This document shows, piece after piece, positions 1 through 47,547 of a DNA stretch of 47,547 nucleotides. Location of the stretch: the IMG/VR virus record IMGVR_UViG_3300046460_000298, positions 1 to 47,547 of that record; one strand, given 5' to 3'. A program made the translations under genes and the position numbers. Under the pieces are notes generated by a model. It had not been told where the DNA came from, searched no databases, and saw nothing but the letters and a program-made list of their open reading frames with translations. Every line of letters starts with the position of its first letter. Within the stretch, counting starts at the first letter, position 1. The stretch comes from a virus.

Positions 1-97
1 CGAACCGCTGCATCATCTGGGGCACCTTGATGCCCTTGTCGCGTGCCCGTCCGTTGAGGCTGGCGCTGCGGCGTTCTCCGAGTTCCCTGTTCGTCAT
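1..97 (-). CDS. abiEii: AbiEii toxin, N-terminal fragment (cut by window edge)
   Basis: Starts at ATG 97 and stays open to base 1, giving 32 residues that begin MTNRELGERRSA and end KVPQMMQRF. An in-frame TAA lies a few codons upstream and no other start is available. The start matches the usual N-terminus of AbiEii nucleotidyltransferases (a short helix, then a basic stretch, then a QRF/TRY motif). It lies directly downstream of abiEi, as expected for the antitoxin-toxin operon. The rest of the protein is seen at 46789-47547 on the same strand. Joined directly, the two parts are out of frame, and by family comparison about 29 residues are missing, so the window seems to have lost about 87 bases at the circle junction. 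Confidence 0.75.
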   Translation of the reverse strand, partial: MTNRELGERRSASLNGRARDKGIKVPQMMQRF

Positions 98-146
98 GTC
101 CTTGAATCCCTGCTTTGAATCCGGCTTCTGTTACCCTGTAATATGA

Positions 147-181
147 CCTGCCGGCGCGCGTCCCGAAAGGCCGCCGGCAGG
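147..181 (-). other. Perfect 10-bp hairpin between abiEi and abiEii
   Basis: The arms at 147-156 and 172-181 are perfectly complementary (CCTGCCGGCG), with a 15-nt loop. No T-tract follows on either strand, so it is not a normal intrinsic terminator. It sits in the 89-bp gap between the two genes and could lower toxin expression relative to antitoxin by attenuation or mRNA processing. That role is an inference. Confidence 0.6.
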
Positions 182-186
182 ATTTC

Positions 187-855
187 TCAGATGTAGGGCG
201 CGAGGTAGCTCCGCAAGGATTCGAGCATGCCCGCCTTCATCGCCAGAGTGCGGACGAGGCCGATGTCGGGCGTCTGTCCACCGCTGGCGAAGGCTCCGGC
301 GAAGGACTCCTCGATGTCGTCGACGGTCAGACCGGACTCGGCCACGACGAGGTCGACGAGCGTGCGCTCGATGGAGGCGATCCGGTACGGGCGGCCGTTC
401 TCGTCGAGACGGCACTCGACGTCGCTCGTCAGCTCGAGCGGATCGGTCGGATACCAGTCCAGGATCAGGCCGTCCCACTTCTCCGGACGCGGGGAGCGGT
501 TCGGCTGACGGAGCTGGCGGAACGACCCCATGTTCGCCGACGTCCAGCCGCGCATGGTCGCGGAGGTGAAGCCCGTGACGACGGCGAGCGGGAATTCCTC
601 GCAGAGATCGGCGAGGTCGATCTGCGCGGCGTAGGAGTCGATCAGCTCGCCCTCGCTCCCCTTCGTCGTCTGGGACTGCTCGACGTATTCCATCGCCTTG
701 ACGGCGACGGCGTCCTTGACGGCGGTGTGTCCGTTGCGGTTGCGGATCACGGTCATGTCGGTCACGCCGAGGACGACGGCTGCCTGTCGGCTGGAAAGGC
801 CGCAACGGGCCATCCACCCCTGAAAATCGACCTCTGTCCACATTTTCTTCCGCAT
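187..855 (-). CDS. abiEi: AbiEi-type antitoxin / transcriptional autorepressor
   Basis: 222 residues from ATG 855, which has AAAGG 9-10 nt upstream. A second ATG at 843 is also possible. In the family this is the antitoxin of a type IV toxin-antitoxin pair: it represses its own promoter through an N-terminal winged helix and counteracts the nucleotidyltransferase toxin. Visible here are an N-terminal HTH (about residues 10-40, GLSSRQAAVVLGV) and the C-terminal signature IASIERTLVDLV (about residues 160-175), which is typical of AbiEi proteins. The toxin gene follows. A palindrome overlapping the likely promoter fits autoregulation. Confidence 0.8.
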   Translation of the reverse strand: MRKKMWTEVDFQGWMARCGLSSRQAAVVLGVTDMTVIRNRNGHTAVKDAVAVKAMEYVEQSQTTKGSEGELIDSYAAQIDLADLCEEFPLAVVTGFTSATMRGWTSANMGSFRQLRQPNRSPRPEKWDGLILDWYPTDPLELTSDVECRLDENGRPYRIASIERTLVDLVVAESGLTVDDIEESFAGAFASGGQTPDIGLVRTLAMKAGMLESLRSYLAPYI

Positions 856-888
856 CCGAGTATGCCTTTCACCAGTTTTGCTTATGAG

Positions 889-917
889 GGGGTAACAAAA
901 TTTTGTCACCCTGTCAA
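889..917 (-). promoter_or_regulatory. abiE promoter with palindromic operator
   Basis: A minus-strand TTGACA (917-912) is followed by a spacer containing an almost perfect 20-bp palindrome (891-910, centred on CAAAATTTTG, with one mismatched pair). The -10 hexamer is poor. AbiEi proteins are known to bind inverted repeats in their own promoter. The bases TTTTGTCACCCTGTC (901-915, plus strand) recur exactly at 4169-4183 in front of parA. Confidence 0.55.
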
Positions 918-971
918 TAGCCCAAGCGACTGCATGACGCAAGCAGGATTAACGGAACGTGAACGGCGAGA

Positions 972-2159
972 TCAGGCGTCGATCGTGACCGGCAGGAACT
1001 CGACCGTCGAGTGCGCCAGCGTGATCTCTCGGCTCGGCAGGTGCCGGGCGTAGCGTTCCGTCGACCGCTTGTCCTTGTGCCTCAGCAGCTTGCCGACGTC
1101 GTCGAGCGTGAGGCCGTGCGACAGGCCCAGCGTCGCGAACGAATGCCTGAGGTCGTGCGGCCGGAGCCGCTTCATTCGGGCCGGATCGACGCCGTTGGCC
1201 GCGGCGATCTTCTTCGCGTCGGCCCAGGCGCGGTATAGCGTGCTCTTCGGCAGAACCTTGTCGCGGTCAAGGCCCATGAACACGTGCGGCCGGAGGCGCT
1301 CGCCATCACGCTGCCTGACCTTCTCGAGAACGTCGAGAGCGGCCCGGTTGAGCACGAGGTGGCCCTTCCCGGTCTTCGTCTTCTCCCAGTCGATCCTCCC
1401 GCGGTCCCAATCGACCCATGTCCACTCCAGCTCCCGGATCTCATCGCGACGGGTACCGGACAGGGCGAGAAGGCGAAGACATGCCGCGGCGTGGAATCGG
1501 TTCCGGTCGCGTCCGACCTGGTCGATGGCTGCCAGCAGGATTTCGAGTTCCCACGCTTCCAGATATTCCTCGTGGCTCTCCAGCTCGTGGAGCTCCGCCT
1601 TGGTGCAGGGGTTGCCGAGAACGTTCGACCGGATGCCCCATCTCAGCCCCTTCGAGAATGCCGCGCCCACGAATGCCACGGCCTTGTTCGCGGCGGCCGG
1701 AGTCTCGCGCATGTCGGCGAGCAGCCTGTCGATGTCCTGAGCCGCAACGTCGTCGACGAGCTTGTCTCCGAGGCGCGGAAGCACGTGGTTGTCGAGCAGG
1801 CGCCTGTAGTCCTTCAGCGTCGCCTCGGTGCGGCGTACGGCCACCCAGTCGGTCATGTACAGCTCGAACAGGTCACGGGCGCGGGGCTTCGCTGATCTCG
1901 CCTTCCTTGCCGGGGTTCGGCCGGCCGCGAGTTCGGCAAGGATGAAGGCCGCCTCGGCACGGGCCGCATCAGCTCCCCGCTCCGTCGCATCGCCCAGCGT
2001 CGCCTTGTATCCCTTGCGCTTGACGAACCACGACTTCCCGCCCGAGGCGCGCAGCCGCAGGCCGAAACCGTTGGTGTCGCTGTCCCAGAGGATCGTCTCG
2101 CCGGACGGCGGGCAAACCGCCTTCGCCACCACCTTGTCCGTCAGCTTCGCCTTCTTCAT
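972..2159 (-). CDS. int: Tyrosine recombinase / phage integrase
   Basis: 395 residues from ATG 2159 (GGGGA about 9 nt upstream). The N-terminus (KAKLTDKVV, then GFGLRLRASGGKSWF) is the DUF4102-type arm-binding region of P4-like integrases. The catalytic residues are visible in order: Arg in LSGTRRDEI, Lys in EKTKTGKG, HDLRH, RHKDKRS, and the tyrosine nucleophile in TERYARHL. It catalyses site-specific integration or excision. On a plasmid-like prophage it might instead resolve dimers, as Cre does for P1. No attP core was identified. The gene's 5' end overlaps the 3' end of the upstream HTH gene by about 190 bp. Confidence 0.9.
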   Translation of the reverse strand: MKKAKLTDKVVAKAVCPPSGETILWDSDTNGFGLRLRASGGKSWFVKRKGYKATLGDATERGADAARAEAAFILAELAAGRTPARKARSAKPRARDLFELYMTDWVAVRRTEATLKDYRRLLDNHVLPRLGDKLVDDVAAQDIDRLLADMRETPAAANKAVAFVGAAFSKGLRWGIRSNVLGNPCTKAELHELESHEEYLEAWELEILLAAIDQVGRDRNRFHAAACLRLLALSGTRRDEIRELEWTWVDWDRGRIDWEKTKTGKGHLVLNRAALDVLEKVRQRDGERLRPHVFMGLDRDKVLPKSTLYRAWADAKKIAAANGVDPARMKRLRPHDLRHSFATLGLSHGLTLDDVGKLLRHKDKRSTERYARHLPSREITLAHSTVEFLPVTIDA

Positions 2160-2796
2160 CTTCCATCGTCCCCAGATTATCGTCCCTATCATGGGCCGCC
2201 GGCGCGAGAGAAGCACACTCCGATGGAGCATCTGTTAAACTTGGGTACATGAGGCGCTGGCCTTTCCGAACCCAGGAGCGGCCGAGCCATGCCGTCCAGT
2301 CCCGATCGACGACCGTGACGATGTTGGTCAAGTTGCGTAGCCGCTGCTTCCGGCGCTCCCTGATCTCGTTCTTCATGATGCCGAGCGCGACCGCCTTCCT
2401 GATGGCCAGCCGTATTGTGGTCTCCCCTGCCCCGGAGAGGTCGACGATCTCCCGAAGCGAACGGACACATCGGCCGCGGCGGGCGCAGTCGATGGCGATG
2501 ACCGTCAGGACGGCCTGCTCGGCGGTCGTGAAGCGTTTCGCGAGGCTCGGGGGCATCAGGCCCCACGCCGCGGTCTCCCTTCGCCTCTCGCGCCATTTCT
2601 CGGGCGTTCCCGTACGCCTGCGTCGGGGTGCGCCCATGAAGCGGGCCTGACGGCGTCTGGTCTCGATGGCCTGCGACAGGGATGTCGCCAGCAGGTCGCC
2701 GAAGTGGCCGCGGCCGTGGGCGTTCCAGACGATGGATGCGATCCCGTCGAGCTGGTCGTACGAGGCCGTGGATATGCGGTTGAAGAGGTCTATCAT
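1969..2796 (-). CDS. Rhizobial plasmid-type HTH protein, candidate replication regulator or initiator
   Basis: 275 residues from ATG 2796, chosen for its strong AGGAG 5 nt upstream. Residues about 55-190 look like a family common on rhizobial plasmids: a basic segment (KWRERRRETAAWG), a helical domain (LAKRFTTAEQAVLTVIA), an HTH-like stretch (GAGETTIRLAIRKAVALG) and then NLTNIVTVVDRDWTAWLGR. The last 60 or so residues overlap the integrase start in another frame and look non-conserved. Position parallels repABC plasmids: partition pair, then antisense RNA, then this gene. It is not a canonical RepC (too short). A transcription regulator is the alternative. Confidence 0.6.
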   Translation of the reverse strand: MIDLFNRISTASYDQLDGIASIVWNAHGRGHFGDLLATSLSQAIETRRRQARFMGAPRRRRTGTPEKWRERRRETAAWGLMPPSLAKRFTTAEQAVLTVIAIDCARRGRCVRSLREIVDLSGAGETTIRLAIRKAVALGIMKNEIRERRKQRLRNLTNIVTVVDRDWTAWLGRSWVRKGQRLMYPSLTDAPSECASLAPAAHDRDDNLGTMEDEEGEADGQGGGEGGLPAVRRDDPLGQRHQRFRPAAARLGREVVVRQAQGIQGDAGRCDGAGS

Positions 2797-2847
2797 CTCG
2801 CTCCTATCAAGGCGAGCGACCACGATCAGAGACCGTGCGGAATCCGT

Positions 2848-2876
2848 TTGACAGGCCATTTGCGGCTTGCTAGGTT
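2848..2876 (+). promoter_or_regulatory. Antisense promoter, TTGACA-17-TAGGTT
   Basis: TTGACA at 2848-2853 and TAGGTT at 2871-2876 are separated by exactly 17 bp on the plus strand, opposite to the neighbouring genes. It is the best -35/-10 pair I saw in the window and points straight at the terminator at 2912-2950. Confidence 0.65.
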
Positions 2877-2882
2877 CCGGCC

Positions 2883-2950
2883 ACCACAGCGCGAAACCTT
2901 ATGACTTCCTGAAGCCCCTCGAGCCGCCAAGCTCAGGGGCTTTCGCTTTT
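2883..2950 (+). ncRNA. Candidate counter-transcribed (copy-control) RNA
   Basis: The predicted transcript starts about 7 nt after the -10 box and ends at the hairpin and T-tract, giving about 68 nt. It runs antisense to the leader of the HTH/replication gene starting at 2796 and lies between that gene and the parA operon. In repABC plasmids a ctRNA of similar size, position and orientation limits RepC synthesis. Function is by analogy only. Confidence 0.5.
2912..2950 (+). terminator. Intrinsic terminator of the antisense RNA
   Basis: Stem AAGCCCCT (2912-2919) with AGGGGCTT (2935-2942), an inner GAGC/GCTC stem and a CGCCAA loop, followed by TTTCGCTTTT. The T-rich side is on the plus strand only. 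Confidence 0.7.
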
Positions 2951-3042
2951 GTATGCCCTACATTGGTTGATCTCCGAATCACGAACGGCAGACGCCGCGC
3001 GGGGGCATGAGACCGACCGACAGACCACCTGTCAACCGCGCA

Positions 3043-3067
3043 CGAAGAAGGGGCCGTCTCCGGCCCC
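3043..3067 (-). terminator. Terminator after the partition operon
   Basis: A 7-bp GC stem (3050-3056 with 3061-3067, loop TCTC) is followed on the minus strand by TTCTTCG. It lies just past the repeat copy that follows the RHH gene. Confidence 0.5.
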
Positions 3068-3070
3068 TCG

Positions 3071-3102
3071 TGTCGTCATGTATGCATGTATGCGTGTCGT
3101 CA
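3071..3102. repeat. Dispersed GCATGCAT-type repeat, copy R1
   Basis: Contains TGTCGTCATG followed by TATGCATGTATGCGTG and GTCGTCA, and begins at the stop codon of the RHH gene. It is one of six loci sharing the TATGCATG(C/T)ATG and GTCG(A/T)CATG words. It flanks the par operon on its downstream side. Confidence 0.75.
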
Positions 3103-3402
3103 CTCAGTCGTGTCTGCATCGACCGACAGGGCCGGGTTGCCTTCCATCGTGAGATGCGTGTTGATCGCCGTCTTCAGGTAGCGATCGAGGGTCATGTCGG
3201 CCTGCAAGGCCAGCATCTTGAGCATGCGAGCCTCGTCCTTGGTCAGCCAGAGCTGGCAGGCCTTCTTGTCCATCCGCGAGGGGGCGCGAACCTGCTTCTT
3301 CTTTTCCAAGGCCGTCACCGCATCCCCAACGGAAGCGACGACACGAACCGGAATGGGAGCGCCGATGGCCGCGTCCAGAGCCTTCTTCTTCGAGACGACC
3401 AT
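3100..3402 (-). CDS. Small RHH-like centromere-binding partner of ParA
   Basis: 100 residues. The start ATG at 3402 overlaps the parA stop (TGATG), so the two are translationally coupled. The N-terminal 40 residues are basic and low in structure (SKKKALDAA, LEKKKQVRAPSR). The C-terminal part, LWLTKDEARMLKMLALQADM followed by TLDRYLKTAINTHL, has the beta-strand/helix/helix pattern of ribbon-helix-helix proteins. This matches the small ParB-type proteins of type Ib partition systems, which bind repeats near parA and stimulate its ATPase. GCATGCAT-type repeats lie on both sides of the operon. Confidence 0.7.
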   Translation of the reverse strand: MVVSKKKALDAAIGAPIPVRVVASVGDAVTALEKKKQVRAPSRMDKKACQLWLTKDEARMLKMLALQADMTLDRYLKTAINTHLTMEGNPALSVDADTTE

Positions 3403-4064
3403 CACTTCACCTCCAGACCGAGTGCGCGCATGGCGCCGTTCACGAGGCTGTTGAATTCCCTCGTGCCCTTGTCGGCCGGAGCCAGCTCTGCGATGTCGAG
3501 GCCGGAATCCATCGCATATCCGATGGCGACGCGGTTGCCGATCCGGCCGAGGCTGGAGAGGTCGTACCGCTTCTTGACGACGTCCGCGGCCTTCTGTGCG
3601 GCGAGCTTGCCGCTGAAGTGAGTGTGCGTCATCGTCATGACCGAACGGGCTTTCTGGATACCGCCGGGCACGAGCTTCAGGAGGTCGATGGTCGGGGCCA
3701 GTCCCTCGATGTCGGGACGGTTCGGGCGACATGGCACGATGATCAGATCGGCCGCGCGGGCGACAGCCGCCAGAGCCGCGGTCGAGTGAGGCGGCGTGTC
3801 GACGACGACGAAGTCGACGAGGGAGCCGTCCTTGATCTTCGCGAGGGCCTGATCGAACTGGGTGATCGGCATCTTCCTGACGGAGACCTCGACCGGGTGC
3901 TCGCCACGCAGCGCGGCCCAGGTCGTTGCGGTGGTGCCCTGCGGGTCGACGTCCACGAGCAGAACGTCGTGGCCGCGGCGCGAGAGGATGGTGGAAGTGA
4001 ATGCAGCGATGGTGCTCTTGGACACCCCGCCCTTGCCCGCCATGATGGCGATGACCTTGGTCAT
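3402..4064 (-). CDS. parA: ParA-family partition ATPase
   Basis: 220 residues from ATG 4064 (GGAG 8 nt upstream). Residues 1-16 hold the deviant Walker A box AGKGGVSKST, typical of ParA/Soj ATPases, followed by switch regions VDVDPQGTTAT and VVVDTPPHST. No N-terminal HTH is present, so it is the short type Ib form. It drives segregation of the prophage circle with the downstream RHH protein. The 5' region carries the TTTTGTCACCC element shared with abiE and a repeat copy (R2). Confidence 0.9.
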   Translation of the reverse strand: MTKVIAIMAGKGGVSKSTIAAFTSTILSRRGHDVLLVDVDPQGTTATTWAALRGEHPVEVSVRKMPITQFDQALAKIKDGSLVDFVVVDTPPHSTAALAAVARAADLIIVPCRPNRPDIEGLAPTIDLLKLVPGGIQKARSVMTMTHTHFSGKLAAQKAADVVKKRYDLSSLGRIGNRVAIGYAMDSGLDIAELAPADKGTREFNSLVNGAMRALGLEVK

Positions 4065-4107
4065 GTTGCTTTCTCCGGGTTGTCGGCTGGATGTCTTCAC
4101 TCACCCA

Positions 4108-4163
4108 TGCCGATGTGTATGCATGTATGCATGTCGACATGTCTCTATGCCGACTCGCATGCA
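4108..4163. repeat. Dispersed GCATGCAT-type repeat, copy R2, upstream of parA
   Basis: The core reads TATGCATGTATGCATG and then TCGACATGTC (4118-4143), with further ATGC and GCATGC words to 4163. Located 44-100 bp upstream of the parA start, the usual place for a type Ib centromere/operator. Confidence 0.8.
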
Positions 4164-4168
4164 GATAC

Positions 4169-4196
4169 TTTTGTCACCCTGTCGCGCTCTTGTCAA
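4169..4196 (-). promoter_or_regulatory. Candidate parA promoter with element shared with abiE
   Basis: Minus-strand TTGACA at 4196-4191 overlaps the methyltransferase stop codon. The downstream spacer carries GACAGGGTGACAAAA, identical over 15 bp to the abiE promoter (901-915). A shorter form, GGGTGACAAA, recurs near 42297-42308 before the gene at 41678-42274. Confidence 0.5.
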
Positions 4197-5677
4197 ACGC
4201 CGGCGGAAATCCGCCGATGCTCGCGGAGGAGGGAGGCCCCGATGAAGGCCATGTTCATCGTGCACATCGAGTTGCCCAGCGCGCGGTACCGGAGGCTGTC
4301 GGGAGCCTCCTTCTTCTTCCAGACGATGTCCGTCCAAGAATCCGGAAATCCCATCAATCGTTCGCATTCGACTGGCATCAGTCGGCGCACGACATAGCCG
4401 CCGGCGCGGTCGGCGATCACGGGCACGTGTTCGATGTCGATGTGCTTCGACGCACCCGAGGTCGTCATGAGCGTGCCGACGGTGTTTGGATGGACGATGC
4501 AGAAGCCAGCCTCGCCGCCGCCCATGCCGCTGCCACCCATGCGGGCCGTGCCGCAGGCCGAAGCCAGAAGGGTAGGGGCGATCTCCGGATGCACGACGCC
4601 GTGCACCTGTCCGGTCGAGGTCAGGGTGTACATCGGATCGCCTTCATCCGCGAAGCCCAGGGCCTGACCCTCGCCGCGTCGGCCGCCATTGAGGAGGGGA
4701 TGGACGACGCCGTGGTTCTTTCCGGCGATGAGCGTGTACATCGGATCGCCGTCCTCTCCGAAGCCGAGGCCCTGCTGGCTGGAGATGCATCCGGCTTGCT
4801 GGAAGGGGTGGACGATGGCCGGAGGAGACTTGCCCGCATGCGCGACGAGACACTGGGCGGTCTCCGGGTTCATCGTGTGCGAATACTGGCTGTCGAAGGG
4901 CAGGTAGGCCGTCAGCTCTCCAGAGCCTGCCTGAGCACGTCGGGGAGCTTCTTGCCCCGCCGCTGCGAGCGCGTCAGGACCCCATCCTTCGCCTGCCTGC
5001 TCAAAAAGTATTTTGCCGGGATCCGCGACGGGTCCAGTTCCAAGAGCGAAGACAGCATAGACTCGACGGCGGCGCTGGGGGACTCCCCAAAAACGGGAAT
5101 CACATGTTCTCCAAGCGGCTTCGCCTTCCGGTCCAGACACATGACCTGCGTTCGTCCATCCGGACCTTGGAGGCTGTAGAGGATGTTGTTCCCCGACTCC
5201 CGCTCCCAGAAGACATCCGAGGGGGTTGTCGGGGTGTCCGACGGCTCCATGCACGTTCTCCCAGATGATGTATTTCAAGTTGTTGACCTCGCGCATCTTC
5301 ATGGCGAGTTGCATGAAGGCGAGGGTCAGGTTGCCGCGATGGTCGCCGAACCCGCCACGCAGGCCGGCCACCGAAAATGCCTGGCAGGGTGACCCGCCTT
5401 CCAGCACGTCGACCTCACCGAGGGATTCGAGATCCTTCAGCGTGATCTGGGTCAGGTCGCCGAAGTTCGGTACGCCTTCGACGGGGATGTCCTTGTAGAG
5501 GGCGGGCCGGAAATCATGGCCATCCGGCAGGTAGCGCGGACGTCCGGCTCCGAGCCGCTGGTGAAGCACGGCTGCCGGAAACGCCGCAGGTTCGGCATAG
5601 GCCACGAACTCGTAGCCCTGTCGGATAAAAGCGACCGAAGCCGAGCTAATGCCGGAAAAAGTCGACAGCACTCTCAC
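4193..5677 (-). CDS. C5 cytosine DNA methyltransferase
   Basis: 494 residues. Starts at GTG 5677, overlapping the stop of the small upstream gene (GTGA). Conserved motifs in order: FSGI (I), GGSPCQAFS (IV, with the catalytic Cys), WENVHG (VI), GVPQRRRRV (VIII) and YRALGNSM (X). Between VIII and X lies a long target-recognition insert with two repeated units built on LGF.(E/D)DGDPMYTL. Probably an orphan phage methyltransferase protecting its DNA from host restriction, since no endonuclease gene is adjacent. A second open frame with its own ribosome site lies inside it at 4912-5250. Confidence 0.9.
   Translation of the reverse strand: MRVLSTFSGISSASVAFIRQGYEFVAYAEPAAFPAAVLHQRLGAGRPRYLPDGHDFRPALYKDIPVEGVPNFGDLTQITLKDLESLGEVDVLEGGSPCQAFSVAGLRGGFGDHRGNLTLAFMQLAMKMREVNNLKYIIWENVHGAVGHPDNPLGCLLGAGVGEQHPLQPPRSGWTNAGHVSGPEGEAAWRTCDSRFWGVPQRRRRVYAVFALGTGPVADPGKILFEQAGEGWGPDALAAAGQEAPRRAQAGSGELTAYLPFDSQYSHTMNPETAQCLVAHAGKSPPAIVHPFQQAGCISSQQGLGFGEDGDPMYTLIAGKNHGVVHPLLNGGRRGEGQALGFADEGDPMYTLTSTGQVHGVVHPEIAPTLLASACGTARMGGSGMGGGEAGFCIVHPNTVGTLMTTSGASKHIDIEHVPVIADRAGGYVVRRLMPVECERLMGFPDSWTDIVWKKKEAPDSLRYRALGNSMCTMNMAFIGASLLREHRRISAGV
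4912..5250 (-). CDS. Nested out-of-frame gene inside the methyltransferase
   Basis: 112 residues from ATG 5250, preceded by GGGAG at 7 nt, in a different frame from the surrounding methyltransferase. The sequence is not the Arg/Pro/Ala-rich type typical of shadow frames. It contains NNILYSLQGPDG and a basic C-terminal segment, KYFLSRQAKDGVLTRSQRRG then KKLPDVLRQALES. From memory this resembles a short LSPKAC-G-ILRRA domain found in phage methyltransferase loci. The two frames appear to be dual coding over about 339 bp. Function unknown. It could also be a chance open frame. Confidence 0.45.
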   Translation of the reverse strand: MEPSDTPTTPSDVFWERESGNNILYSLQGPDGRTQVMCLDRKAKPLGEHVIPVFGESPSAAVESMLSSLLELDPSRIPAKYFLSRQAKDGVLTRSQRRGKKLPDVLRQALES

Positions 5678-5826
5678 TTCGACAGCTCCTCGGCCAGACG
5701 CGACTTCATGAGATCGGCGAGCTTACCGCTCTGTTCCGGGGTCAGGTCGAGCACGGACACGCACTGGCGGAACTCCTCCGACAGGAACCGCAGACGGCTC
5801 TCCAGCCTCAGGATCCGGCGTTCCAT
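5674..5826 (-). CDS. Small coiled-coil-like protein coupled to the methyltransferase
   Basis: 50 residues from ATG 5826 (MERRILRLESRLRFLSEEFR...), with GGAG just upstream. The heptad-like leucines suggest one amphipathic helix. Its TGA stop overlaps the GTG start of the methyltransferase (GTGA), so expression is coupled. It follows the 242-residue gene with a short gap. No family recognised. Confidence 0.65.
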   Translation of the reverse strand: MERRILRLESRLRFLSEEFRQCVSVLDLTPEQSGKLADLMKSRLAEELSK

Positions 5827-5837
5827 GGTCTCCGGCC

Positions 5838-6566
5838 TCATCGGCGCTTGTCCCGCTCGGCTCTGGCCGAGAGGATGCGGGCCTCAAGCTCGTCGAGTTC
5901 GTCTGAGTACATCTCGGCGAGGCGCGGGTTGGAGCGACCTTCTTCGAGTGTGAAAAAGCCCTCATTCCCAAGTCTGACGACGAAGCCGCCGCCATGAGCG
6001 ACAAGAGGATCCAGGCCAGTTCGGAGCTTGGAGCTGAGAAATGCGCGGCGGTCGGCGAGGGTCTTGTTGATCAGGTCGTATCCGTGGCGCTCGCGGTGCT
6101 CCTGGAGGCTGCGGTGCAGGTCGTCGAGCGAGAAGCACTCGCCCATCTTCACGGCCGCCTTCACGTCTTCGCGGACGTCGGCGATGGCGGCCTTCTCGAT
6201 GGCCTTTGCGTCGTCGATCGGAAACCTCCTGCCGCTTTCGCGTTCGACCTGAAGCTCGGCGAGGCGGGCCTCGGCTGTCAGCTTGCGGGCGGTCGCGCTC
6301 TCGATTGAGACGACGTTCTCGCCGTCTTCCACCGAGATGAAGGTGACCTCATCTTCGCGATCACGAACGACCTCGGTGATGTCCAGGGTCTGCAGCCGGG
6401 CAAGCAGCACGCGGCGCATGTCGTCGAGGTGATACAGCTCCACGAAGTTCAGGGCTTCGTCGTCGGCCGCGAAGTGGAGGATTGTGTCGACGGAGTCGAG
6501 GAGGGTGGTGGTCTTCCAGAGGCTCAGGGCCTCGGCCGAACGCAGATATGTCGGGATGGTCTGCAA
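5838..6566 (-). CDS. Hypothetical protein upstream of methyltransferase
   Basis: 242 residues, acidic and mostly helical by composition (e.g. RKLTAEARLAELQVERESG and the C-terminal ELDELEARILSARAERDKRR). No signal peptide or membrane segment. First gene of a three-gene operon with the 50-residue protein and the methyltransferase, driven by the promoter near 6654-6681. AAGGAG lies 13 nt before the ATG. I do not recognise the family. Confidence 0.7.
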   Translation of the reverse strand: MQTIPTYLRSAEALSLWKTTTLLDSVDTILHFAADDEALNFVELYHLDDMRRVLLARLQTLDITEVVRDREDEVTFISVEDGENVVSIESATARKLTAEARLAELQVERESGRRFPIDDAKAIEKAAIADVREDVKAAVKMGECFSLDDLHRSLQEHRERHGYDLINKTLADRRAFLSSKLRTGLDPLVAHGGGFVVRLGNEGFFTLEEGRSNPRLAEMYSDELDELEARILSARAERDKRR

Positions 6567-6590
6567 GTGCTTTCTCCTTGGGGGCAGGGG

Positions 6591-6626
6591 CGAATCCTTG
6601 CCGACACCTCATGCCGCAAGGATTCG
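6591..6626 (-). promoter_or_regulatory. 11-bp inverted repeat of the AAGGATTCG word in a gene leader
   Basis: Arms CGAATCCTTGC (6591-6601) and GCAAGGATTCG (6616-6626) are perfect, separated by 14 bp. They lie between the 6654-6681 promoter and the start at 6566, so they can form a hairpin in the mRNA leader or a two-fold protein site. Confidence 0.6.
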
Positions 6627-6653
6627 ATCAACCAAAGTCGTTGACTAGACTAG

Positions 6654-6681
6654 GGTCGTCCAAGGATTCGAGACCGTCAAC
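6654..6681 (-). promoter_or_regulatory. Duplicated promoter segment, copy 1
   Basis: 28 bp identical, except for one base, to 7139-7166. Read on the minus strand it starts TTGACGGTCTCGAATCCTT. The -35-like TTGACG overlaps the stop codon of the 62-residue gene. It lies upstream of the 5838-6566 operon. Confidence 0.55.
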
Positions 6682-6865
6682 CTGTTTTCGCGGTCTTCTG
6701 AACGTGCTTTACGAGAACCTCGATCAGGGCGATGTGGTGCTGGGCCGTGCGCTCGAGAAGTTCGATCCGCTGCTGCAGCTCGAACTCGCTGACGTACCTG
6801 CGCTCGGACTTCGCGAGGCGCTTCTCGAGGGCGTCCACGCGGCGGGACAGGCGTTCGTTGCTCAT
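6677..6865 (-). CDS. Small coiled-coil protein
   Basis: 62 residues from ATG 6865 (MSNERLSRRVDALEKRLAKS...). Regular leucine spacing through residues 5-50 suggests a coiled coil (VDALEKRLAKSERR, ELQQRIELLERTAQ). Follows the structured RNA-like segment 6889-7131 on the same strand and ends inside the next promoter. Function unknown. Confidence 0.65.
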   Translation of the reverse strand: MSNERLSRRVDALEKRLAKSERRYVSEFELQQRIELLERTAQHHIALIEVLVKHVQKTAKTG

Positions 6866-6888
6866 GGTCTTCTCCGATGAATGGTCGT

Positions 6889-7018
6889 CGGGAGAGCCAG
6901 TGGTTCGGGGCACCCGTCCGCATCGGACAACTACCATCCTGTCTGGCTCTCCCGAATGTGGGAGACCGTGAAAAGGAAACGCTCGGGCCAGCTATGCCCC
7001 CTCGTTCCACCGTCTCCC
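6889..7018 (-). other. Two consecutive closed-stem structured segments
   Basis: The first is a perfect 12-bp stem (6889-6900 with 6943-6954) enclosing 42 nt, with two small inner hairpins (GTCCG-ATG-CGGAC and GGG-TGC-CCC). The second is a perfect 7-bp stem (6960-6966 with 7012-7018) enclosing 45 nt. Both lie on the minus strand between the tRNA-like sequence and the 62-residue gene, where I see no coding frame. They could be degenerate tRNAs or other structured RNA. Confidence 0.4.
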
Positions 7019-7131
7019 TGTCGCATGTGATGGATTCGAACCACCGACCTCCGGGTGACTGCGGCCGGCCGTGCGTTACGCGGCCAGCGTCAGATCCCCG
7101 GCGCTCTCTCCGGCTGAGCTACCATGCGACA
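7019..7131 (-). ncRNA. tRNA-like sequence with enlarged anticodon loop
   Basis: Read on the minus strand: a closing stem of 9 bp (7123-7131 with 7019-7027), TA, a D arm GCTC-AGCCGGAGA-GAGC, an anticodon stem CCGGG/CCCGG, a 5-nt variable loop AGGTC and a textbook T arm GGTGG-TTCGAAT-CCATC. The anticodon loop is about 41 nt instead of 7 and holds a GGCCG/CGGCC hairpin. This is either a tRNA with an insertion or a tRNA-derived decoy. A phage attachment remnant is also possible. No normal anticodon can be assigned. Confidence 0.5.
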
Positions 7132-7138
7132 TATTCAT

Positions 7139-7166
7139 GGTCGTCGAAGGATTCGAGACCGTCAAC
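7139..7166 (-). promoter_or_regulatory. Duplicated promoter segment, copy 2
   Basis: Same 28-bp element as 6654-6681 with one mismatch. The TTGACG overlaps the stop codon of the gene at 7162-7371. It points to the tRNA-like array and the 62-residue gene. Confidence 0.55.
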
Positions 7167-7371
7167 AGATGTTCGCCCACGTTCTCGAGGCGAAGTCCAT
7201 CTGCGCGCCGAGCTTCGCCGAATTGTCGCCTCCCTCGCACAAGACCCAGTGATCGGTCGAGGTGTGCGTCCACTGCTCCTCGCATACCGAATAGTAGCCG
7301 CCGAAGCCGTCGTCGGCCCTGAATCCGCAGTTGTGTGGCTGCCAGTCGAGCGGGCGCACGCGAGGGGTCAT
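7162..7371 (-). CDS. Small phage protein of the PLxW...FGxY type
   Basis: 69 residues (MTPRVRPLDWQPHNCGFRAD...), rich in Trp and Cys. The pattern PLDW, then FRADDGFGGYYSV, resembles a family of small phage early proteins of unknown function that I recall (PLVW...W.A.T.FG.Y). The ATG at 7371 overlaps the stop of the 28-residue gene upstream (ATGA). Last member of a chain of four coupled small genes. Confidence 0.7.
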   Translation of the reverse strand: MTPRVRPLDWQPHNCGFRADDGFGGYYSVCEEQWTHTSTDHWVLCEGGDNSAKLGAQMDFASRTWANIC

Positions 7372-7454
7372 CTGTCGTCTCCATAAGGTCGAAGGGGCCG
7401 CAAGGCGACCCAGAGCAGGCCCAGCAGGCCGATGTCGATCAGCAAGGCCGTCAC
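7368..7454 (-). CDS. 28-residue single-membrane-segment peptide
   Basis: GTG start at 7454 overlaps the TGA of the upstream gene (GTGA), and its own TGA overlaps the ATG of the downstream gene (ATGA). The product, about TALLIDIGLLGLLWVALRPL plus a polar tail, is almost entirely one hydrophobic helix. Tight coupling on both sides supports translation. Function unknown. Confidence 0.5.
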   Translation of the reverse strand: MTALLIDIGLLGLLWVALRPLRPYGDDR

Positions 7455-7642
7455 TTGCCGAGGCGCCTGCGGGCGGCGCGGGAGAAGCGGTCGCCGTAGA
7501 CGTAGACGCCCCACACGAGGGCGGCCAGAGCGATGGAGGCGATGGAGGGAGAGAGCACCCACCACCACGACCAGTCGATCTTCCCTGCGAGCTTGAGGCC
7601 GATGAACAGCAGGGTCAGGAGACCGAGGAAGCCGACCCGCAT
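7451..7642 (-). CDS. Small two-helix membrane protein
   Basis: 63 residues. Two hydrophobic segments (FLGLLTLLFIGLKLAG and ASIALAALVWGVYVYG) flank a Trp-rich KIDWSWWWVLSP turn, and the C-terminus is basic (RFSRAARRRLGK), so it is a likely inner-membrane protein. The start overlaps the stop of the 132-residue gene (TGATG). Similar small Trp-rich membrane proteins are common in phage early regions. Confidence 0.65.
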   Translation of the reverse strand: MRVGFLGLLTLLFIGLKLAGKIDWSWWWVLSPSIASIALAALVWGVYVYGDRFSRAARRRLGK

Positions 7643-8040
7643 CAGTGGCCCGTCCGACCGACGTACGGCGACAGCCGGGCATAGACGAGGGCCTGAGCCA
7701 GCGAATGCAGTTCCGTCGGACCCTGACCTCGCCCGGTGCGGCGCACCATCTCCTGGAGGGCCGGGAGGTCGTGATCGTCGTCGGCGTCGTGCATGTAGCT
7801 CGCCAGCGCCCGGCTCAACACCGCGGCCAGCAGGTGCCCGAAGGCGGGGAAGCAGTGGATGGCCACGTTGCCGTCGCCCTGGTCGATCATCTCGATGGTG
7901 GGCGAGGCGAGGACGGCGGCGACGTCGGCCACGGCGAGGTTGCCTTGCGACAGGGCTTCCTTGATCTCGGCGTCGGCATGGGCGAGGAACTCGCGCTCGA
8001 GCCTCGTCCTGAGGGCGTCTTGTTCTGCGGGTGCGTTCAT
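7642..8040 (-). CDS. Hypothetical protein
   Basis: 132 residues. Acidic and helical, with no membrane segment and an acidic His stretch (YMHDADDDHDLP) near residue 85. First gene of the coupled chain 8040-7162, preceded by the tRNA-like sequence at 8084-8154. The ribosome site is weak. No family recognised. Confidence 0.6.
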   Translation of the reverse strand: MNAPAEQDALRTRLEREFLAHADAEIKEALSQGNLAVADVAAVLASPTIEMIDQGDGNVAIHCFPAFGHLLAAVLSRALASYMHDADDDHDLPALQEMVRRTGRGQGPTELHSLAQALVYARLSPYVGRTGH

Positions 8041-8083
8041 GAATGAGGAGCTTTCTCGGAGGGATCAGGATGGCGGGTAGAGA

Positions 8084-8154
8084 TGGGACGACGGGACTGG
8101 GCACCCGCACCTGGTCAGGCTTTCTGGCCTGCTGCTCTCGTTGAGCTACGTCCC
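8084..8154 (-). ncRNA. Degenerate tRNA-like sequence
   Basis: A 6-bp acceptor-like stem (GGGACG/CGTCCC), TA, a D arm GCTC-AACGA-GAGC, a perfect 5-bp anticodon-like stem CAGGC/GCCTG with a 6-nt CAGAAA loop, and a T-like stem GCGGG/CCCGT with an 8-nt loop TGCCCAGT. Size (71 nt) and arm order fit a tRNA, but the D loop is short, the anticodon loop lacks a base and the TTCRA of the T loop is lost. Probably not a functional elongator tRNA. Confidence 0.45.
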
Positions 8155-8350
8155 GAGGCCCACCCGCTCCACTGGAGACCCCAGCCGTCCTGAAAGACGG
8201 CGGTCAACGGTCGGGCGGAGGGCGCCATGAGCTCGCCGGAGCGCCGACTGTTTCATCCGAGCGGCTTTCGCAGATCCCGACCGAATGAGTTGACAACACC
8301 AGCGTGCGGCAAGGATTCGAGCCTGTCCAGCCTGTTTTTCATGAAAAGAT

Positions 8351-8369
8351 ACATAATCCCACATTATGT
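8351..8369. promoter_or_regulatory. Inverted repeat ACATAAT-N5-ATTATGT
   Basis: Perfect 7-bp arms with a 5-bp spacer in an AT-rich patch of a GC-rich region, next to TTTTCATGAAAAG. A plausible operator controlling divergent transcription. The binding protein is unknown; the XRE regulator at 10130-10384 is one candidate. Confidence 0.5.
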
Positions 8370-8559
8370 TCCAGAAGGGTTGGAATGGGCAATGATTTCA
8401 GGTGCTTGTCCACCGATTGGGATTGCCGGGGTACCATCGGGGGACTGTTTCGACGGGTTTTCGTCCACGCGATTTGCCGTTCCCGTCATTGGTAGCGAGG
8501 GGCGGATAGGTTCAGCGCCGCGCCGTCGACTCCATGATCCGGATCGGTCGCACCATGCC

Positions 8560-8640
8560 ATGGATCGAATCCTTGCGTCATTCCCGCCGGCGTGCGCATC
8601 ATCGGTTGTCAGGGGCATTCCCTGACTGTGAAGAGGAGAA
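8560..8640 (+). promoter_or_regulatory. Leader with GTCAGGG/CCCTGAC hairpin, related to the leader at 45297-45360
   Basis: A perfect 7-bp hairpin (8608-8614 with 8620-8626, loop GCATT) lies just before the ribosome site of the plus-strand gene. The same hairpin, and preceding words CCTTGCGTCA, GCCGGC and ATCGG, occur upstream of the plus-strand gene at 45387. Confidence 0.55.
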
Positions 8641-8644
8641 AGCA

Positions 8645-8953
8645 ATGCTGACAACTATCGGAGACGACGGCTGGCTGACGGTCGGGCATCTGTCCTTCGT
8701 CGGACACGAACTCGCCGCGTTCGAAGGAGAGGCCCATCACGGATTCCGCACCGTCGGACGGATCTACCGGACGAACACGGGGCACTGCATCGTGGCATTC
8801 CGGAAGGAGAGCCGGGAGGACAGAATTGCGGGAAACACGAAGTACAAGTTCTTCGGAACGCTGGGAGATCTGGAGCGGTTCCTCGAGAGCGAGGTCATGA
8901 CACCGGAAGACAGGTCGAATATCCGTGACAAGGTCCGGCTTCAGACCTCCTGA
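8645..8953 (+). CDS. Plus-strand hypothetical protein
   Basis: 102 residues from ATG 8645, with AGAGGAG 6 nt upstream. One of very few plus-strand genes, so possibly expressed in the lysogenic state. Predicted mixed alpha/beta soluble protein (GRIYRTNTGHCIVAFRKES, then a FFGTLGDLERFLESEV helix). Its leader is duplicated upstream of the plus-strand gene at 45387, so the two may be co-regulated. Followed by a short GC hairpin and CTTTAT. Function unknown. Confidence 0.7.
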   Translation: MLTTIGDDGWLTVGHLSFVGHELAAFEGEAHHGFRTVGRIYRTNTGHCIVAFRKESREDRIAGNTKYKFFGTLGDLERFLESEVMTPEDRSNIRDKVRLQTS

Positions 8954-8969
8954 CACCAGACGACAGAGA

Positions 8970-8990
8970 CCCCGGAGACGGGGCCTTTAT
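8970..8990 (+). terminator. Weak terminator after the plus-strand gene
   Basis: 5-bp CCCCG/CGGGG stem with a GAGA loop, followed by CCTTTAT. It separates this gene from the convergent gene ending at 8995. Confidence 0.4.
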
Positions 8991-8994
8991 CATT

Positions 8995-9291
8995 TCAGGG
9001 AAGCTCGACGTCCTCGTAGACGATAAACGGCTCGTCGCCGCGGCCGATCCTCGAGTCCCACACCTCGCCGTCCCATTCGAGCAGCCGCAGGAGCGGGAGG
9101 ATGTCTTCGTCCACACCCTGGAATGCGCACATCTGCCGCCCATCCCTGTCGAGGGTCATGACCATGCGGTTCGCGAAGACATGCACGGATGCGATGTGGC
9201 AGGCTTGCCGACGGAGGGCCTCGTACATCCGCCGCACGTCGGGCAGGCCGATCTCGTCGCCCTCGATGCCTTCCTCGTGCATGCCGCTCAT
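8995..9291 (-). CDS. Hypothetical protein
   Basis: 98 residues from ATG 9291 (GGAG 6 nt upstream). Acidic. Contains IASVHVFANRMVMTLDRDGR and a C-terminal EWDGEVWDSRIGRGDEP. Its start overlaps the stop of the next upstream gene (ATGA). Convergent with the plus-strand gene at 8645-8953. No family recognised. Confidence 0.6.
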   Translation of the reverse strand: MSGMHEEGIEGDEIGLPDVRRMYEALRRQACHIASVHVFANRMVMTLDRDGRQMCAFQGVDEDILPLLRLLEWDGEVWDSRIGRGDEPFIVYEDVELP

Positions 9292-9662
9292 TCTGGTCTC
9301 CTGATGTCGAATAGCCGGAAGTTCGGAATCCCGGTCGTGTTGAACGCCTCCCTGAAGGCGCGATGTACAGGACCAGGCACCTCCTTGTCCAGATGTCCCC
9401 TGAGGGTCTCCACACGGTCTGGCGTGGTCACACGCGGGTCGCGCAACTCCTCGGCATATCGGGCGGCGGCCTCTTCGCAGTCGTGCTTCTCGGCCCAGGG
9501 CGCAATGCCGCGGACGACGCGCTGGAGTAGGTGCCACGTGACGAGCTCCTCGAGGTGCCACGCGACGAGATCGTCGCCGTCGAGGTCGTGCGGGTCGTGC
9601 ACCGCGTTGACGGTCAGGTAGCGGTTCCATTCCTTGCGGACGGCGGATGCGAGAGTGGCCAT
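9288..9662 (-). CDS. Hypothetical protein
   Basis: 124 residues from ATG 9662, with AAGGA 7 nt upstream. Soluble, helical, His/Trp-rich centre (DLVAWHLEELVTWHLLQRV). Coupled to the downstream 98-residue gene. Function unknown. Confidence 0.6.
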   Translation of the reverse strand: MATLASAVRKEWNRYLTVNAVHDPHDLDGDDLVAWHLEELVTWHLLQRVVRGIAPWAEKHDCEEAAARYAEELRDPRVTTPDRVETLRGHLDKEVPGPVHRAFREAFNTTGIPNFRLFDIRRPE

Positions 9663-9693
9663 GACGAGATCCTTTCTGCTGTCTGGAACTACA

Positions 9694-9921
9694 TCATCGC
9701 CGACCGGCGCGGCGTCGTCCTTCTCGGGCGGCGGCCGCATCCCTGAGGAGCAGTTCCGACCGCAGGGAGAAGGCGAGCAAGGAGCTCACGGTCATGAGGG
9801 AGGCGGACAGCAGGCAGCTCCCGAGTGGAACCCCGGCGAGATAGTCGAGGCCGTAGCTCGGTGCCATGACCGCGAAAAGCAAGGCGAAGGCGAGAAGGAG
9901 GGGGCGTTCAGGCTTCCTCAT
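9694..9921 (-). CDS. Small membrane protein
   Basis: 75 residues: MRKPERP, then hydrophobic segments LLLAFALLFAVMAPSYGLDY and CLLSASLMTVSSLLAFSL, then a basic Arg-rich tail. Likely inner-membrane protein. Its start overlaps the stop of the next membrane protein upstream. Function unknown. Confidence 0.55.
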   Translation of the reverse strand: MRKPERPLLLAFALLFAVMAPSYGLDYLAGVPLGSCLLSASLMTVSSLLAFSLRSELLLRDAAAAREGRRRAGRR

Positions 9922-10133
9922 CGAGGGCACTCCGGGCAGTGATCCCACGTGCGGACGTTCATCACGGCGATGACCACGTAGATAGTCGTCAGGAACAAGT
10001 AGGTCCAATCCCAGCCATAGACTGCCATGCGGCAGATCATCGCTACGGAGAGCAAGCCGTGCGCGATGGCCGACCAGAGGAGCCAGTCGTTTCGGGTATG
10101 TGTATGCATGCATTCATGTCGACATGTCGTCAT
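9918..10133 (-). CDS. Small membrane protein whose 5' end is made of the dispersed repeat
   Basis: 71 residues. ATG 10133 overlaps the stop of the XRE gene (ATGA), with AGGGG upstream. The first dozen residues (MTTCRHECMHTHT) are encoded by repeat copy R3. Then come two hydrophobic helices (DWLLWSAIAHGLLSVAMI, WTYLFLTTIYVVIAVM) and a Cys-containing tail, WDHCPECPR. A start at 10109 is possible but has no ribosome site. Function unknown. Confidence 0.55.
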   Translation of the reverse strand: MTTCRHECMHTHTRNDWLLWSAIAHGLLSVAMICRMAVYGWDWTYLFLTTIYVVIAVMNVRTWDHCPECPR

Positions 10134-10135
10134 GC
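10096..10135. repeat. Dispersed GCATGCAT-type repeat, copy R3
   Basis: Contains TATGCATGCATTCATG, TCGACATG and TCGTCATG in the same order as R2. Located at the junction of the XRE gene and the membrane-protein gene, overlapping the start of the latter. Confidence 0.75.
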
Positions 10136-10384
10136 CACCACCCCTGCACCCACGTCGTCGATCGAGGCGATCAGGGTGGACGGATGCACGCCGATGGCCG
10201 CCGCATAGCGGGCGAGATCCCACGCGCTGTAGAGGGCCTCGCCGTGCTCGAGGTAGCTGATCCGCTGCTTGGTCACGCCGATGGCGGCCGCGACCGCCGT
10301 CAGGCTGATCCCCGTGGCATGCCGCGCTGCCGCCAGTCTCAGACCCTGTTCCTGCCGGAAGGCCTTCTCTTCGTCGTTGATCAT
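10130..10384 (-). CDS. XRE-family (Cro/CI-like) regulator
   Basis: 84 residues from ATG 10384. A single HTH domain: LRLAAARHATGISLTAVAAA then IGVTKQRISYLEHGEA, i.e. helix 2/turn/helix 3 with the typical Q/R recognition residues, then DLARYAAAIGVHPSTLI. A small phage repressor or Cro-like protein binding operators in the early region. Upstream partner of the membrane protein at 9918-10133. Operators not proven. Confidence 0.8.
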   Translation of the reverse strand: MINDEEKAFRQEQGLRLAAARHATGISLTAVAAAIGVTKQRISYLEHGEALYSAWDLARYAAAIGVHPSTLIASIDDVGAGVVA

Positions 10385-10404
10385 CCGCTTCTTCTTCCTT
10401 GCTC

Positions 10405-10830
10405 TCAATCTCGCGGTGCGGGCGGAAACGACGTTCCGTAGCCCCACCTGATCTGTTCCTTCGACGGCGGAGTCGCAGGCCGCAGGATGGTCTTGATGTT
10501 CTCCACCGTCGCCCATCGGGCATCCCAGCGGATCTCCGCCAGCTTCGATCGATCCATCAACCCTCTGTTCGCCCATGCCACTTCCGCCATCCGTTCGTCG
10601 AGCGCGTCGATAACGGCCCAAAGGTCCGCCTCGGTAAAGCTCTCATCATCCAGTGTGATTCGATCCGCGAGGATCGAGAAGGCCTTCACCAGAGAAATCC
10701 GATATCCCGGAACCTCCGCATAGACCGAACCGAGCCAGCCGATCGCATAGATCAGCTCGTCCTTCGTATATGAGCCACTCTCGGGGGAGACGAGGCTCGT
10801 GACGGGTCGGCGCGGAACCACCGAACTCAT
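10405..10830 (-). CDS. Hypothetical protein
   Basis: 141 residues from ATG 10830, which overlaps the stop of the 296-residue gene (ATGA). Soluble; the centre is helical (DELIYAIGWLGSVYAEVPGY, AFSILADRITLDDESF). No motif recognised. Part of the early operon running from about 11.7 to 9.3 kb. Confidence 0.6.
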   Translation of the reverse strand: MSSVVPRRPVTSLVSPESGSYTKDELIYAIGWLGSVYAEVPGYRISLVKAFSILADRITLDDESFTEADLWAVIDALDERMAEVAWANRGLMDRSKLAEIRWDARWATVENIKTILRPATPPSKEQIRWGYGTSFPPAPRD

Positions 10831-11717
10831 GCCGGCATCCCCGCGACCCTGACGACGTCGAGCACCGCGTTGATGTGCGAGACCTCGTAGCGCCACTTCT
10901 GGACCATCGGTCGAGCGTCCACGCCTTCGCCGTCGAAGCCGTCGCAGTTCACGTCGCCGAAATGGTCGCGGTATGTGCCGGGCACCAGCTCGTCGCCGTA
11001 GAGGTGGATGGCGATGTCGTCGACCGACATGCCGGGATAGACGCCGTCCGGAATGACCCTGTAGGGCAGGACCGTCTCGGCGGGAGCTTCGTATGGTTCG
11101 GAAAGGCCGTTCACCCAGTTCTGCAGGAACGAGGCGGCATGCTCGACCGGATGTTCCGGAGCCAGAACGGAGGCGACGATGGAGGCTGTCGACGGCTCGT
11201 CGAAGTCGACGGCGGCGGCGAAGGCGGCCTTCTCGGTCGCGACCTTGGTCTCGTGCAGCAGGCGTTCGTCGGCGCTGGGCGAATGCCTGCCGACAGTCGC
11301 TCCGGAGAAGCCCGTGATCTCCGAAACTTCCTTGTGGGTCGGCCAGACGAGGTAGTCCTCGTAGTAGGCCTCGAAGGTCTCGCGGATCAGCGTGCGGACG
11401 CGGATATGCTCGGCCGACGGCGCCTTCTTGCGGCCAGCGGGAAGCTCCGGGCTGAGGCCGACGCGCCGCAGGGCCTGTCGGAGAATCTGGACGGGCATGT
11501 CGAGGGCGTTCGCGGCGCGGAAGACGTCGACGCCGGATTCTGACCACGCCTCGAGCACGGTGATCGGGATCTCCGGAGACTTCTTGCGACCGGGGGTCTC
11601 GGCGAAAACCGCGTCCTTATGGCGGCGGTAGTCGGCGGACAGCTCCCAGAACCTCTTGGTCTGGTTCGTGTCGGCCGGGCGATAGGGAGCGGAGGCGATG
11701 TGCTGGATGATGGTCAT
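10827..11717 (-). CDS. Hypothetical protein with HTH-like segment
   Basis: 296 residues from ATG 11717. An HTH-like stretch is visible at about residues 120-150 (WPTHKEVSEITGFSGATVGR), preceded by another helical region (VDVFRAANALDMPVQILRQA). The C-terminal half is acidic with DVNCDGFDGEG. Possibly a phage transcriptional regulator. Family not recognised. Coupled to the 141-residue gene downstream. Confidence 0.6.
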   Translation of the reverse strand: MTIIQHIASAPYRPADTNQTKRFWELSADYRRHKDAVFAETPGRKKSPEIPITVLEAWSESGVDVFRAANALDMPVQILRQALRRVGLSPELPAGRKKAPSAEHIRVRTLIRETFEAYYEDYLVWPTHKEVSEITGFSGATVGRHSPSADERLLHETKVATEKAAFAAAVDFDEPSTASIVASVLAPEHPVEHAASFLQNWVNGLSEPYEAPAETVLPYRVIPDGVYPGMSVDDIAIHLYGDELVPGTYRDHFGDVNCDGFDGEGVDARPMVQKWRYEVSHINAVLDVVRVAGMPA

Positions 11718-11743
11718 GTCGAGCTGCTTTCTCGTGGGTTGGT

Positions 11744-12718
11744 TCAGACGATGAGGACTGGAAGGGTCTTCTCCGGATCCAGTCCCGCCACCCGGCGGTA
11801 GAGGTCGGAGACGTCGGCGACCGTCTTCGTGTCGCCGTTCACTCTCCAGAGCCGCTCGCCGCACTTCTCGACGACGTAGTGGCGGGACTGGAGAAACTGG
11901 ATCATGGAAGGGAGCGACAGCTCGACCATTTCCTTGTCGTATCGGTACGCATGGAGTGCGGCAGCCTTGGCGGCTCCGTGGAGGCCTGACAGGACGCTGG
12001 AGATCGGCGTGAGGCCGCCTGCGCCCCAGTCGTCACAATCCTCGCGCTTCGCCTTCTTGAGGTGCTCCGCCGGGATCTGGGCGGGCATCATGATCTGGAT
12101 GCGGCCGCCATGGGCGAGCGCGCGGACCTTGAAGCGGACCAGCTTGAAATCGAGTTCCTGGAGCTTCGGGAGCAGGATGTTGGTCTCCTGCTTCTGAGGG
12201 CTGGCCTTCGGCATCAGGTAGGCGGCGCCCTTGCGAGGCCGGCCGAGGATGCGGATCGAGTCCTCGCGAACTTCGGCGATGAAGCCCATTCCGGGAGCCA
12301 GTCCCGATAGTGAGAGCGTCTCGGCTGGCAGCGTGACCTTCAGGTCAAATTCCAACCCTGTATCCTTGCGACGCGGGACTGTCGAGATCCATGCCGAGCA
12401 GACGGCGGCGTTGCGGTCGAAGTCGTCGTCCTCGACCGAGAAGAGCTCCTGCTCGAGGGCGTCGAAGTCGATCAGGCTCTTCAGTCTGGGGCCGCGCTTG
12501 TGCTCGTACGAGGCCACCTTCTGCGCCAGCTCGATACCGTAGCGGCGCGACATCGCGATGACCGTCCCGAGGCCCAGATCGAGGCGTTCCGCCGCCTGCC
12601 TGACGCTCATGCCGAGGTCGGCGCAGGTGCGGATGTCGTCGATCAGCTTCTGCGCCGCGGAGGCGTCTCTGGCGACGGCCGGGTTGGGTCTGTACGACGG
12701 AGCGGGGCTGGTTTGCAT
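11744..12718 (-). CDS. Hypothetical early protein with N-terminal HTH
   Basis: 324 residues from ATG 12718. An N-terminal HTH (about residues 35-60, GMSVRQAAERLDLGLGTVIA), then a mixed region with RPRKGAAYLMPKASPQKQET and a C-terminal domain holding SLPSMIQFLQSRHYVVEKCG. Transcribed from a TTGACA promoter at 12839-12834 through a leader with two strong hairpins. Could be an early regulator. Not identified. Confidence 0.6.
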   Translation of the reverse strand: MQTSPAPSYRPNPAVARDASAAQKLIDDIRTCADLGMSVRQAAERLDLGLGTVIAMSRRYGIELAQKVASYEHKRGPRLKSLIDFDALEQELFSVEDDDFDRNAAVCSAWISTVPRRKDTGLEFDLKVTLPAETLSLSGLAPGMGFIAEVREDSIRILGRPRKGAAYLMPKASPQKQETNILLPKLQELDFKLVRFKVRALAHGGRIQIMMPAQIPAEHLKKAKREDCDDWGAGGLTPISSVLSGLHGAAKAAALHAYRYDKEMVELSLPSMIQFLQSRHYVVEKCGERLWRVNGDTKTVADVSDLYRRVAGLDPEKTLPVLIV

Positions 12719-12740
12719 CAGGGGTTCTCTGGGGTTACAC

Positions 12741-12802
12741 CCTGCTCCCCGGCGGTACTACGGACGCACCCGCCGGGGAGCAGGAAGGGGATCAGCCCCT
12801 TC
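12741..12802 (-). promoter_or_regulatory. Tandem hairpins in the leader of the 11744-12718 gene
   Basis: A perfect 15-bp stem (12741-12755 with 12770-12784, 14-nt loop) abuts a 7-bp stem (12784-12790 with 12796-12802). No T-run follows. They lie between a TTGACA promoter and the start codon, so could regulate translation or stop read-through from the lysis genes. Confidence 0.6.
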
Positions 12803-12833
12803 GAGAACAAGCATCCGAGAATTCACGGGGGAC

Positions 12834-12839
12834 TGTCAA
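12834..12839 (-). promoter_or_regulatory. Candidate -35 box TTGACA
   Basis: Minus-strand TTGACA just after the o-spanin stop, in the context AATAGGTTGACA. That context is also seen near 40870 (plus strand) and, as ACAGGTTGACG, near 6680. The -10 is not convincing. Confidence 0.35.
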
Positions 12840-12840
12840 C

Positions 12841-13110
12841 CTATTTTGCAGTCGAATCCTTGTTTTTCTGTTGGAGATACTGGCGCACTGCATCAAGGTT
12901 GACGCGGCACGCGTTCCCGGCGGCCCTGACTTCCTCAAAGTAATCAAGGAGTTGACTCTCGGTAAAGATAGCTCCAGGGCGTGGTTCGACCGGGCAGTCG
13001 AGCAAGGATTGGGGCACGATCTGTTGCTGGAAAACCACGTCGACGGTCTTCGAGCAGCCGGCGAGAGACAGGGACAGAAGCATCGCAATAGGATTGAGTC
13101 CTTTGATCAT
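12841..13110 (-). CDS. Outer-membrane spanin lipoprotein (Rz1-like)
   Basis: 89 residues from ATG 13110. Signal peptide with lipobox (AMLLSLSLAGC, Cys at residue 19), then a short periplasmic domain (VVFQQQIVPQSLLDCP...). Overlaps the i-spanin gene end, the usual Rz/Rz1 neighbour arrangement. Acts with the i-spanin to fuse inner and outer membranes in the last lysis step. Confidence 0.8.
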   Translation of the reverse strand: MIKGLNPIAMLLSLSLAGCSKTVDVVFQQQIVPQSLLDCPVEPRPGAIFTESQLLDYFEEVRAAGNACRVNLDAVRQYLQQKNKDSTAK

Positions 13111-13463
13111 GGCTTCCCCCGCAAGGTTTCGAGATAGTCGCGCACCAGCGGCGAGACCTCCCTATCGTTGACCGTGTTCCGGGACCTGTCGATGACCGCA
13201 CGAGTCCTTGCCGCATCTGTTTCGAATCTTGCCATCGCCGCATCCTTAGCCGACAGGACGGCGTCGAGCTTCTCGCGGTCGTCGATCGCCGACTGGAGAG
13301 CCTTGCCGAGGCGGTCGGCACGCTCCGTCTCGGCGGTCAGCTTCGTCTGCGCCGCATCGAGGCGGGCGTTCGAGACCAACAGCAGGCCGAAGAGGGCGGC
13401 CGCGGCGAGCGAGACCACCCCCAGAGCCGCAAGGGCCGGGTGCTTCAGGATCCATGCGATCAT
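13107..13463 (-). CDS. Inner-membrane spanin (Rz-like)
   Basis: 118 residues from ATG 13463, overlapping the endolysin stop. An N-terminal membrane anchor (HPALAALGVVSLAAAALFGLLLV), then a long coiled-coil periplasmic segment (AAQTKLTAETERADRLGK, DDREKLDAVLSAKDAAMARF). Classic i-spanin topology and gene position. Confidence 0.85.
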   Translation of the reverse strand: MIAWILKHPALAALGVVSLAAAALFGLLLVSNARLDAAQTKLTAETERADRLGKALQSAIDDREKLDAVLSAKDAAMARFETDAARTRAVIDRSRNTVNDREVSPLVRDYLETLRGKP

Positions 13464-14086
13464 CTGCCAGCCTCGAGACCGGACACGCACAGCTCGGCTT
13501 CCCCGATGCGCTGCTTGTCGCCCATCTCCCTGCGCTTGACGAGGCCGGCCACGACGATGCCACCCGACTTGTTGAAGGCCGTCTGGGCTTCGCATCCCGC
13601 ACGGAACTTTCCCTGCATGTGCAGTCGGGTTGCCGTGGAGCCAGCCATGCCTTTTTTCGAGGCGATGGAACCGACGCCGAAGTTGTACGCCCCGCTCAGC
13701 ATAGCCGCCCTGACACCCACCGGAAACGTCGGGTAGGCCGGGACAGCCTTGAGCAGGGGGACGTAGTAGTCGTGGTAGATCTGCTTCCGCGTCAGGCCGA
13801 CGCACTCCTCCTTGGAGAACTTCATGCCTGCCGTAACAGGATTCCCGTCGATCCTCGTGATGCCGCCGCAGATATCCCAGATCTTCGCGAACCGATCCCA
13901 GTGCGACGTGAGAACCATCCCCTCCCAGGGGAAGATCAGGGTGTCGCTTGCGAGGATGACCTCCGGTGGTAGTGTCGTCGGGGTCGTGTCCTTCATCGAC
14001 TGCCATCCGCCCGCTGCGGCGGCGATCAGGGCGGCGGCGATGGCGGCCTTTCCGCGGCCGCTGGAGGTGATCTTATTGATCGGCAT
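13460..14086 (-). CDS. SAR-type endolysin (GH24 lysozyme)
   Basis: 208 residues. The N-terminal weakly hydrophobic Ala/Gly-rich segment (GKAAIAAALIAAAAGGW) looks like a signal-anchor-release helix. The catalytic region has WEGMVLTSHWDRFAKIWDIC then GGIT, matching the Glu-Asp-Thr arrangement of R21/T4-type lysozymes, followed by the FPVGVRAAMLSGAYNFGVGS helix. Degrades peptidoglycan at lysis. Flanked by holin-like genes and spanins. Confidence 0.85.
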   Translation of the reverse strand: MPINKITSSGRGKAAIAAALIAAAAGGWQSMKDTTPTTLPPEVILASDTLIFPWEGMVLTSHWDRFAKIWDICGGITRIDGNPVTAGMKFSKEECVGLTRKQIYHDYYVPLLKAVPAYPTFPVGVRAAMLSGAYNFGVGSIASKKGMAGSTATRLHMQGKFRAGCEAQTAFNKSGGIVVAGLVKRREMGDKQRIGEAELCVSGLEAGR

Positions 14087-14303
14087 GAGAGGTCTCCTTG
14101 AAAACAGGCTGGGCGTACAGACGGGCCACGAACGCGGCCGCGGAGGTCAGGCCGGAGAGGGCCGCAAACGTCCCCGGAGGAAGCCATGATGGCGATCCGA
14201 AGACGCCGAAATAGGTCTCGATCCCAGTGAGAACGAAGGCCGCGGCGATCAGTCGAATGCTCCAGGCTTTGGTGACGATCTTCTTCCAGTCGTCGTGAAG
14301 CAT
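14073..14303 (-). CDS. Holin-like membrane protein (DUF7940-like)
   Basis: 76 residues from ATG 14303. N-terminal DDWKKIVTKAWSIRL, then two membrane segments (LIAAAFVLTGIETYFGVF, GTFAALSGLTSAAAFVARLY). The W.(K/R)...AWS.RL motif and size match phage holins I know from alphaproteobacterial prophages. Sits directly before the endolysin, with a 14-bp overlap. Confidence 0.7.
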   Translation of the reverse strand: MLHDDWKKIVTKAWSIRLIAAAFVLTGIETYFGVFGSPSWLPPGTFAALSGLTSAAAFVARLYAQPVFKETSHADQ

Positions 14304-14314
14304 GGTCGAATCCT

Positions 14315-14767
14315 TTATGGGTAGAACTGCGAGATGACGGGCCAGCCCGGATGGCAGTCGTGCCAGACGTAGGCGATGGAGTGTCCGCGGATGTCGCCGG
14401 GCGGCATGCCGACGTGCCATTCCTGTGACATGTGCGTGCCGGAGCCACGGCTGCCGAGCGGCTTGCCGAAGTCGACGGGAACCGCCTCGAGCGTGCCGTC
14501 CTCGAGGATCCTGCTCCAGACGATGTGCTTGAACTCGCAGGCGCGGGACACGGTGAACTTGAACCTGATGTAGCTCCCGTTCGCGCCGTCGCCGCGGAGG
14601 TCAACGATCTCGGCCGCGCGGGCGACAGGCCAGACCCGTCCTTCGAACTTCGACAGCGACGGGAAGGTGGCCGGCACGAGCAGGGCCAGCAGGAGCACGA
14701 CGCCCAGGATGTGGATCGCGGCGAATTCGAACGCGGTGGAAGCGTTACGGTTTGATTGTCGGGACAA
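14315..14767 (-). CDS. Membrane-anchored hypothetical protein in lysis module
   Basis: 150 residues. One N-terminal membrane segment (ILGVVLLLALLVPATF) after a polar start (MSRQSNRNASTAFEF), then a predicted periplasmic domain with YIRFKFTVSRACEFKHIVWS and SQEWHVGMPPGD. Could be an antiholin or a host-envelope factor. No family recognised. Overlaps the upstream gene by 23 bp. Confidence 0.6.
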   Translation of the reverse strand: MSRQSNRNASTAFEFAAIHILGVVLLLALLVPATFPSLSKFEGRVWPVARAAEIVDLRGDGANGSYIRFKFTVSRACEFKHIVWSRILEDGTLEAVPVDFGKPLGSRGSGTHMSQEWHVGMPPGDIRGHSIAYVWHDCHPGWPVISQFYP

Positions 14768-15029
14768 TGAAGACCCCTCCCTTCAGAAGCCATGAGATGA
14801 GAGGGGTGGCGATGCCGGCGAGCAGCAGCAGCAAGGCCCAGTATCCGAGCCGCTTGATCGCGGCCACGTTGACCTCGATGGTGGCGACCCTGAGGTCGAG
14901 CTTGGCCATGGTGACTTCCGCGGTCACGCGATGCGTGTCCAGCGTGTCGACGCGCTTGTCCGTCTTGTCGAGGGCCTTCTCGACCCGATCGACGTCCGCC
15001 TTCGCGGCCTTGTCGTCACCTGCTGCCAT
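14745..15029 (-). CDS. XhlA/holin-like membrane protein
   Basis: 94 residues. The N-terminal 60 residues form a charged coiled coil (VDRVEKALDKTDKRVDTLDT...), then one membrane segment (YWALLLLLAGIATPLISWLL) and a short tail. This architecture matches haemolysin XhlA-type holin partners. Its start lies immediately after a T6 tract of an upstream terminator. Confidence 0.65.
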   Translation of the reverse strand: MAAGDDKAAKADVDRVEKALDKTDKRVDTLDTHRVTAEVTMAKLDLRVATIEVNVAAIKRLGYWALLLLLAGIATPLISWLLKGGVFIVPTIKP

Positions 15030-15030
15030 T

Positions 15031-15074
15031 AAAAAACCCGCCCTGTTCTCGTGCTACCGAGGTTAGGCGGGTTT
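15031..15074 (-). terminator. Intrinsic terminator between fibre and lysis genes
   Basis: Minus strand: AACCCGCC (15073-15066) pairs with GGCGGGTT (15042-15035), a perfect 8-bp stem followed by a run of Ts. The T-run ends 2 nt before the start codon at 15029, so lysis genes need read-through, anti-termination or their own promoter. Confidence 0.8.
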
Positions 15075-15103
15075 GGAGGGCGTCGCGATCCCGACGGAAG
15101 CGT

Positions 15104-15376
15104 TCAGCTACTTGCGATTGCGTAGATCACGACCGCGACGAAGCCTAGGGAGAAGACGGAGACCATGAAGGAAGCCACGAAGGCCGTCTGACCCGTTCCG
15201 GTCGCCGGACGGCGGACTGGAACCTTCGAGGCTGCCGCACGGACGAGCGAACCGACGCTCAGAGGACGGCCGGACAGTCTGAGGCCACCCGCCCCGACCG
15301 ACGGCGTGATGCCGCGCGGCGTGAGCGAAAGGCCGAAGGGGCCGACGCGGAAGGTCTTGCGGAAGGTGAGGCGCAT
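15104..15376 (-). CDS. DUF4236-like small membrane protein
   Basis: 90 residues from ATG 15376 (AGGAG 8 nt upstream). The N-terminus MRLTFRKTFRVGPFGLSLTP then RGITPSVGAGG follows the DUF4236 pattern (FRK, GP, LS, G..SVG). A C-terminal membrane segment follows (ASFMVSVFSLGFVAVVIYAI). Repeat copy R4 lies 54-90 bp upstream. Function unknown. Confidence 0.7.
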   Translation of the reverse strand: MRLTFRKTFRVGPFGLSLTPRGITPSVGAGGLRLSGRPLSVGSLVRAAASKVPVRRPATGTGQTAFVASFMVSVFSLGFVAVVIYAIASS

Positions 15377-15429
15377 GGCAGGTCTCCTGTGGTCAGAAGA
15401 TCCTGCACCCGCCGGCGGACTCGAACAAG

Positions 15430-15466
15430 ATGCATGCGTGTATGCATGCATGCATGTCGTCATGCA
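15430..15466. repeat. Dispersed GCATGCAT-type repeat, copy R4
   Basis: ATGCATGCGTGTATGCATGC, then ATGCATG and TCGTCATGCA. Begins at the stop codon of the DUF2793 fibre gene, in the same orientation and with the same GCATGACGACATG edge (minus strand) as R3. Confidence 0.8.
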
Positions 15467-16065
15467 ACGATGGATGCCACGCCCGCGCCGTCGACGTAGA
15501 GGTGGTAGACCGTGCCGACGGTCATCGTGACCGATCCGCAGGTGACGGTGCCCGCGACAGGCCCGGTGACGGTGACCATGCGCACCCCGCCGCATCCGGC
15601 CGCGAAGGAGACCGCGCGGGTGGTGGCCGACCCGAGAGACATGACGATCCAGTCCGCTCCGACGAAGTCCTTGGCGGCGACGGTCTTCGTGGCTGTCGAC
15701 AGGTCGACGGTGATCTTGCCCTTCTTCGAGACGGCCCACGCGCCTGCAAGGAAGGTCTTCTCGACGGCGAGGTCGGTTACGTATGCCCGCCAGCCGGCCA
15801 GAGGCGTGACGCGCCGCCAGCCGCCGCCTTCGACGCAGACGGCGACGTCTCCGGCCGCAAAAGTGCTCCATGCGGCGTAGGAAGACGAATTTGGGACGAT
15901 GTATCTATCGCCCGGAACCGGACTCGTCGGAGACAGGGTATCAGATTTTACGACGAGCTGGACGATGGCCTCGAGTTTCACGAGGGCTTCGTTGAGGGTG
16001 ACCTCCTTGGCGGTCTGAGACGACCGGACGAGGGGCAGTCCGAGGATTGGAGAGTTGTCTGCCAT
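15460..16065 (-). CDS. DUF2793 tail fibre/attachment protein
   Basis: 201 residues from ATG 16065, with AAGGA 6 nt upstream. N-terminus ILGLPLVRSSQTAKEVTLNE then ALVKLEAIVQL, followed by PVPGDRYIVP, AAWSTFAAGDVAVCVEGGGW and GWRAYVTDL, is the DUF2793 pattern found at the ends of alphaproteobacterial phage and GTA tail operons. Probably a receptor-binding or fibre-base protein. Confidence 0.8.
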   Translation of the reverse strand: MADNSPILGLPLVRSSQTAKEVTLNEALVKLEAIVQLVVKSDTLSPTSPVPGDRYIVPNSSSYAAWSTFAAGDVAVCVEGGGWRRVTPLAGWRAYVTDLAVEKTFLAGAWAVSKKGKITVDLSTATKTVAAKDFVGADWIVMSLGSATTRAVSFAAGCGGVRMVTVTGPVAGTVTCGSVTMTVGTVYHLYVDGAGVASIVA

Positions 16066-16075
16066 GACGAATCCT

Positions 16076-19000
16076 TTAGCTGATGTGTGCCGTGGCCGGG
16101 TGGCCGACGCCTGCGCGCGCGCTGACTTGATAGACTCGCATGTCGAAGGACTCGCGCACACTCCCATAATCGGCGATCTGGTCCTCGACCATATAGGTGA
16201 CGTAGGGCTGCATGATCTTGGCCTCGCGATGTACGACCTCGCCGCCGAGAAGGAACTCCAGCTCGTATTCCTCCGCGGTCTCGTCGAGCGGCACGTCGAT
16301 GCGGTCTATCCATTCGCCGCCGTAGCGAGCGCGGCGGTTCCAGGAGAGGTTCCAGTTGCCGTCCTCGTCGCGGACGCCCTCCACCCGGACGGGGGCGAGC
16401 GGCAGGATCGTGTCGATGCCGTAGACCCCGGTGACGGTGTTGGCCTGATCCTGGTCGAGACCGACGGTCACCGCCCGGTACGAGTACGACCGGAATGCCT
16501 CGGTCAGCGGCACGGGCTGGAACGACAGGGCCGTGGTGTTGACGAGGTAGAACAGCTCGTTCGCCGCATGCGTGCCGATGGCCGCGTCGGTGCCCTTGCG
16601 GCCGCGCAGCAGGCCGGAGAGCGTCCACAGGCGGTCTCCGACGAGGGTGGCCGTCCTGAACTGGATCAGCTCGTCGCCGATCATGGCCAGATTGCTGTCG
16701 GAGGAGAGGATGTCGTCCGCGGAGTAGCTCTGGAGAGCCGTGTCGCCGACGTCGAGATTGACGGTGACGACGGTCTTCTCGTCCCACATGTCGGTCGGGC
16801 CGAGACCCATGGCGGCCGTGACGGTACCACGCACGGCGACGTTGCCCGTGCCCTGGAGATTCTCCCACGTCTGCTGGTCGGCCGACCGGATGAGGTCCGC
16901 CCCCGGCCAGTCCGAGGACTCGTTGTAGGTCGCGAAGTAGTATCCCGGCTGATCCTCGGCGGCACGCAGGGCGGGGATCTGCAGGATGTCCAACTCGGTC
17001 GCCGTCGGCTGCGGGGTGGCAGGGCGGATGGGCGGCCTGTCTGGCGCGATGGCGTCCGACGAGTATGCCGGAAGGTAGGCCGTGGTGCCCTCGAGTTCGA
17101 GGCGCGTTCCGGTCATCGTCAGGCGGTTGATGCGCACGGGCATGGATCGCCAGCCGAGGATGTCGCCCGGCTCGAGTTCGGAGAACGACCGCGGGATGGT
17201 GAGCTTTACCTGCAGGCGTTCGTTCGCCGCGGCATGGAGCATGGTCTCGGCGATGCGCAGCGCGGCCGTGTCCGACATCGCGATGGGCAGGGTGGTCTTC
17301 TTGTCGGATCTCGCATCGTTCGACGCGGCGGTGCGCACGGCGTACTGGGCGCCGCGGTTGTAGTCGTCGTCGGTCGACATGTAGTCGAGCGTGATCATCC
17401 GCGGGATGTCCGCGTCCGGAATGCGGGTGAGCTCGTATGCCGGCTCGCCGTCGGCTCCCGTCATTCCGTCCTCGATCGTCAGGTCGACGGCACCCTTGCG
17501 GCGGACGGCCCGGATGATGCCTGCGCTCTCGATGGCGTCGAAGAACACCACCTGCTGCATCATCTCCCAGACCTGCCTCGAGGTCGTCTCGGCGTTGATG
17601 CAGAGGCCGTAGATCTCGTCGTTCTCGAGCGTCGACACGTCGAAATCACCCGCCGTCATGCCCGTGCGCGTCATCTCCTCGGTGAGGATGGCGGCGATGC
17701 TCGTCCGTTCGGACTGGACGTAGACCTGGTACTGCGCGAGTCCCGAAATGTCGGTCGACAGGAAGCCGCCGTTGTCGAGCGCGACCGTATTGAGGCTCGT
17801 TCCGTATCCGTCCTCGATGACCGTCGGAACCTCGATCCAGGACTGCCGGATGGCAAGGGCACCGGGCTGATAGCTCAGCTCCATGTACCAGCGCGAGCCG
17901 CCGCCCTGGGTTCCGCACAGGATGCCGATGAGGCCCGACTGCATGACCTGAGGCCAGAACATTTCGGGAATCGGAAAAGGCGATTCATCGACGACCGGGA
18001 GACGCGGAATCTGGACGATGGGGCTGTCGGCGACCATCGACGTTGAGAAGAACCTGAAGAGCTGCGCGTACCACTGATCGGTGTTGTCGTCCTCCGTCTG
18101 CCGCCACCAGACCATCGCTCGGCCATCCGACAGGATCGTGCCGTCCGCCTGCAGGGTGCCCTCCGGAAGGATCAGCGCGCGCGCTTCCATGGCCCACCAG
18201 TTCTTCGTCGTGAAGACGGGGCCTGTGATGACCGATCCGAGCGCATTCATCGTCAGCAGCCGCGTGGACAGCGTTGCCTTGTAGTCGTCGCCCGTCTGCG
18301 TCTGGTTGGTGAAATTGACGATGTGCACCCCGTCCGCGGTCGCGAACGCATTCCTGCCGGACGATTGGATAAACGGCAGGCTCCCGAAGCGGGCCTGCTG
18401 AACAAGGTCGTTTCCGACACGGGCCAGGGTGATGGCGTTACCGAGGCTGGCCAGAAGGGAGACGTACTCCCCGCCCGGCTGGAAGATGATCCCGTCGAAG
18501 ATGAAGTTGCTGGCGTAGGTGTTCTTCCAGTACCACGCATGCGCGGTCGAATCGTAGAGACCGACCATGCCGCCGCGGTTGACGGCGAGGATGTATCGGC
18601 CCGTCGGATCCATGACCGAGGTGACCGCGAAGCCACCTCGGGGCATGTTCGTGGAATCGTAGGCGGCGATGAGCGACTTTCCGTTCGACGCGTAGTGGGC
18701 CGCGCGGAACTTCTGACCCGTGAAGCCGATGGTGACGATGTCGCCGCTGGCCACGCGGTAGGGGCCGCCGACGCCCTGGCCCGTCGAGGCCGGAGCCGCG
18801 ACGGAGGACACGTGGCTCAGGCCGAAGCGGGTCGCGCCGCGGCTGACGGCGACCTGTACGTTCGGGATTCTGTTGCCGTAGTTTTCAAGCGCCAGCCGCT
18901 CGAACACGATGGTCGTGAGGCCGCGGTAGGCGGGCGTGTTGGCCCCCTCGTAGCTGACGATGAGGCCGTCCGGGAGCTGGTCGGGAAGGCCCTGATGGAT

Positions 19001-19459
19001 GCGCATGTCGCGCGCGCCCTTGACCTTGGAGATACGTGTCTCCGCCTCCTCGCTCACGTCGTAAACAATTTTGTTGTCAAACCAAATGGTGAGAATGTCG
19101 GCCGCATCCTCGCAGATCGCGAGCGCGAAATGAGCGTAGTATTTGTAAACTTTTTGGGAGGAACCACCGAACATGCCTCCCTTGCCGCCGGAGTCGACCT
19201 TGGTCTTCTCCTCAATGAGTTTTGGCGCCCAGATGACCGTTCCGGAGCACCGCGTCGTGCCGTGGACGCGGTTAAGGAAGGCACCGTAGTTGCTCCCCTG
19301 ATAGCCGAGGTCGTCGAGCCGCGGGCCGTCCGGCACCTTGGGCTTGAACAGGAGATTGTCGATGAGCGCGCCAGCCACCCCGAGCACGATGCCGCCGAGC
19401 GTCGAGGCGAAGAAGCCGCCCATGGCAGTGCCAAGGAAGGGAAGAGCGAGAGCTGCCAT
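16076..19459 (-). CDS. Tail tip / central hub protein (gpJ-like, GTA-type)
   Basis: 1127 residues from ATG 19459 (AAGGA 8 nt upstream). N-terminal Ala/Gly-rich hydrophobic start (LALPFLGTAMGGFFAST), then a phage tail domain with KVDSGGKGGMFGGSSQKVYK and YYAHFALAICE, then DILTIWFDNKIVY. The middle holds the baseplate-like hub region (LTEEMTRTGMTAGDFDVSTL). The C-terminal part includes DELIQFRTATLVGDRLWTLS then GLLRGRKGTD, a signature of the GTA/phage tail-tip proteins that follow NlpC/P60. Contacts the host cell and nucleates tail assembly. Gene order with DUF2460, DUF2163 and NlpC supports this. Confidence 0.85.
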   Translation of the reverse strand: MAALALPFLGTAMGGFFASTLGGIVLGVAGALIDNLLFKPKVPDGPRLDDLGYQGSNYGAFLNRVHGTTRCSGTVIWAPKLIEEKTKVDSGGKGGMFGGSSQKVYKYYAHFALAICEDAADILTIWFDNKIVYDVSEEAETRISKVKGARDMRIHQGLPDQLPDGLIVSYEGANTPAYRGLTTIVFERLALENYGNRIPNVQVAVSRGATRFGLSHVSSVAAPASTGQGVGGPYRVASGDIVTIGFTGQKFRAAHYASNGKSLIAAYDSTNMPRGGFAVTSVMDPTGRYILAVNRGGMVGLYDSTAHAWYWKNTYASNFIFDGIIFQPGGEYVSLLASLGNAITLARVGNDLVQQARFGSLPFIQSSGRNAFATADGVHIVNFTNQTQTGDDYKATLSTRLLTMNALGSVITGPVFTTKNWWAMEARALILPEGTLQADGTILSDGRAMVWWRQTEDDNTDQWYAQLFRFFSTSMVADSPIVQIPRLPVVDESPFPIPEMFWPQVMQSGLIGILCGTQGGGSRWYMELSYQPGALAIRQSWIEVPTVIEDGYGTSLNTVALDNGGFLSTDISGLAQYQVYVQSERTSIAAILTEEMTRTGMTAGDFDVSTLENDEIYGLCINAETTSRQVWEMMQQVVFFDAIESAGIIRAVRRKGAVDLTIEDGMTGADGEPAYELTRIPDADIPRMITLDYMSTDDDYNRGAQYAVRTAASNDARSDKKTTLPIAMSDTAALRIAETMLHAAANERLQVKLTIPRSFSELEPGDILGWRSMPVRINRLTMTGTRLELEGTTAYLPAYSSDAIAPDRPPIRPATPQPTATELDILQIPALRAAEDQPGYYFATYNESSDWPGADLIRSADQQTWENLQGTGNVAVRGTVTAAMGLGPTDMWDEKTVVTVNLDVGDTALQSYSADDILSSDSNLAMIGDELIQFRTATLVGDRLWTLSGLLRGRKGTDAAIGTHAANELFYLVNTTALSFQPVPLTEAFRSYSYRAVTVGLDQDQANTVTGVYGIDTILPLAPVRVEGVRDEDGNWNLSWNRRARYGGEWIDRIDVPLDETAEEYELEFLLGGEVVHREAKIMQPYVTYMVEDQIADYGSVRESFDMRVYQVSARAGVGHPATAHIS

Positions 19460-19463
19460 GTGT

Positions 19464-19907
19464 TCAGTCCTTGGTCTTGACGAGGCGGTATGCGCCCACG
19501 AAGTGCTTGACGAGGATTCCGTCGAGCGGCATGAGGATGACGTTGCCGCCGTAGTCGCCGGATGCCCGCTTCTGGTGCGCATGCAGGATCTGCGTGCGCT
19601 TGCCTTCGACGAGTATGCCCGCATGGTAGGGCAGGCCGTCCACTCCGAAGACGAGGATGTCGCCCGTCTGCCGGGTCGACCAGTCGATGACCGGGTAGGC
19701 GTGGTCGCCGAGCCAGCGCGTCAGCAGGCCAGCGTCGCCGCGGCGGCGGTAGGTCGCGTCGTCCCAGACCTCGAAGCCCGCCTCCGCCATCGAGTTGACG
19801 ATCAGCCCGATGCAGTCGAGGCCGTACTGGCTGTTGCGGCCCTGATGGACCCATGGAACGCCGACCTTCTCGAGGGCCTTGGAGACGAAGAGATCAATAT
19901 TTGACAT
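19464..19907 (-). CDS. NlpC/P60 tail-tip peptidase
   Basis: 147 residues from ATG 19907, overlapping the DUF2163 stop by 14 bp. Catalytic Cys in YGLDCIGLI, Cys-dyad His in YHAGILVEG, and a further polar residue downstream (ILHAH). Small NlpC/P60 enzymes between DUF2163 and the hub protein are a standard part of GTA-type tail tips and cut peptidoglycan during DNA entry. Confidence 0.85.
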   Translation of the reverse strand: MSNIDLFVSKALEKVGVPWVHQGRNSQYGLDCIGLIVNSMAEAGFEVWDDATYRRRGDAGLLTRWLGDHAYPVIDWSTRQTGDILVFGVDGLPYHAGILVEGKRTQILHAHQKRASGDYGGNVILMPLDGILVKHFVGAYRLVKTKD

Positions 19908-20760
19908 CGGGCACCTGGATAACCTTGTCCTGACCGGGAACGGTCGGGAACCCACCATAGTTGTAGATGTTGTCGAAGCGGCCCGAGCAGGTCGCCGCGA
20001 GCTTGTTGCAACCCGGCTTGAGGGTCAGGGTGGCTCCGGCCTGAGGAACGCGTGGAAGCGGCTCCCAGAGGGTCAGGACACCGTCCACGGCCGACTTGAT
20101 CTCGCGCCTGATGCCGTCCATGTCGCCGCCGACGATCTCGACGAGACCGTATGCGAAGTCGGATCCTGCGAGCGTGCTCAGCCCCGTCTCCGGGTCGTTG
20201 AAATGAGCCACCGTGAAGGTCGCCGCATCGCCCGACACGAAGGTGGTCGCGACCGTCAGGGCGGCCACGTCGACGCGGCAGAGCGAGTCGCCGAGGGAGT
20301 TCCTGCAGCGGGCGGTGATGTACCAGCTCGACGACCTCTGGAGGGCGTCCTTGATCGACACGAGGTCGGCCGTGAAGCGGTTCTCCTTCCAGTTCACGCT
20401 CCCGACGAAGTATCGGCCGGCATGGAGCACGCCCTGCGAAGGATCCGACCAGTTCGTCCAGTAGACGTCGAGGCGTGCGTCGTCGAAGCGGCCCGCCAGC
20501 AGGTCGGCCTCGGTCAGTCGGTCGCTGGTGAGCACGCCGTCGACTGAAAGGTTGTCCGGCGCGGCGGTCGACTGGCCTTCGATGGATGTCGGGCGCATGG
20601 CGCTTTCGGCTTCGTAGAGCTGCCCGTCGACGACGAGGTCGCGGTCATGGGCGGTGAAGCCCAGAACCACCCCGTCGGTGCGGGTGATGCGGACGAGGGC
20701 GGCGATGGTCGTCACCTCCTGCCCGAAATGCGCCTTCAGGGCGGTCGAGATCGTTCTCAC
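19894..20760 (-). CDS. DUF2163 tail-tip protein
   Basis: 288 residues. GTG start at 20760 overlaps the TGA of the upstream gene. The N-terminus ALVRITRTDGVVLGFTAHDR then DLVVDGQLYEAES is the DUF2163 signature. Further CRNSLGDSLCRVDVAALT and GCNKLAATCSGRFDNIYNYG keep the conserved Cys residues (an iron-sulphur-like cluster is proposed for the GTA homologue). Part of the distal tail/hub complex. Confidence 0.9.
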   Translation of the reverse strand: MRTISTALKAHFGQEVTTIAALVRITRTDGVVLGFTAHDRDLVVDGQLYEAESAMRPTSIEGQSTAAPDNLSVDGVLTSDRLTEADLLAGRFDDARLDVYWTNWSDPSQGVLHAGRYFVGSVNWKENRFTADLVSIKDALQRSSSWYITARCRNSLGDSLCRVDVAALTVATTFVSGDAATFTVAHFNDPETGLSTLAGSDFAYGLVEIVGGDMDGIRREIKSAVDGVLTLWEPLPRVPQAGATLTLKPGCNKLAATCSGRFDNIYNYGGFPTVPGQDKVIQVPDVKY

Positions 20761-21389
20761 AGAGACCTCCTGATGCGGAGTTCGACGAGCTGGACGGAAC
20801 CCTGGAGGAGGTTTGCATCACTCCACGAAGCAGTCAGCTCGTCGGAGTCAAAACGGCAGGGAACCTCGAACAGGAAGCCCGCGCGGACGGCCTTGCCGGC
20901 GGCGGGAGCCGTATCGAATTCGATGATGCCCGTCGCCGGATCGAGCACGAAGCCGTCGGCCGGAACCTCGACGCCGTTGACCGAGGCGACGACCGTGCCG
21001 GAGATCGGCTTGGTGATGTCGCGGAGGTATCCGTCGTAGGATTTCACGAGCGCGAACTTCCTCACAGCCCCGTCGCCGACGCCGATGAGCTGGTCGGCTG
21101 GGGTCGGGTCGCTCCAGCCGTCGGCTGCCGACGAGTAGTCCTCTGGATCGAGGAAGCGAAAGCCGATGGCGCGGCCCTGACAGCGCATGAAGAAGTTCTT
21201 GACCTCGCTCCAGGTCTGCTTGTCGGCGATGCCCGAGGCGATCTGGTACTTGTGGCGGGCCTGGCTCCAGTTGATGTTGCGGAACTCGTAGCCGCTCTCG
21301 GTCGAGTCCACGTCCGTCGAGAAGCCGGGGCCGCCCGTCGAGCCGACGGACGCCGTGTGGGGGAAGGATTCCTCAATGAAGTCGGTCAT
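20757..21389 (-). CDS. DUF2460 distal tail protein
   Basis: 210 residues from ATG 21389. FIEESFPHTASVGSTGGPGF then STDVDSTESGYEFRNINWSQ and AR.KYQIASG match DUF2460, the distal tail/hub ring protein of GTA-like tails. Stop overlaps the next start (GTGA). Confidence 0.9.
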   Translation of the reverse strand: MTDFIEESFPHTASVGSTGGPGFSTDVDSTESGYEFRNINWSQARHKYQIASGIADKQTWSEVKNFFMRCQGRAIGFRFLDPEDYSSAADGWSDPTPADQLIGVGDGAVRKFALVKSYDGYLRDITKPISGTVVASVNGVEVPADGFVLDPATGIIEFDTAPAAGKAVRAGFLFEVPCRFDSDELTASWSDANLLQGSVQLVELRIRRSL

Positions 21390-21392
21390 TCG

Positions 21393-24300
21393 TCATCTGA
21401 TCCTGTTCGCCTGCTTGGTTGCCGCAAGGACTCGTGCGGTCATCTGGGCCTGCGACCGTTCCGGCGTGTTGCTCGGCGATGCGGACCCGTACCAGTTATT
21501 GTTGACCGTAACGCCGCCTCCTCCAATAGCCGCACCAACGTCCGGATAGATGGTGCCGGCCGTCTTCGGCACGAACAGCTCGTGGTTTTCCGAGCGGCCG
21601 CCCTTGTCGCCGACGATGACGGCCTGACCAGCGCCGACGTCGCCGCCGTTGGCGAACAGACCCGTCATGCCGGCGTACTTCGAAAGGCCGCCGCCGAAGA
21701 AGGACTGGATGCCGCCGAAGATCGACGAGAAGATGTTGCCTCCACCCGATCCGGTGCCTCCTCCCATGCCGCCCATCATGCCTGAAATGGCGTTCTGGAG
21801 CGGGTTGGTGACGAAGGATTCGAAGCCGATCTTCGAGAGCGACATCGCGAGGCTCTTGAGGACGTCCATGAAGGAGTTCGCCCCGTAGATCGCGTCCTCG
21901 AACGCACCCGCGAAGGCGTCGCCGACGTTCCCGGCCAGCTCCTGCTGCTTCTCCCATGCCTTCTGGGTCTTTTCGAGCTGTTGGGCCTGTGCGTCGAGGG
22001 CGGTCATCTGAGCACCGATCTCAGCCGCGTCGGTCGCGTTCTTGCCGCGGGTCGCCTCGTCGATCGACTTCTTCAGCTCGACCGCACGGAGGGCCGCCTC
22101 GACGGCCTTCTTCGAGCCTGCGCCGTACGCATCCATCTGATCCTTGATATCGTCGGCCTGCCCCTTGAGGGACGCCATGGCTGCCGCCTGCTCGGCACGG
22201 CGACGAGCCTCGTCCTGCGCCCGCATCTTCGATGCCAGAGCCGATGCGTTGCCGTCTGACATGCCGCGGGTCGCGTCTCCGATGGACTGCTCGAGGGCCT
22301 GCTGCTGTGCGAGCAGGTCTCCGGCCGCCTCTCCGGACTCGCGGTAGGCGGTTGCAAGCGCATTGTAGTCGGTGATCTGCTGGTCGAGCGACGGGAAGGC
22401 CTCGGCGAGCTGCTGGGCCTCCTCCGCCGCCTTGTTCGCGTCGAACTGGGCGAGCGTCGCCGCCTCTACGGCCTTGCGCTGTTCTTCGGTCGCATCCGCG
22501 TCTAGGCTGGCGGACGCGGCCTTGGCCTCGTTCGCACGTGTGGCCTTCTGGCCTGCCTCCACGCTCTGACCGTAGCCATCGGCCAGGGCTTCCGCGGCCG
22601 TCTTGCCCTGCTCCATGCCGGCGACGGCCTGCGCGAAGCCGAGGTTGGCGTTGCCGTTGCGGATGTCGGCCTGCGTGCCCGCGAGAACCGACAGCGCGTC
22701 GTTGATCGTGTCGACGCCCGCACCCGTGTCGGCGAGGCTGTCGGCGAGCTGCTGCTGGGCCTGCGCGTCGGCCGCGTCACGCTGGGAGCGTTCGACGGAC
22801 TTCGCGGCGCTGGTCGCGTCGGTCGCCTGCACGGGCATGGACGATCCGGACTTCGACGGTGTCGCGCCCGCCAGAGCCTTCTGGAGCTGGTCTTCCGTGA
22901 TCGTGAACTGGCCCTTGGCAACCTCGGCAGCCGTCGTCTTCTCCGGCGCACCGCCCGTCGACAGGACGGCCTTGGCGAGATCGAGGGCGGCGTCTGCCGA
23001 TTCCGACGATGACACGGCCGCCATCGCCGAATTCTGGGCCGCCTCGGCCGCCTTGGTCGTCGCGGCAGAACCCGGTCCCGACAGGGCCTTGGACATCGCG
23101 TCGGCGTCGAAGGACGGCGTGCCCTTCTCAAACCCGCCATCGCTGAAGTCGTGGTTCTGATACTTGAAGGCCTGATCGACCGTCGCCCCGGAGGAAGCCT
23201 GAGGGGTGACGTAGACGCGCGGGGAGACCCCGCCTGCGCCCGACACGCCCGTGGCCTGGCTGATGATGCCGGACTGGGCGCGGGCGAGTGCCGCGGCCGT
23301 CCTGAGGTCGCGGATCTGCCTGTCGAAGCCGATCATCGCCGCCTTCTTCAGGCTGTCGGCGATGTCGTCTGCCGCCTTCTGCATGCCCTTCAGGTCGGCG
23401 ATGTCCTTGTCGTACCGACGCGAGCCGCTCTCCTTGTTCAGCCGCTCGTAGGACTCGATCAGGCCGTCGATCTGGTTGGCCCACTTCTCGTTCTGATAGT
23501 CGATCTGCTGGAGAGGCTTCAGCGTGCCGGAATAGGCGTCCGAAAGCGCGGTCTTGAGGGCAGGAACAGCCTCTCCGACGAGGCGTGCCTGCTGATCCCA
23601 CTGTGCGAAGAAGCTGTCGTCCTTGCCCGCAGCGGCGTTCACCTGCCGCAGTTCGGTGATGGTGCTCTTGGCCTTGTCGACGGACTTCGCGAACGAGTCG
23701 ATGTCGACCTTCTGGCCCTTCCAGTCGACGACGGACGAGCCATTCGCCTTGGCCTTCGACAGGGCGCGGGAGGCCTCGTCGAGGCTCGCCTGGAGCACGA
23801 CCGGATTGTTCTTCAGTTCCGCGGCGAGCTGGGCCCGCAGGTTGCCGAGCTTCTGCTTCAGGCCATCCTCGGCCTTGTCGATGTCGGTGAAGAGGCTCGC
23901 GAAGACACCGCCCGCCGAGCCGAAGCTGGCGCGCTCGTCCTGGAGAGACTTGAGCTGTGCCGAGACAGTGCCGATCTCGGCCGACAGCATGCGGGCCGTC
24001 CTCGATCCGCCTTCCGACGCGTCACCGTTGAGGGTGACGTTGAGCTTCTCCTCAAGCTCGCCGAGCTTCTTCGTGAGAGCATCGGCCGCATTGGCCCCGC
24101 CGTCGAACTGCGCGGCCAGCCAGCCGCCGAAACCAGCGTGATCGGCCTCGACTGACTCGAGAGCGTTCTTGACGAGGGCGATGTCCGTGCTCATCCGCTT
24201 GGCCGCGAGCGAAGCGCCGTCCGAATTGGAGGCCGACTGGTCGGAGTTGAGCTGGGCTTGAGAGATCTCGGGTCGCGTGTCCTTCTCGAACCACGCGGAG

Positions 24301-25856
24301 ACGCCGTTCAGGATGCCCGCAAGCTCCTTGACCGACCCGGTGATGATGCTGGAACCCTTCGACCAGCCGTCGATGGACTCGCCGAGGCGCACCCAGCCGT
24401 CGGAGAGCGAATCCCACGCACCAGCCTGTCCTCCAGCCTCGGCCTTCGCCGCTCCGGAGGACGCCTTTGCGACCTGATCGTAGAGGATTTTCTGGGCCTC
24501 GAGGACGCGGCCGTTCTCGACAAGCTTGGTGACCTGCTGGGTCTGCTGGGCCGTGAAGAGAATGCCCGCCTCGCGCAGCTCTCCGATGCCCTGGATGGGG
24601 CTGGCATAGGCGCGGCCGAGGAGCTTGACGTTCTCCTGAAGCTCGGATCCGAAAAGCGCGGACAGATCCTGAGCCTGCGTCAGCGTGCCCTTGAACATGT
24701 CGCCCGAGACCGAGCCGATGATGCTGAGGGAGGTCGATGCCTGCACGACGGAAGCCTTCGTCGCAAGCGTGGCGTCGGCCAGATCCTGTGAGAAGGCGCG
24801 GATCTGCTTGCCCGTGAGGCCCGTCGTGTTCCCGGTGGACTTCAGGACGGCGTCGAGACGGCCGTACACGCGCTCGAACTCGCCCGCAGTGCTGATGCCG
24901 TGCACCAGTCCGAGGGCGACTGCGGCGAGACCTGCGGCGAACCCTCCGGCGACGATGGTCGTCGAGGAGAAGATGCCCTTGAGAGCGTTGAACTTGCCGA
25001 CGGCTTCGCCTGCAGGGCCGCCCATGGATTCGAGCGTGTCTCCCACCTTGCCCAGGGACTGTCCGGCGGCGCCCGTCGCACCATCCCCGGAGGCTGACCT
25101 CTGCTTCTGCAGGGCCTCGGTGAGCCTGAGGACTTCCTCACGCTCCTCCTTGGTGGCCTTCGAGCCGAGCGCACGGACGGCAGCCTCGCGTTCGTTGGCC
25201 TCCGTCAGCTCGCGGACGGCCGTCTCGCCCTTGGCCTGCGCCGCGGCGAGCTTCTCGCCCTCGGCGACCTGTGCCCTGAGGGCCGAAATGGAGTCCTGAC
25301 GCTTGGATGCATCGGCTTGGTCGGCCTTAACGTTGGAAGCCGCCTCGGCTTCGGAGCGTGCACGTTCCTGCTCGGCCGCCTGCAGGGCCGATACCTGCGC
25401 TTTCTGGTCGGCAAGGGCACGGGTCAGCTCGACGGCGCGCTGCTTCTGCTCGTCGGTCGCGCGCGATCCGAGCTTCTTGACGGCGGCTTCTTCCTGTTGC
25501 TGCTTGAGGGCGGCCTCGACGGCGTCTCCGCCTGCGATATAGGCGGCCGAGAGCGACTTCTGACGCTCGACCTCCTCCTGCATGCGCTGGAGCGAGGATT
25601 CGCGGCGCTGGTTCGCCTTGTTGTCAGCCGAGGCCTTCTTCTCGGAAGCCGTCGCAAGCTTCCCGGCGGCCACCGCGGCCCCGTTCATCGCCTCGGCTTC
25701 GGCGCGGGCGGACGTGGTGACGGCCTTGGAGGCCTCCGCCTGCTCCTTCGAAGCCGCGGCGAGACCCTGCATCTCGGTCCTAACCTTCGCGGAGACCCCG
25801 GTGAAGCGATCCTCCGCCTCGATGACGACTCCCAGCAGGGTATCCGCGCGTGCCAT
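21393..25856 (-). CDS. Tail tape measure protein
   Basis: 1487 residues from ATG 25856, with a strong AGGAGG 4 nt upstream. The N-terminal third is a long Ala/Glu/Lys-rich coiled coil. A hydrophobic stretch (STTIVAGGFAAGLAAVALGL) follows, and the C-terminus has the lambda-type signature (FAGAFEDAIYGANSFMDVLK, NPLQNAISGMMGGMGG, HELFVPKTAGTIYP, TVNNNW). Sets tail length; by the usual 1.5 angstrom per residue rule it would give a tail of roughly 200 nm or more. Confidence 0.92.
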   Translation of the reverse strand: MARADTLLGVVIEAEDRFTGVSAKVRTEMQGLAAASKEQAEASKAVTTSARAEAEAMNGAAVAAGKLATASEKKASADNKANQRRESSLQRMQEEVERQKSLSAAYIAGGDAVEAALKQQQEEAAVKKLGSRATDEQKQRAVELTRALADQKAQVSALQAAEQERARSEAEAASNVKADQADASKRQDSISALRAQVAEGEKLAAAQAKGETAVRELTEANEREAAVRALGSKATKEEREEVLRLTEALQKQRSASGDGATGAAGQSLGKVGDTLESMGGPAGEAVGKFNALKGIFSSTTIVAGGFAAGLAAVALGLVHGISTAGEFERVYGRLDAVLKSTGNTTGLTGKQIRAFSQDLADATLATKASVVQASTSLSIIGSVSGDMFKGTLTQAQDLSALFGSELQENVKLLGRAYASPIQGIGELREAGILFTAQQTQQVTKLVENGRVLEAQKILYDQVAKASSGAAKAEAGGQAGAWDSLSDGWVRLGESIDGWSKGSSIITGSVKELAGILNGVSAWFEKDTRPEISQAQLNSDQSASNSDGASLAAKRMSTDIALVKNALESVEADHAGFGGWLAAQFDGGANAADALTKKLGELEEKLNVTLNGDASEGGSRTARMLSAEIGTVSAQLKSLQDERASFGSAGGVFASLFTDIDKAEDGLKQKLGNLRAQLAAELKNNPVVLQASLDEASRALSKAKANGSSVVDWKGQKVDIDSFAKSVDKAKSTITELRQVNAAAGKDDSFFAQWDQQARLVGEAVPALKTALSDAYSGTLKPLQQIDYQNEKWANQIDGLIESYERLNKESGSRRYDKDIADLKGMQKAADDIADSLKKAAMIGFDRQIRDLRTAAALARAQSGIISQATGVSGAGGVSPRVYVTPQASSGATVDQAFKYQNHDFSDGGFEKGTPSFDADAMSKALSGPGSAATTKAAEAAQNSAMAAVSSSESADAALDLAKAVLSTGGAPEKTTAAEVAKGQFTITEDQLQKALAGATPSKSGSSMPVQATDATSAAKSVERSQRDAADAQAQQQLADSLADTGAGVDTINDALSVLAGTQADIRNGNANLGFAQAVAGMEQGKTAAEALADGYGQSVEAGQKATRANEAKAASASLDADATEEQRKAVEAATLAQFDANKAAEEAQQLAEAFPSLDQQITDYNALATAYRESGEAAGDLLAQQQALEQSIGDATRGMSDGNASALASKMRAQDEARRRAEQAAAMASLKGQADDIKDQMDAYGAGSKKAVEAALRAVELKKSIDEATRGKNATDAAEIGAQMTALDAQAQQLEKTQKAWEKQQELAGNVGDAFAGAFEDAIYGANSFMDVLKSLAMSLSKIGFESFVTNPLQNAISGMMGGMGGGTGSGGGNIFSSIFGGIQSFFGGGLSKYAGMTGLFANGGDVGAGQAVIVGDKGGRSENHELFVPKTAGTIYPDVGAAIGGGGVTVNNNWYGSASPSNTPERSQAQMTARVLAATKQANRIR

Positions 25857-25864
25857 TCGACCTC

Positions 25865-26712
25865 CTACGGAGCGGTCTTGAGCCACTCCCTTGCGTACTT
25901 CTCGATCTCCGCGGCGACTTCCGCCTCCGGGAGCGACATCTCGTTCATCCAGATCCTATCGAGGCTGAAGACCAACCGCATTTCCCACAGCGCGAGGTCC
26001 GCCTCGAACAGCCGGACGTAGGCGTCGGCCTCGGTGAACGAAATCGGCTGCCATGCGCCCGTCGCCGTGCGCGTTCTGGCCATGGAGAGGGCGTGGAATA
26101 CCTGCCAGGCGTTGTCGAGACCGGCCGGGACGGGTTCGTCGAGGCCGAGCATGACGGGGTGCGGCTTGGCGCCCCGGCCGATCAGGCTGACGTAGTGCTC
26201 GCGCCACGACCTGCGCGGTGCTTTCGACCCTTCTGGGACGGGGATGCTTCGGCCGAGCCAGAGGATCCGACGGAGCCGTGGTCCGAGCTGCTCGAGTCCG
26301 TCGGCAAGAAATTTGATCGGGTCTCGACGAAGGAGGCCACGCGCTCCAGGAGCCACGGGAAGCGGATGAAGACGGCGCGGGCGTTGATCTCGGAGAACTC
26401 CAGCGCCGTGCCGTCGGCTTCGATGGAGATTCCGAACCAGTCGATGACGCACTTGGCGAAGACTTCGGCCAGAAGCTCGTCGAGGACGGTCTGCGGCAGC
26501 TCTCCATCCGCCTTGGTCTTCTCGTGGATACGCCGCTTCATGACGACGATGGCCGTGCGGTAGGCCGCACTGTCCTGTCCGCGCAAGGTGATCGACCACG
26601 GCTGGCCGTCGGCGGTGACGAAGAAGCCGGAGAAGTCCGGCTTGATGAGGAGCAGCTTCTGGCCCTCTTCCGATGTGGCCTTGGTGTCGAACGCGACGAG
26701 CGAGTCGGTCAT
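25865..26712 (-). CDS. Tail assembly chaperone, gpGT-like -1 frameshift product
   Basis: Composite product of about 282 residues: starts as the gpG-like protein at 26712, shifts -1 at the slippery heptamer A-AAT-TTC (26308-26314), and continues as KFLADGLEQLGPRLRRI... to the stop at 25865. The downstream part has no start or ribosome site of its own and reads directly up to the tape measure gene. Heptamer phase, direction (-1) and gene position match lambda gpG/gpGT. The longer product recruits tail tube subunits to the tape measure protein. Confidence 0.85.
26182..26712 (-). CDS. Tail assembly chaperone, short form (gpG-like)
   Basis: 176 residues from ATG 26712. Begins MTDSLVAFDTKATSEEGQKL, then GFFVTADGQPWSITLRGQDS and a helical domain (TVLDELLAEVFAKCVIDWFG). 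After the slippery site the zero frame becomes Ser/Gly-rich and low complexity (DSSSSDHGSVGSSGSAEASP), as expected for a tail past a frameshift signal. Lies between the major tail protein and tape measure genes. Confidence 0.88.
   Translation of the reverse strand: MTDSLVAFDTKATSEEGQKLLLIKPDFSGFFVTADGQPWSITLRGQDSAAYRTAIVVMKRRIHEKTKADGELPQTVLDELLAEVFAKCVIDWFGISIEADGTALEFSEINARAVFIRFPWLLERVASFVETRSNFLPTDSSSSDHGSVGSSGSAEASPSQKGRKHRAGRGASTTSA
26308..26314 (-). promoter_or_regulatory. -1 ribosomal frameshift slippery site AAATTTC
   Basis: In the gpG frame the codons are TCA AAT TTC, i.e. X XXY YYZ = A AAT TTC. After the shift the ribosome reads AAA TTT CTT, continuing into the open frame that ends at 25865. 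Confidence 0.85.
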
Positions 26713-26734
26713 TCTTGAGTCCTTCTGAAACGGC

Positions 26735-26765
26735 CAGAGGCGGCCCGTGTGTGGAGCCGCCTCTG
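26735..26765 (-). terminator. Stem-loop after the major tail protein gene
   Basis: Perfect 10-bp stem CAGAGGCGGC/GCCGCCTCTG with an 11-nt loop, without a T-tract. It lies between the major tail protein stop and the chaperone start and may be a partial terminator or mRNA stabiliser. Confidence 0.5.
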
Positions 26766-26793
26766 TGATCTGAATCCCTGGCGGTTCAGTCCA

Positions 26794-27966
26794 TTATGCT
26801 TCGTCGTACGTGGACTGGAATGCCAACATGCAACCGCTGATCGGGTCGAGCAGGGCTTCGAAGTTGACGGTCACCGTCGCGCCGCCCGTGCCGTCCGCGG
26901 TCACGGAGGCCGAGTTGATCTTGTGCCTGCCCATGATGATGGAGAGGAACGTGTCGTCGGCGCCGGCAAGTTCCACGTCCAGCGGCAGCTCGGCTTCGGA
27001 TTCGAACCGCTCGATGAAGGACATGTCCTCCATGTATGCGGTGTAGGATCCGGTCACGCCGAAGACGCCGTCGAAGAGCTTGGGCACGAAGTTGCTACCG
27101 ACGACCGCGTCGCCAGCGATCGAGTTCGTGGTCGTGAAGTTGAACGCGGTGAGCAGCGCGATCTTCTCGCCGGCGAGACGGATGGAGCCGTTGACGGATG
27201 CCGCGAGGTCGCCTGCGATAGGCTCCAGCGGGGCCGCGTCCTGCGATGTCGTCGCGGTGACCTGGTCGAGGCCGCGCAGCGTGTAGTTGACGGTGGCGAT
27301 GCCAGTCGTCGGCAGATCGAATGCCGCCTGGTCGACCTTCACGCCGCGGGCGTGCAGGAACTTGGAGGCTCCGCTGATCTCGGGGAAGCGGGTCTCGATG
27401 AAGTAGGAGACGTCCTGCTTGCCATTTTTCAGGACCTGGCCGATGACCGCGATGGTCAGCGTCGCGTCGTCCTCGGACGTGAATGCCGTCTCGTCGCGCT
27501 TCTGGAGAACGATCGAGGAGAAGTCTTCGGCGACCTCGACGATCTTGGCTACGACAGGCTGGCCGCCGCCCTGCGTCAGACCCGTGACGGTGACGTTCAG
27601 GCCTGCGAACAGACCGGAGAATGCGTTGGCCGCGCCGAGCAGCGTGCCGTCGGTGTCCAGATCGAAGGTGCCGTTCTTGGTGGCGCCGGCCGCAAACGAG
27701 TTGCCGACCGCGCCTTCGAGCCAGAAGTCGACCGAGCCGATGGCGATTTCGTCGCGATACTGGCCAGTCGCCCTGCGAACGCCGTGGCGGGAGAAGGCCT
27801 TCTGGCGGTCGGAGCGGATACGCGCCGAAGAGTAGACGTCCTTCTCGAGGCTCATCTGGCCGCTGACGCGCTCCATCTTGCGGAGCTTGGCACCGGGTGC
27901 CAGAACGCCCTGGGACTGCTCGCGCGTGGCCAGGACTTCAACTGTGATTGCGGTTTGGATAGACAC
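26794..27966 (-). CDS. Major tail (tube) protein
   Basis: 390 residues, beta-rich. N-terminus SIQTAITVEVLATREQSQGV. Contains FWLEGAVGNSFAAGATKNGT and LRGLDQVTATTSQ, and the C-terminus FLSIIMGRHKINSASVTADG plus TVTVNFEALLD is the typical tube-protein ending. It lies just before the chaperone pair and has a strong downstream hairpin, as usual for an abundant structural gene. Confidence 0.8.
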   Translation of the reverse strand: MSIQTAITVEVLATREQSQGVLAPGAKLRKMERVSGQMSLEKDVYSSARIRSDRQKAFSRHGVRRATGQYRDEIAIGSVDFWLEGAVGNSFAAGATKNGTFDLDTDGTLLGAANAFSGLFAGLNVTVTGLTQGGGQPVVAKIVEVAEDFSSIVLQKRDETAFTSEDDATLTIAVIGQVLKNGKQDVSYFIETRFPEISGASKFLHARGVKVDQAAFDLPTTGIATVNYTLRGLDQVTATTSQDAAPLEPIAGDLAASVNGSIRLAGEKIALLTAFNFTTTNSIAGDAVVGSNFVPKLFDGVFGVTGSYTAYMEDMSFIERFESEAELPLDVELAGADDTFLSIIMGRHKINSASVTADGTGGATVTVNFEALLDPISGCMLAFQSTYDEA

Positions 27967-27979
27967 TGAAGTGTGCTCC

Positions 27980-28435
27980 TTATCTGGCCTGCGAGGGCTG
28001 TCCCTCGACGGTGTGGAAGACGATGCTGTAGGCCACGTTGACGAGGCCCTGCGGATACTCCCTGTCCTGCGGATCCGGGAGCCGGATGCGGTCGGGGGTT
28101 AGGGATTTGACGAGTCCACCGATGCGCCACGCCTTGTCGGCGTAGAGGGCGGTCTCGATCTGCTCGGCGATCTGGTCGAGCACCGCGTCGACGCTCTCGG
28201 AAGGAGCGGACGAGTACCCGGCCACCACCAGCGAGACGTTGTGCTCGATGACGCGGGGGGAGGAGGCCGTGATCGGACGCATGTCGTCGTCACCGAAGTA
28301 GACCGACAGGCAGGGCGTGTTGCCTTGTCCGAGGCGCGGCGTGCGCTGGGCATAGACCCGACCCTCGACGAGAGGCACGCCGGAGGCGAGCACCTGTCTG
28401 AATCCTTCCATGACCTGTTCGCGAATGGTCGCCAT
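27980..28435 (-). CDS. Tail terminator / minor tail protein (gpU-like)
   Basis: 151 residues from ATG 28435. MATIREQVMEGFRQVLASGV, then RLGQGNTPCLSVYFGDDDMR and SVDAVLDQIAEQIETALYAD match the size and pattern of gpU-type tail completion proteins. Position before the tube protein fits. A GTTTAC/GTAAAC hairpin lies just upstream of the start. Confidence 0.7.
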   Translation of the reverse strand: MATIREQVMEGFRQVLASGVPLVEGRVYAQRTPRLGQGNTPCLSVYFGDDDMRPITASSPRVIEHNVSLVVAGYSSAPSESVDAVLDQIAEQIETALYADKAWRIGGLVKSLTPDRIRLPDPQDREYPQGLVNVAYSIVFHTVEGQPSQAR

Positions 28436-28447
28436 CGGTTCCCCGGT

Positions 28448-28537
28448 TTACTGCGGTAAACGAATCCTTCGGACGAGTTGGCCGCGGCCAACCGAATCCT
28501 TGAGGCCGATGATGGGCATGCAGAGGACTCGACGCAT
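28448..28537 (-). CDS. Possible 29-residue peptide between connector genes
   Basis: An ATG at 28537 opens 29 codons (MRRVLCMPIIGLKDSVGRG...) ending in TAA. The 116-bp gap also has AAGGATTCG words at 28458-28465 and 28490-28497. There is no strong ribosome site, so it may be non-coding leader. Confidence 0.25.
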   Translation of the reverse strand: MRRVLCMPIIGLKDSVGRGQLVRRIRLPQ

Positions 28538-28551
28538 TTCCGACGGCAGGA

Positions 28552-28914
28552 TCAGGGCCCGACGCCGTCCTCTTGGAGAATGAGCGCGACGATGCCGTTG
28601 TCCTGCGGCTCGGTTCCGACGATGCGGTAGTCGACGCCCGCGTGGCGGACGAGGTATGCGGACTCCAGAAGAACCGGGTCTCCGCGGACGGGGACGGGCA
28701 CGTCGGCAGTGGCGAGCTTGCAGCGGGTCTGCTTGCCTTCCATCGGAATGCCGTTCTCGTACCAGCGCACGAGGTGGTTCTCGTTCCACATGGCGTTAGG
28801 CAGCGCGAGGCTCGCACCCGTCTCGCGCCAGACGAAGCGCACCTCCTCCACGTCCTTCAGGACGCGGAGGATCCGGTCGGCGAATGCGGCCTTGCGGAAG
28901 TGGCGGCTGGGCAT
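28552..28914 (-). CDS. Head-tail joining / neck protein
   Basis: 120 residues from ATG 28914. MPSRHFRKAAFADRILRVLK, then VRFVWRETGASLALPNAMWN and the C-terminal RHAGVDYRIVGTEPQDNGIV. By size, position between fibres and tail terminator, and the final 'Y.I....D..G...L.L' pattern, it resembles head-tail adaptor proteins. Not certain. Confidence 0.55.
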   Translation of the reverse strand: MPSRHFRKAAFADRILRVLKDVEEVRFVWRETGASLALPNAMWNENHLVRWYENGIPMEGKQTRCKLATADVPVPVRGDPVLLESAYLVRHAGVDYRIVGTEPQDNGIVALILQEDGVGP

Positions 28915-28915
28915 G

Positions 28916-29140
28916 TCAGGCTTCCTCGTCCGGAGTAGGAGACATCGAGAACGGCGACGTGTCCTCGATCCAGTACGTCCCGTCCCCATTGAAGCGGATC
29001 GTGTCGCCGATGCCACCGTAGGTCGTCGCGTCGCCTTCGACGCGGGCGATCACGGCCTGTCCTTCGGCGAGCGGCGGATCGCCACTTGTCAGGTTGACGA
29101 TGACGCCTGTGGCCAGCCAGTAGATGTAGAGATAGGGCAT
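28916..29140 (-). CDS. Small structural hypothetical protein
   Basis: 74 residues (MPYLYIYWLATGVIVNLTSG...). Beta-rich with VEGDATTYGGIGDTIRFNGD and a polar end. Immediately before the neck protein gene and after the fibre genes. Possibly a fibre accessory or small head-tail protein. Unknown. Confidence 0.6.
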   Translation of the reverse strand: MPYLYIYWLATGVIVNLTSGDPPLAEGQAVIARVEGDATTYGGIGDTIRFNGDGTYWIEDTSPFSMSPTPDEEA

Positions 29141-29170
29141 TTTCAGTTCCTTCTTGGTTGGTTGGTTGGT

Positions 29171-30637
29171 TTAGATCGTGACGGCCTTGTAGACCCATGC
29201 ACGCCAGCGGACTTCGCCGCGGCCGCCGCCGCCGTTCGTCGTGGCGTTGCCGGAGACCCCCGCACCGCCGCCGCCGCCGGGGATGCCGCCGTTGCCGCCG
29301 ATTCCCGTGCCGCCGCTCGCCGCGCCGCCCGCGCCGCCCGTGCCGTAGCTCCAGAAGTCGTCGTCGAAGGCGTTGTTTCCGTTCGCGCTGGCCGTCGCAG
29401 GCCCGACGAACTTCGACTTGACGCGGCCATACGAGGCGCCGCCGCCGGCGATCGGAAACAACGTCGAGCATGCGCCTCCATGTCCGGGGCCGTCGTAGTT
29501 GTTGGCCTGGACGAACGCAGCCCACGAGCTCTGCAGCTTGCCCATGTCCGCGCCGACATAGCCCTGCATGGCGCGCATCGCCTCGGTCTGCGACGACTGC
29601 TCGGCCGCATTGTTTCCGCCGCGGATCGAGAAGGTGCTGGACTGCACCCATGCATCGGGAGCGCCGGAGTTGCAGAACTCGGAATATCCGCCGCCGTTGC
29701 CGGGCGCACCGCCCAGGCCGACGACGTAGGGGATGGTGTCAGGCAGCGCGGAGAGCGGGATGTCCAGGCGCACGGCCACGTCGCCGCCGAAACCGCCGAA
29801 GGTGTTCGTCGCACCCCACGCGCCGCCTGCACCACCCTGGATCGCCTGGACGTCGATAAAGATGAGGTCTTCTGAAACTCCGGCGAGATCGGGGTTGTCG
29901 GCAAGGATGAGAGCCTTGATCGCCGCCTTCGTCGTCGATCCGGACGTAGTGTACTTGTAGACGTTCTTGCCGCCGTTGACCTTCAGGTCGACGCGCTGGA
30001 CGAGCTTCGATGCGGCAAAGCCCGTGCCGGGGATGCGAACGGGCGTGCCGTCGGACGTCCGGGCGACGATGCTGTCGGTGCCAGACAGGAGCGCCTTTGC
30101 GGCGAAGTTGGCGGCATGGATGTCCGCGAGCTTCGCGGTCTTGGCGACCCCGCCGACGCGAACCAGATACTCGGCGTCCGTCGCAGAAGCGGCAGAGCCG
30201 GCCGCCGCGAGAGTCTGCTGTAGAAGACCCAGGGCCGTCGTCGACCGAAGGCCGTCCGCCGTCTGCAGGAGCAGGGATTCGGATCCGTCCAGCGTGGACG
30301 CGGCGGCCGCGGCCACCATCATGAGAGCCTGGACGGCTGCCGTTCGAAGACCCAGAGCCGTGCGGACGTTGACCTTGTCTGTCGGTGCGGCGGAACCGGC
30401 AGTGGCGAACTCGAGAGCGGCCGCCTGCGCGACGGTCATTCGCCGGACTCCGGAAGGGGTGGTGACGAGTACCTCTTCCGTTCCGTCCACCGTCGACAGG
30501 GCTGGGGCCTCCATCTGGTGGAGCTGCTGCACGTCCGCACGGCACGTCCCGTCCGCGGTCTCGACGACCAGCATGTCGATGGGAGCGACGGTGTCCGCCG
30601 GAGTGAGGTCTCCGATCTTCTTCGGTGCTAGTGCCAT
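29171..30637 (-). CDS. Glycine-rich fibre-like protein, paralogue 1
   Basis: 488 residues. The N-terminus (KKIGDLTPADTVAPIDMLVV) shares a pattern with the next gene. The middle has Ala-rich trimer-like repeats (QALMMVAAAAASTLDGSESL). The C-terminal half is Gly-rich (FGGFGGDVAVRL, GGAPGNGGGYSEFC) and ends in a collagen-like GG block and RGEVRWRAWVYKA. Polyglycine-II fibre tips and such Gly-rich pyrrolysine-free folds are used for receptor binding. About half or more of residues match the gene at 30654-32105. Confidence 0.75.
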   Translation of the reverse strand: MALAPKKIGDLTPADTVAPIDMLVVETADGTCRADVQQLHQMEAPALSTVDGTEEVLVTTPSGVRRMTVAQAAALEFATAGSAAPTDKVNVRTALGLRTAAVQALMMVAAAAASTLDGSESLLLQTADGLRSTTALGLLQQTLAAAGSAASATDAEYLVRVGGVAKTAKLADIHAANFAAKALLSGTDSIVARTSDGTPVRIPGTGFAASKLVQRVDLKVNGGKNVYKYTTSGSTTKAAIKALILADNPDLAGVSEDLIFIDVQAIQGGAGGAWGATNTFGGFGGDVAVRLDIPLSALPDTIPYVVGLGGAPGNGGGYSEFCNSGAPDAWVQSSTFSIRGGNNAAEQSSQTEAMRAMQGYVGADMGKLQSSWAAFVQANNYDGPGHGGACSTLFPIAGGGASYGRVKSKFVGPATASANGNNAFDDDFWSYGTGGAGGAASGGTGIGGNGGIPGGGGGAGVSGNATTNGGGGRGEVRWRAWVYKAVTI

Positions 30638-30653
30638 TCGTTCAGTCCTTTGA

Positions 30654-32105
30654 TCAGAGTGCCATTTTCAGAATGTAAGCTCGCCAGCGAACCTCGCCGC
30701 GTCCGCCAGCCCCGGTCGAGGTGGCGTTGCCATCGCGTCCGCCGCCTCCCCCGCCGCCGGGGACGCCACCGTTGCCGCCCGTGCCAGCCGGGTTACCTGC
30801 GGCGCCCGTGCCGTAGCTCCAGAAGTCGTCGTCCTTGGCGTCGAAGCCCGCCTGCCCCTGCGTCGTCGGCCCGCCCACCTTCGACCTGACACGTCCGAAT
30901 GAGGAACCCCCTCCCGAGTATGGAGACACGCTGCTGGATGCCGCACCGCCGTGACCCGGCCCGGTGTACGAGTTGGGAGCGATCGTCGTGGCGTAGGCGT
31001 TGGCCGTCAGCGTCGTGTCCGGCCCGGCGTATCCCTGCCCGCCGCGCATCGCCTCGACATAGCTCGTATGTTCGGCCTTGGTGTTCCCACCGCGTGCCGA
31101 GAACAGGCTGGACTGCACCCATGCATCGGGAGCGCCGGAGTTGCAGAATTCGGAATAGCCGCCGCCGTTGCCGGGCGAGCCGCCGATGCCGACGGCGTAG
31201 GGAACGGTTTCCGACAGGGCAGAGAGCGGGATCCCCGACTTGTACGCCACATGCCCGCCGAAGCCACCGAACACTCCGCTGGTACCCCAAGCACCGCCAG
31301 AGCCTCCCTGAATCGCCTGGACATCGAGAAAGATGAGGGAATCGGGAACACCTGCGAGGTCTGGGTTGTCCGCGAGGATGAGGTTCCGGATCGCCGTCTT
31401 GGTGGTTGAACCGCTCGCCGTGTACTTGAAGTAGGTCTTGCCGCCGTTGACCTTGAGCCTGACCTTCTGGACGTTCTTCGCCGCGAGGAAGCCGGAGCCG
31501 GGGATGCGGACGGGCGTGCCGTCGGACTTCAGGCCGATGATGCTGTCGTCGGCCGAGAGCTTCGCCTTCGCCGCGAAGTCGGCGGCATGGATGTCCGCGA
31601 CCTTCGCGGCCTTGGCGACCCCGCCGACGCGAACCAGATACTCGGCTCCCGTCGCGGATGCGGCGGAGCCGGCCGCCACAAGGGCCTGCTGCAGAAGGGC
31701 CAGTGCGGTCGTCGACCGGAGGGTGCCGGACTTGCCGACGAGGACTGCCTCGACCCCGGTGATGGTCTCCGCGGCCGTGGCGGCGATCATCAGAAGGGTC
31801 CCGATGGCGATCTCCCTAAACCCCGCGGATGTGTGAATCTTGACCACGTCGTCGACGTCGACGGCTGCGGCCGCTTCGGAGTATGGCTCGGCGAGGTCTG
31901 CCGAAAGGATTCGATGGACTCCGTCCGGCGTGTCGGCGAGCAGGCCTTCCTGACCAGTCGCGGACGGAAGGGATGCGGCCGGCATTAGGTGTAGCTCCTC
32001 GGCCGTCGCCCAGGCCGTGCCAGCGTCAGTCCCGACTACGAACTGGTCGCCGCTCTCGACCGAGGCCGCCGCCGGCAGGACTGGGATTTTCTTCGGCGAC
32101 GCCAT
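30654..32105 (-). CDS. Glycine-rich fibre-like protein, paralogue 2
   Basis: 483 residues. Tandem paralogue of the preceding-coordinate gene: shared segments include ATGAEYLVRVGGVAKAAKVA, NGGGYSEFCNSGAPDAWVQS and DDDFWSYGTGAAG, with the same Gly-rich end GGVPGGGGGGGRDGN. Differences are concentrated in the Gly-rich loops and the Ala-rich N-terminal repeats, as expected for receptor-binding diversity. Probably a virion fibre or appendage. Confidence 0.75.
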   Translation of the reverse strand: MASPKKIPVLPAAASVESGDQFVVGTDAGTAWATAEELHLMPAASLPSATGQEGLLADTPDGVHRILSADLAEPYSEAAAAVDVDDVVKIHTSAGFREIAIGTLLMIAATAAETITGVEAVLVGKSGTLRSTTALALLQQALVAAGSAASATGAEYLVRVGGVAKAAKVADIHAADFAAKAKLSADDSIIGLKSDGTPVRIPGSGFLAAKNVQKVRLKVNGGKTYFKYTASGSTTKTAIRNLILADNPDLAGVPDSLIFLDVQAIQGGSGGAWGTSGVFGGFGGHVAYKSGIPLSALSETVPYAVGIGGSPGNGGGYSEFCNSGAPDAWVQSSLFSARGGNTKAEHTSYVEAMRGGQGYAGPDTTLTANAYATTIAPNSYTGPGHGGAASSSVSPYSGGGSSFGRVRSKVGGPTTQGQAGFDAKDDDFWSYGTGAAGNPAGTGGNGGVPGGGGGGGRDGNATSTGAGGRGEVRWRAYILKMAL

Positions 32106-32128
32106 GCGACTTCTCCAACCGTAGTTAC

Positions 32129-32308
32129 TTATTCGTCTTCTTCGTGAAGATCTTCATACTGAATTGGCCCACCTGCAACGCCTGCTGGCGTCTCCCAGAC
32201 GATGATGTTGCCACCACTCGTCATGAGGTACGGCCCCTTGAGGGGATCAGGCCTGTCCGTCACCTGCGAGCGGGCGGCGGACGGTGAAAGAGCAAGAGCG
32301 AACCGCAC
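32129..32308 (-). CDS. Small protein before spike-like gene
   Basis: 59 residues from GTG 32308, chosen because GGAG lies 7 nt upstream. Begins VRFALALSPSAARSQVTDRP, acidic C-terminus (QYEDLHEEDE). Sits between the fibres and the spike-base-like gene. Small virion component or fibre chaperone is possible. Unknown. Confidence 0.5.
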   Translation of the reverse strand: MRFALALSPSAARSQVTDRPDPLKGPYLMTSGGNIIVWETPAGVAGGPIQYEDLHEEDE

Positions 32309-32318
32309 GGGCGATCTC

Positions 32319-32582
32319 CTAGATGAAACCGACGATGTCCTCTGCGGTCGTTCCGGTCGCGTAGACGCGGACGGCGATCCCGACATGAAGGTACCCGGTA
32401 GGAACGGCCTTGAGCACGACGTCCATGCCATCCGTGCCAGCGATGCGAAGATCGCCCCCGGTACCGATGTAGAGGGAGCGAGCGATGTTCGGCTGCTCGT
32501 CCGCATCGTCCGGGACGATGTTGAAATACCGCATCGCCGGATCCTGCAAGTTTGCCGGGAGCTTCGATCTGTTGAACGCCAT
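32319..32582 (-). CDS. Spike-base-like protein (RCAP_rcc01079-type C-terminus)
   Basis: 87 residues from ATG 32582 (AAGGA 9 nt upstream). ARSLYIGTGGDLRIAGTDGM then DVVLKAVPTGYL and RVYATGTTAEDIVGFI reproduce the C-terminal pattern of GTA spike base proteins (LYVGT.GDL...G....V..G....RV.ATGTTA.DI..L). Probably a virion decoration or head spike. Confidence 0.7.
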   Translation of the reverse strand: MAFNRSKLPANLQDPAMRYFNIVPDDADEQPNIARSLYIGTGGDLRIAGTDGMDVVLKAVPTGYLHVGIAVRVYATGTTAEDIVGFI

Positions 32583-32662
32583 GGCGACGAGTCCTTGTTG
32601 AAATGAGAAGAGCCGGGGCCTTGCGGTCCCGGCCCGGATGGGTGACGAAGGATTCGAAGCCC

Positions 32663-33670
32663 TTAGACGAGGTCGACTTCGAGCAGGGCCTGAGGCTTGC
32701 TCATGATGCCGAGGACGTTCATCTGGGCCTCGAGGTCGATCTGGCGACCACGCAGGTCCGGGTAGCCCCAGGAGTAGCGCGGGAGGCCGCGGCCACCGAT
32801 GTCGTCGATCTTGTCGGACGGGCTGAAGTACAGCTTGTAGAGACCGGGGACGCCGACCGGACGGGCGAAGCCCTTCTCGGCAGGAGTGCCGATGAGACCA
32901 TCGTCGGAGCCGAGCTTGTTGATGATCATCACGCCGCCGTACGCGAAGCGTTCGAATGCGAGACCACCTTCGCGCAGGAAGGCACCGTCCTGGAATCGCT
33001 CGTAGGCCTTCTGGGTTTCGTCGAGGTTGACGATGTGATCGTACAGGTCGTCGCCCACTTCGAACTCGATGCCGAAGCCGTTCTGGGCCTGCACGCCGAG
33101 GGCGGCAGCCATCTGGCGGCGCATCTTCTGGAAGAAGGCCTTCAGGGGTTCTGCACCCGAGGAGTCGAGGACGAGTTCGTCCGGCTTGGTCAGGTTGAGC
33201 AGATCGCACAGGTCGTACTTGATCGAGCCGTCGGCGTCGAGGATCGTGCCGCGGGTCATGCCCTGCAGGACGTATTCCTGGGTCTGGTCGAGGTTCACGC
33301 CCATCCGTGCAACGCGGTCGTTACGCTCGGAGGCGATGTTCTTGAGAAAGTTTCCGCCCGTCGCCCAGACGTTCCTGATCTCGTCGGCGGTGATCGTGTC
33401 TTCCTGGTCGTACCTTACCGTTTCGATGCGGATGCCCGAACGCTTGGTCTTGTCGAGGCGCACGCCCGGTCCGCCGCGCGGGCTGGACTGGATCACCTGA
33501 ACGGTGTCGTTGATGACCTCGAGGGCGATGGCGTCGGTGGCGACGCGGACTTCCTCAGCGCCGAGCGACTTGCTCAGGTCGGAGATCGCCTTCTGGCTGC
33601 GGTTGATGACGTCCGTCATCTCGACTGCGCCGTAGAGATCCTTGTTCCAAGCGTCTCTGATGGTAACCAT
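32663..33670 (-). CDS. Major capsid protein (lambda gpE-like)
   Basis: 335 residues from ATG 33670. Contains SSPRGGPGVRLDKTKRSGIR, YDQEDTITADEIRNVWATGG and the C-terminal VPGLYKLYFSPSDKIDDIGG plus WGYPDLRGRQIDLEAQMN, the signature of the phage capsid E family. Next to a gpD-like decoration gene. Confidence 0.92.
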   Translation of the reverse strand: MVTIRDAWNKDLYGAVEMTDVINRSQKAISDLSKSLGAEEVRVATDAIALEVINDTVQVIQSSPRGGPGVRLDKTKRSGIRIETVRYDQEDTITADEIRNVWATGGNFLKNIASERNDRVARMGVNLDQTQEYVLQGMTRGTILDADGSIKYDLCDLLNLTKPDELVLDSSGAEPLKAFFQKMRRQMAAALGVQAQNGFGIEFEVGDDLYDHIVNLDETQKAYERFQDGAFLREGGLAFERFAYGGVMIINKLGSDDGLIGTPAEKGFARPVGVPGLYKLYFSPSDKIDDIGGRGLPRYSWGYPDLRGRQIDLEAQMNVLGIMSKPQALLEVDLV

Positions 33671-33694
33671 GTGATCGAATCCTTCTTCGAGAGC

Positions 33695-34093
33695 TTAGCG
33701 GGCGATGATGCCGACGGACTTCAGTCCGGCGATCGCAGCGGCGCGCTGGGTGTCGTTGGGAGCAGTCGCCGCGTAGCGATGCAGGTTGATGAGCTTGCCG
33801 TTGACCTCGGCCGCACGGACGTGTGCCGTGATGTCCTTGGCCTGTCCGGCGAGAAGCGAGACGCCTTCGTAGGCAACGCCCCAGACCGTCGCGAAGTCCG
33901 TCAGGGTGCCGCGGAAGTCATACGGAGCGATGGTGCCGTCGGCGGCCTTCTTCGCGAGCAGGGTGCCCGCAGGAAAGACCACCGGGCCGGCGATCACGAC
34001 GGCTTCGCGGCTCTGGTTGCCGTTGCCTTCCGAGATGAGGTGCTCCCCGGTGTGAACGCCCTCAGCGAGGGTGGACGAACGAATCTGGGCCAT
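33695..34093 (-). CDS. Head decoration protein (gpD-like)
   Basis: 132 residues from ATG 34093, with AAGGA 8 nt upstream. VVFPAGTLLAKKAADGTIAP, then WGVAYEGVSLLAGQAKDITA and AHVRAAEVNGKLINL follow the lambda gpD/HDPD pattern. Stabilises the expanded capsid. Confidence 0.9.
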   Translation of the reverse strand: MAQIRSSTLAEGVHTGEHLISEGNGNQSREAVVIAGPVVFPAGTLLAKKAADGTIAPYDFRGTLTDFATVWGVAYEGVSLLAGQAKDITAHVRAAEVNGKLINLHRYAATAPNDTQRAAAIAGLKSVGIIAR

Positions 34094-34120
34094 TATCGAA
34101 TCCTTCAGTTGACTGGCCGA

Positions 34121-34933
34121 TTAGGCCTTCTTGTTGCGTTCAGCCTGCGAGGCGAGCCTGCGGGCGTAGATCTCGTCGGCGTCTCCGGAGAGCGTCTTGC
34201 CGTCGACGACAGCCTGCGCGCCGACATGGAAGCCGGAGACCGCGGACTTGGCCGAGTGGGCCGCCAGACGGTTCAGGAGCAGGCTGCGGGCCTTGTTCGG
34301 CGAACCGCCCGACAGCTTCAGAACCTTCGCCAGCATCTTCTCGGATCCGAGGGACGGGTCGACCTTTGCGGCGCGCTTGACCAGCGAGCGGACTTCGGCG
34401 CGGCGCTTGACCAGGGCCGATGCGTCGGCAGCCGTGCCACCCTTGCGGATCAGCCGTTCGGCCTGCTCCGGGATGCCGCCTGCGTTGCAGATCTTGACGA
34501 TCGAGGCCGCAGTCGATGCTGTCATAGGACGCTGGGCCGAGGTCTTCGAGGCACGGCGGGCCGCGGCGCGAGCCATCGGATCCTTGGTGTCTTCCTCGTC
34601 TTCGGCTGCGCGCTTGGCCTTCTTCGACTTCTTGGCGACGGCGGGCTTGTCTTCCTCGTCGCCTTCGGCTTCTGCATCGTCCTCGTCGCCGAGAACGTCT
34701 TCGCCGTCCTCCTCGTCGATCAGGTCCGCATCTTCGGCGTCCAGCTCGTCCTCGTCGGAAAGGTCTACGTCGTCGTCTTCGCCGAGGAACTCCTCGTCGT
34801 CTTCAGCCGCGTCGAGATTGTCCTCGTCGTCGCCTTCGAGAGCGTCCAGCTCGTCTTCCGTCGTCTGCTCGGCCTTGGCCTTGCGGGCTTTACGGGCGTT
34901 CTTGAGCTCTTCGTCTTCGATAGCCTTCGCCAT
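34121..34933 (-). CDS. Nested scaffold protein (Nu3-like internal start)
   Basis: An internal in-frame ATG at 34933 has an excellent AAGGGG 5 nt upstream inside the protease gene. The product (270 residues, MAKAIEDEELKNARKARKAK...) begins exactly where the protease domain ends and contains the long acidic, Lys/Glu/Asp-rich helical region expected of a scaffold. Lambda makes its scaffold Nu3 in the same way from gene C. Confidence 0.75.
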   Translation of the reverse strand: MAKAIEDEELKNARKARKAKAEQTTEDELDALEGDDEDNLDAAEDDEEFLGEDDDVDLSDEDELDAEDADLIDEEDGEDVLGDEDDAEAEGDEEDKPAVAKKSKKAKRAAEDEEDTKDPMARAAARRASKTSAQRPMTASTAASIVKICNAGGIPEQAERLIRKGGTAADASALVKRRAEVRSLVKRAAKVDPSLGSEKMLAKVLKLSGGSPNKARSLLLNRLAAHSAKSAVSGFHVGAQAVVDGKTLSGDADEIYARRLASQAERNKKA

Positions 34934-35833
34934 GTCGACCCCTTCGAGAATGATCGGTTGCTGTCTGTTGGGATCAGATTCGCTCGCCAGCGCGGAGAGC
35001 GCATTTCCGAAAGAAGTCACCTCGTCGGCGAGGCCTTCCATGACCGCGTCCTTGCCGAAGAAGCAGGCGGCCTCGGTGTCGCGCACGTCCTGTTCGGGCA
35101 TGCCGCGCAGACGGGCGACGTTGGAGACGAGCAGGTCGTACGCGCTGTCGACTTCGGCTTGAATCCTTCCCTTGACATCCGCGGAGAGCGGCTCGATGTC
35201 GGACCCTTCGGCCTTGTGCGCGCCTGCGAAGATCGGGGTGAGCTTCACGCCCGCGTTCTGGTACGCGACGCTGTTGTCCTGGTGGAAGCAGATCACGCCG
35301 CAGGATCCGGCTCCGCTGGTGACGGACACGAGGATGCGGTCGACGCCGCTCATGAAGACATAGGCGGCCGAGAACATGCGCTCGTTCGAGAAGGCCCAGA
35401 TGGGCTTGGTGCCCTTCATCTCGGACAGGGCCTGCGCCGCGTCGAAGAGGCCGGCGACTTCGCCACCCGGCGAATCCACGTCGATCAGGATGCCCGTCAC
35501 GCCGGGGTCGTCGATCGCCTTCTGCACGGATGCGAGCACGGACGAGTAGCTGGTGAGGCCGGACATGGCGTCGAGATAGCCGCCGCGATGGCAGAGCTCT
35601 CCGATCATCGGAACGATCGCGACGTTGCCCACGACCTCGTAGCCGCGCTCGTCGACGTCCGCCTCGACGATGTCGCACTCGTCGTCCATGAAGGCCTTCT
35701 TGCCGAGTCCCAGACGGTCGGAGACGGCGTTGATGACCGCCTTCCCGGCGCGTTCCTCGATGGCCAGAGGCGTGCCGACGAGCCGTCTCGAGAGGTAGGA
35801 CAGGTGCCTGCGCTGGGCGATCTTCTTGAGCAT
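34121..35833 (-). CDS. S49-family head maturation protease with C-terminal scaffold domain
   Basis: 570 residues from ATG 35833. Residues about 30-290 form the SppA/gpC-like serine protease: DVDSPGGEVAGL, the nucleophile Ser in ERMFSAAYVFM, SGAGSCGVI and the general-base Lys in AGAHKAEGSDIE. After about residue 300 the sequence is a very acidic low-complexity scaffold, then a basic tail. Cleaves scaffold in the prohead. The repeat cluster R5 lies between this gene and the portal gene. Confidence 0.9.
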   Translation of the reverse strand: MLKKIAQRRHLSYLSRRLVGTPLAIEERAGKAVINAVSDRLGLGKKAFMDDECDIVEADVDERGYEVVGNVAIVPMIGELCHRGGYLDAMSGLTSYSSVLASVQKAIDDPGVTGILIDVDSPGGEVAGLFDAAQALSEMKGTKPIWAFSNERMFSAAYVFMSGVDRILVSVTSGAGSCGVICFHQDNSVAYQNAGVKLTPIFAGAHKAEGSDIEPLSADVKGRIQAEVDSAYDLLVSNVARLRGMPEQDVRDTEAACFFGKDAVMEGLADEVTSFGNALSALASESDPNRQQPIILEGVDMAKAIEDEELKNARKARKAKAEQTTEDELDALEGDDEDNLDAAEDDEEFLGEDDDVDLSDEDELDAEDADLIDEEDGEDVLGDEDDAEAEGDEEDKPAVAKKSKKAKRAAEDEEDTKDPMARAAARRASKTSAQRPMTASTAASIVKICNAGGIPEQAERLIRKGGTAADASALVKRRAEVRSLVKRAAKVDPSLGSEKMLAKVLKLSGGSPNKARSLLLNRLAAHSAKSAVSGFHVGAQAVVDGKTLSGDADEIYARRLASQAERNKKA

Positions 35834-35855
35834 GGGTACCCCGTTCGTGGGGGCG

Positions 35856-35958
35856 GCATGTCGACGTGTATGCATGTATGCACGTATGCAGTCATGCATG
35901 ACGACATGTCGCCAATCATGCATGCAAGCATGTCGTCATGACTGCATGCATGCATGTC
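35856..35958. repeat. Dispersed GCATGCAT-type repeat, copy R5 (largest, paired)
   Basis: A 103-bp cluster of the same words filling the gap between portal and protease genes. It contains a perfect inverted repeat, CATGACGACATG (35897-35908) and CATGTCGTCATG (35929-35940), spaced by 20 bp, with TATGCATG-rich flanks on both sides. So it looks like two repeat units facing each other. Confidence 0.8.
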
Positions 35959-35967
35959 CGACGGAGG

Positions 35968-37608
35968 TTATCGACGCCAGCCGAACAGTTTCTTCAGGAA
36001 GCCCGATTTCGCGGCCGCCTGCGGCTGGTAGACCTTCTCGCCGTTGTCGTACACGGCGCGGCGGCTGCGTGCGCCCTGAGCGGCGTTCCCGTCCCTCTGG
36101 GTCTCGTCCTGACGGCGTGCGTCCTCGTCGGCCGCACGTTCCGCGTCGATGTCCTCGATGCGCTCTCCCATGCCGGCGGCCTCACGCTCGCGGGACGAGA
36201 TGCCCATCTCGAGACGCTTCTGCCTCGCGGTCTCTTCCTGGACCGGGTGCACATAGGACCACTCTGTCGGCACGAACATCGCCTGACGGAGCTGGCGGTC
36301 GGACATGCCGCGCGGCGGCTTGATGATACCCGACAGGACGGCCGAGTTCAGCACGGCGCGATAGATCGGCCTGACCGTCTGCGGGACGATCTGCTGGTAC
36401 TGGATCTCGCCCATGTGCCGTTCGAAGTGGTTCCTTGCCGACTTGTGCATGCGGTCGTTGCCAGACGACCAGTCGTTCGAGACGTGCTCGTAGAGCGCGC
36501 CGAGGCTCGTCGCGATCTGACGGTCGATGTACTTGACGAACGGTTCGAACGAGCCGCCCACGTCGGCCGCCTGCATGGTCGTGGCGGTCTCGCCCGGCTG
36601 GAGGCTGATCACGTCGCCCGGCTGGAAGCGGAGCTCACCGACAGGGCCTTCCTCGTGATACTCAGCCTCGACGCCCTCATCGCCCGCGGCGTCCGCCCAT
36701 CCGTCGGCGAACGTGCCGCCCTCGTTGGCAGCGCGCGAGATGACCATCGAGATCTGCGAGACGGCCTGCTTTCTGACCAGCTCGTTGTCGATGTAGAAGT
36801 CCTTGCCGTAGAGCGCGATGATCGCACGGGCCAGACCGGACTCGCCACGGAGCTGGCCGTCGCGGGCGTTCCAAATCCGCTGGAGCATGATGTCCTTCGG
36901 GATCGTGATGATCTCCTGGCTCTTCTCGATGGCGAGGCCGGCCCAGTCCTCCGGGTGCTCCCGGTACATGCGGAAGCCCTTCCTGCGGCCGTCGCGGCCA
37001 AGCAGGATGCCCATCATGGCGCGGTCGCCGTTCACGTATTGCTGGGTCTCCGAGAGCGGGCAGAACTCGCTCTCCAGTCCCTTGATCTGGAGCGGCACGA
37101 CGCCGTCGTTCCGGTATCGGCCGTAGACGAGCTGGAGGAAGTGGTCGCCTGCGACGAACGCGCCGCGCTCGGCAGCCGTCAGCACGCCGTCCCAGTTCTT
37201 CAGACCGTAGAAGTCGGCCTGCTCTTCCCAGTCGGCGAGGATTTCGAGCATCTCCGCGTCGAAGACCTTGTCTCCTGTCGCCGGGATCATGCTGAATCCA
37301 GGGCCGATCAGCTCGGTGATGATGCTGTCGACGCCGCCTGCGGCCTGTCCGTTCTGACGGTACAGGTCACGGCCACGCGCACGGAGCATCTCGCCCGCGC
37401 CGAGAAGCGATGCGTTCGGGCCGGGGTTGCCCAGAGCGTAGTCCTCGCCCCGTCCATAGATGGAGGCCGCACGATATGGGAGCTGCCCGCCGAATCCGAC
37501 CTGCGTCGGCCCGGTGCGCTCGAACATGGCGACCTTCTTGGTGCCGTCGGCCATCGTCTTCTTCTCGATGCGGATGCGCGGCTCGGCCTTGAGGCTCTTT
37601 CTGGTCAT
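35968..37608 (-). CDS. Portal protein (lambda gpB-like)
   Basis: 546 residues from ATG 37608, GGAGGGG 6 nt upstream. LLGAGEMLRARGRDLYRQNG, then DWEEQADFYGLKNWDGVLTA, FRMYREHPEDWAGL and KYIDRQIATSLGALYEHVSN then DWSS are the lambda-family portal signature. Forms the dodecameric DNA entry ring. Start overlaps the gpW stop (TGATG). Confidence 0.93.
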   Translation of the reverse strand: MTRKSLKAEPRIRIEKKTMADGTKKVAMFERTGPTQVGFGGQLPYRAASIYGRGEDYALGNPGPNASLLGAGEMLRARGRDLYRQNGQAAGGVDSIITELIGPGFSMIPATGDKVFDAEMLEILADWEEQADFYGLKNWDGVLTAAERGAFVAGDHFLQLVYGRYRNDGVVPLQIKGLESEFCPLSETQQYVNGDRAMMGILLGRDGRRKGFRMYREHPEDWAGLAIEKSQEIITIPKDIMLQRIWNARDGQLRGESGLARAIIALYGKDFYIDNELVRKQAVSQISMVISRAANEGGTFADGWADAAGDEGVEAEYHEEGPVGELRFQPGDVISLQPGETATTMQAADVGGSFEPFVKYIDRQIATSLGALYEHVSNDWSSGNDRMHKSARNHFERHMGEIQYQQIVPQTVRPIYRAVLNSAVLSGIIKPPRGMSDRQLRQAMFVPTEWSYVHPVQEETARQKRLEMGISSREREAAGMGERIEDIDAERAADEDARRQDETQRDGNAAQGARSRRAVYDNGEKVYQPQAAAKSGFLKKLFGWRR

Positions 37609-37817
37609 CAGAAGCCCCTCCCACCGCTCCGCATGCGCCAGACATACCTCTGGCGGCTCCCCTGACGGCGTTCGAGGTCGGCGCGGATCTGGAGCAGCTC
37701 GTCGACGGTGCGGTACTCGACGTTCTCAGACCCGCTCTGGGCCTTCGACACGCCCTCGACGAGGATCGTGTTGATGTTGACGAGGCCTTCTTCTGTGGTC
37801 GGTGCTTCTTCGGCCAT
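37608..37817 (-). CDS. gpW-like head-tail joining protein
   Basis: 69 residues. VEYRTVDELLQIRADLERRQ matches the gpW core and the size is as expected. Lies between the large terminase and portal genes as in lambda. Fills the connector after packaging. Confidence 0.85.
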   Translation of the reverse strand: MAEEAPTTEEGLVNINTILVEGVSKAQSGSENVEYRTVDELLQIRADLERRQGSRQRYVWRMRSGGRGF

Positions 37818-40031
37818 CTATCGTCTCCGCTGCATGCCCTTGGGCACCCTGATCATCTTGGACGTCGGCGATCCGGGTGGCGGAAGCCGCACGGGTGCCT
37901 TCTCCGGCTTAGTCTGGGGCGAGCTGAGCCCCTGTGCATCTCCGAGAGAGGCCTCGACGGGGGTCAGGGACTTCTCCGAACGCGGGATGGTGGGCACGAA
38001 CGGCTTCGGGGCGCCCGTGTCGGGCTTCGGAGGAGGCGCGCACATCTTCTGCTGGACGGCCGCGGGAAAGGACTGGATGGCCTTCAGCGCGATCATCGCG
38101 TAGACAAGCAAGTCCCACCCCTCGTTGCGCACGTGGCCCTTCGTCCGCAGCTCCCAGAGGCGCTGGGACTTGCCTCCCTTGAACCGAATGACCAGCTTCT
38201 CGCTCGAAATCTGGTCGACGTACTCGTCGGTGAGGCCGTCCGACAGGTGGATGTAGCCGTGCTTGGCCGGATCCTTAACCTGTAGGCGCGCGATCGTGAA
38301 ATCCTTGGCCGCGTTGGAGCTGACGTTGTGGATCGGCGTGCGCAGGGCGTTCTTGAACGAGGCGGCCGGCGGCCACATCTCGCTCCTCTGGCCGTTCTGT
38401 TCGGCCTTGCCGACGATGGCGAAGGCGCCGCGACCCTTGTTTCGGTTCACCCACTGGGTGGCGTTGGCGCGGTTGAAGTTCACGTCGACAAGCGTGACGC
38501 ACGGGCGGAACGGCAGGCCGTCGCGACGGTGCAGAGGCTCACCGAGATAGGGTGCCAGGGAGGCCCAGACGTCGTGCTCGCCCGTAGGCCCCCATAGCTG
38601 CTTGTGCTTGAGCACCCACGCCTGCTCGTTCGCGAGGTTAAGGGCCGTGTGCGTGACTTCCAGACGGTCTCCCTGCACGTCGACGGTCGCGACGACGAGA
38701 TGCGCCTCGTCCGGGACGAACGGGAGCGGCTCCATGCGGGCCTTCAGACCGGCGCGGTCGACTTCCTGCGCCTCCTCGAGCCACGGAAGCGCGAGTTCGG
38801 TGTTGACAAAGGTCTGGAGCTCCTGCGGGTTGTTCTTGACCTCGAGGAAGTTGCGGGCGAGCTGCTCCAGCGTCCTCGAAGGATTATAGAGGGAGCTGGC
38901 CCAGAAGCCTGCCTTGTAGTTCGAGATCAGTCGCTTGCCCGTTTCAGGGTCGATGAAGTAGTGGACCTGCGCCCACTCGTCCCAAAGCCACCTCGAACGG
39001 TCGTTCAGATGGTCGACCGGGTTGATCACCGTGCCGTCCTCGGCCGTCAGGGGCTTGGTCTGGTACCAGCGGACGTTACGTAACGCCGCCATGCGTTGCT
39101 GGTTGCTCATCAAGCTCCCACAGGCCGCGCAGGCGTATTCCGCGGTCTCAGGGTGGTGAACTCGGTTGGGACTCTCCCCAGTCGATGACCACTTCACGCC
39201 GTGGAGCGAGTCCTCGGTGCCCCAGTCGAGCACCTGCAGATGTCCGCAGGCGGGATCGGGGCATGCGACCGCCATCTTGCGCATGTCCGACTTCAGGTAG
39301 GCCTTCCAGATGCGGCTGTGCTGGTTCGTCGGCGAACACGTGAGGATCATCAGGCTGTTGTACGGGTACCTGAGCATGCGCTTGGATGCGAGCTGGATCG
39401 CGTCGCCTTCGTCCGTGTCGGTATATTTGTCGATCTCGTCGAGCATGACGATGCGGAACTTGAGCATAGCCAGGTTGGATGGCGATCCGGCCGACGTGAG
39501 CACCAGAGACCCACCCGGAAAGGCCTTGTAGAGCAGCGTGGAGTCTCCTTCGCGGCCCAGAGACGGCCGGACGCGGGATCGAAGCTCCGGAGATCTCAGG
39601 ATGTTCGGCCCGAGCTTCTCGCGAGAGAACTTCTTGCTCATCTCGTCCTTATCGAGCATCAGCATCATGCGGGTCGGGTCGCGGTGGATGTGATAGCCCT
39701 GCACGACCTCCGAGAAGGTGGTCTTGAAGAACTGAACGCTCCCCACGATCACGATCTCGCGAACTCCGGGTTCGGTCGGCGCACTCAGGGGGCCGCGTGC
39801 AGGCTCGACGCGGGACTGGTCGTAGAGGCCGTCGTCGAGATAGAAGTGCTGCTCGGCCCATTCCCAGTAACGTTCGCGTGGCACGGGCGTGTAGACGCGC
39901 CTCGAGGCCTGAAGGCGGCGTCTGCGATAGGCGGTGAACGCCTCGTGCGTCGTGCGCGGAGCGGAGAGCCTCTGGAGCTGGTCGAGCGTCTCGGGATCCG
40001 TCAGTCGACCCGTGGTCTTACTGCGCGCCAT
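37818..40031 (-). CDS. Large terminase subunit (gpA family)
   Basis: 737 residues from ATG 40031 (GGAGG 6 nt upstream). ATPase: variant Walker A region VGSVQFFKTTFSEVVQGY and Walker B RIVMLDEIDKY. A zinc-binding-type pair, CPDPACGH ... CAACGS, lies near residues 265-325. Nuclease part: ATVDVQGDRLEVTHTAL and TLVDVNFNRANATQWV. The GpA type implies cos packaging of unit-length genomes. Confidence 0.93.
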   Translation of the reverse strand: MARSKTTGRLTDPETLDQLQRLSAPRTTHEAFTAYRRRRLQASRRVYTPVPRERYWEWAEQHFYLDDGLYDQSRVEPARGPLSAPTEPGVREIVIVGSVQFFKTTFSEVVQGYHIHRDPTRMMLMLDKDEMSKKFSREKLGPNILRSPELRSRVRPSLGREGDSTLLYKAFPGGSLVLTSAGSPSNLAMLKFRIVMLDEIDKYTDTDEGDAIQLASKRMLRYPYNSLMILTCSPTNQHSRIWKAYLKSDMRKMAVACPDPACGHLQVLDWGTEDSLHGVKWSSTGESPNRVHHPETAEYACAACGSLMSNQQRMAALRNVRWYQTKPLTAEDGTVINPVDHLNDRSRWLWDEWAQVHYFIDPETGKRLISNYKAGFWASSLYNPSRTLEQLARNFLEVKNNPQELQTFVNTELALPWLEEAQEVDRAGLKARMEPLPFVPDEAHLVVATVDVQGDRLEVTHTALNLANEQAWVLKHKQLWGPTGEHDVWASLAPYLGEPLHRRDGLPFRPCVTLVDVNFNRANATQWVNRNKGRGAFAIVGKAEQNGQRSEMWPPAASFKNALRTPIHNVSSNAAKDFTIARLQVKDPAKHGYIHLSDGLTDEYVDQISSEKLVIRFKGGKSQRLWELRTKGHVRNEGWDLLVYAMIALKAIQSFPAAVQQKMCAPPPKPDTGAPKPFVPTIPRSEKSLTPVEASLGDAQGLSSPQTKPEKAPVRLPPPGSPTSKMIRVPKGMQRRR

Positions 40032-40701
40032 CGTCGTCCTCCCCTGTGGCCGCCGCGGCCGCATCGTCCTGGAACCCGTCCGGCGCATCCTCGAAAATGA
40101 GGACGAGCTTGGTCAGCACGCCGTCGACGGCCTTCTTGAGGATGTGCATGCATTTTGTCGGGTCGCTCTCGATGGACAGCGCGTCGGCGTAGCGGCCGGG
40201 CATGTCGAGGAGCGCAGTCCGGACTTCCGCATCCGCCATCTCCCTCTCGGCCACCGCGTCGTCCATGTGGATCAGCACGCCGTAGGCCTGAGCGAGCTTG
40301 AGTTCGGCGAGCTGGGCCATGGCGGCCTTCTGTCTGATCTCCCACTCCGCACCGCCGTCGTCGCCTTCGGCCGGGCCGCCGCGCTCCTCGATCGCCTTGT
40401 TCACGGAATACTCGAGGATCCACTTGTGCACGGCCGAGATGTCGAAGATCCAGGCGTCGCCGCGCTTGACCGCGCGCTTGACGAATGGGCATCCCTTCTT
40501 CTCGACCCAGCCGCGGAGCGTGTTCGCGTCGACACCGAACAGCCGCGCGCAAGGAGCGAGTCCTTCGATCTGCGTGCCGACGAGCGTGACGGTTTCCGCG
40601 GCTGCCGATGATGAGGTCGGTTCCGAATTGTTGACAACGTCCGGCGCGTCACTTGCAACGACTGCGGCCTCGTCTGTCTTTTTTCTGCGAGCCATGTTCA
40701 T
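40018..40701 (-). CDS. Small terminase subunit (Nu1-like)
   Basis: 227 residues. GLAPCARLFGVDANTLRGWV then EKKGCPFVKRAVKRGDAWIF is the Nu1 winged helix that recognises cos. A helical linker and an acidic C-terminus follow. Start at 40701 or 40695 (both ATG). Ends 14 bp inside the large subunit gene. Confidence 0.88.
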   Translation of the reverse strand: MNMARRKKTDEAAVVASDAPDVVNNSEPTSSSAAAETVTLVGTQIEGLAPCARLFGVDANTLRGWVEKKGCPFVKRAVKRGDAWIFDISAVHKWILEYSVNKAIEERGGPAEGDDGGAEWEIRQKAAMAQLAELKLAQAYGVLIHMDDAVAEREMADAEVRTALLDMPGRYADALSIESDPTKCMHILKKAVDGVLTKLVLIFEDAPDGFQDDAAAAATGEDDDGAQ

Positions 40702-41034
40702 TTCTCATTTCTGTTGCAGTTCTGCAACGATTTCTGTCAACTGTTTTTGCCGATGACGACAACCGACGGGTGGTGATGATGATGAGCTATGCAAAAAACA
40801 TTCATACCCAGAGGACAGACGCCAATCTGCGAAACCACTCCGGGCCACAGGGGGTTCAGGGTCCCCGGTCAAATAGGTTGACACGCGTAGCAGTTGCAAA
40901 TGCCATTCCTTCCGCTTTCGTTTCGACTGTCGTTGCATTTCGGCCACGTCCACATTCTTTGTGCCCTGAGCCATGCACTGGACGCATGTCCGTCGGCGGG
41001 GTTTCGCGAAATCGTGTCAAGCCCCTCATGCTCG
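40702..41034. other. Intergenic region upstream of terminase; probable cos and promoter region
   Basis: Contains a palindrome GTTGCAG-TT-CTGCAAC (40714-40729), a minus-strand TTGACA near 40742-40737 whose spacer overlaps it, and a plus-strand TTGACA near 40877 in the AATAGGTTGACA context also found near 12839. In lambda the cos site lies directly upstream of Nu1, so cos is expected here, but I cannot identify it. An open minus frame (40705-40974) has no ribosome site and I do not call it. Confidence 0.5.
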
Positions 41035-41685
41035 TCAGCGCCTCTCTATGGTGCGTCTGATCACGTCCCGGAGAGCGTCGGGGGCGATCTCGCCGGCACG
41101 GCGGATGGCCCACTCGCGGAAGCCGTACTTCGGGTTCGGATAAGACCTCTGCTTCACGAAGGCAACGAGCGTCTTGAGCTTGTCCGGCATTCCCGGCGAC
41201 CTGATCCTCTGGAACAGACCGACCCTCGTCCCGGCCGGCGCGCCGCCCTTTTTCGAGTTCGGAACGCCGAACCACTGGCCCTTCACCGTCTGCTGCTGCT
41301 TCACGTAGTCGACGGGCAGGTTGCCATGGCCGTCGAGGGGCGCGTCGACAGGTACGGCCAGACGCTTCGGCTGCCGAACGCCCGCTGGCCTTGATCGGTC
41401 GTCCACGCCGCCGTCTTCCTGCAGGCCCAGATAGGCGGCCTGGATCGGCTTGTGGTCGAGCGTCACCCTGAGGCTGTCGGGGGTCGCCTTGTCGATCACC
41501 ATCGACCGCTTCGTCCACTCGACAGCACCGCCCTCGAAGATGCCGTCCATCCGAGAGAGGTTCTCCTTCTGGAGCTGGAACGCGACGTCGTTCAGGGTCT
41601 TGGCCATGACCTTCGGCAGGTCGCCCTCCAGGGTGTCGACCCGCTTCTGGAATTCCGAGAGCTGCCGCTCGAAGGATTCAGCCAT
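41035..41685 (-). CDS. Phage minor structural protein (gpZ/gp10-like, tentative)
   Basis: 216 residues from ATG 41685 with AGGAGGG upstream. Helical N-terminus (ERQLSEFQKRVDTLEGDLPK), then FQLQKENLSRMDGIFEGGAV and a basic C-terminus (FREWAIRRAGEIAPDAL). The layout recalls minor tail proteins that act at head-tail joining. Its place away from the tail block, next to the terminase, is unusual. Confidence 0.5.
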   Translation of the reverse strand: MAESFERQLSEFQKRVDTLEGDLPKVMAKTLNDVAFQLQKENLSRMDGIFEGGAVEWTKRSMVIDKATPDSLRVTLDHKPIQAAYLGLQEDGGVDDRSRPAGVRQPKRLAVPVDAPLDGHGNLPVDYVKQQQTVKGQWFGVPNSKKGGAPAGTRVGLFQRIRSPGMPDKLKTLVAFVKQRSYPNPKYGFREWAIRRAGEIAPDALRDVIRRTIERR

Positions 41686-42274
41686 GCCAGTCCCTCCTCT
41701 TGAGTATGCCGGGCAGGCCCAGCTCCCGTGCTTCCGTGTCCGCCAGTTCCATGGCCTCGGTCAGGCCGACGCGGCGGCCGTCGATGAAGTGATGCGAGAG
41801 CGGCCCGTTGCGGCGGTTCTCGTATCGCCTCCCGAACACGGCGGCGATCTTGTCTGTGGGGATGGAGTCGTGGTCTTCGAGGACGCTGCGGGCGCGGCGC
41901 ATCGACTGGGTCTCGAGGGGCTGGTCGGGGTTGCGTGCCGACCATGCCCGGAACTCCCAATAGACTTCGTTGTAGGAGCATCCGGTGTATGCGCAGACGT
42001 CGTGGATGTCCGCCTCGCCGTGGAGAATGCGGTCGAACCACTCGTCCTTCTCCCAGAGTTCGGCGAAGACGGGGTCGATCACCGCGCGGGCCACCTGCTG
42101 GGCTCCGCCCTTGCGCCTGTGCACCCCGAGAGCAAGCCGGCGTTCCTTCGCCCACCAGGCGCCGTGACGGCCGAAGGTGAGCTTCTGGGCGATCTCCTCG
42201 TCCGTCAGACCAAGCCCGACCAAGGATTCGAGTTCGTTCTTCGACGCCGCCAACGCCGGGGGTGCTTGCTCCAT
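41678..42274 (-). CDS. HTH regulator-like hypothetical protein
   Basis: 198 residues from ATG 42274. An HTH-like segment LGLTDEEIAQKLTFGRHGAW at about residues 20-45, then DVCAYTGCSYNEVYWEFRAW and SIPTDKIAAVFGRRYENRRN, suggesting several small helical modules. No clear ribosome site (the bases before ATG are the reversed GAATCCTT word). GGGTGACAAA lies upstream. Could be an early or late activator. Confidence 0.5.
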   Translation of the reverse strand: MEQAPPALAASKNELESLVGLGLTDEEIAQKLTFGRHGAWWAKERRLALGVHRRKGGAQQVARAVIDPVFAELWEKDEWFDRILHGEADIHDVCAYTGCSYNEVYWEFRAWSARNPDQPLETQSMRRARSVLEDHDSIPTDKIAAVFGRRYENRRNGPLSHHFIDGRRVGLTEAMELADTEARELGLPGILKRRDWHG

Positions 42275-42377
42275 AAGGATTCGTTCCGCCACATCTGGAT
42301 TTGTCACCCAGTTTGAAGCGCCGGATACAGGTTGCAACGCCGACAGTACGTAGCAACCCCTGACGGGCAGGAGCAGG

Positions 42378-42416
42378 CAAAAAGAAAGCCGCCGGATCCC
42401 GAAGGACACGGCGGCT
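42378..42416 (-). terminator. Intrinsic terminator after 42504-42863 gene
   Basis: Minus strand: AGCCGCC (42416-42410) and GGCGGCT (42393-42387), followed by TTCTTTTTG. Confidence 0.8.
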
Positions 42417-42503
42417 ATGTGAAGAGTGTCGGCCCGAGAAAGCAGCCCCAACCGACAACCTGACTATGGCATGTCGGCGTGGCCGGCGCAACGCCGATGA
42501 GGG

Positions 42504-42863
42504 TCAGACCCCTCGTTTTCTCCGGTCGATCCGCCCCTTGAAGAACCGCCACGCACCGGGGCGCGCCGTCTCGTCGGGAAGGGCTTCAGCCTCGACGATC
42601 TCCAGGGCCACGTCGAAGGTGGAGACGCCGAACCGCCAGTCTCCGAAGAGCGTGTCGCCGTCGCGGTTCAGGCGGATCGTGCCGTTCAGATCGTCGTCCC
42701 ATCTCCTTCCCCACTCCTTCTCGACCGGACGGACGGTCATGAGCATGGCGGACGGGTCGAGGGTCATGGCCAGACGGAGACCATCGACTACGACCTGACC
42801 GGACAGACGCGGGTCGGTGTCGAAGTGGCGGCTTGTCGGTCGGGCCATCGTGAAGTCGGTCAT
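42504..42863 (-). CDS. Hypothetical protein
   Basis: 119 residues from ATG 42863 (AGGAG 8-9 nt upstream). Beta-rich with RLSGQVVVDGLRLAMTLDPS and GDTLFGDWRFGVSTFDVALE. No known motif. Downstream of the replication gene with a 13-bp gap, so likely same operon. Ends before a strong terminator. Confidence 0.6.
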   Translation of the reverse strand: MTDFTMARPTSRHFDTDPRLSGQVVVDGLRLAMTLDPSAMLMTVRPVEKEWGRRWDDDLNGTIRLNRDGDTLFGDWRFGVSTFDVALEIVEAEALPDETARPGAWRFFKGRIDRRKRGV

Positions 42864-42876
42864 GTCGTGTCTCCTG

Positions 42877-44700
42877 CTATTCGGTCTGGTCGTCTGGATT
42901 GAAGGTGAAGCCGTCATCGTCCCAATGGAGGCCCTCAGAGGGTTCCGGCTCGGGTCTGGCCCAAGTCGCCGTCGAAGGTTCGAGAAGCCACTCAGGAAGG
43001 CTGCCAGATCGAGAGGGCCGTGCCTGAGGCGGGGTCTGATGAGAGACAGCCGGAGAGGCGGGGTGCTTTTTAACTATACAGCGGTTTGATCCCCCTGAGA
43101 CGATCAGTTCGACCATGGACCATTTCGAGCGCACCGTGTTGATCGACATGCCGGAAACGCGCGCTAGGGCCTTCCTGGTGACTTCCTGTCCTTCGACCAT
43201 CATCAGCTCCACGGCTTCAGTCAGACGCACGTCAGCGGCCTCCTTCTTGGCCTTGGCGGCATGCGCGGCGCCGACAGCCTGACGAGCGGACACAGACTTC
43301 AGTCCTTCGACCTCGTGCATCAGGAGGCCACGCTTCCAGCCTCCGTCGAGCTTCTCTGGGTCCCACCACGTCGCGACGGAGTTCGAGACCGACGCCGCCA
43401 CGCGGGCAATCTGCTTGGCCGGGATCTTCCGGCCTCGCTTGTTCCTGGCGAGGTCACCCAGATCGAGGCTGTCGATCGCCTGATGGATGCGGTAGGCCAG
43501 CCCACCGATGCGACCGGAGGCTATGGCTTCGTGATAGGCCGCGTCGCCGGAGAAGTGCCAGTCGGACAACGCCTTCATCGCGGCCTTCTGAAAGACGTTC
43601 CACAGGCCGTTCGACCTCTGCAGCGGCAGTCCGGACTGGAGCTGTGCCTGGGCGCGGATCAGCTTCGCCTTGTTCTGCTTCAGGTCGAGATACTGGGCAT
43701 GCACGCCGAGCGTCGGGCAGATGTCGTCGTTGACGACGACGGTCTCCCAGAGCGGCGACAGCGGATTCTTGACTTGCTGGGTCATCGCAGGCGCCTCGGG
43801 ATCCGCTCCGCACTCGGCGAAGGCGGCGACGAGGCCGTAGTAGACCGACTTGAAGAGCATGACCGGCTCCGGACGGAAGCCGTCGGCCTTCGGCTTGTTG
43901 AGCACGGGGCCGAGCGGAAGGTCGGGGTTCTCCTTGTTCGAGAACGGCAGGAGCCAGATCGCATGGGGCCTCCAGAAGCGTCCCTGACGGTCTACGAGGC
44001 CGACGAGGAGGTTCGGCGGGCATGCGGCCCGGTCTTCGCGGGCAACGTGCCTGAAGGCCTCCACGGCCTGTTCCACGCTGTCCCAGACCCGGTCGGTGTC
44101 GAGACGGACGAAGCCGAGCATCTCCCTGTTGCCTTCGACCATCGGCTCGTCGAGCGAGAGGAGCTTGCTCTTCGACTTCTCGAGAGCCTCCCCGCCCTTC
44201 GACGTGCGGAGCTTCGACTGGCGCGGTACGAGGCTTGGCCAGCGTTCCAGCGTCTTGTACTTCACGCCCTTGTATCCTTCGGAGCGCAGGCCTTCCTCGC
44301 GGACTCCAGTCACGGTCTGGCCGGACAGCACGATCTCGCCGACCTGCACGTAGCCAGAACCAAGCCGGCGGCGGATACGCTCCTGCAGGTACTCGTGCAT
44401 CTCGGCGAAGAACGCGACGTCCTCCTTCGTCCGCTCCTTCTTGCGCTCCCAGGAGGGGACGTGGCGGAAGGTCGGGTATGGCAGGACGTCGGCCGACGTG
44501 CGAACAGGCTCCGCGGGTGAATCCTTGCGCTTCTGGGCCGCGGCCAGACGGCGGCGATCCTTGAGCACGGCTGCCCGGTGCTTCTTGTCCTCGCGCTCAA
44601 GCACGCCCTTCTCGGCGGCTTCGCGATAGGCCGCCATCATCCGGTCCTCGGCGAAGCGGGACTGGTACACGGGCGGCGATGTGTAGTCTGCGAGTTTCAT
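42877..44700 (-). CDS. ColE2-Rep/primase-like replication protein
   Basis: 607 residues from ATG 44700. The central part shows the pattern of ColE2-type Rep proteins: FVRLDTDRVWDSVEQAVEAF (acidic catalytic strand), a PPNLLVGLVDRQGRFWRPHA strand pair, then SVYYGLVAAFAECGADPEAP, and QVKNPLSPLWETVVV (KNP.....W). Near residue 490 is an HTH (EVTRKALARVSGMSINTVRS). These enzymes bind the plasmid origin and lay down a primer. The N-terminal 120 residues are extra. Likely the real replication initiator of the element. A primase of the phage replisome is the alternative. Confidence 0.65.
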   Translation of the reverse strand: MKLADYTSPPVYQSRFAEDRMMAAYREAAEKGVLEREDKKHRAAVLKDRRRLAAAQKRKDSPAEPVRTSADVLPYPTFRHVPSWERKKERTKEDVAFFAEMHEYLQERIRRRLGSGYVQVGEIVLSGQTVTGVREEGLRSEGYKGVKYKTLERWPSLVPRQSKLRTSKGGEALEKSKSKLLSLDEPMVEGNREMLGFVRLDTDRVWDSVEQAVEAFRHVAREDRAACPPNLLVGLVDRQGRFWRPHAIWLLPFSNKENPDLPLGPVLNKPKADGFRPEPVMLFKSVYYGLVAAFAECGADPEAPAMTQQVKNPLSPLWETVVVNDDICPTLGVHAQYLDLKQNKAKLIRAQAQLQSGLPLQRSNGLWNVFQKAAMKALSDWHFSGDAAYHEAIASGRIGGLAYRIHQAIDSLDLGDLARNKRGRKIPAKQIARVAASVSNSVATWWDPEKLDGGWKRGLLMHEVEGLKSVSARQAVGAAHAAKAKKEAADVRLTEAVELMMVEGQEVTRKALARVSGMSINTVRSKWSMVELIVSGGSNRCIVKKHPASPAVSHQTPPQARPSRSGSLPEWLLEPSTATWARPEPEPSEGLHWDDDGFTFNPDDQTE

Positions 44701-44804
44701 GGGTACGATGCTTTCTCGGGTATTCCAGGGGCTGCTTGCTTCTGGAAGGACTCGATGCTCTTCACGACATCTGAATCCTTACCCGTGATGGTGACCTCGA
44801 CCAA
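44697..44804 (-). CDS. Leader peptide coupled to the replication gene
   Basis: About 35 residues ending VVKSIESFQKQAAPGIPEKA then SYP. Its TGA overlaps the ATG of the replication gene (ATGA). The start is uncertain; the TTG at 44804 is one option. Coupled leader peptides that control rep translation are known in several plasmids. Composition looks genuinely coding. Confidence 0.4.
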   Translation of the reverse strand: MVEVTITGKDSDVVKSIESFQKQAAPGIPEKASYP

Positions 44805-45005
44805 GGATTGGCACAAGCCCCCTGTCGCATGCGAGGGTGCGGACAGGCGCGTCCGGATGCATGACAGGTTTCGAGAAAACCGATTCAGAACCGCGAAGTA
44901 ATGGGGTGAGAACGAACTGATGGGCACAAGTGGCCCGGTCACGAAAAATTTTCGATGGCGCAGAAAAAGCGAAGCCGGCGGGGCCGAGGGGGAGGCCATT
45001 CTGGC

Positions 45006-45051
45006 GCATGCAAGCAGACATGCCGACATGCATGCATGTATGCGTCCCGAC
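45006..45051. repeat. Dispersed GCATGCAT-type repeat, copy R6
   Basis: GCATGCAAGCAGACATG, CCGACATGCATGCATG, TATGCGTCCCGAC. Lies beside the candidate origin. Confidence 0.75.
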
Positions 45052-45242
45052 ACCTCGGAACACCTCCCCTGAAGGGGCCGGAAGGTCCTTCGGACGGCAT
45101 TCGACGACCACAGGGGAGCTACCTCCCCTGCCCCTGGAAGGCACCGACCGTAGCCGACGGCCGACGCCGCGGACAAGGCGACGGGAACCTCCGGCTCCGA
45201 GGACGACACCCTCCGGACACGGAAGGGAACCCTCCCACATTG

Positions 45243-45360
45243 TTGACAATACGGGCATGGCATCCAGAGTTGACAATCTGGACTGCGGGAGTGGCCTTGC
45301 GTCAGGCCGCCGGCCGACACATGATCGGATCAGTCAGGGGATTGCCCTGACCCCGGCGTG
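45243..45360 (+). promoter_or_regulatory. Tandem TTGACA boxes and leader hairpin of plus-strand operon
   Basis: Two TTGACAAT sequences 27 bp apart, then a leader that shares CCTTGCGTCA, GCCGGC, ATCGG and the GTCAGGG/CCCTGAC hairpin with the leader at 8560-8640. Confidence 0.5.
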
Positions 45361-45386
45361 AAGACCGGGAACCCGGAGAAGGCACC

Positions 45387-45860
45387 ATGAAGACAGTATC
45401 AGCAGAAATCGAGGGCGCCCTGCGCACGATCCTCGCATCCATCGGGATCGACTACGACAAGCAGCAGGAGCGCCGGGCACGCCGGGAGAGGGAGCATGAA
45501 GATGCCGAACGACGCTGGAAGGAAAACGAGGCGCGTCGACAGGAAGCCAGAGTGGCGAGAGCTGCGCGCGAGACTTCGTATGTCGCTGTCGGAGGTGGCA
45601 CTCCTGACTGGGAAATCGCTGAAATCCTGCGAGGGCTACGGGAGTTGCCGTGGGAGGGAGAACCCGCCCCAGCACGTCGTCGAAGCCCTCAGGAGCGCGT
45701 TCAGGTCTCAGGTGATGTCGGATGCCGCCTTCGCGTCGGCAATGGCCCTGACGAGCGTTCTGGAGTCGTCGAAGAGCTGTTCGCGGGACATGCCGGACCC
45801 AGCTCCACTCTTGAATACCTCCGAAAAAGCGGCGATTGGTACATTCCTGGCGAGGCCTAG
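45387..45860 (+). CDS. Plus-strand hypothetical protein, charged N-terminus
   Basis: 157 residues from ATG 45387 with GGAGAAGG 4 nt upstream. Residues 1-70 are helical and very charged (SAEIEGALRTILASIGIDYD, then an Arg/Glu-rich stretch). The second half looks like a shadow frame of the HTH gene that overlaps it from 45496. So either this gene is real and long, or a sequencing frameshift hides a shorter form. Confidence 0.45.
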   Translation: MKTVSAEIEGALRTILASIGIDYDKQQERRARREREHEDAERRWKENEARRQEARVARAARETSYVAVGGGTPDWEIAEILRGLRELPWEGEPAPARRRSPQERVQVSGDVGCRLRVGNGPDERSGVVEELFAGHAGPSSTLEYLRKSGDWYIPGEA

Positions 45861-45873
45861 TTCCGCCGCATAG
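45496..45873 (+). CDS. HTH regulator overlapping the charged protein gene
   Basis: 125 residues from ATG 45496, with GAGAGGGAG upstream. The region PEWRELRARLRMSLSEVALL then TGKSLKSCEGYGSCRGRENP followed by PQHVVEALRSAF matches small phage HTH regulators (LSL.EVA...G.S...). The last 50 residues are antisense to another good open frame on the minus strand (45708-45974). Confidence 0.5.
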   Translation: MKMPNDAGRKTRRVDRKPEWRELRARLRMSLSEVALLTGKSLKSCEGYGSCRGRENPPQHVVEALRSAFRSQVMSDAAFASAMALTSVLESSKSCSRDMPDPAPLLNTSEKAAIGTFLARPSSAA

Positions 45874-45974
45874 GCGACAAGATCCCGACACGATTCAGCC
45901 CACTCAATCAAAGACCGCGGAACACCAAGTCCGCGGTCTTTCAGTTCGAGAATCCTAATATAATCAACGATCAC
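45708..45974 (-). CDS. Small hypothetical protein, convergent with HTH gene
   Basis: 88 residues from GTG 45974 (AGGTG 5 nt upstream): VDYIRILELKDRGLGVPRSL, then WAESCRDLVAYAAELGLARN and a helical acidic end. Protein-like composition. Antisense to the ends of both plus-strand genes, so only some of the three may be real. Confidence 0.5.
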   Translation of the reverse strand: MIVDYIRILELKDRGLGVPRSLIEWAESCRDLVAYAAELGLARNVPIAAFSEVFKSGAGSGMSREQLFDDSRTLVRAIADAKAASDIT

Positions 45975-46014
45975 CGGGACACCTCAAAGTTGAAACAAGG
46001 AGTCCTTAGCGTCC

Positions 46015-46410
46015 CTAGTGCGTGGCGTGCAAGCCCCCGCGGGACACTTTCTCGCCATATTCCCCGTCGACCCGGATAAAGCATTCGGTGAACAGGTCGG
46101 AGATCGCCTGCTTTATGTCGGCCGGACGGGATTCCAGCGACAGGCCACGGTGCCCGAACATCATCTTCAGGACCACCTCGTGACAGTATGCCTCGATGAT
46201 GGTCGAGACCTCCCTGCGGACGTCGTAGCCGGCGCGGCCGTGGCGGGCTCCGTCGATCATGTGCTGGGCGGCGACCGCGCAGCCGAGATCGGTCAGCTTC
46301 TCAAGCGTGTCCAGAGACGTGCCCTGGGGCGGTTCGAGGCCGTTCCTTACCCGAGACCCGAAAACTTTCTCCAGCGTGCCCTGAGGGCCTGTTTCTGCTG
46401 TCTTAATCAC
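46015..46410 (-). CDS. Hypothetical protein at end of abiE operon
   Basis: 131 residues from GTG 46410, overlapping the stop of the wHTH gene, GAGG upstream. Contains TLEKLTDLGCAVAAQHMIDG, VRREVSTIIEAYCHEVVLKM and DIKQAISDLFTECFIRVDGE. All-helical. Unknown. Translationally coupled as last gene of the abiE transcription unit. Confidence 0.6.
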   Translation of the reverse strand: MIKTAETGPQGTLEKVFGSRVRNGLEPPQGTSLDTLEKLTDLGCAVAAQHMIDGARHGRAGYDVRREVSTIIEAYCHEVVLKMMFGHRGLSLESRPADIKQAISDLFTECFIRVDGEYGEKVSRGGLHATH

Positions 46411-46792
46411 CGCTTCTAACCTCGCTATCCTTATAACCCATGACGGAGACCAATGTTCCTGCCGGAGGATCCATCCCCTCCTCGACGAGGATCTCGGCCA
46501 CGTCCGCCGCCAGCTCGAAGGACACCAGGCCGTCGCGGGCGAAGCCCTCGAGAGTGCGACGCGCCGACGATCGGCTCTCGCCCCAGAGCGTGCCGAGATC
46601 CTCGTGAGACGCCACGAGCTGGCCCTTCCTGAGGCGCACTGCAACCCCTTTGGCGTCCCTGACCCCAGCTTCCGGTGCCGATGCGGCAACCAGCCGCACG
46701 AACTTCTGGAACTTCTCGGCGGACCTTGTCGACTTGGCATGCAAAGCCGCAATCGGTACGTGAATAACCTTGAATGGTATCGTCTGGGTCAT
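46403..46792 (-). CDS. Winged-helix protein in abiE operon
   Basis: 129 residues from ATG 46792, which overlaps the abiEii stop (ATGA), AAGGA upstream. FKVIHVPIAALHAKSTRSAE, then RLRKGQLVASHEDLGTLWGE and SARRTLEGFARDGLVSF form a winged helix similar to GntR or replication-type modules. It could be a second regulator of the toxin operon or replication. Confidence 0.65.
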   Translation of the reverse strand: MTQTIPFKVIHVPIAALHAKSTRSAEKFQKFVRLVAASAPEAGVRDAKGVAVRLRKGQLVASHEDLGTLWGESRSSARRTLEGFARDGLVSFELAADVAEILVEEGMDPPAGTLVSVMGYKDSEVRSGD

Positions 46793-47547
46793 CTTGAGAT
46801 CCTTGGTGCGTATGCGCTGGCCGGCTCGTCGTCGAACAGCGATTCGAGAAGGTCTTCCATGTCGATATCCGAGACCGGGGAGCGGTACATGACGACGTCG
46901 GCATAGTAGTCCTGCAGGTCGCCGACGACGGTCATCAGGTCGGCGGGAAGGCCCGCGATGTCGTTCCGCTCGAGGTAGTCCGTCCATGCCTGCTGCTTGG
47001 CGTCGGCGAAGCAAGGGAGGAGTCCTTCGGGCACGTAGTCCGGCATGTCCTTGGCGCGGATGGCGAAGGTGTGGACGACGGCGTCGTGCATGGCCTGCTT
47101 GTCGAATCCCTTGTGCATCAACACCCAGAGGTCGCGGTAGTCCTTCATCCGGGTGTTGTTCATGCCTTGATCGACCATGGCGTGGAGCTTCTCAGAGATC
47201 GAGTAGACCCACGGCTGGGCCATGACGGTCACGCCCTCGTCGTTCTTGAACAGCGGCTTGATCTCGAGCGGGCGCAGGCCGACCGGAGGCTCTCCGCCGA
47301 TGCCGACGTCGAGATGGATGTTGGCGCGGGTCTTGCCGATATGGGATTCGATGTAGGCGCGCAGGCCGTGGTCTTCGTAATGCTCGTGCTCGAGGATGGA
47401 GGTCTTCGTCACCCGGAACGTGATGCCGTCGTTCAGGTCGAGCCTGCAGGCCTCGTCGAACAGCTCAAGCAGTTCCTTGTGCGAGATCGAACCGTTGCCA
47501 TACGAATGCAGGTCGACGTCGGCCGTCGGGCGGTTCATGTCGGCCAT
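46789..47547 (-). CDS. abiEii: AbiEii nucleotidyltransferase toxin, C-terminal part (continues past the window)
   Basis: 252 codons open to the window edge. RPTADVDLHSYGN carries the nucleotidyltransferase GG/S...D.D motif part. The C-terminal EKLHAMVDQGMNNTRMKDYR then DLWVLMHKGF is highly typical of AbiEii. The toxin modifies a host RNA target (tRNA 3' ends in related MenT enzymes) unless neutralised by AbiEi. The 5' part is at 1-97. The apparent ATG at the last bases of the window is internal, not the real start. Confidence 0.85.
   Translation of the reverse strand: MADMNRPTADVDLHSYGNGSISHKELLELFDEACRLDLNDGITFRVTKTSILEHEHYEDHGLRAYIESHIGKTRANIHLDVGIGGEPPVGLRPLEIKPLFKNDEGVTVMAQPWVYSISEKLHAMVDQGMNNTRMKDYRDLWVLMHKGFDKQAMHDAVVHTFAIRAKDMPDYVPEGLLPCFADAKQQAWTDYLERNDIAGLPADLMTVVGDLQDYYADVVMYRSPVSDIDMEDLLESLFDDEPASAYAPRISR

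Follow-up and report, generated by a model that had tools for sequence, protein, structure and literature searches.

What copies a temperate phage that carries its own partition genes, and how is that copying kept in check? The question is raised by a 47,547-base virus record, which we analysed whole and call the window. It comes from a tailed phage whose genes encode terminase, portal, head protease, major head protein, tape measure and tail proteins. Immediately upstream of a tyrosine integrase (about 972-2153, minus strand) sits a minus-strand module of parA, an RHH gene and an HTH gene, which overlaps the integrase start. A first-pass annotation had called this a compact repABC-like module, and its three open reading frames (220, 100 and 275 residues) are present as it gave them (Table 1). 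Structural genes occur together with replication and partition genes, the combination by which phage-plasmids are recognised, and we infer that the module serves a temperate phage as its plasmid replicon and that the phage would be maintained outside the chromosome. The phage also encodes an integrase, so it could exist as an integrated prophage. We did not locate a replication origin, and single-protein queries with ParA, the HTH protein and TerL found no relatives of this phage in viral_contigs. Our preferred explanation, which we think quite likely, is that a countertranscript controls the synthesis of a replication initiator and that this control is joined to type Ib partition.

Table 1. 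Features of the module and of the repeat arrays in the window.
Feature	Coordinates	Strand	Evidence
HTH gene, probable replication initiator	1969..2796	-	phrog_15967 1e-39; O-like initiator 1e-4
HTH mRNA leader, three predicted hairpins	2797..3099	-	leader folds
Antisense RNA promoter, TTGACA-17-TAGGTT	2848..2876	+	sequence; near-fixed TTGAC-loop distance in relatives
Predicted antisense (countertranscript) RNA, ~68 nt	2883..2950	+	promoter and terminator positions; covariance-model match 2912-2953
Terminator and putative kissing hairpin, loop CGCCAA (2925-2930)	2912..2943	+	covariation in relatives; window fold
Array A, CATG/TATG repeats between RHH and HTH genes	3069..3103		
RHH gene, 100 aa, probable centromere-binding protein	3100..3402	-	Pfam Antitox_RHH 0.007, below curated cut-off
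parA, 220-aa ParA/MinD-family ATPase, ATG 4064	3402..4064	-	Pfam AAA_31 5.9e-18; PHROG ParA-like 1.3e-35
Array B, parA promoter, 8-bp period, probable operator/centromere	4106..4163		
Dispersed array C	10095..10136		
Dispersed array D	15428..15466		
Dispersed array E, flanked by the portal and head-maturation-protease genes	35857..35958		
Dispersed array F	45019..45052		

Judging from its sequence relatives, the HTH protein is probably a replication initiator. All 12 family members that we tested match both phrog_15967 and phrog_391 ("replication initiation O-like"), and the match to phrog_15967 spans the N-terminal helical domain and the wHTH core, as seen in the alignment and in the AlphaFold2 model. 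This model, with a mean pLDDT of 77, shows three helices in the N-terminal domain and, besides them, a winged helix. Its top Foldseek matches in the PDB are weak and include MarR proteins, 5kbj ("Structure of Rep-DNA complex") and 4pt7 ("Structure of initiator"), the last two of which we take to be RepA_N-type initiators. Among viral models it matched A0A0A8IK91 and a POI1126 protein, and Pfam gave only weak wHTH matches for the family. The N-terminal alignment with relatives backs the start at ATG 2796 and rules out ATG 2859. The integrase N-terminus, read out of frame, accounts for the final ~65 of the 275 residues, and the conserved part is therefore roughly residues 1-200 (about 2190-2796).

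The family is largely one of plasmids. It occurs on about 85 PLSDB plasmids, mostly from Methylobacterium and other Rhizobiales, of which 62 were typed as non-mobilizable, as well as in genomes and in at least three phages (the window phage, AmM-1 and POI1126). In most loci with enough flanking sequence, ParA is encoded within ~3.4 kb of the HTH gene, and the order and orientation of parA, small gene and HTH gene recur in AmM-1, pMRAD08, pSS37A-Re-6 and pMSC49d. Aurantimonas phage AmM-1 shares this order with the window, along with an antisense hairpin (loop CGGCAA in AmM-1), but its HTH protein is only ~28-32% identical and its small gene has no Pfam match. Three Methylobacterium-group plasmids (L007, L008 and L014) carry the replicon plus terminase, portal or protease-type phage genes; these are likely to be phage-plasmid remnants or satellites.

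Ochrobactrum phage POI1126 was found experimentally to be a plasmid prophage, with two partition ORFs and no replication gene identified (PMC5492332). We find that gp39 and gp38 are RepA and RepB (RepB PF07506, 1.7e-18) and that gp36, annotated as a "transcriptional regulator," belongs to the HTH family (HMM 2.3e-39). It occupies the repC slot behind RepA-RepB and has its own antisense-strand terminator (AACCGGCCTTCGTGCCGGTTTTTTTATG), and a search with PF03428 found no RepC in POI1126. Between repB and gp36, just after repB and on the antisense strand, there is a match to ctRNA_p42d (36 bits, E 4.6e-5, below the Rfam cut-off of 50), which is a vestige of the repABC ctRNA. Most simply, an HTH-family initiator would have replaced RepC, so that POI1126 resembles an initiator exchange within a repABC operon. 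Like the window, POI1126 is a tailed phage with an integrase gene and has the HTH family downstream of its partition genes; unlike the window, it retains a genuine RepA-RepB pair and the ctRNA relic.

Could the HTH protein instead act, under antisense control, as a transcriptional regulator, whether of lysogeny, of the integrase or of partition, while another, unseen factor replicates the phage? Its winged helix matches GntR/MarR, its gene abuts the integrase, and the POI1126 member bears a regulator's annotation. Also, pAU20rrn has a separate Rep_3 initiator, which was already reported (PMC10645730), in addition to an HTH family member, and the HTH protein therefore need not be the only initiator on its replicon. 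But pAU20rrn is the exception. The 6,272-bp plasmid pF encodes a family member and a CGCCAA antisense hairpin, and we found no RepC, Rep_3, RPA or other recognisable initiator on it; nor did we recognise another initiator on pSS37A-Re-6 (14 kb). Furthermore, most of the relatives shown are plasmids in which no integrase gene lies next to the family member, every member tested matches replication-initiation PHROGs, and a member holds the repC slot in POI1126. We consider this reading of the HTH protein unlikely.

As for whether the window module is a true but reduced repABC operon, the arrangement is indeed the same. In repABC systems (p42d, pRmeGR4a, pTiR10; ctRNA/RepE), as in the window, ParA, a centromere-binder, an antisense RNA opposite the initiator leader and the initiator lie in one orientation. 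The repABC antisense RNA is ~50-60 nt long and has its own terminator at the end (PMC6090056, PMC10194956). The antisense RNA of the window has the repABC position and direction, between the genes for centromere-binder and initiator, and our covariance model (see below) marginally matches a genuine repABC ctRNA (E 0.013). The functional analogy drawn in the first-pass annotation is well supported by the conserved antisense RNA and by the plasmid-borne HTH family with its replication-initiation PHROG matches. Its view that an RHH protein stands in place of RepB and an HTH protein in place of RepC also stands, as both are absent: RepC (PF03428) was found in none of the 11 records searched, including the window and POI1126, and RepB (PF07506) is missing from the window module, which has the 100-residue RHH protein instead. 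When the HTH protein was compared to RepC with hhalign, no homology was detectable (probability 0.8%), and the winged-helix protein appears unrelated. ParA is of the short type without an N-terminal HTH, there is no parS near the module (GTTNNNNGCNNNNAAC occurs only at 28446 and 28477), the hairpin loop is different, and the window has no ctRNA_p42d (RF00489). Because RepB and RepC are absent, ParA is short, parS is not nearby and RepC homology is lacking, this is not a repABC operon, and we think it very improbable that the module is a reduced member of that family.

The antisense RNA is predicted from signals that had been proposed for the plus strand, all of which we find in place: TTGACA (2848-2853), a 17-nt spacer, TAGGTT (2871-2876) and, further on, a hairpin at 2912-2943 that is followed by TTTCGCTTTT. 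The ~68-nt RNA that would result, antisense to the HTH leader, is backed by conservation of its structure in relatives and by a match to a held-out covariance model. Rfam has no family for it, ctRNA_p42d included; weak matches to PVT1 and to the rnk leader were rejected as chance.

We gathered HTH relatives from plasmids, genomes and viral contigs, which gave 40 distinct leaders. Terminators on the antisense strand are present in 27 of the 39 testable leaders, versus 8.3 expected from dinucleotide shuffles; on the sense strand there are 5 versus 2.6 expected. Hairpins with a CGCCAA, CGGCAA, TTGGCG or TTGCCG loop occur in 28 of 40 leaders, as compared to 1.3 in mononucleotide shuffles and 6.7% of control windows. 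In nearly all of the group A relatives, TTGAC precedes the loop centre by ~80-88 nt. Across 23 distinct hairpins, 98.3% of cells are paired, and there are 100 two-sided changes (shuffles: mean 30, maximum 43). Unanchored MAFFT/RNAalifold alignments of the ctRNA recovered hardly any structure, if any, since they put the two loop registers out of line; an anchored, ungapped set (A7) removed this problem. The broad alignment A1 was unsuitable as a seed for pattern scans. In the set of 13 ungapped leaders, without the window, a 13-bp stem has 99.4% of cells paired, with 44 compensatory cells versus 11.8 when shuffled and two-sided changes in 10 of the 13 pairs; sliding by one column drops the pairing to 53-60%.

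A covariance model trained on those 13 leaders, with the window excluded, ranks 2912-2953 (plus strand) first in the 47.5 kb (28.8 bits, E 1e-4, though the tool's E-values are rough). The same model matches the antisense hairpins of 14 held-out leaders (L012, L061, L010, L032, L021, L066, L100, L026, L028, L067, L009, L016, L074 and L075). We regard the comparative test as decisive for a conserved antisense RNA unit, and the comparative data as a whole strongly support the predicted RNA. That the plus-strand hairpin is a mere terminator or a chance hairpin with no regulatory RNA is hardly credible: a simple promoter/terminator scan of the window left the unit unflagged and unscored, but the promoter spacing, the loop motif and the covariation are conserved in distant relatives. 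A second match of the model in the window, at 42377-42416 (minus strand, 25.3 bits), lies near another TTTGTCACCC motif at 42301 and is probably an ordinary terminator.

The canonical single hairpin is missing from about one leader in four. Most of these exceptions, judged by eye, show two hairpins instead, a CGCCAA hairpin and a separate terminator after it (L006, L008, L014, L018, L022, L031, L064 and pF), and not every two-hairpin member keeps the exact CGCCAA. In seven leaders (L007, L010, L011, L026, L029, L032 and L100), a second leader hairpin nearer to the start codon has a loop identical to that of the first (TTGGCG/TTGGCG, TTGCCG/TTGCCG or CGGCAA/CGGCAA). This suggests that the countertranscript could also touch the second hairpin; no such same-loop hairpin is obvious in the window. 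There, folding predicts three leader hairpins: the target with its UUGGCG loop, one over the antisense promoter, and one at 2797-2816 that contains the Shine-Dalgarno sequence and stands just ahead of ATG 2796. Pairing of the ribosome-binding site exceeds that of controls only weakly across the family (p=0.005), and for the window the value is low (0.44). Given this weak pairing, sequestration of that site as the sole control in the window is unconvincing.

Under the preferred explanation, synthesis of the HTH initiator would be rate-limiting, and the countertranscript (2883-2950) would be made constitutively. Its CGCCAA loop would kiss the UUGGCG loop of the HTH mRNA leader and then form a full duplex, which would keep the leader in a fold that is unfavourable for translation (or for read-through). 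More copies would mean more countertranscript and less initiation. The RNAI-repZ control of IncI-alpha/IncB/IncK plasmids, whose leader has a UUGGCG loop according to the title of Asano et al. 1998 (via PMC10724649), is similar in that an antisense hairpin acts against a leader with this loop. It differs in its initiator; also, we found no repY/pseudoknot arrangement, and in leaders with two hairpins of this motif the loops are identical rather than complementary.

RHH proteins such as ParG and omega are known centromere-binders. In the window, a short ParA is encoded next to a small RHH gene that overlaps the parA stop, which is the pattern of type Ib partition, with the qualification that the RHH match is below the curated cut-off. 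Partner genes at the same position in L009, L010 and L014 match Antitox_RHH at 1e-8 to 1e-12. For the RHH protein of the window, we found no sequence match to a solved structure.

Six intergenic arrays of repeats that contain CATG and are spaced by 4 and 8 bp probably serve as centromere or operator sites for this protein, dispersed over the phage genome. With at most one mismatch, TGTATGCATG has 18 matches versus 0.65 expected, and CATGTCGNCATG has 9 versus 0.05; all of them fall within the six arrays. Several relatives have short repeated tetramer arrays of the TAGC or ACGT type upstream of parA. ParA and the RHH protein would segregate the low-copy prophage, with the RHH protein acting on the 8-bp-period array in the parA promoter as both autorepressor and centromere-binder and occupying the arrays at five other intergenic places as well.

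The SopB sites of N15 are likewise dispersed over a phage genome. N15 is similar to the window in having several centromere-type sites (four IR sites for SopB, PMC7205306), but where N15 has palindromic SopB sites, the window has arrays of 8-bp-period repeats and an RHH gene beside them. The mycobacteriophages RedRock and Miko, which are extrachromosomal prophages with par genes and a RepA-like or RNA-based origin (PMC7157519), also combine partition with replication functions. Their partition is of the parABS type, their RepA is unrelated, and their cassette replaces the integrase.

We did not find this type of replicon described in the open-access papers that we searched, which are a limited set. 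Many small plasmids of related bacteria have the kit, which has apparently gone undescribed as a system for replication; the probable initiator has so far been annotated as hypothetical or as a regulator on ~85 plasmids and at least three phages. With the replicon and its countertranscript named, it would become clear how such replicons are copied, including the plasmid prophage POI1126. Incompatibility would be predictable from the loop sequence, and vectors for engineering methylotrophs would follow. We see about an even chance that this is a widespread, undescribed class of alphaproteobacterial replicon, with an O-like winged-helix initiator and a CGCCAA-loop countertranscript, common to small plasmids and phage-plasmids and combined with either ParA/RHH or RepAB partition, and that in this phage the RHH protein also binds the dispersed arrays and may keep lytic genes of the prophage silent.

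Other features of the window deserve mention. A 20-bp near-palindrome (GGTAACAAAATTTTGTCACC) at 891-910 lies just upstream of an HTH-like ORF (187-873), and its half-site (ACAGGGTGACAAAA) recurs in the parA promoter at 4172-4181; possibly these are operators of the phage repressor that link lysogeny with partition. Directly upstream of the module, 4193-5677 (minus strand) encodes a C5 cytosine DNA methylase domain (Pfam 2e-26), which matches in three stretches and overlaps another coding-like frame at 4912-5250. In a tRNA-like gene at 7021-7128 (minus strand, Rfam 43 bits), the anticodon arm contains an unusually large insertion, and ARAGORN's intron mode calls it tRNA-Val(aac) with an 18-nt intron; an intron-bearing tRNA-Tyr is called at 10163-10271 of L016, a plasmid with the same replicon. 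At the contig end, 46789-47547 (minus strand) encodes a homologue of the AbiEii-family nucleotidyltransferase toxins (Pfam 9.7e-24), whose partner was not seen. Finally, 29171-32105 holds two adjacent paralogous genes (repeats D1, D4 and D10, which are 77-80% identical and 1471-1480 bp apart).
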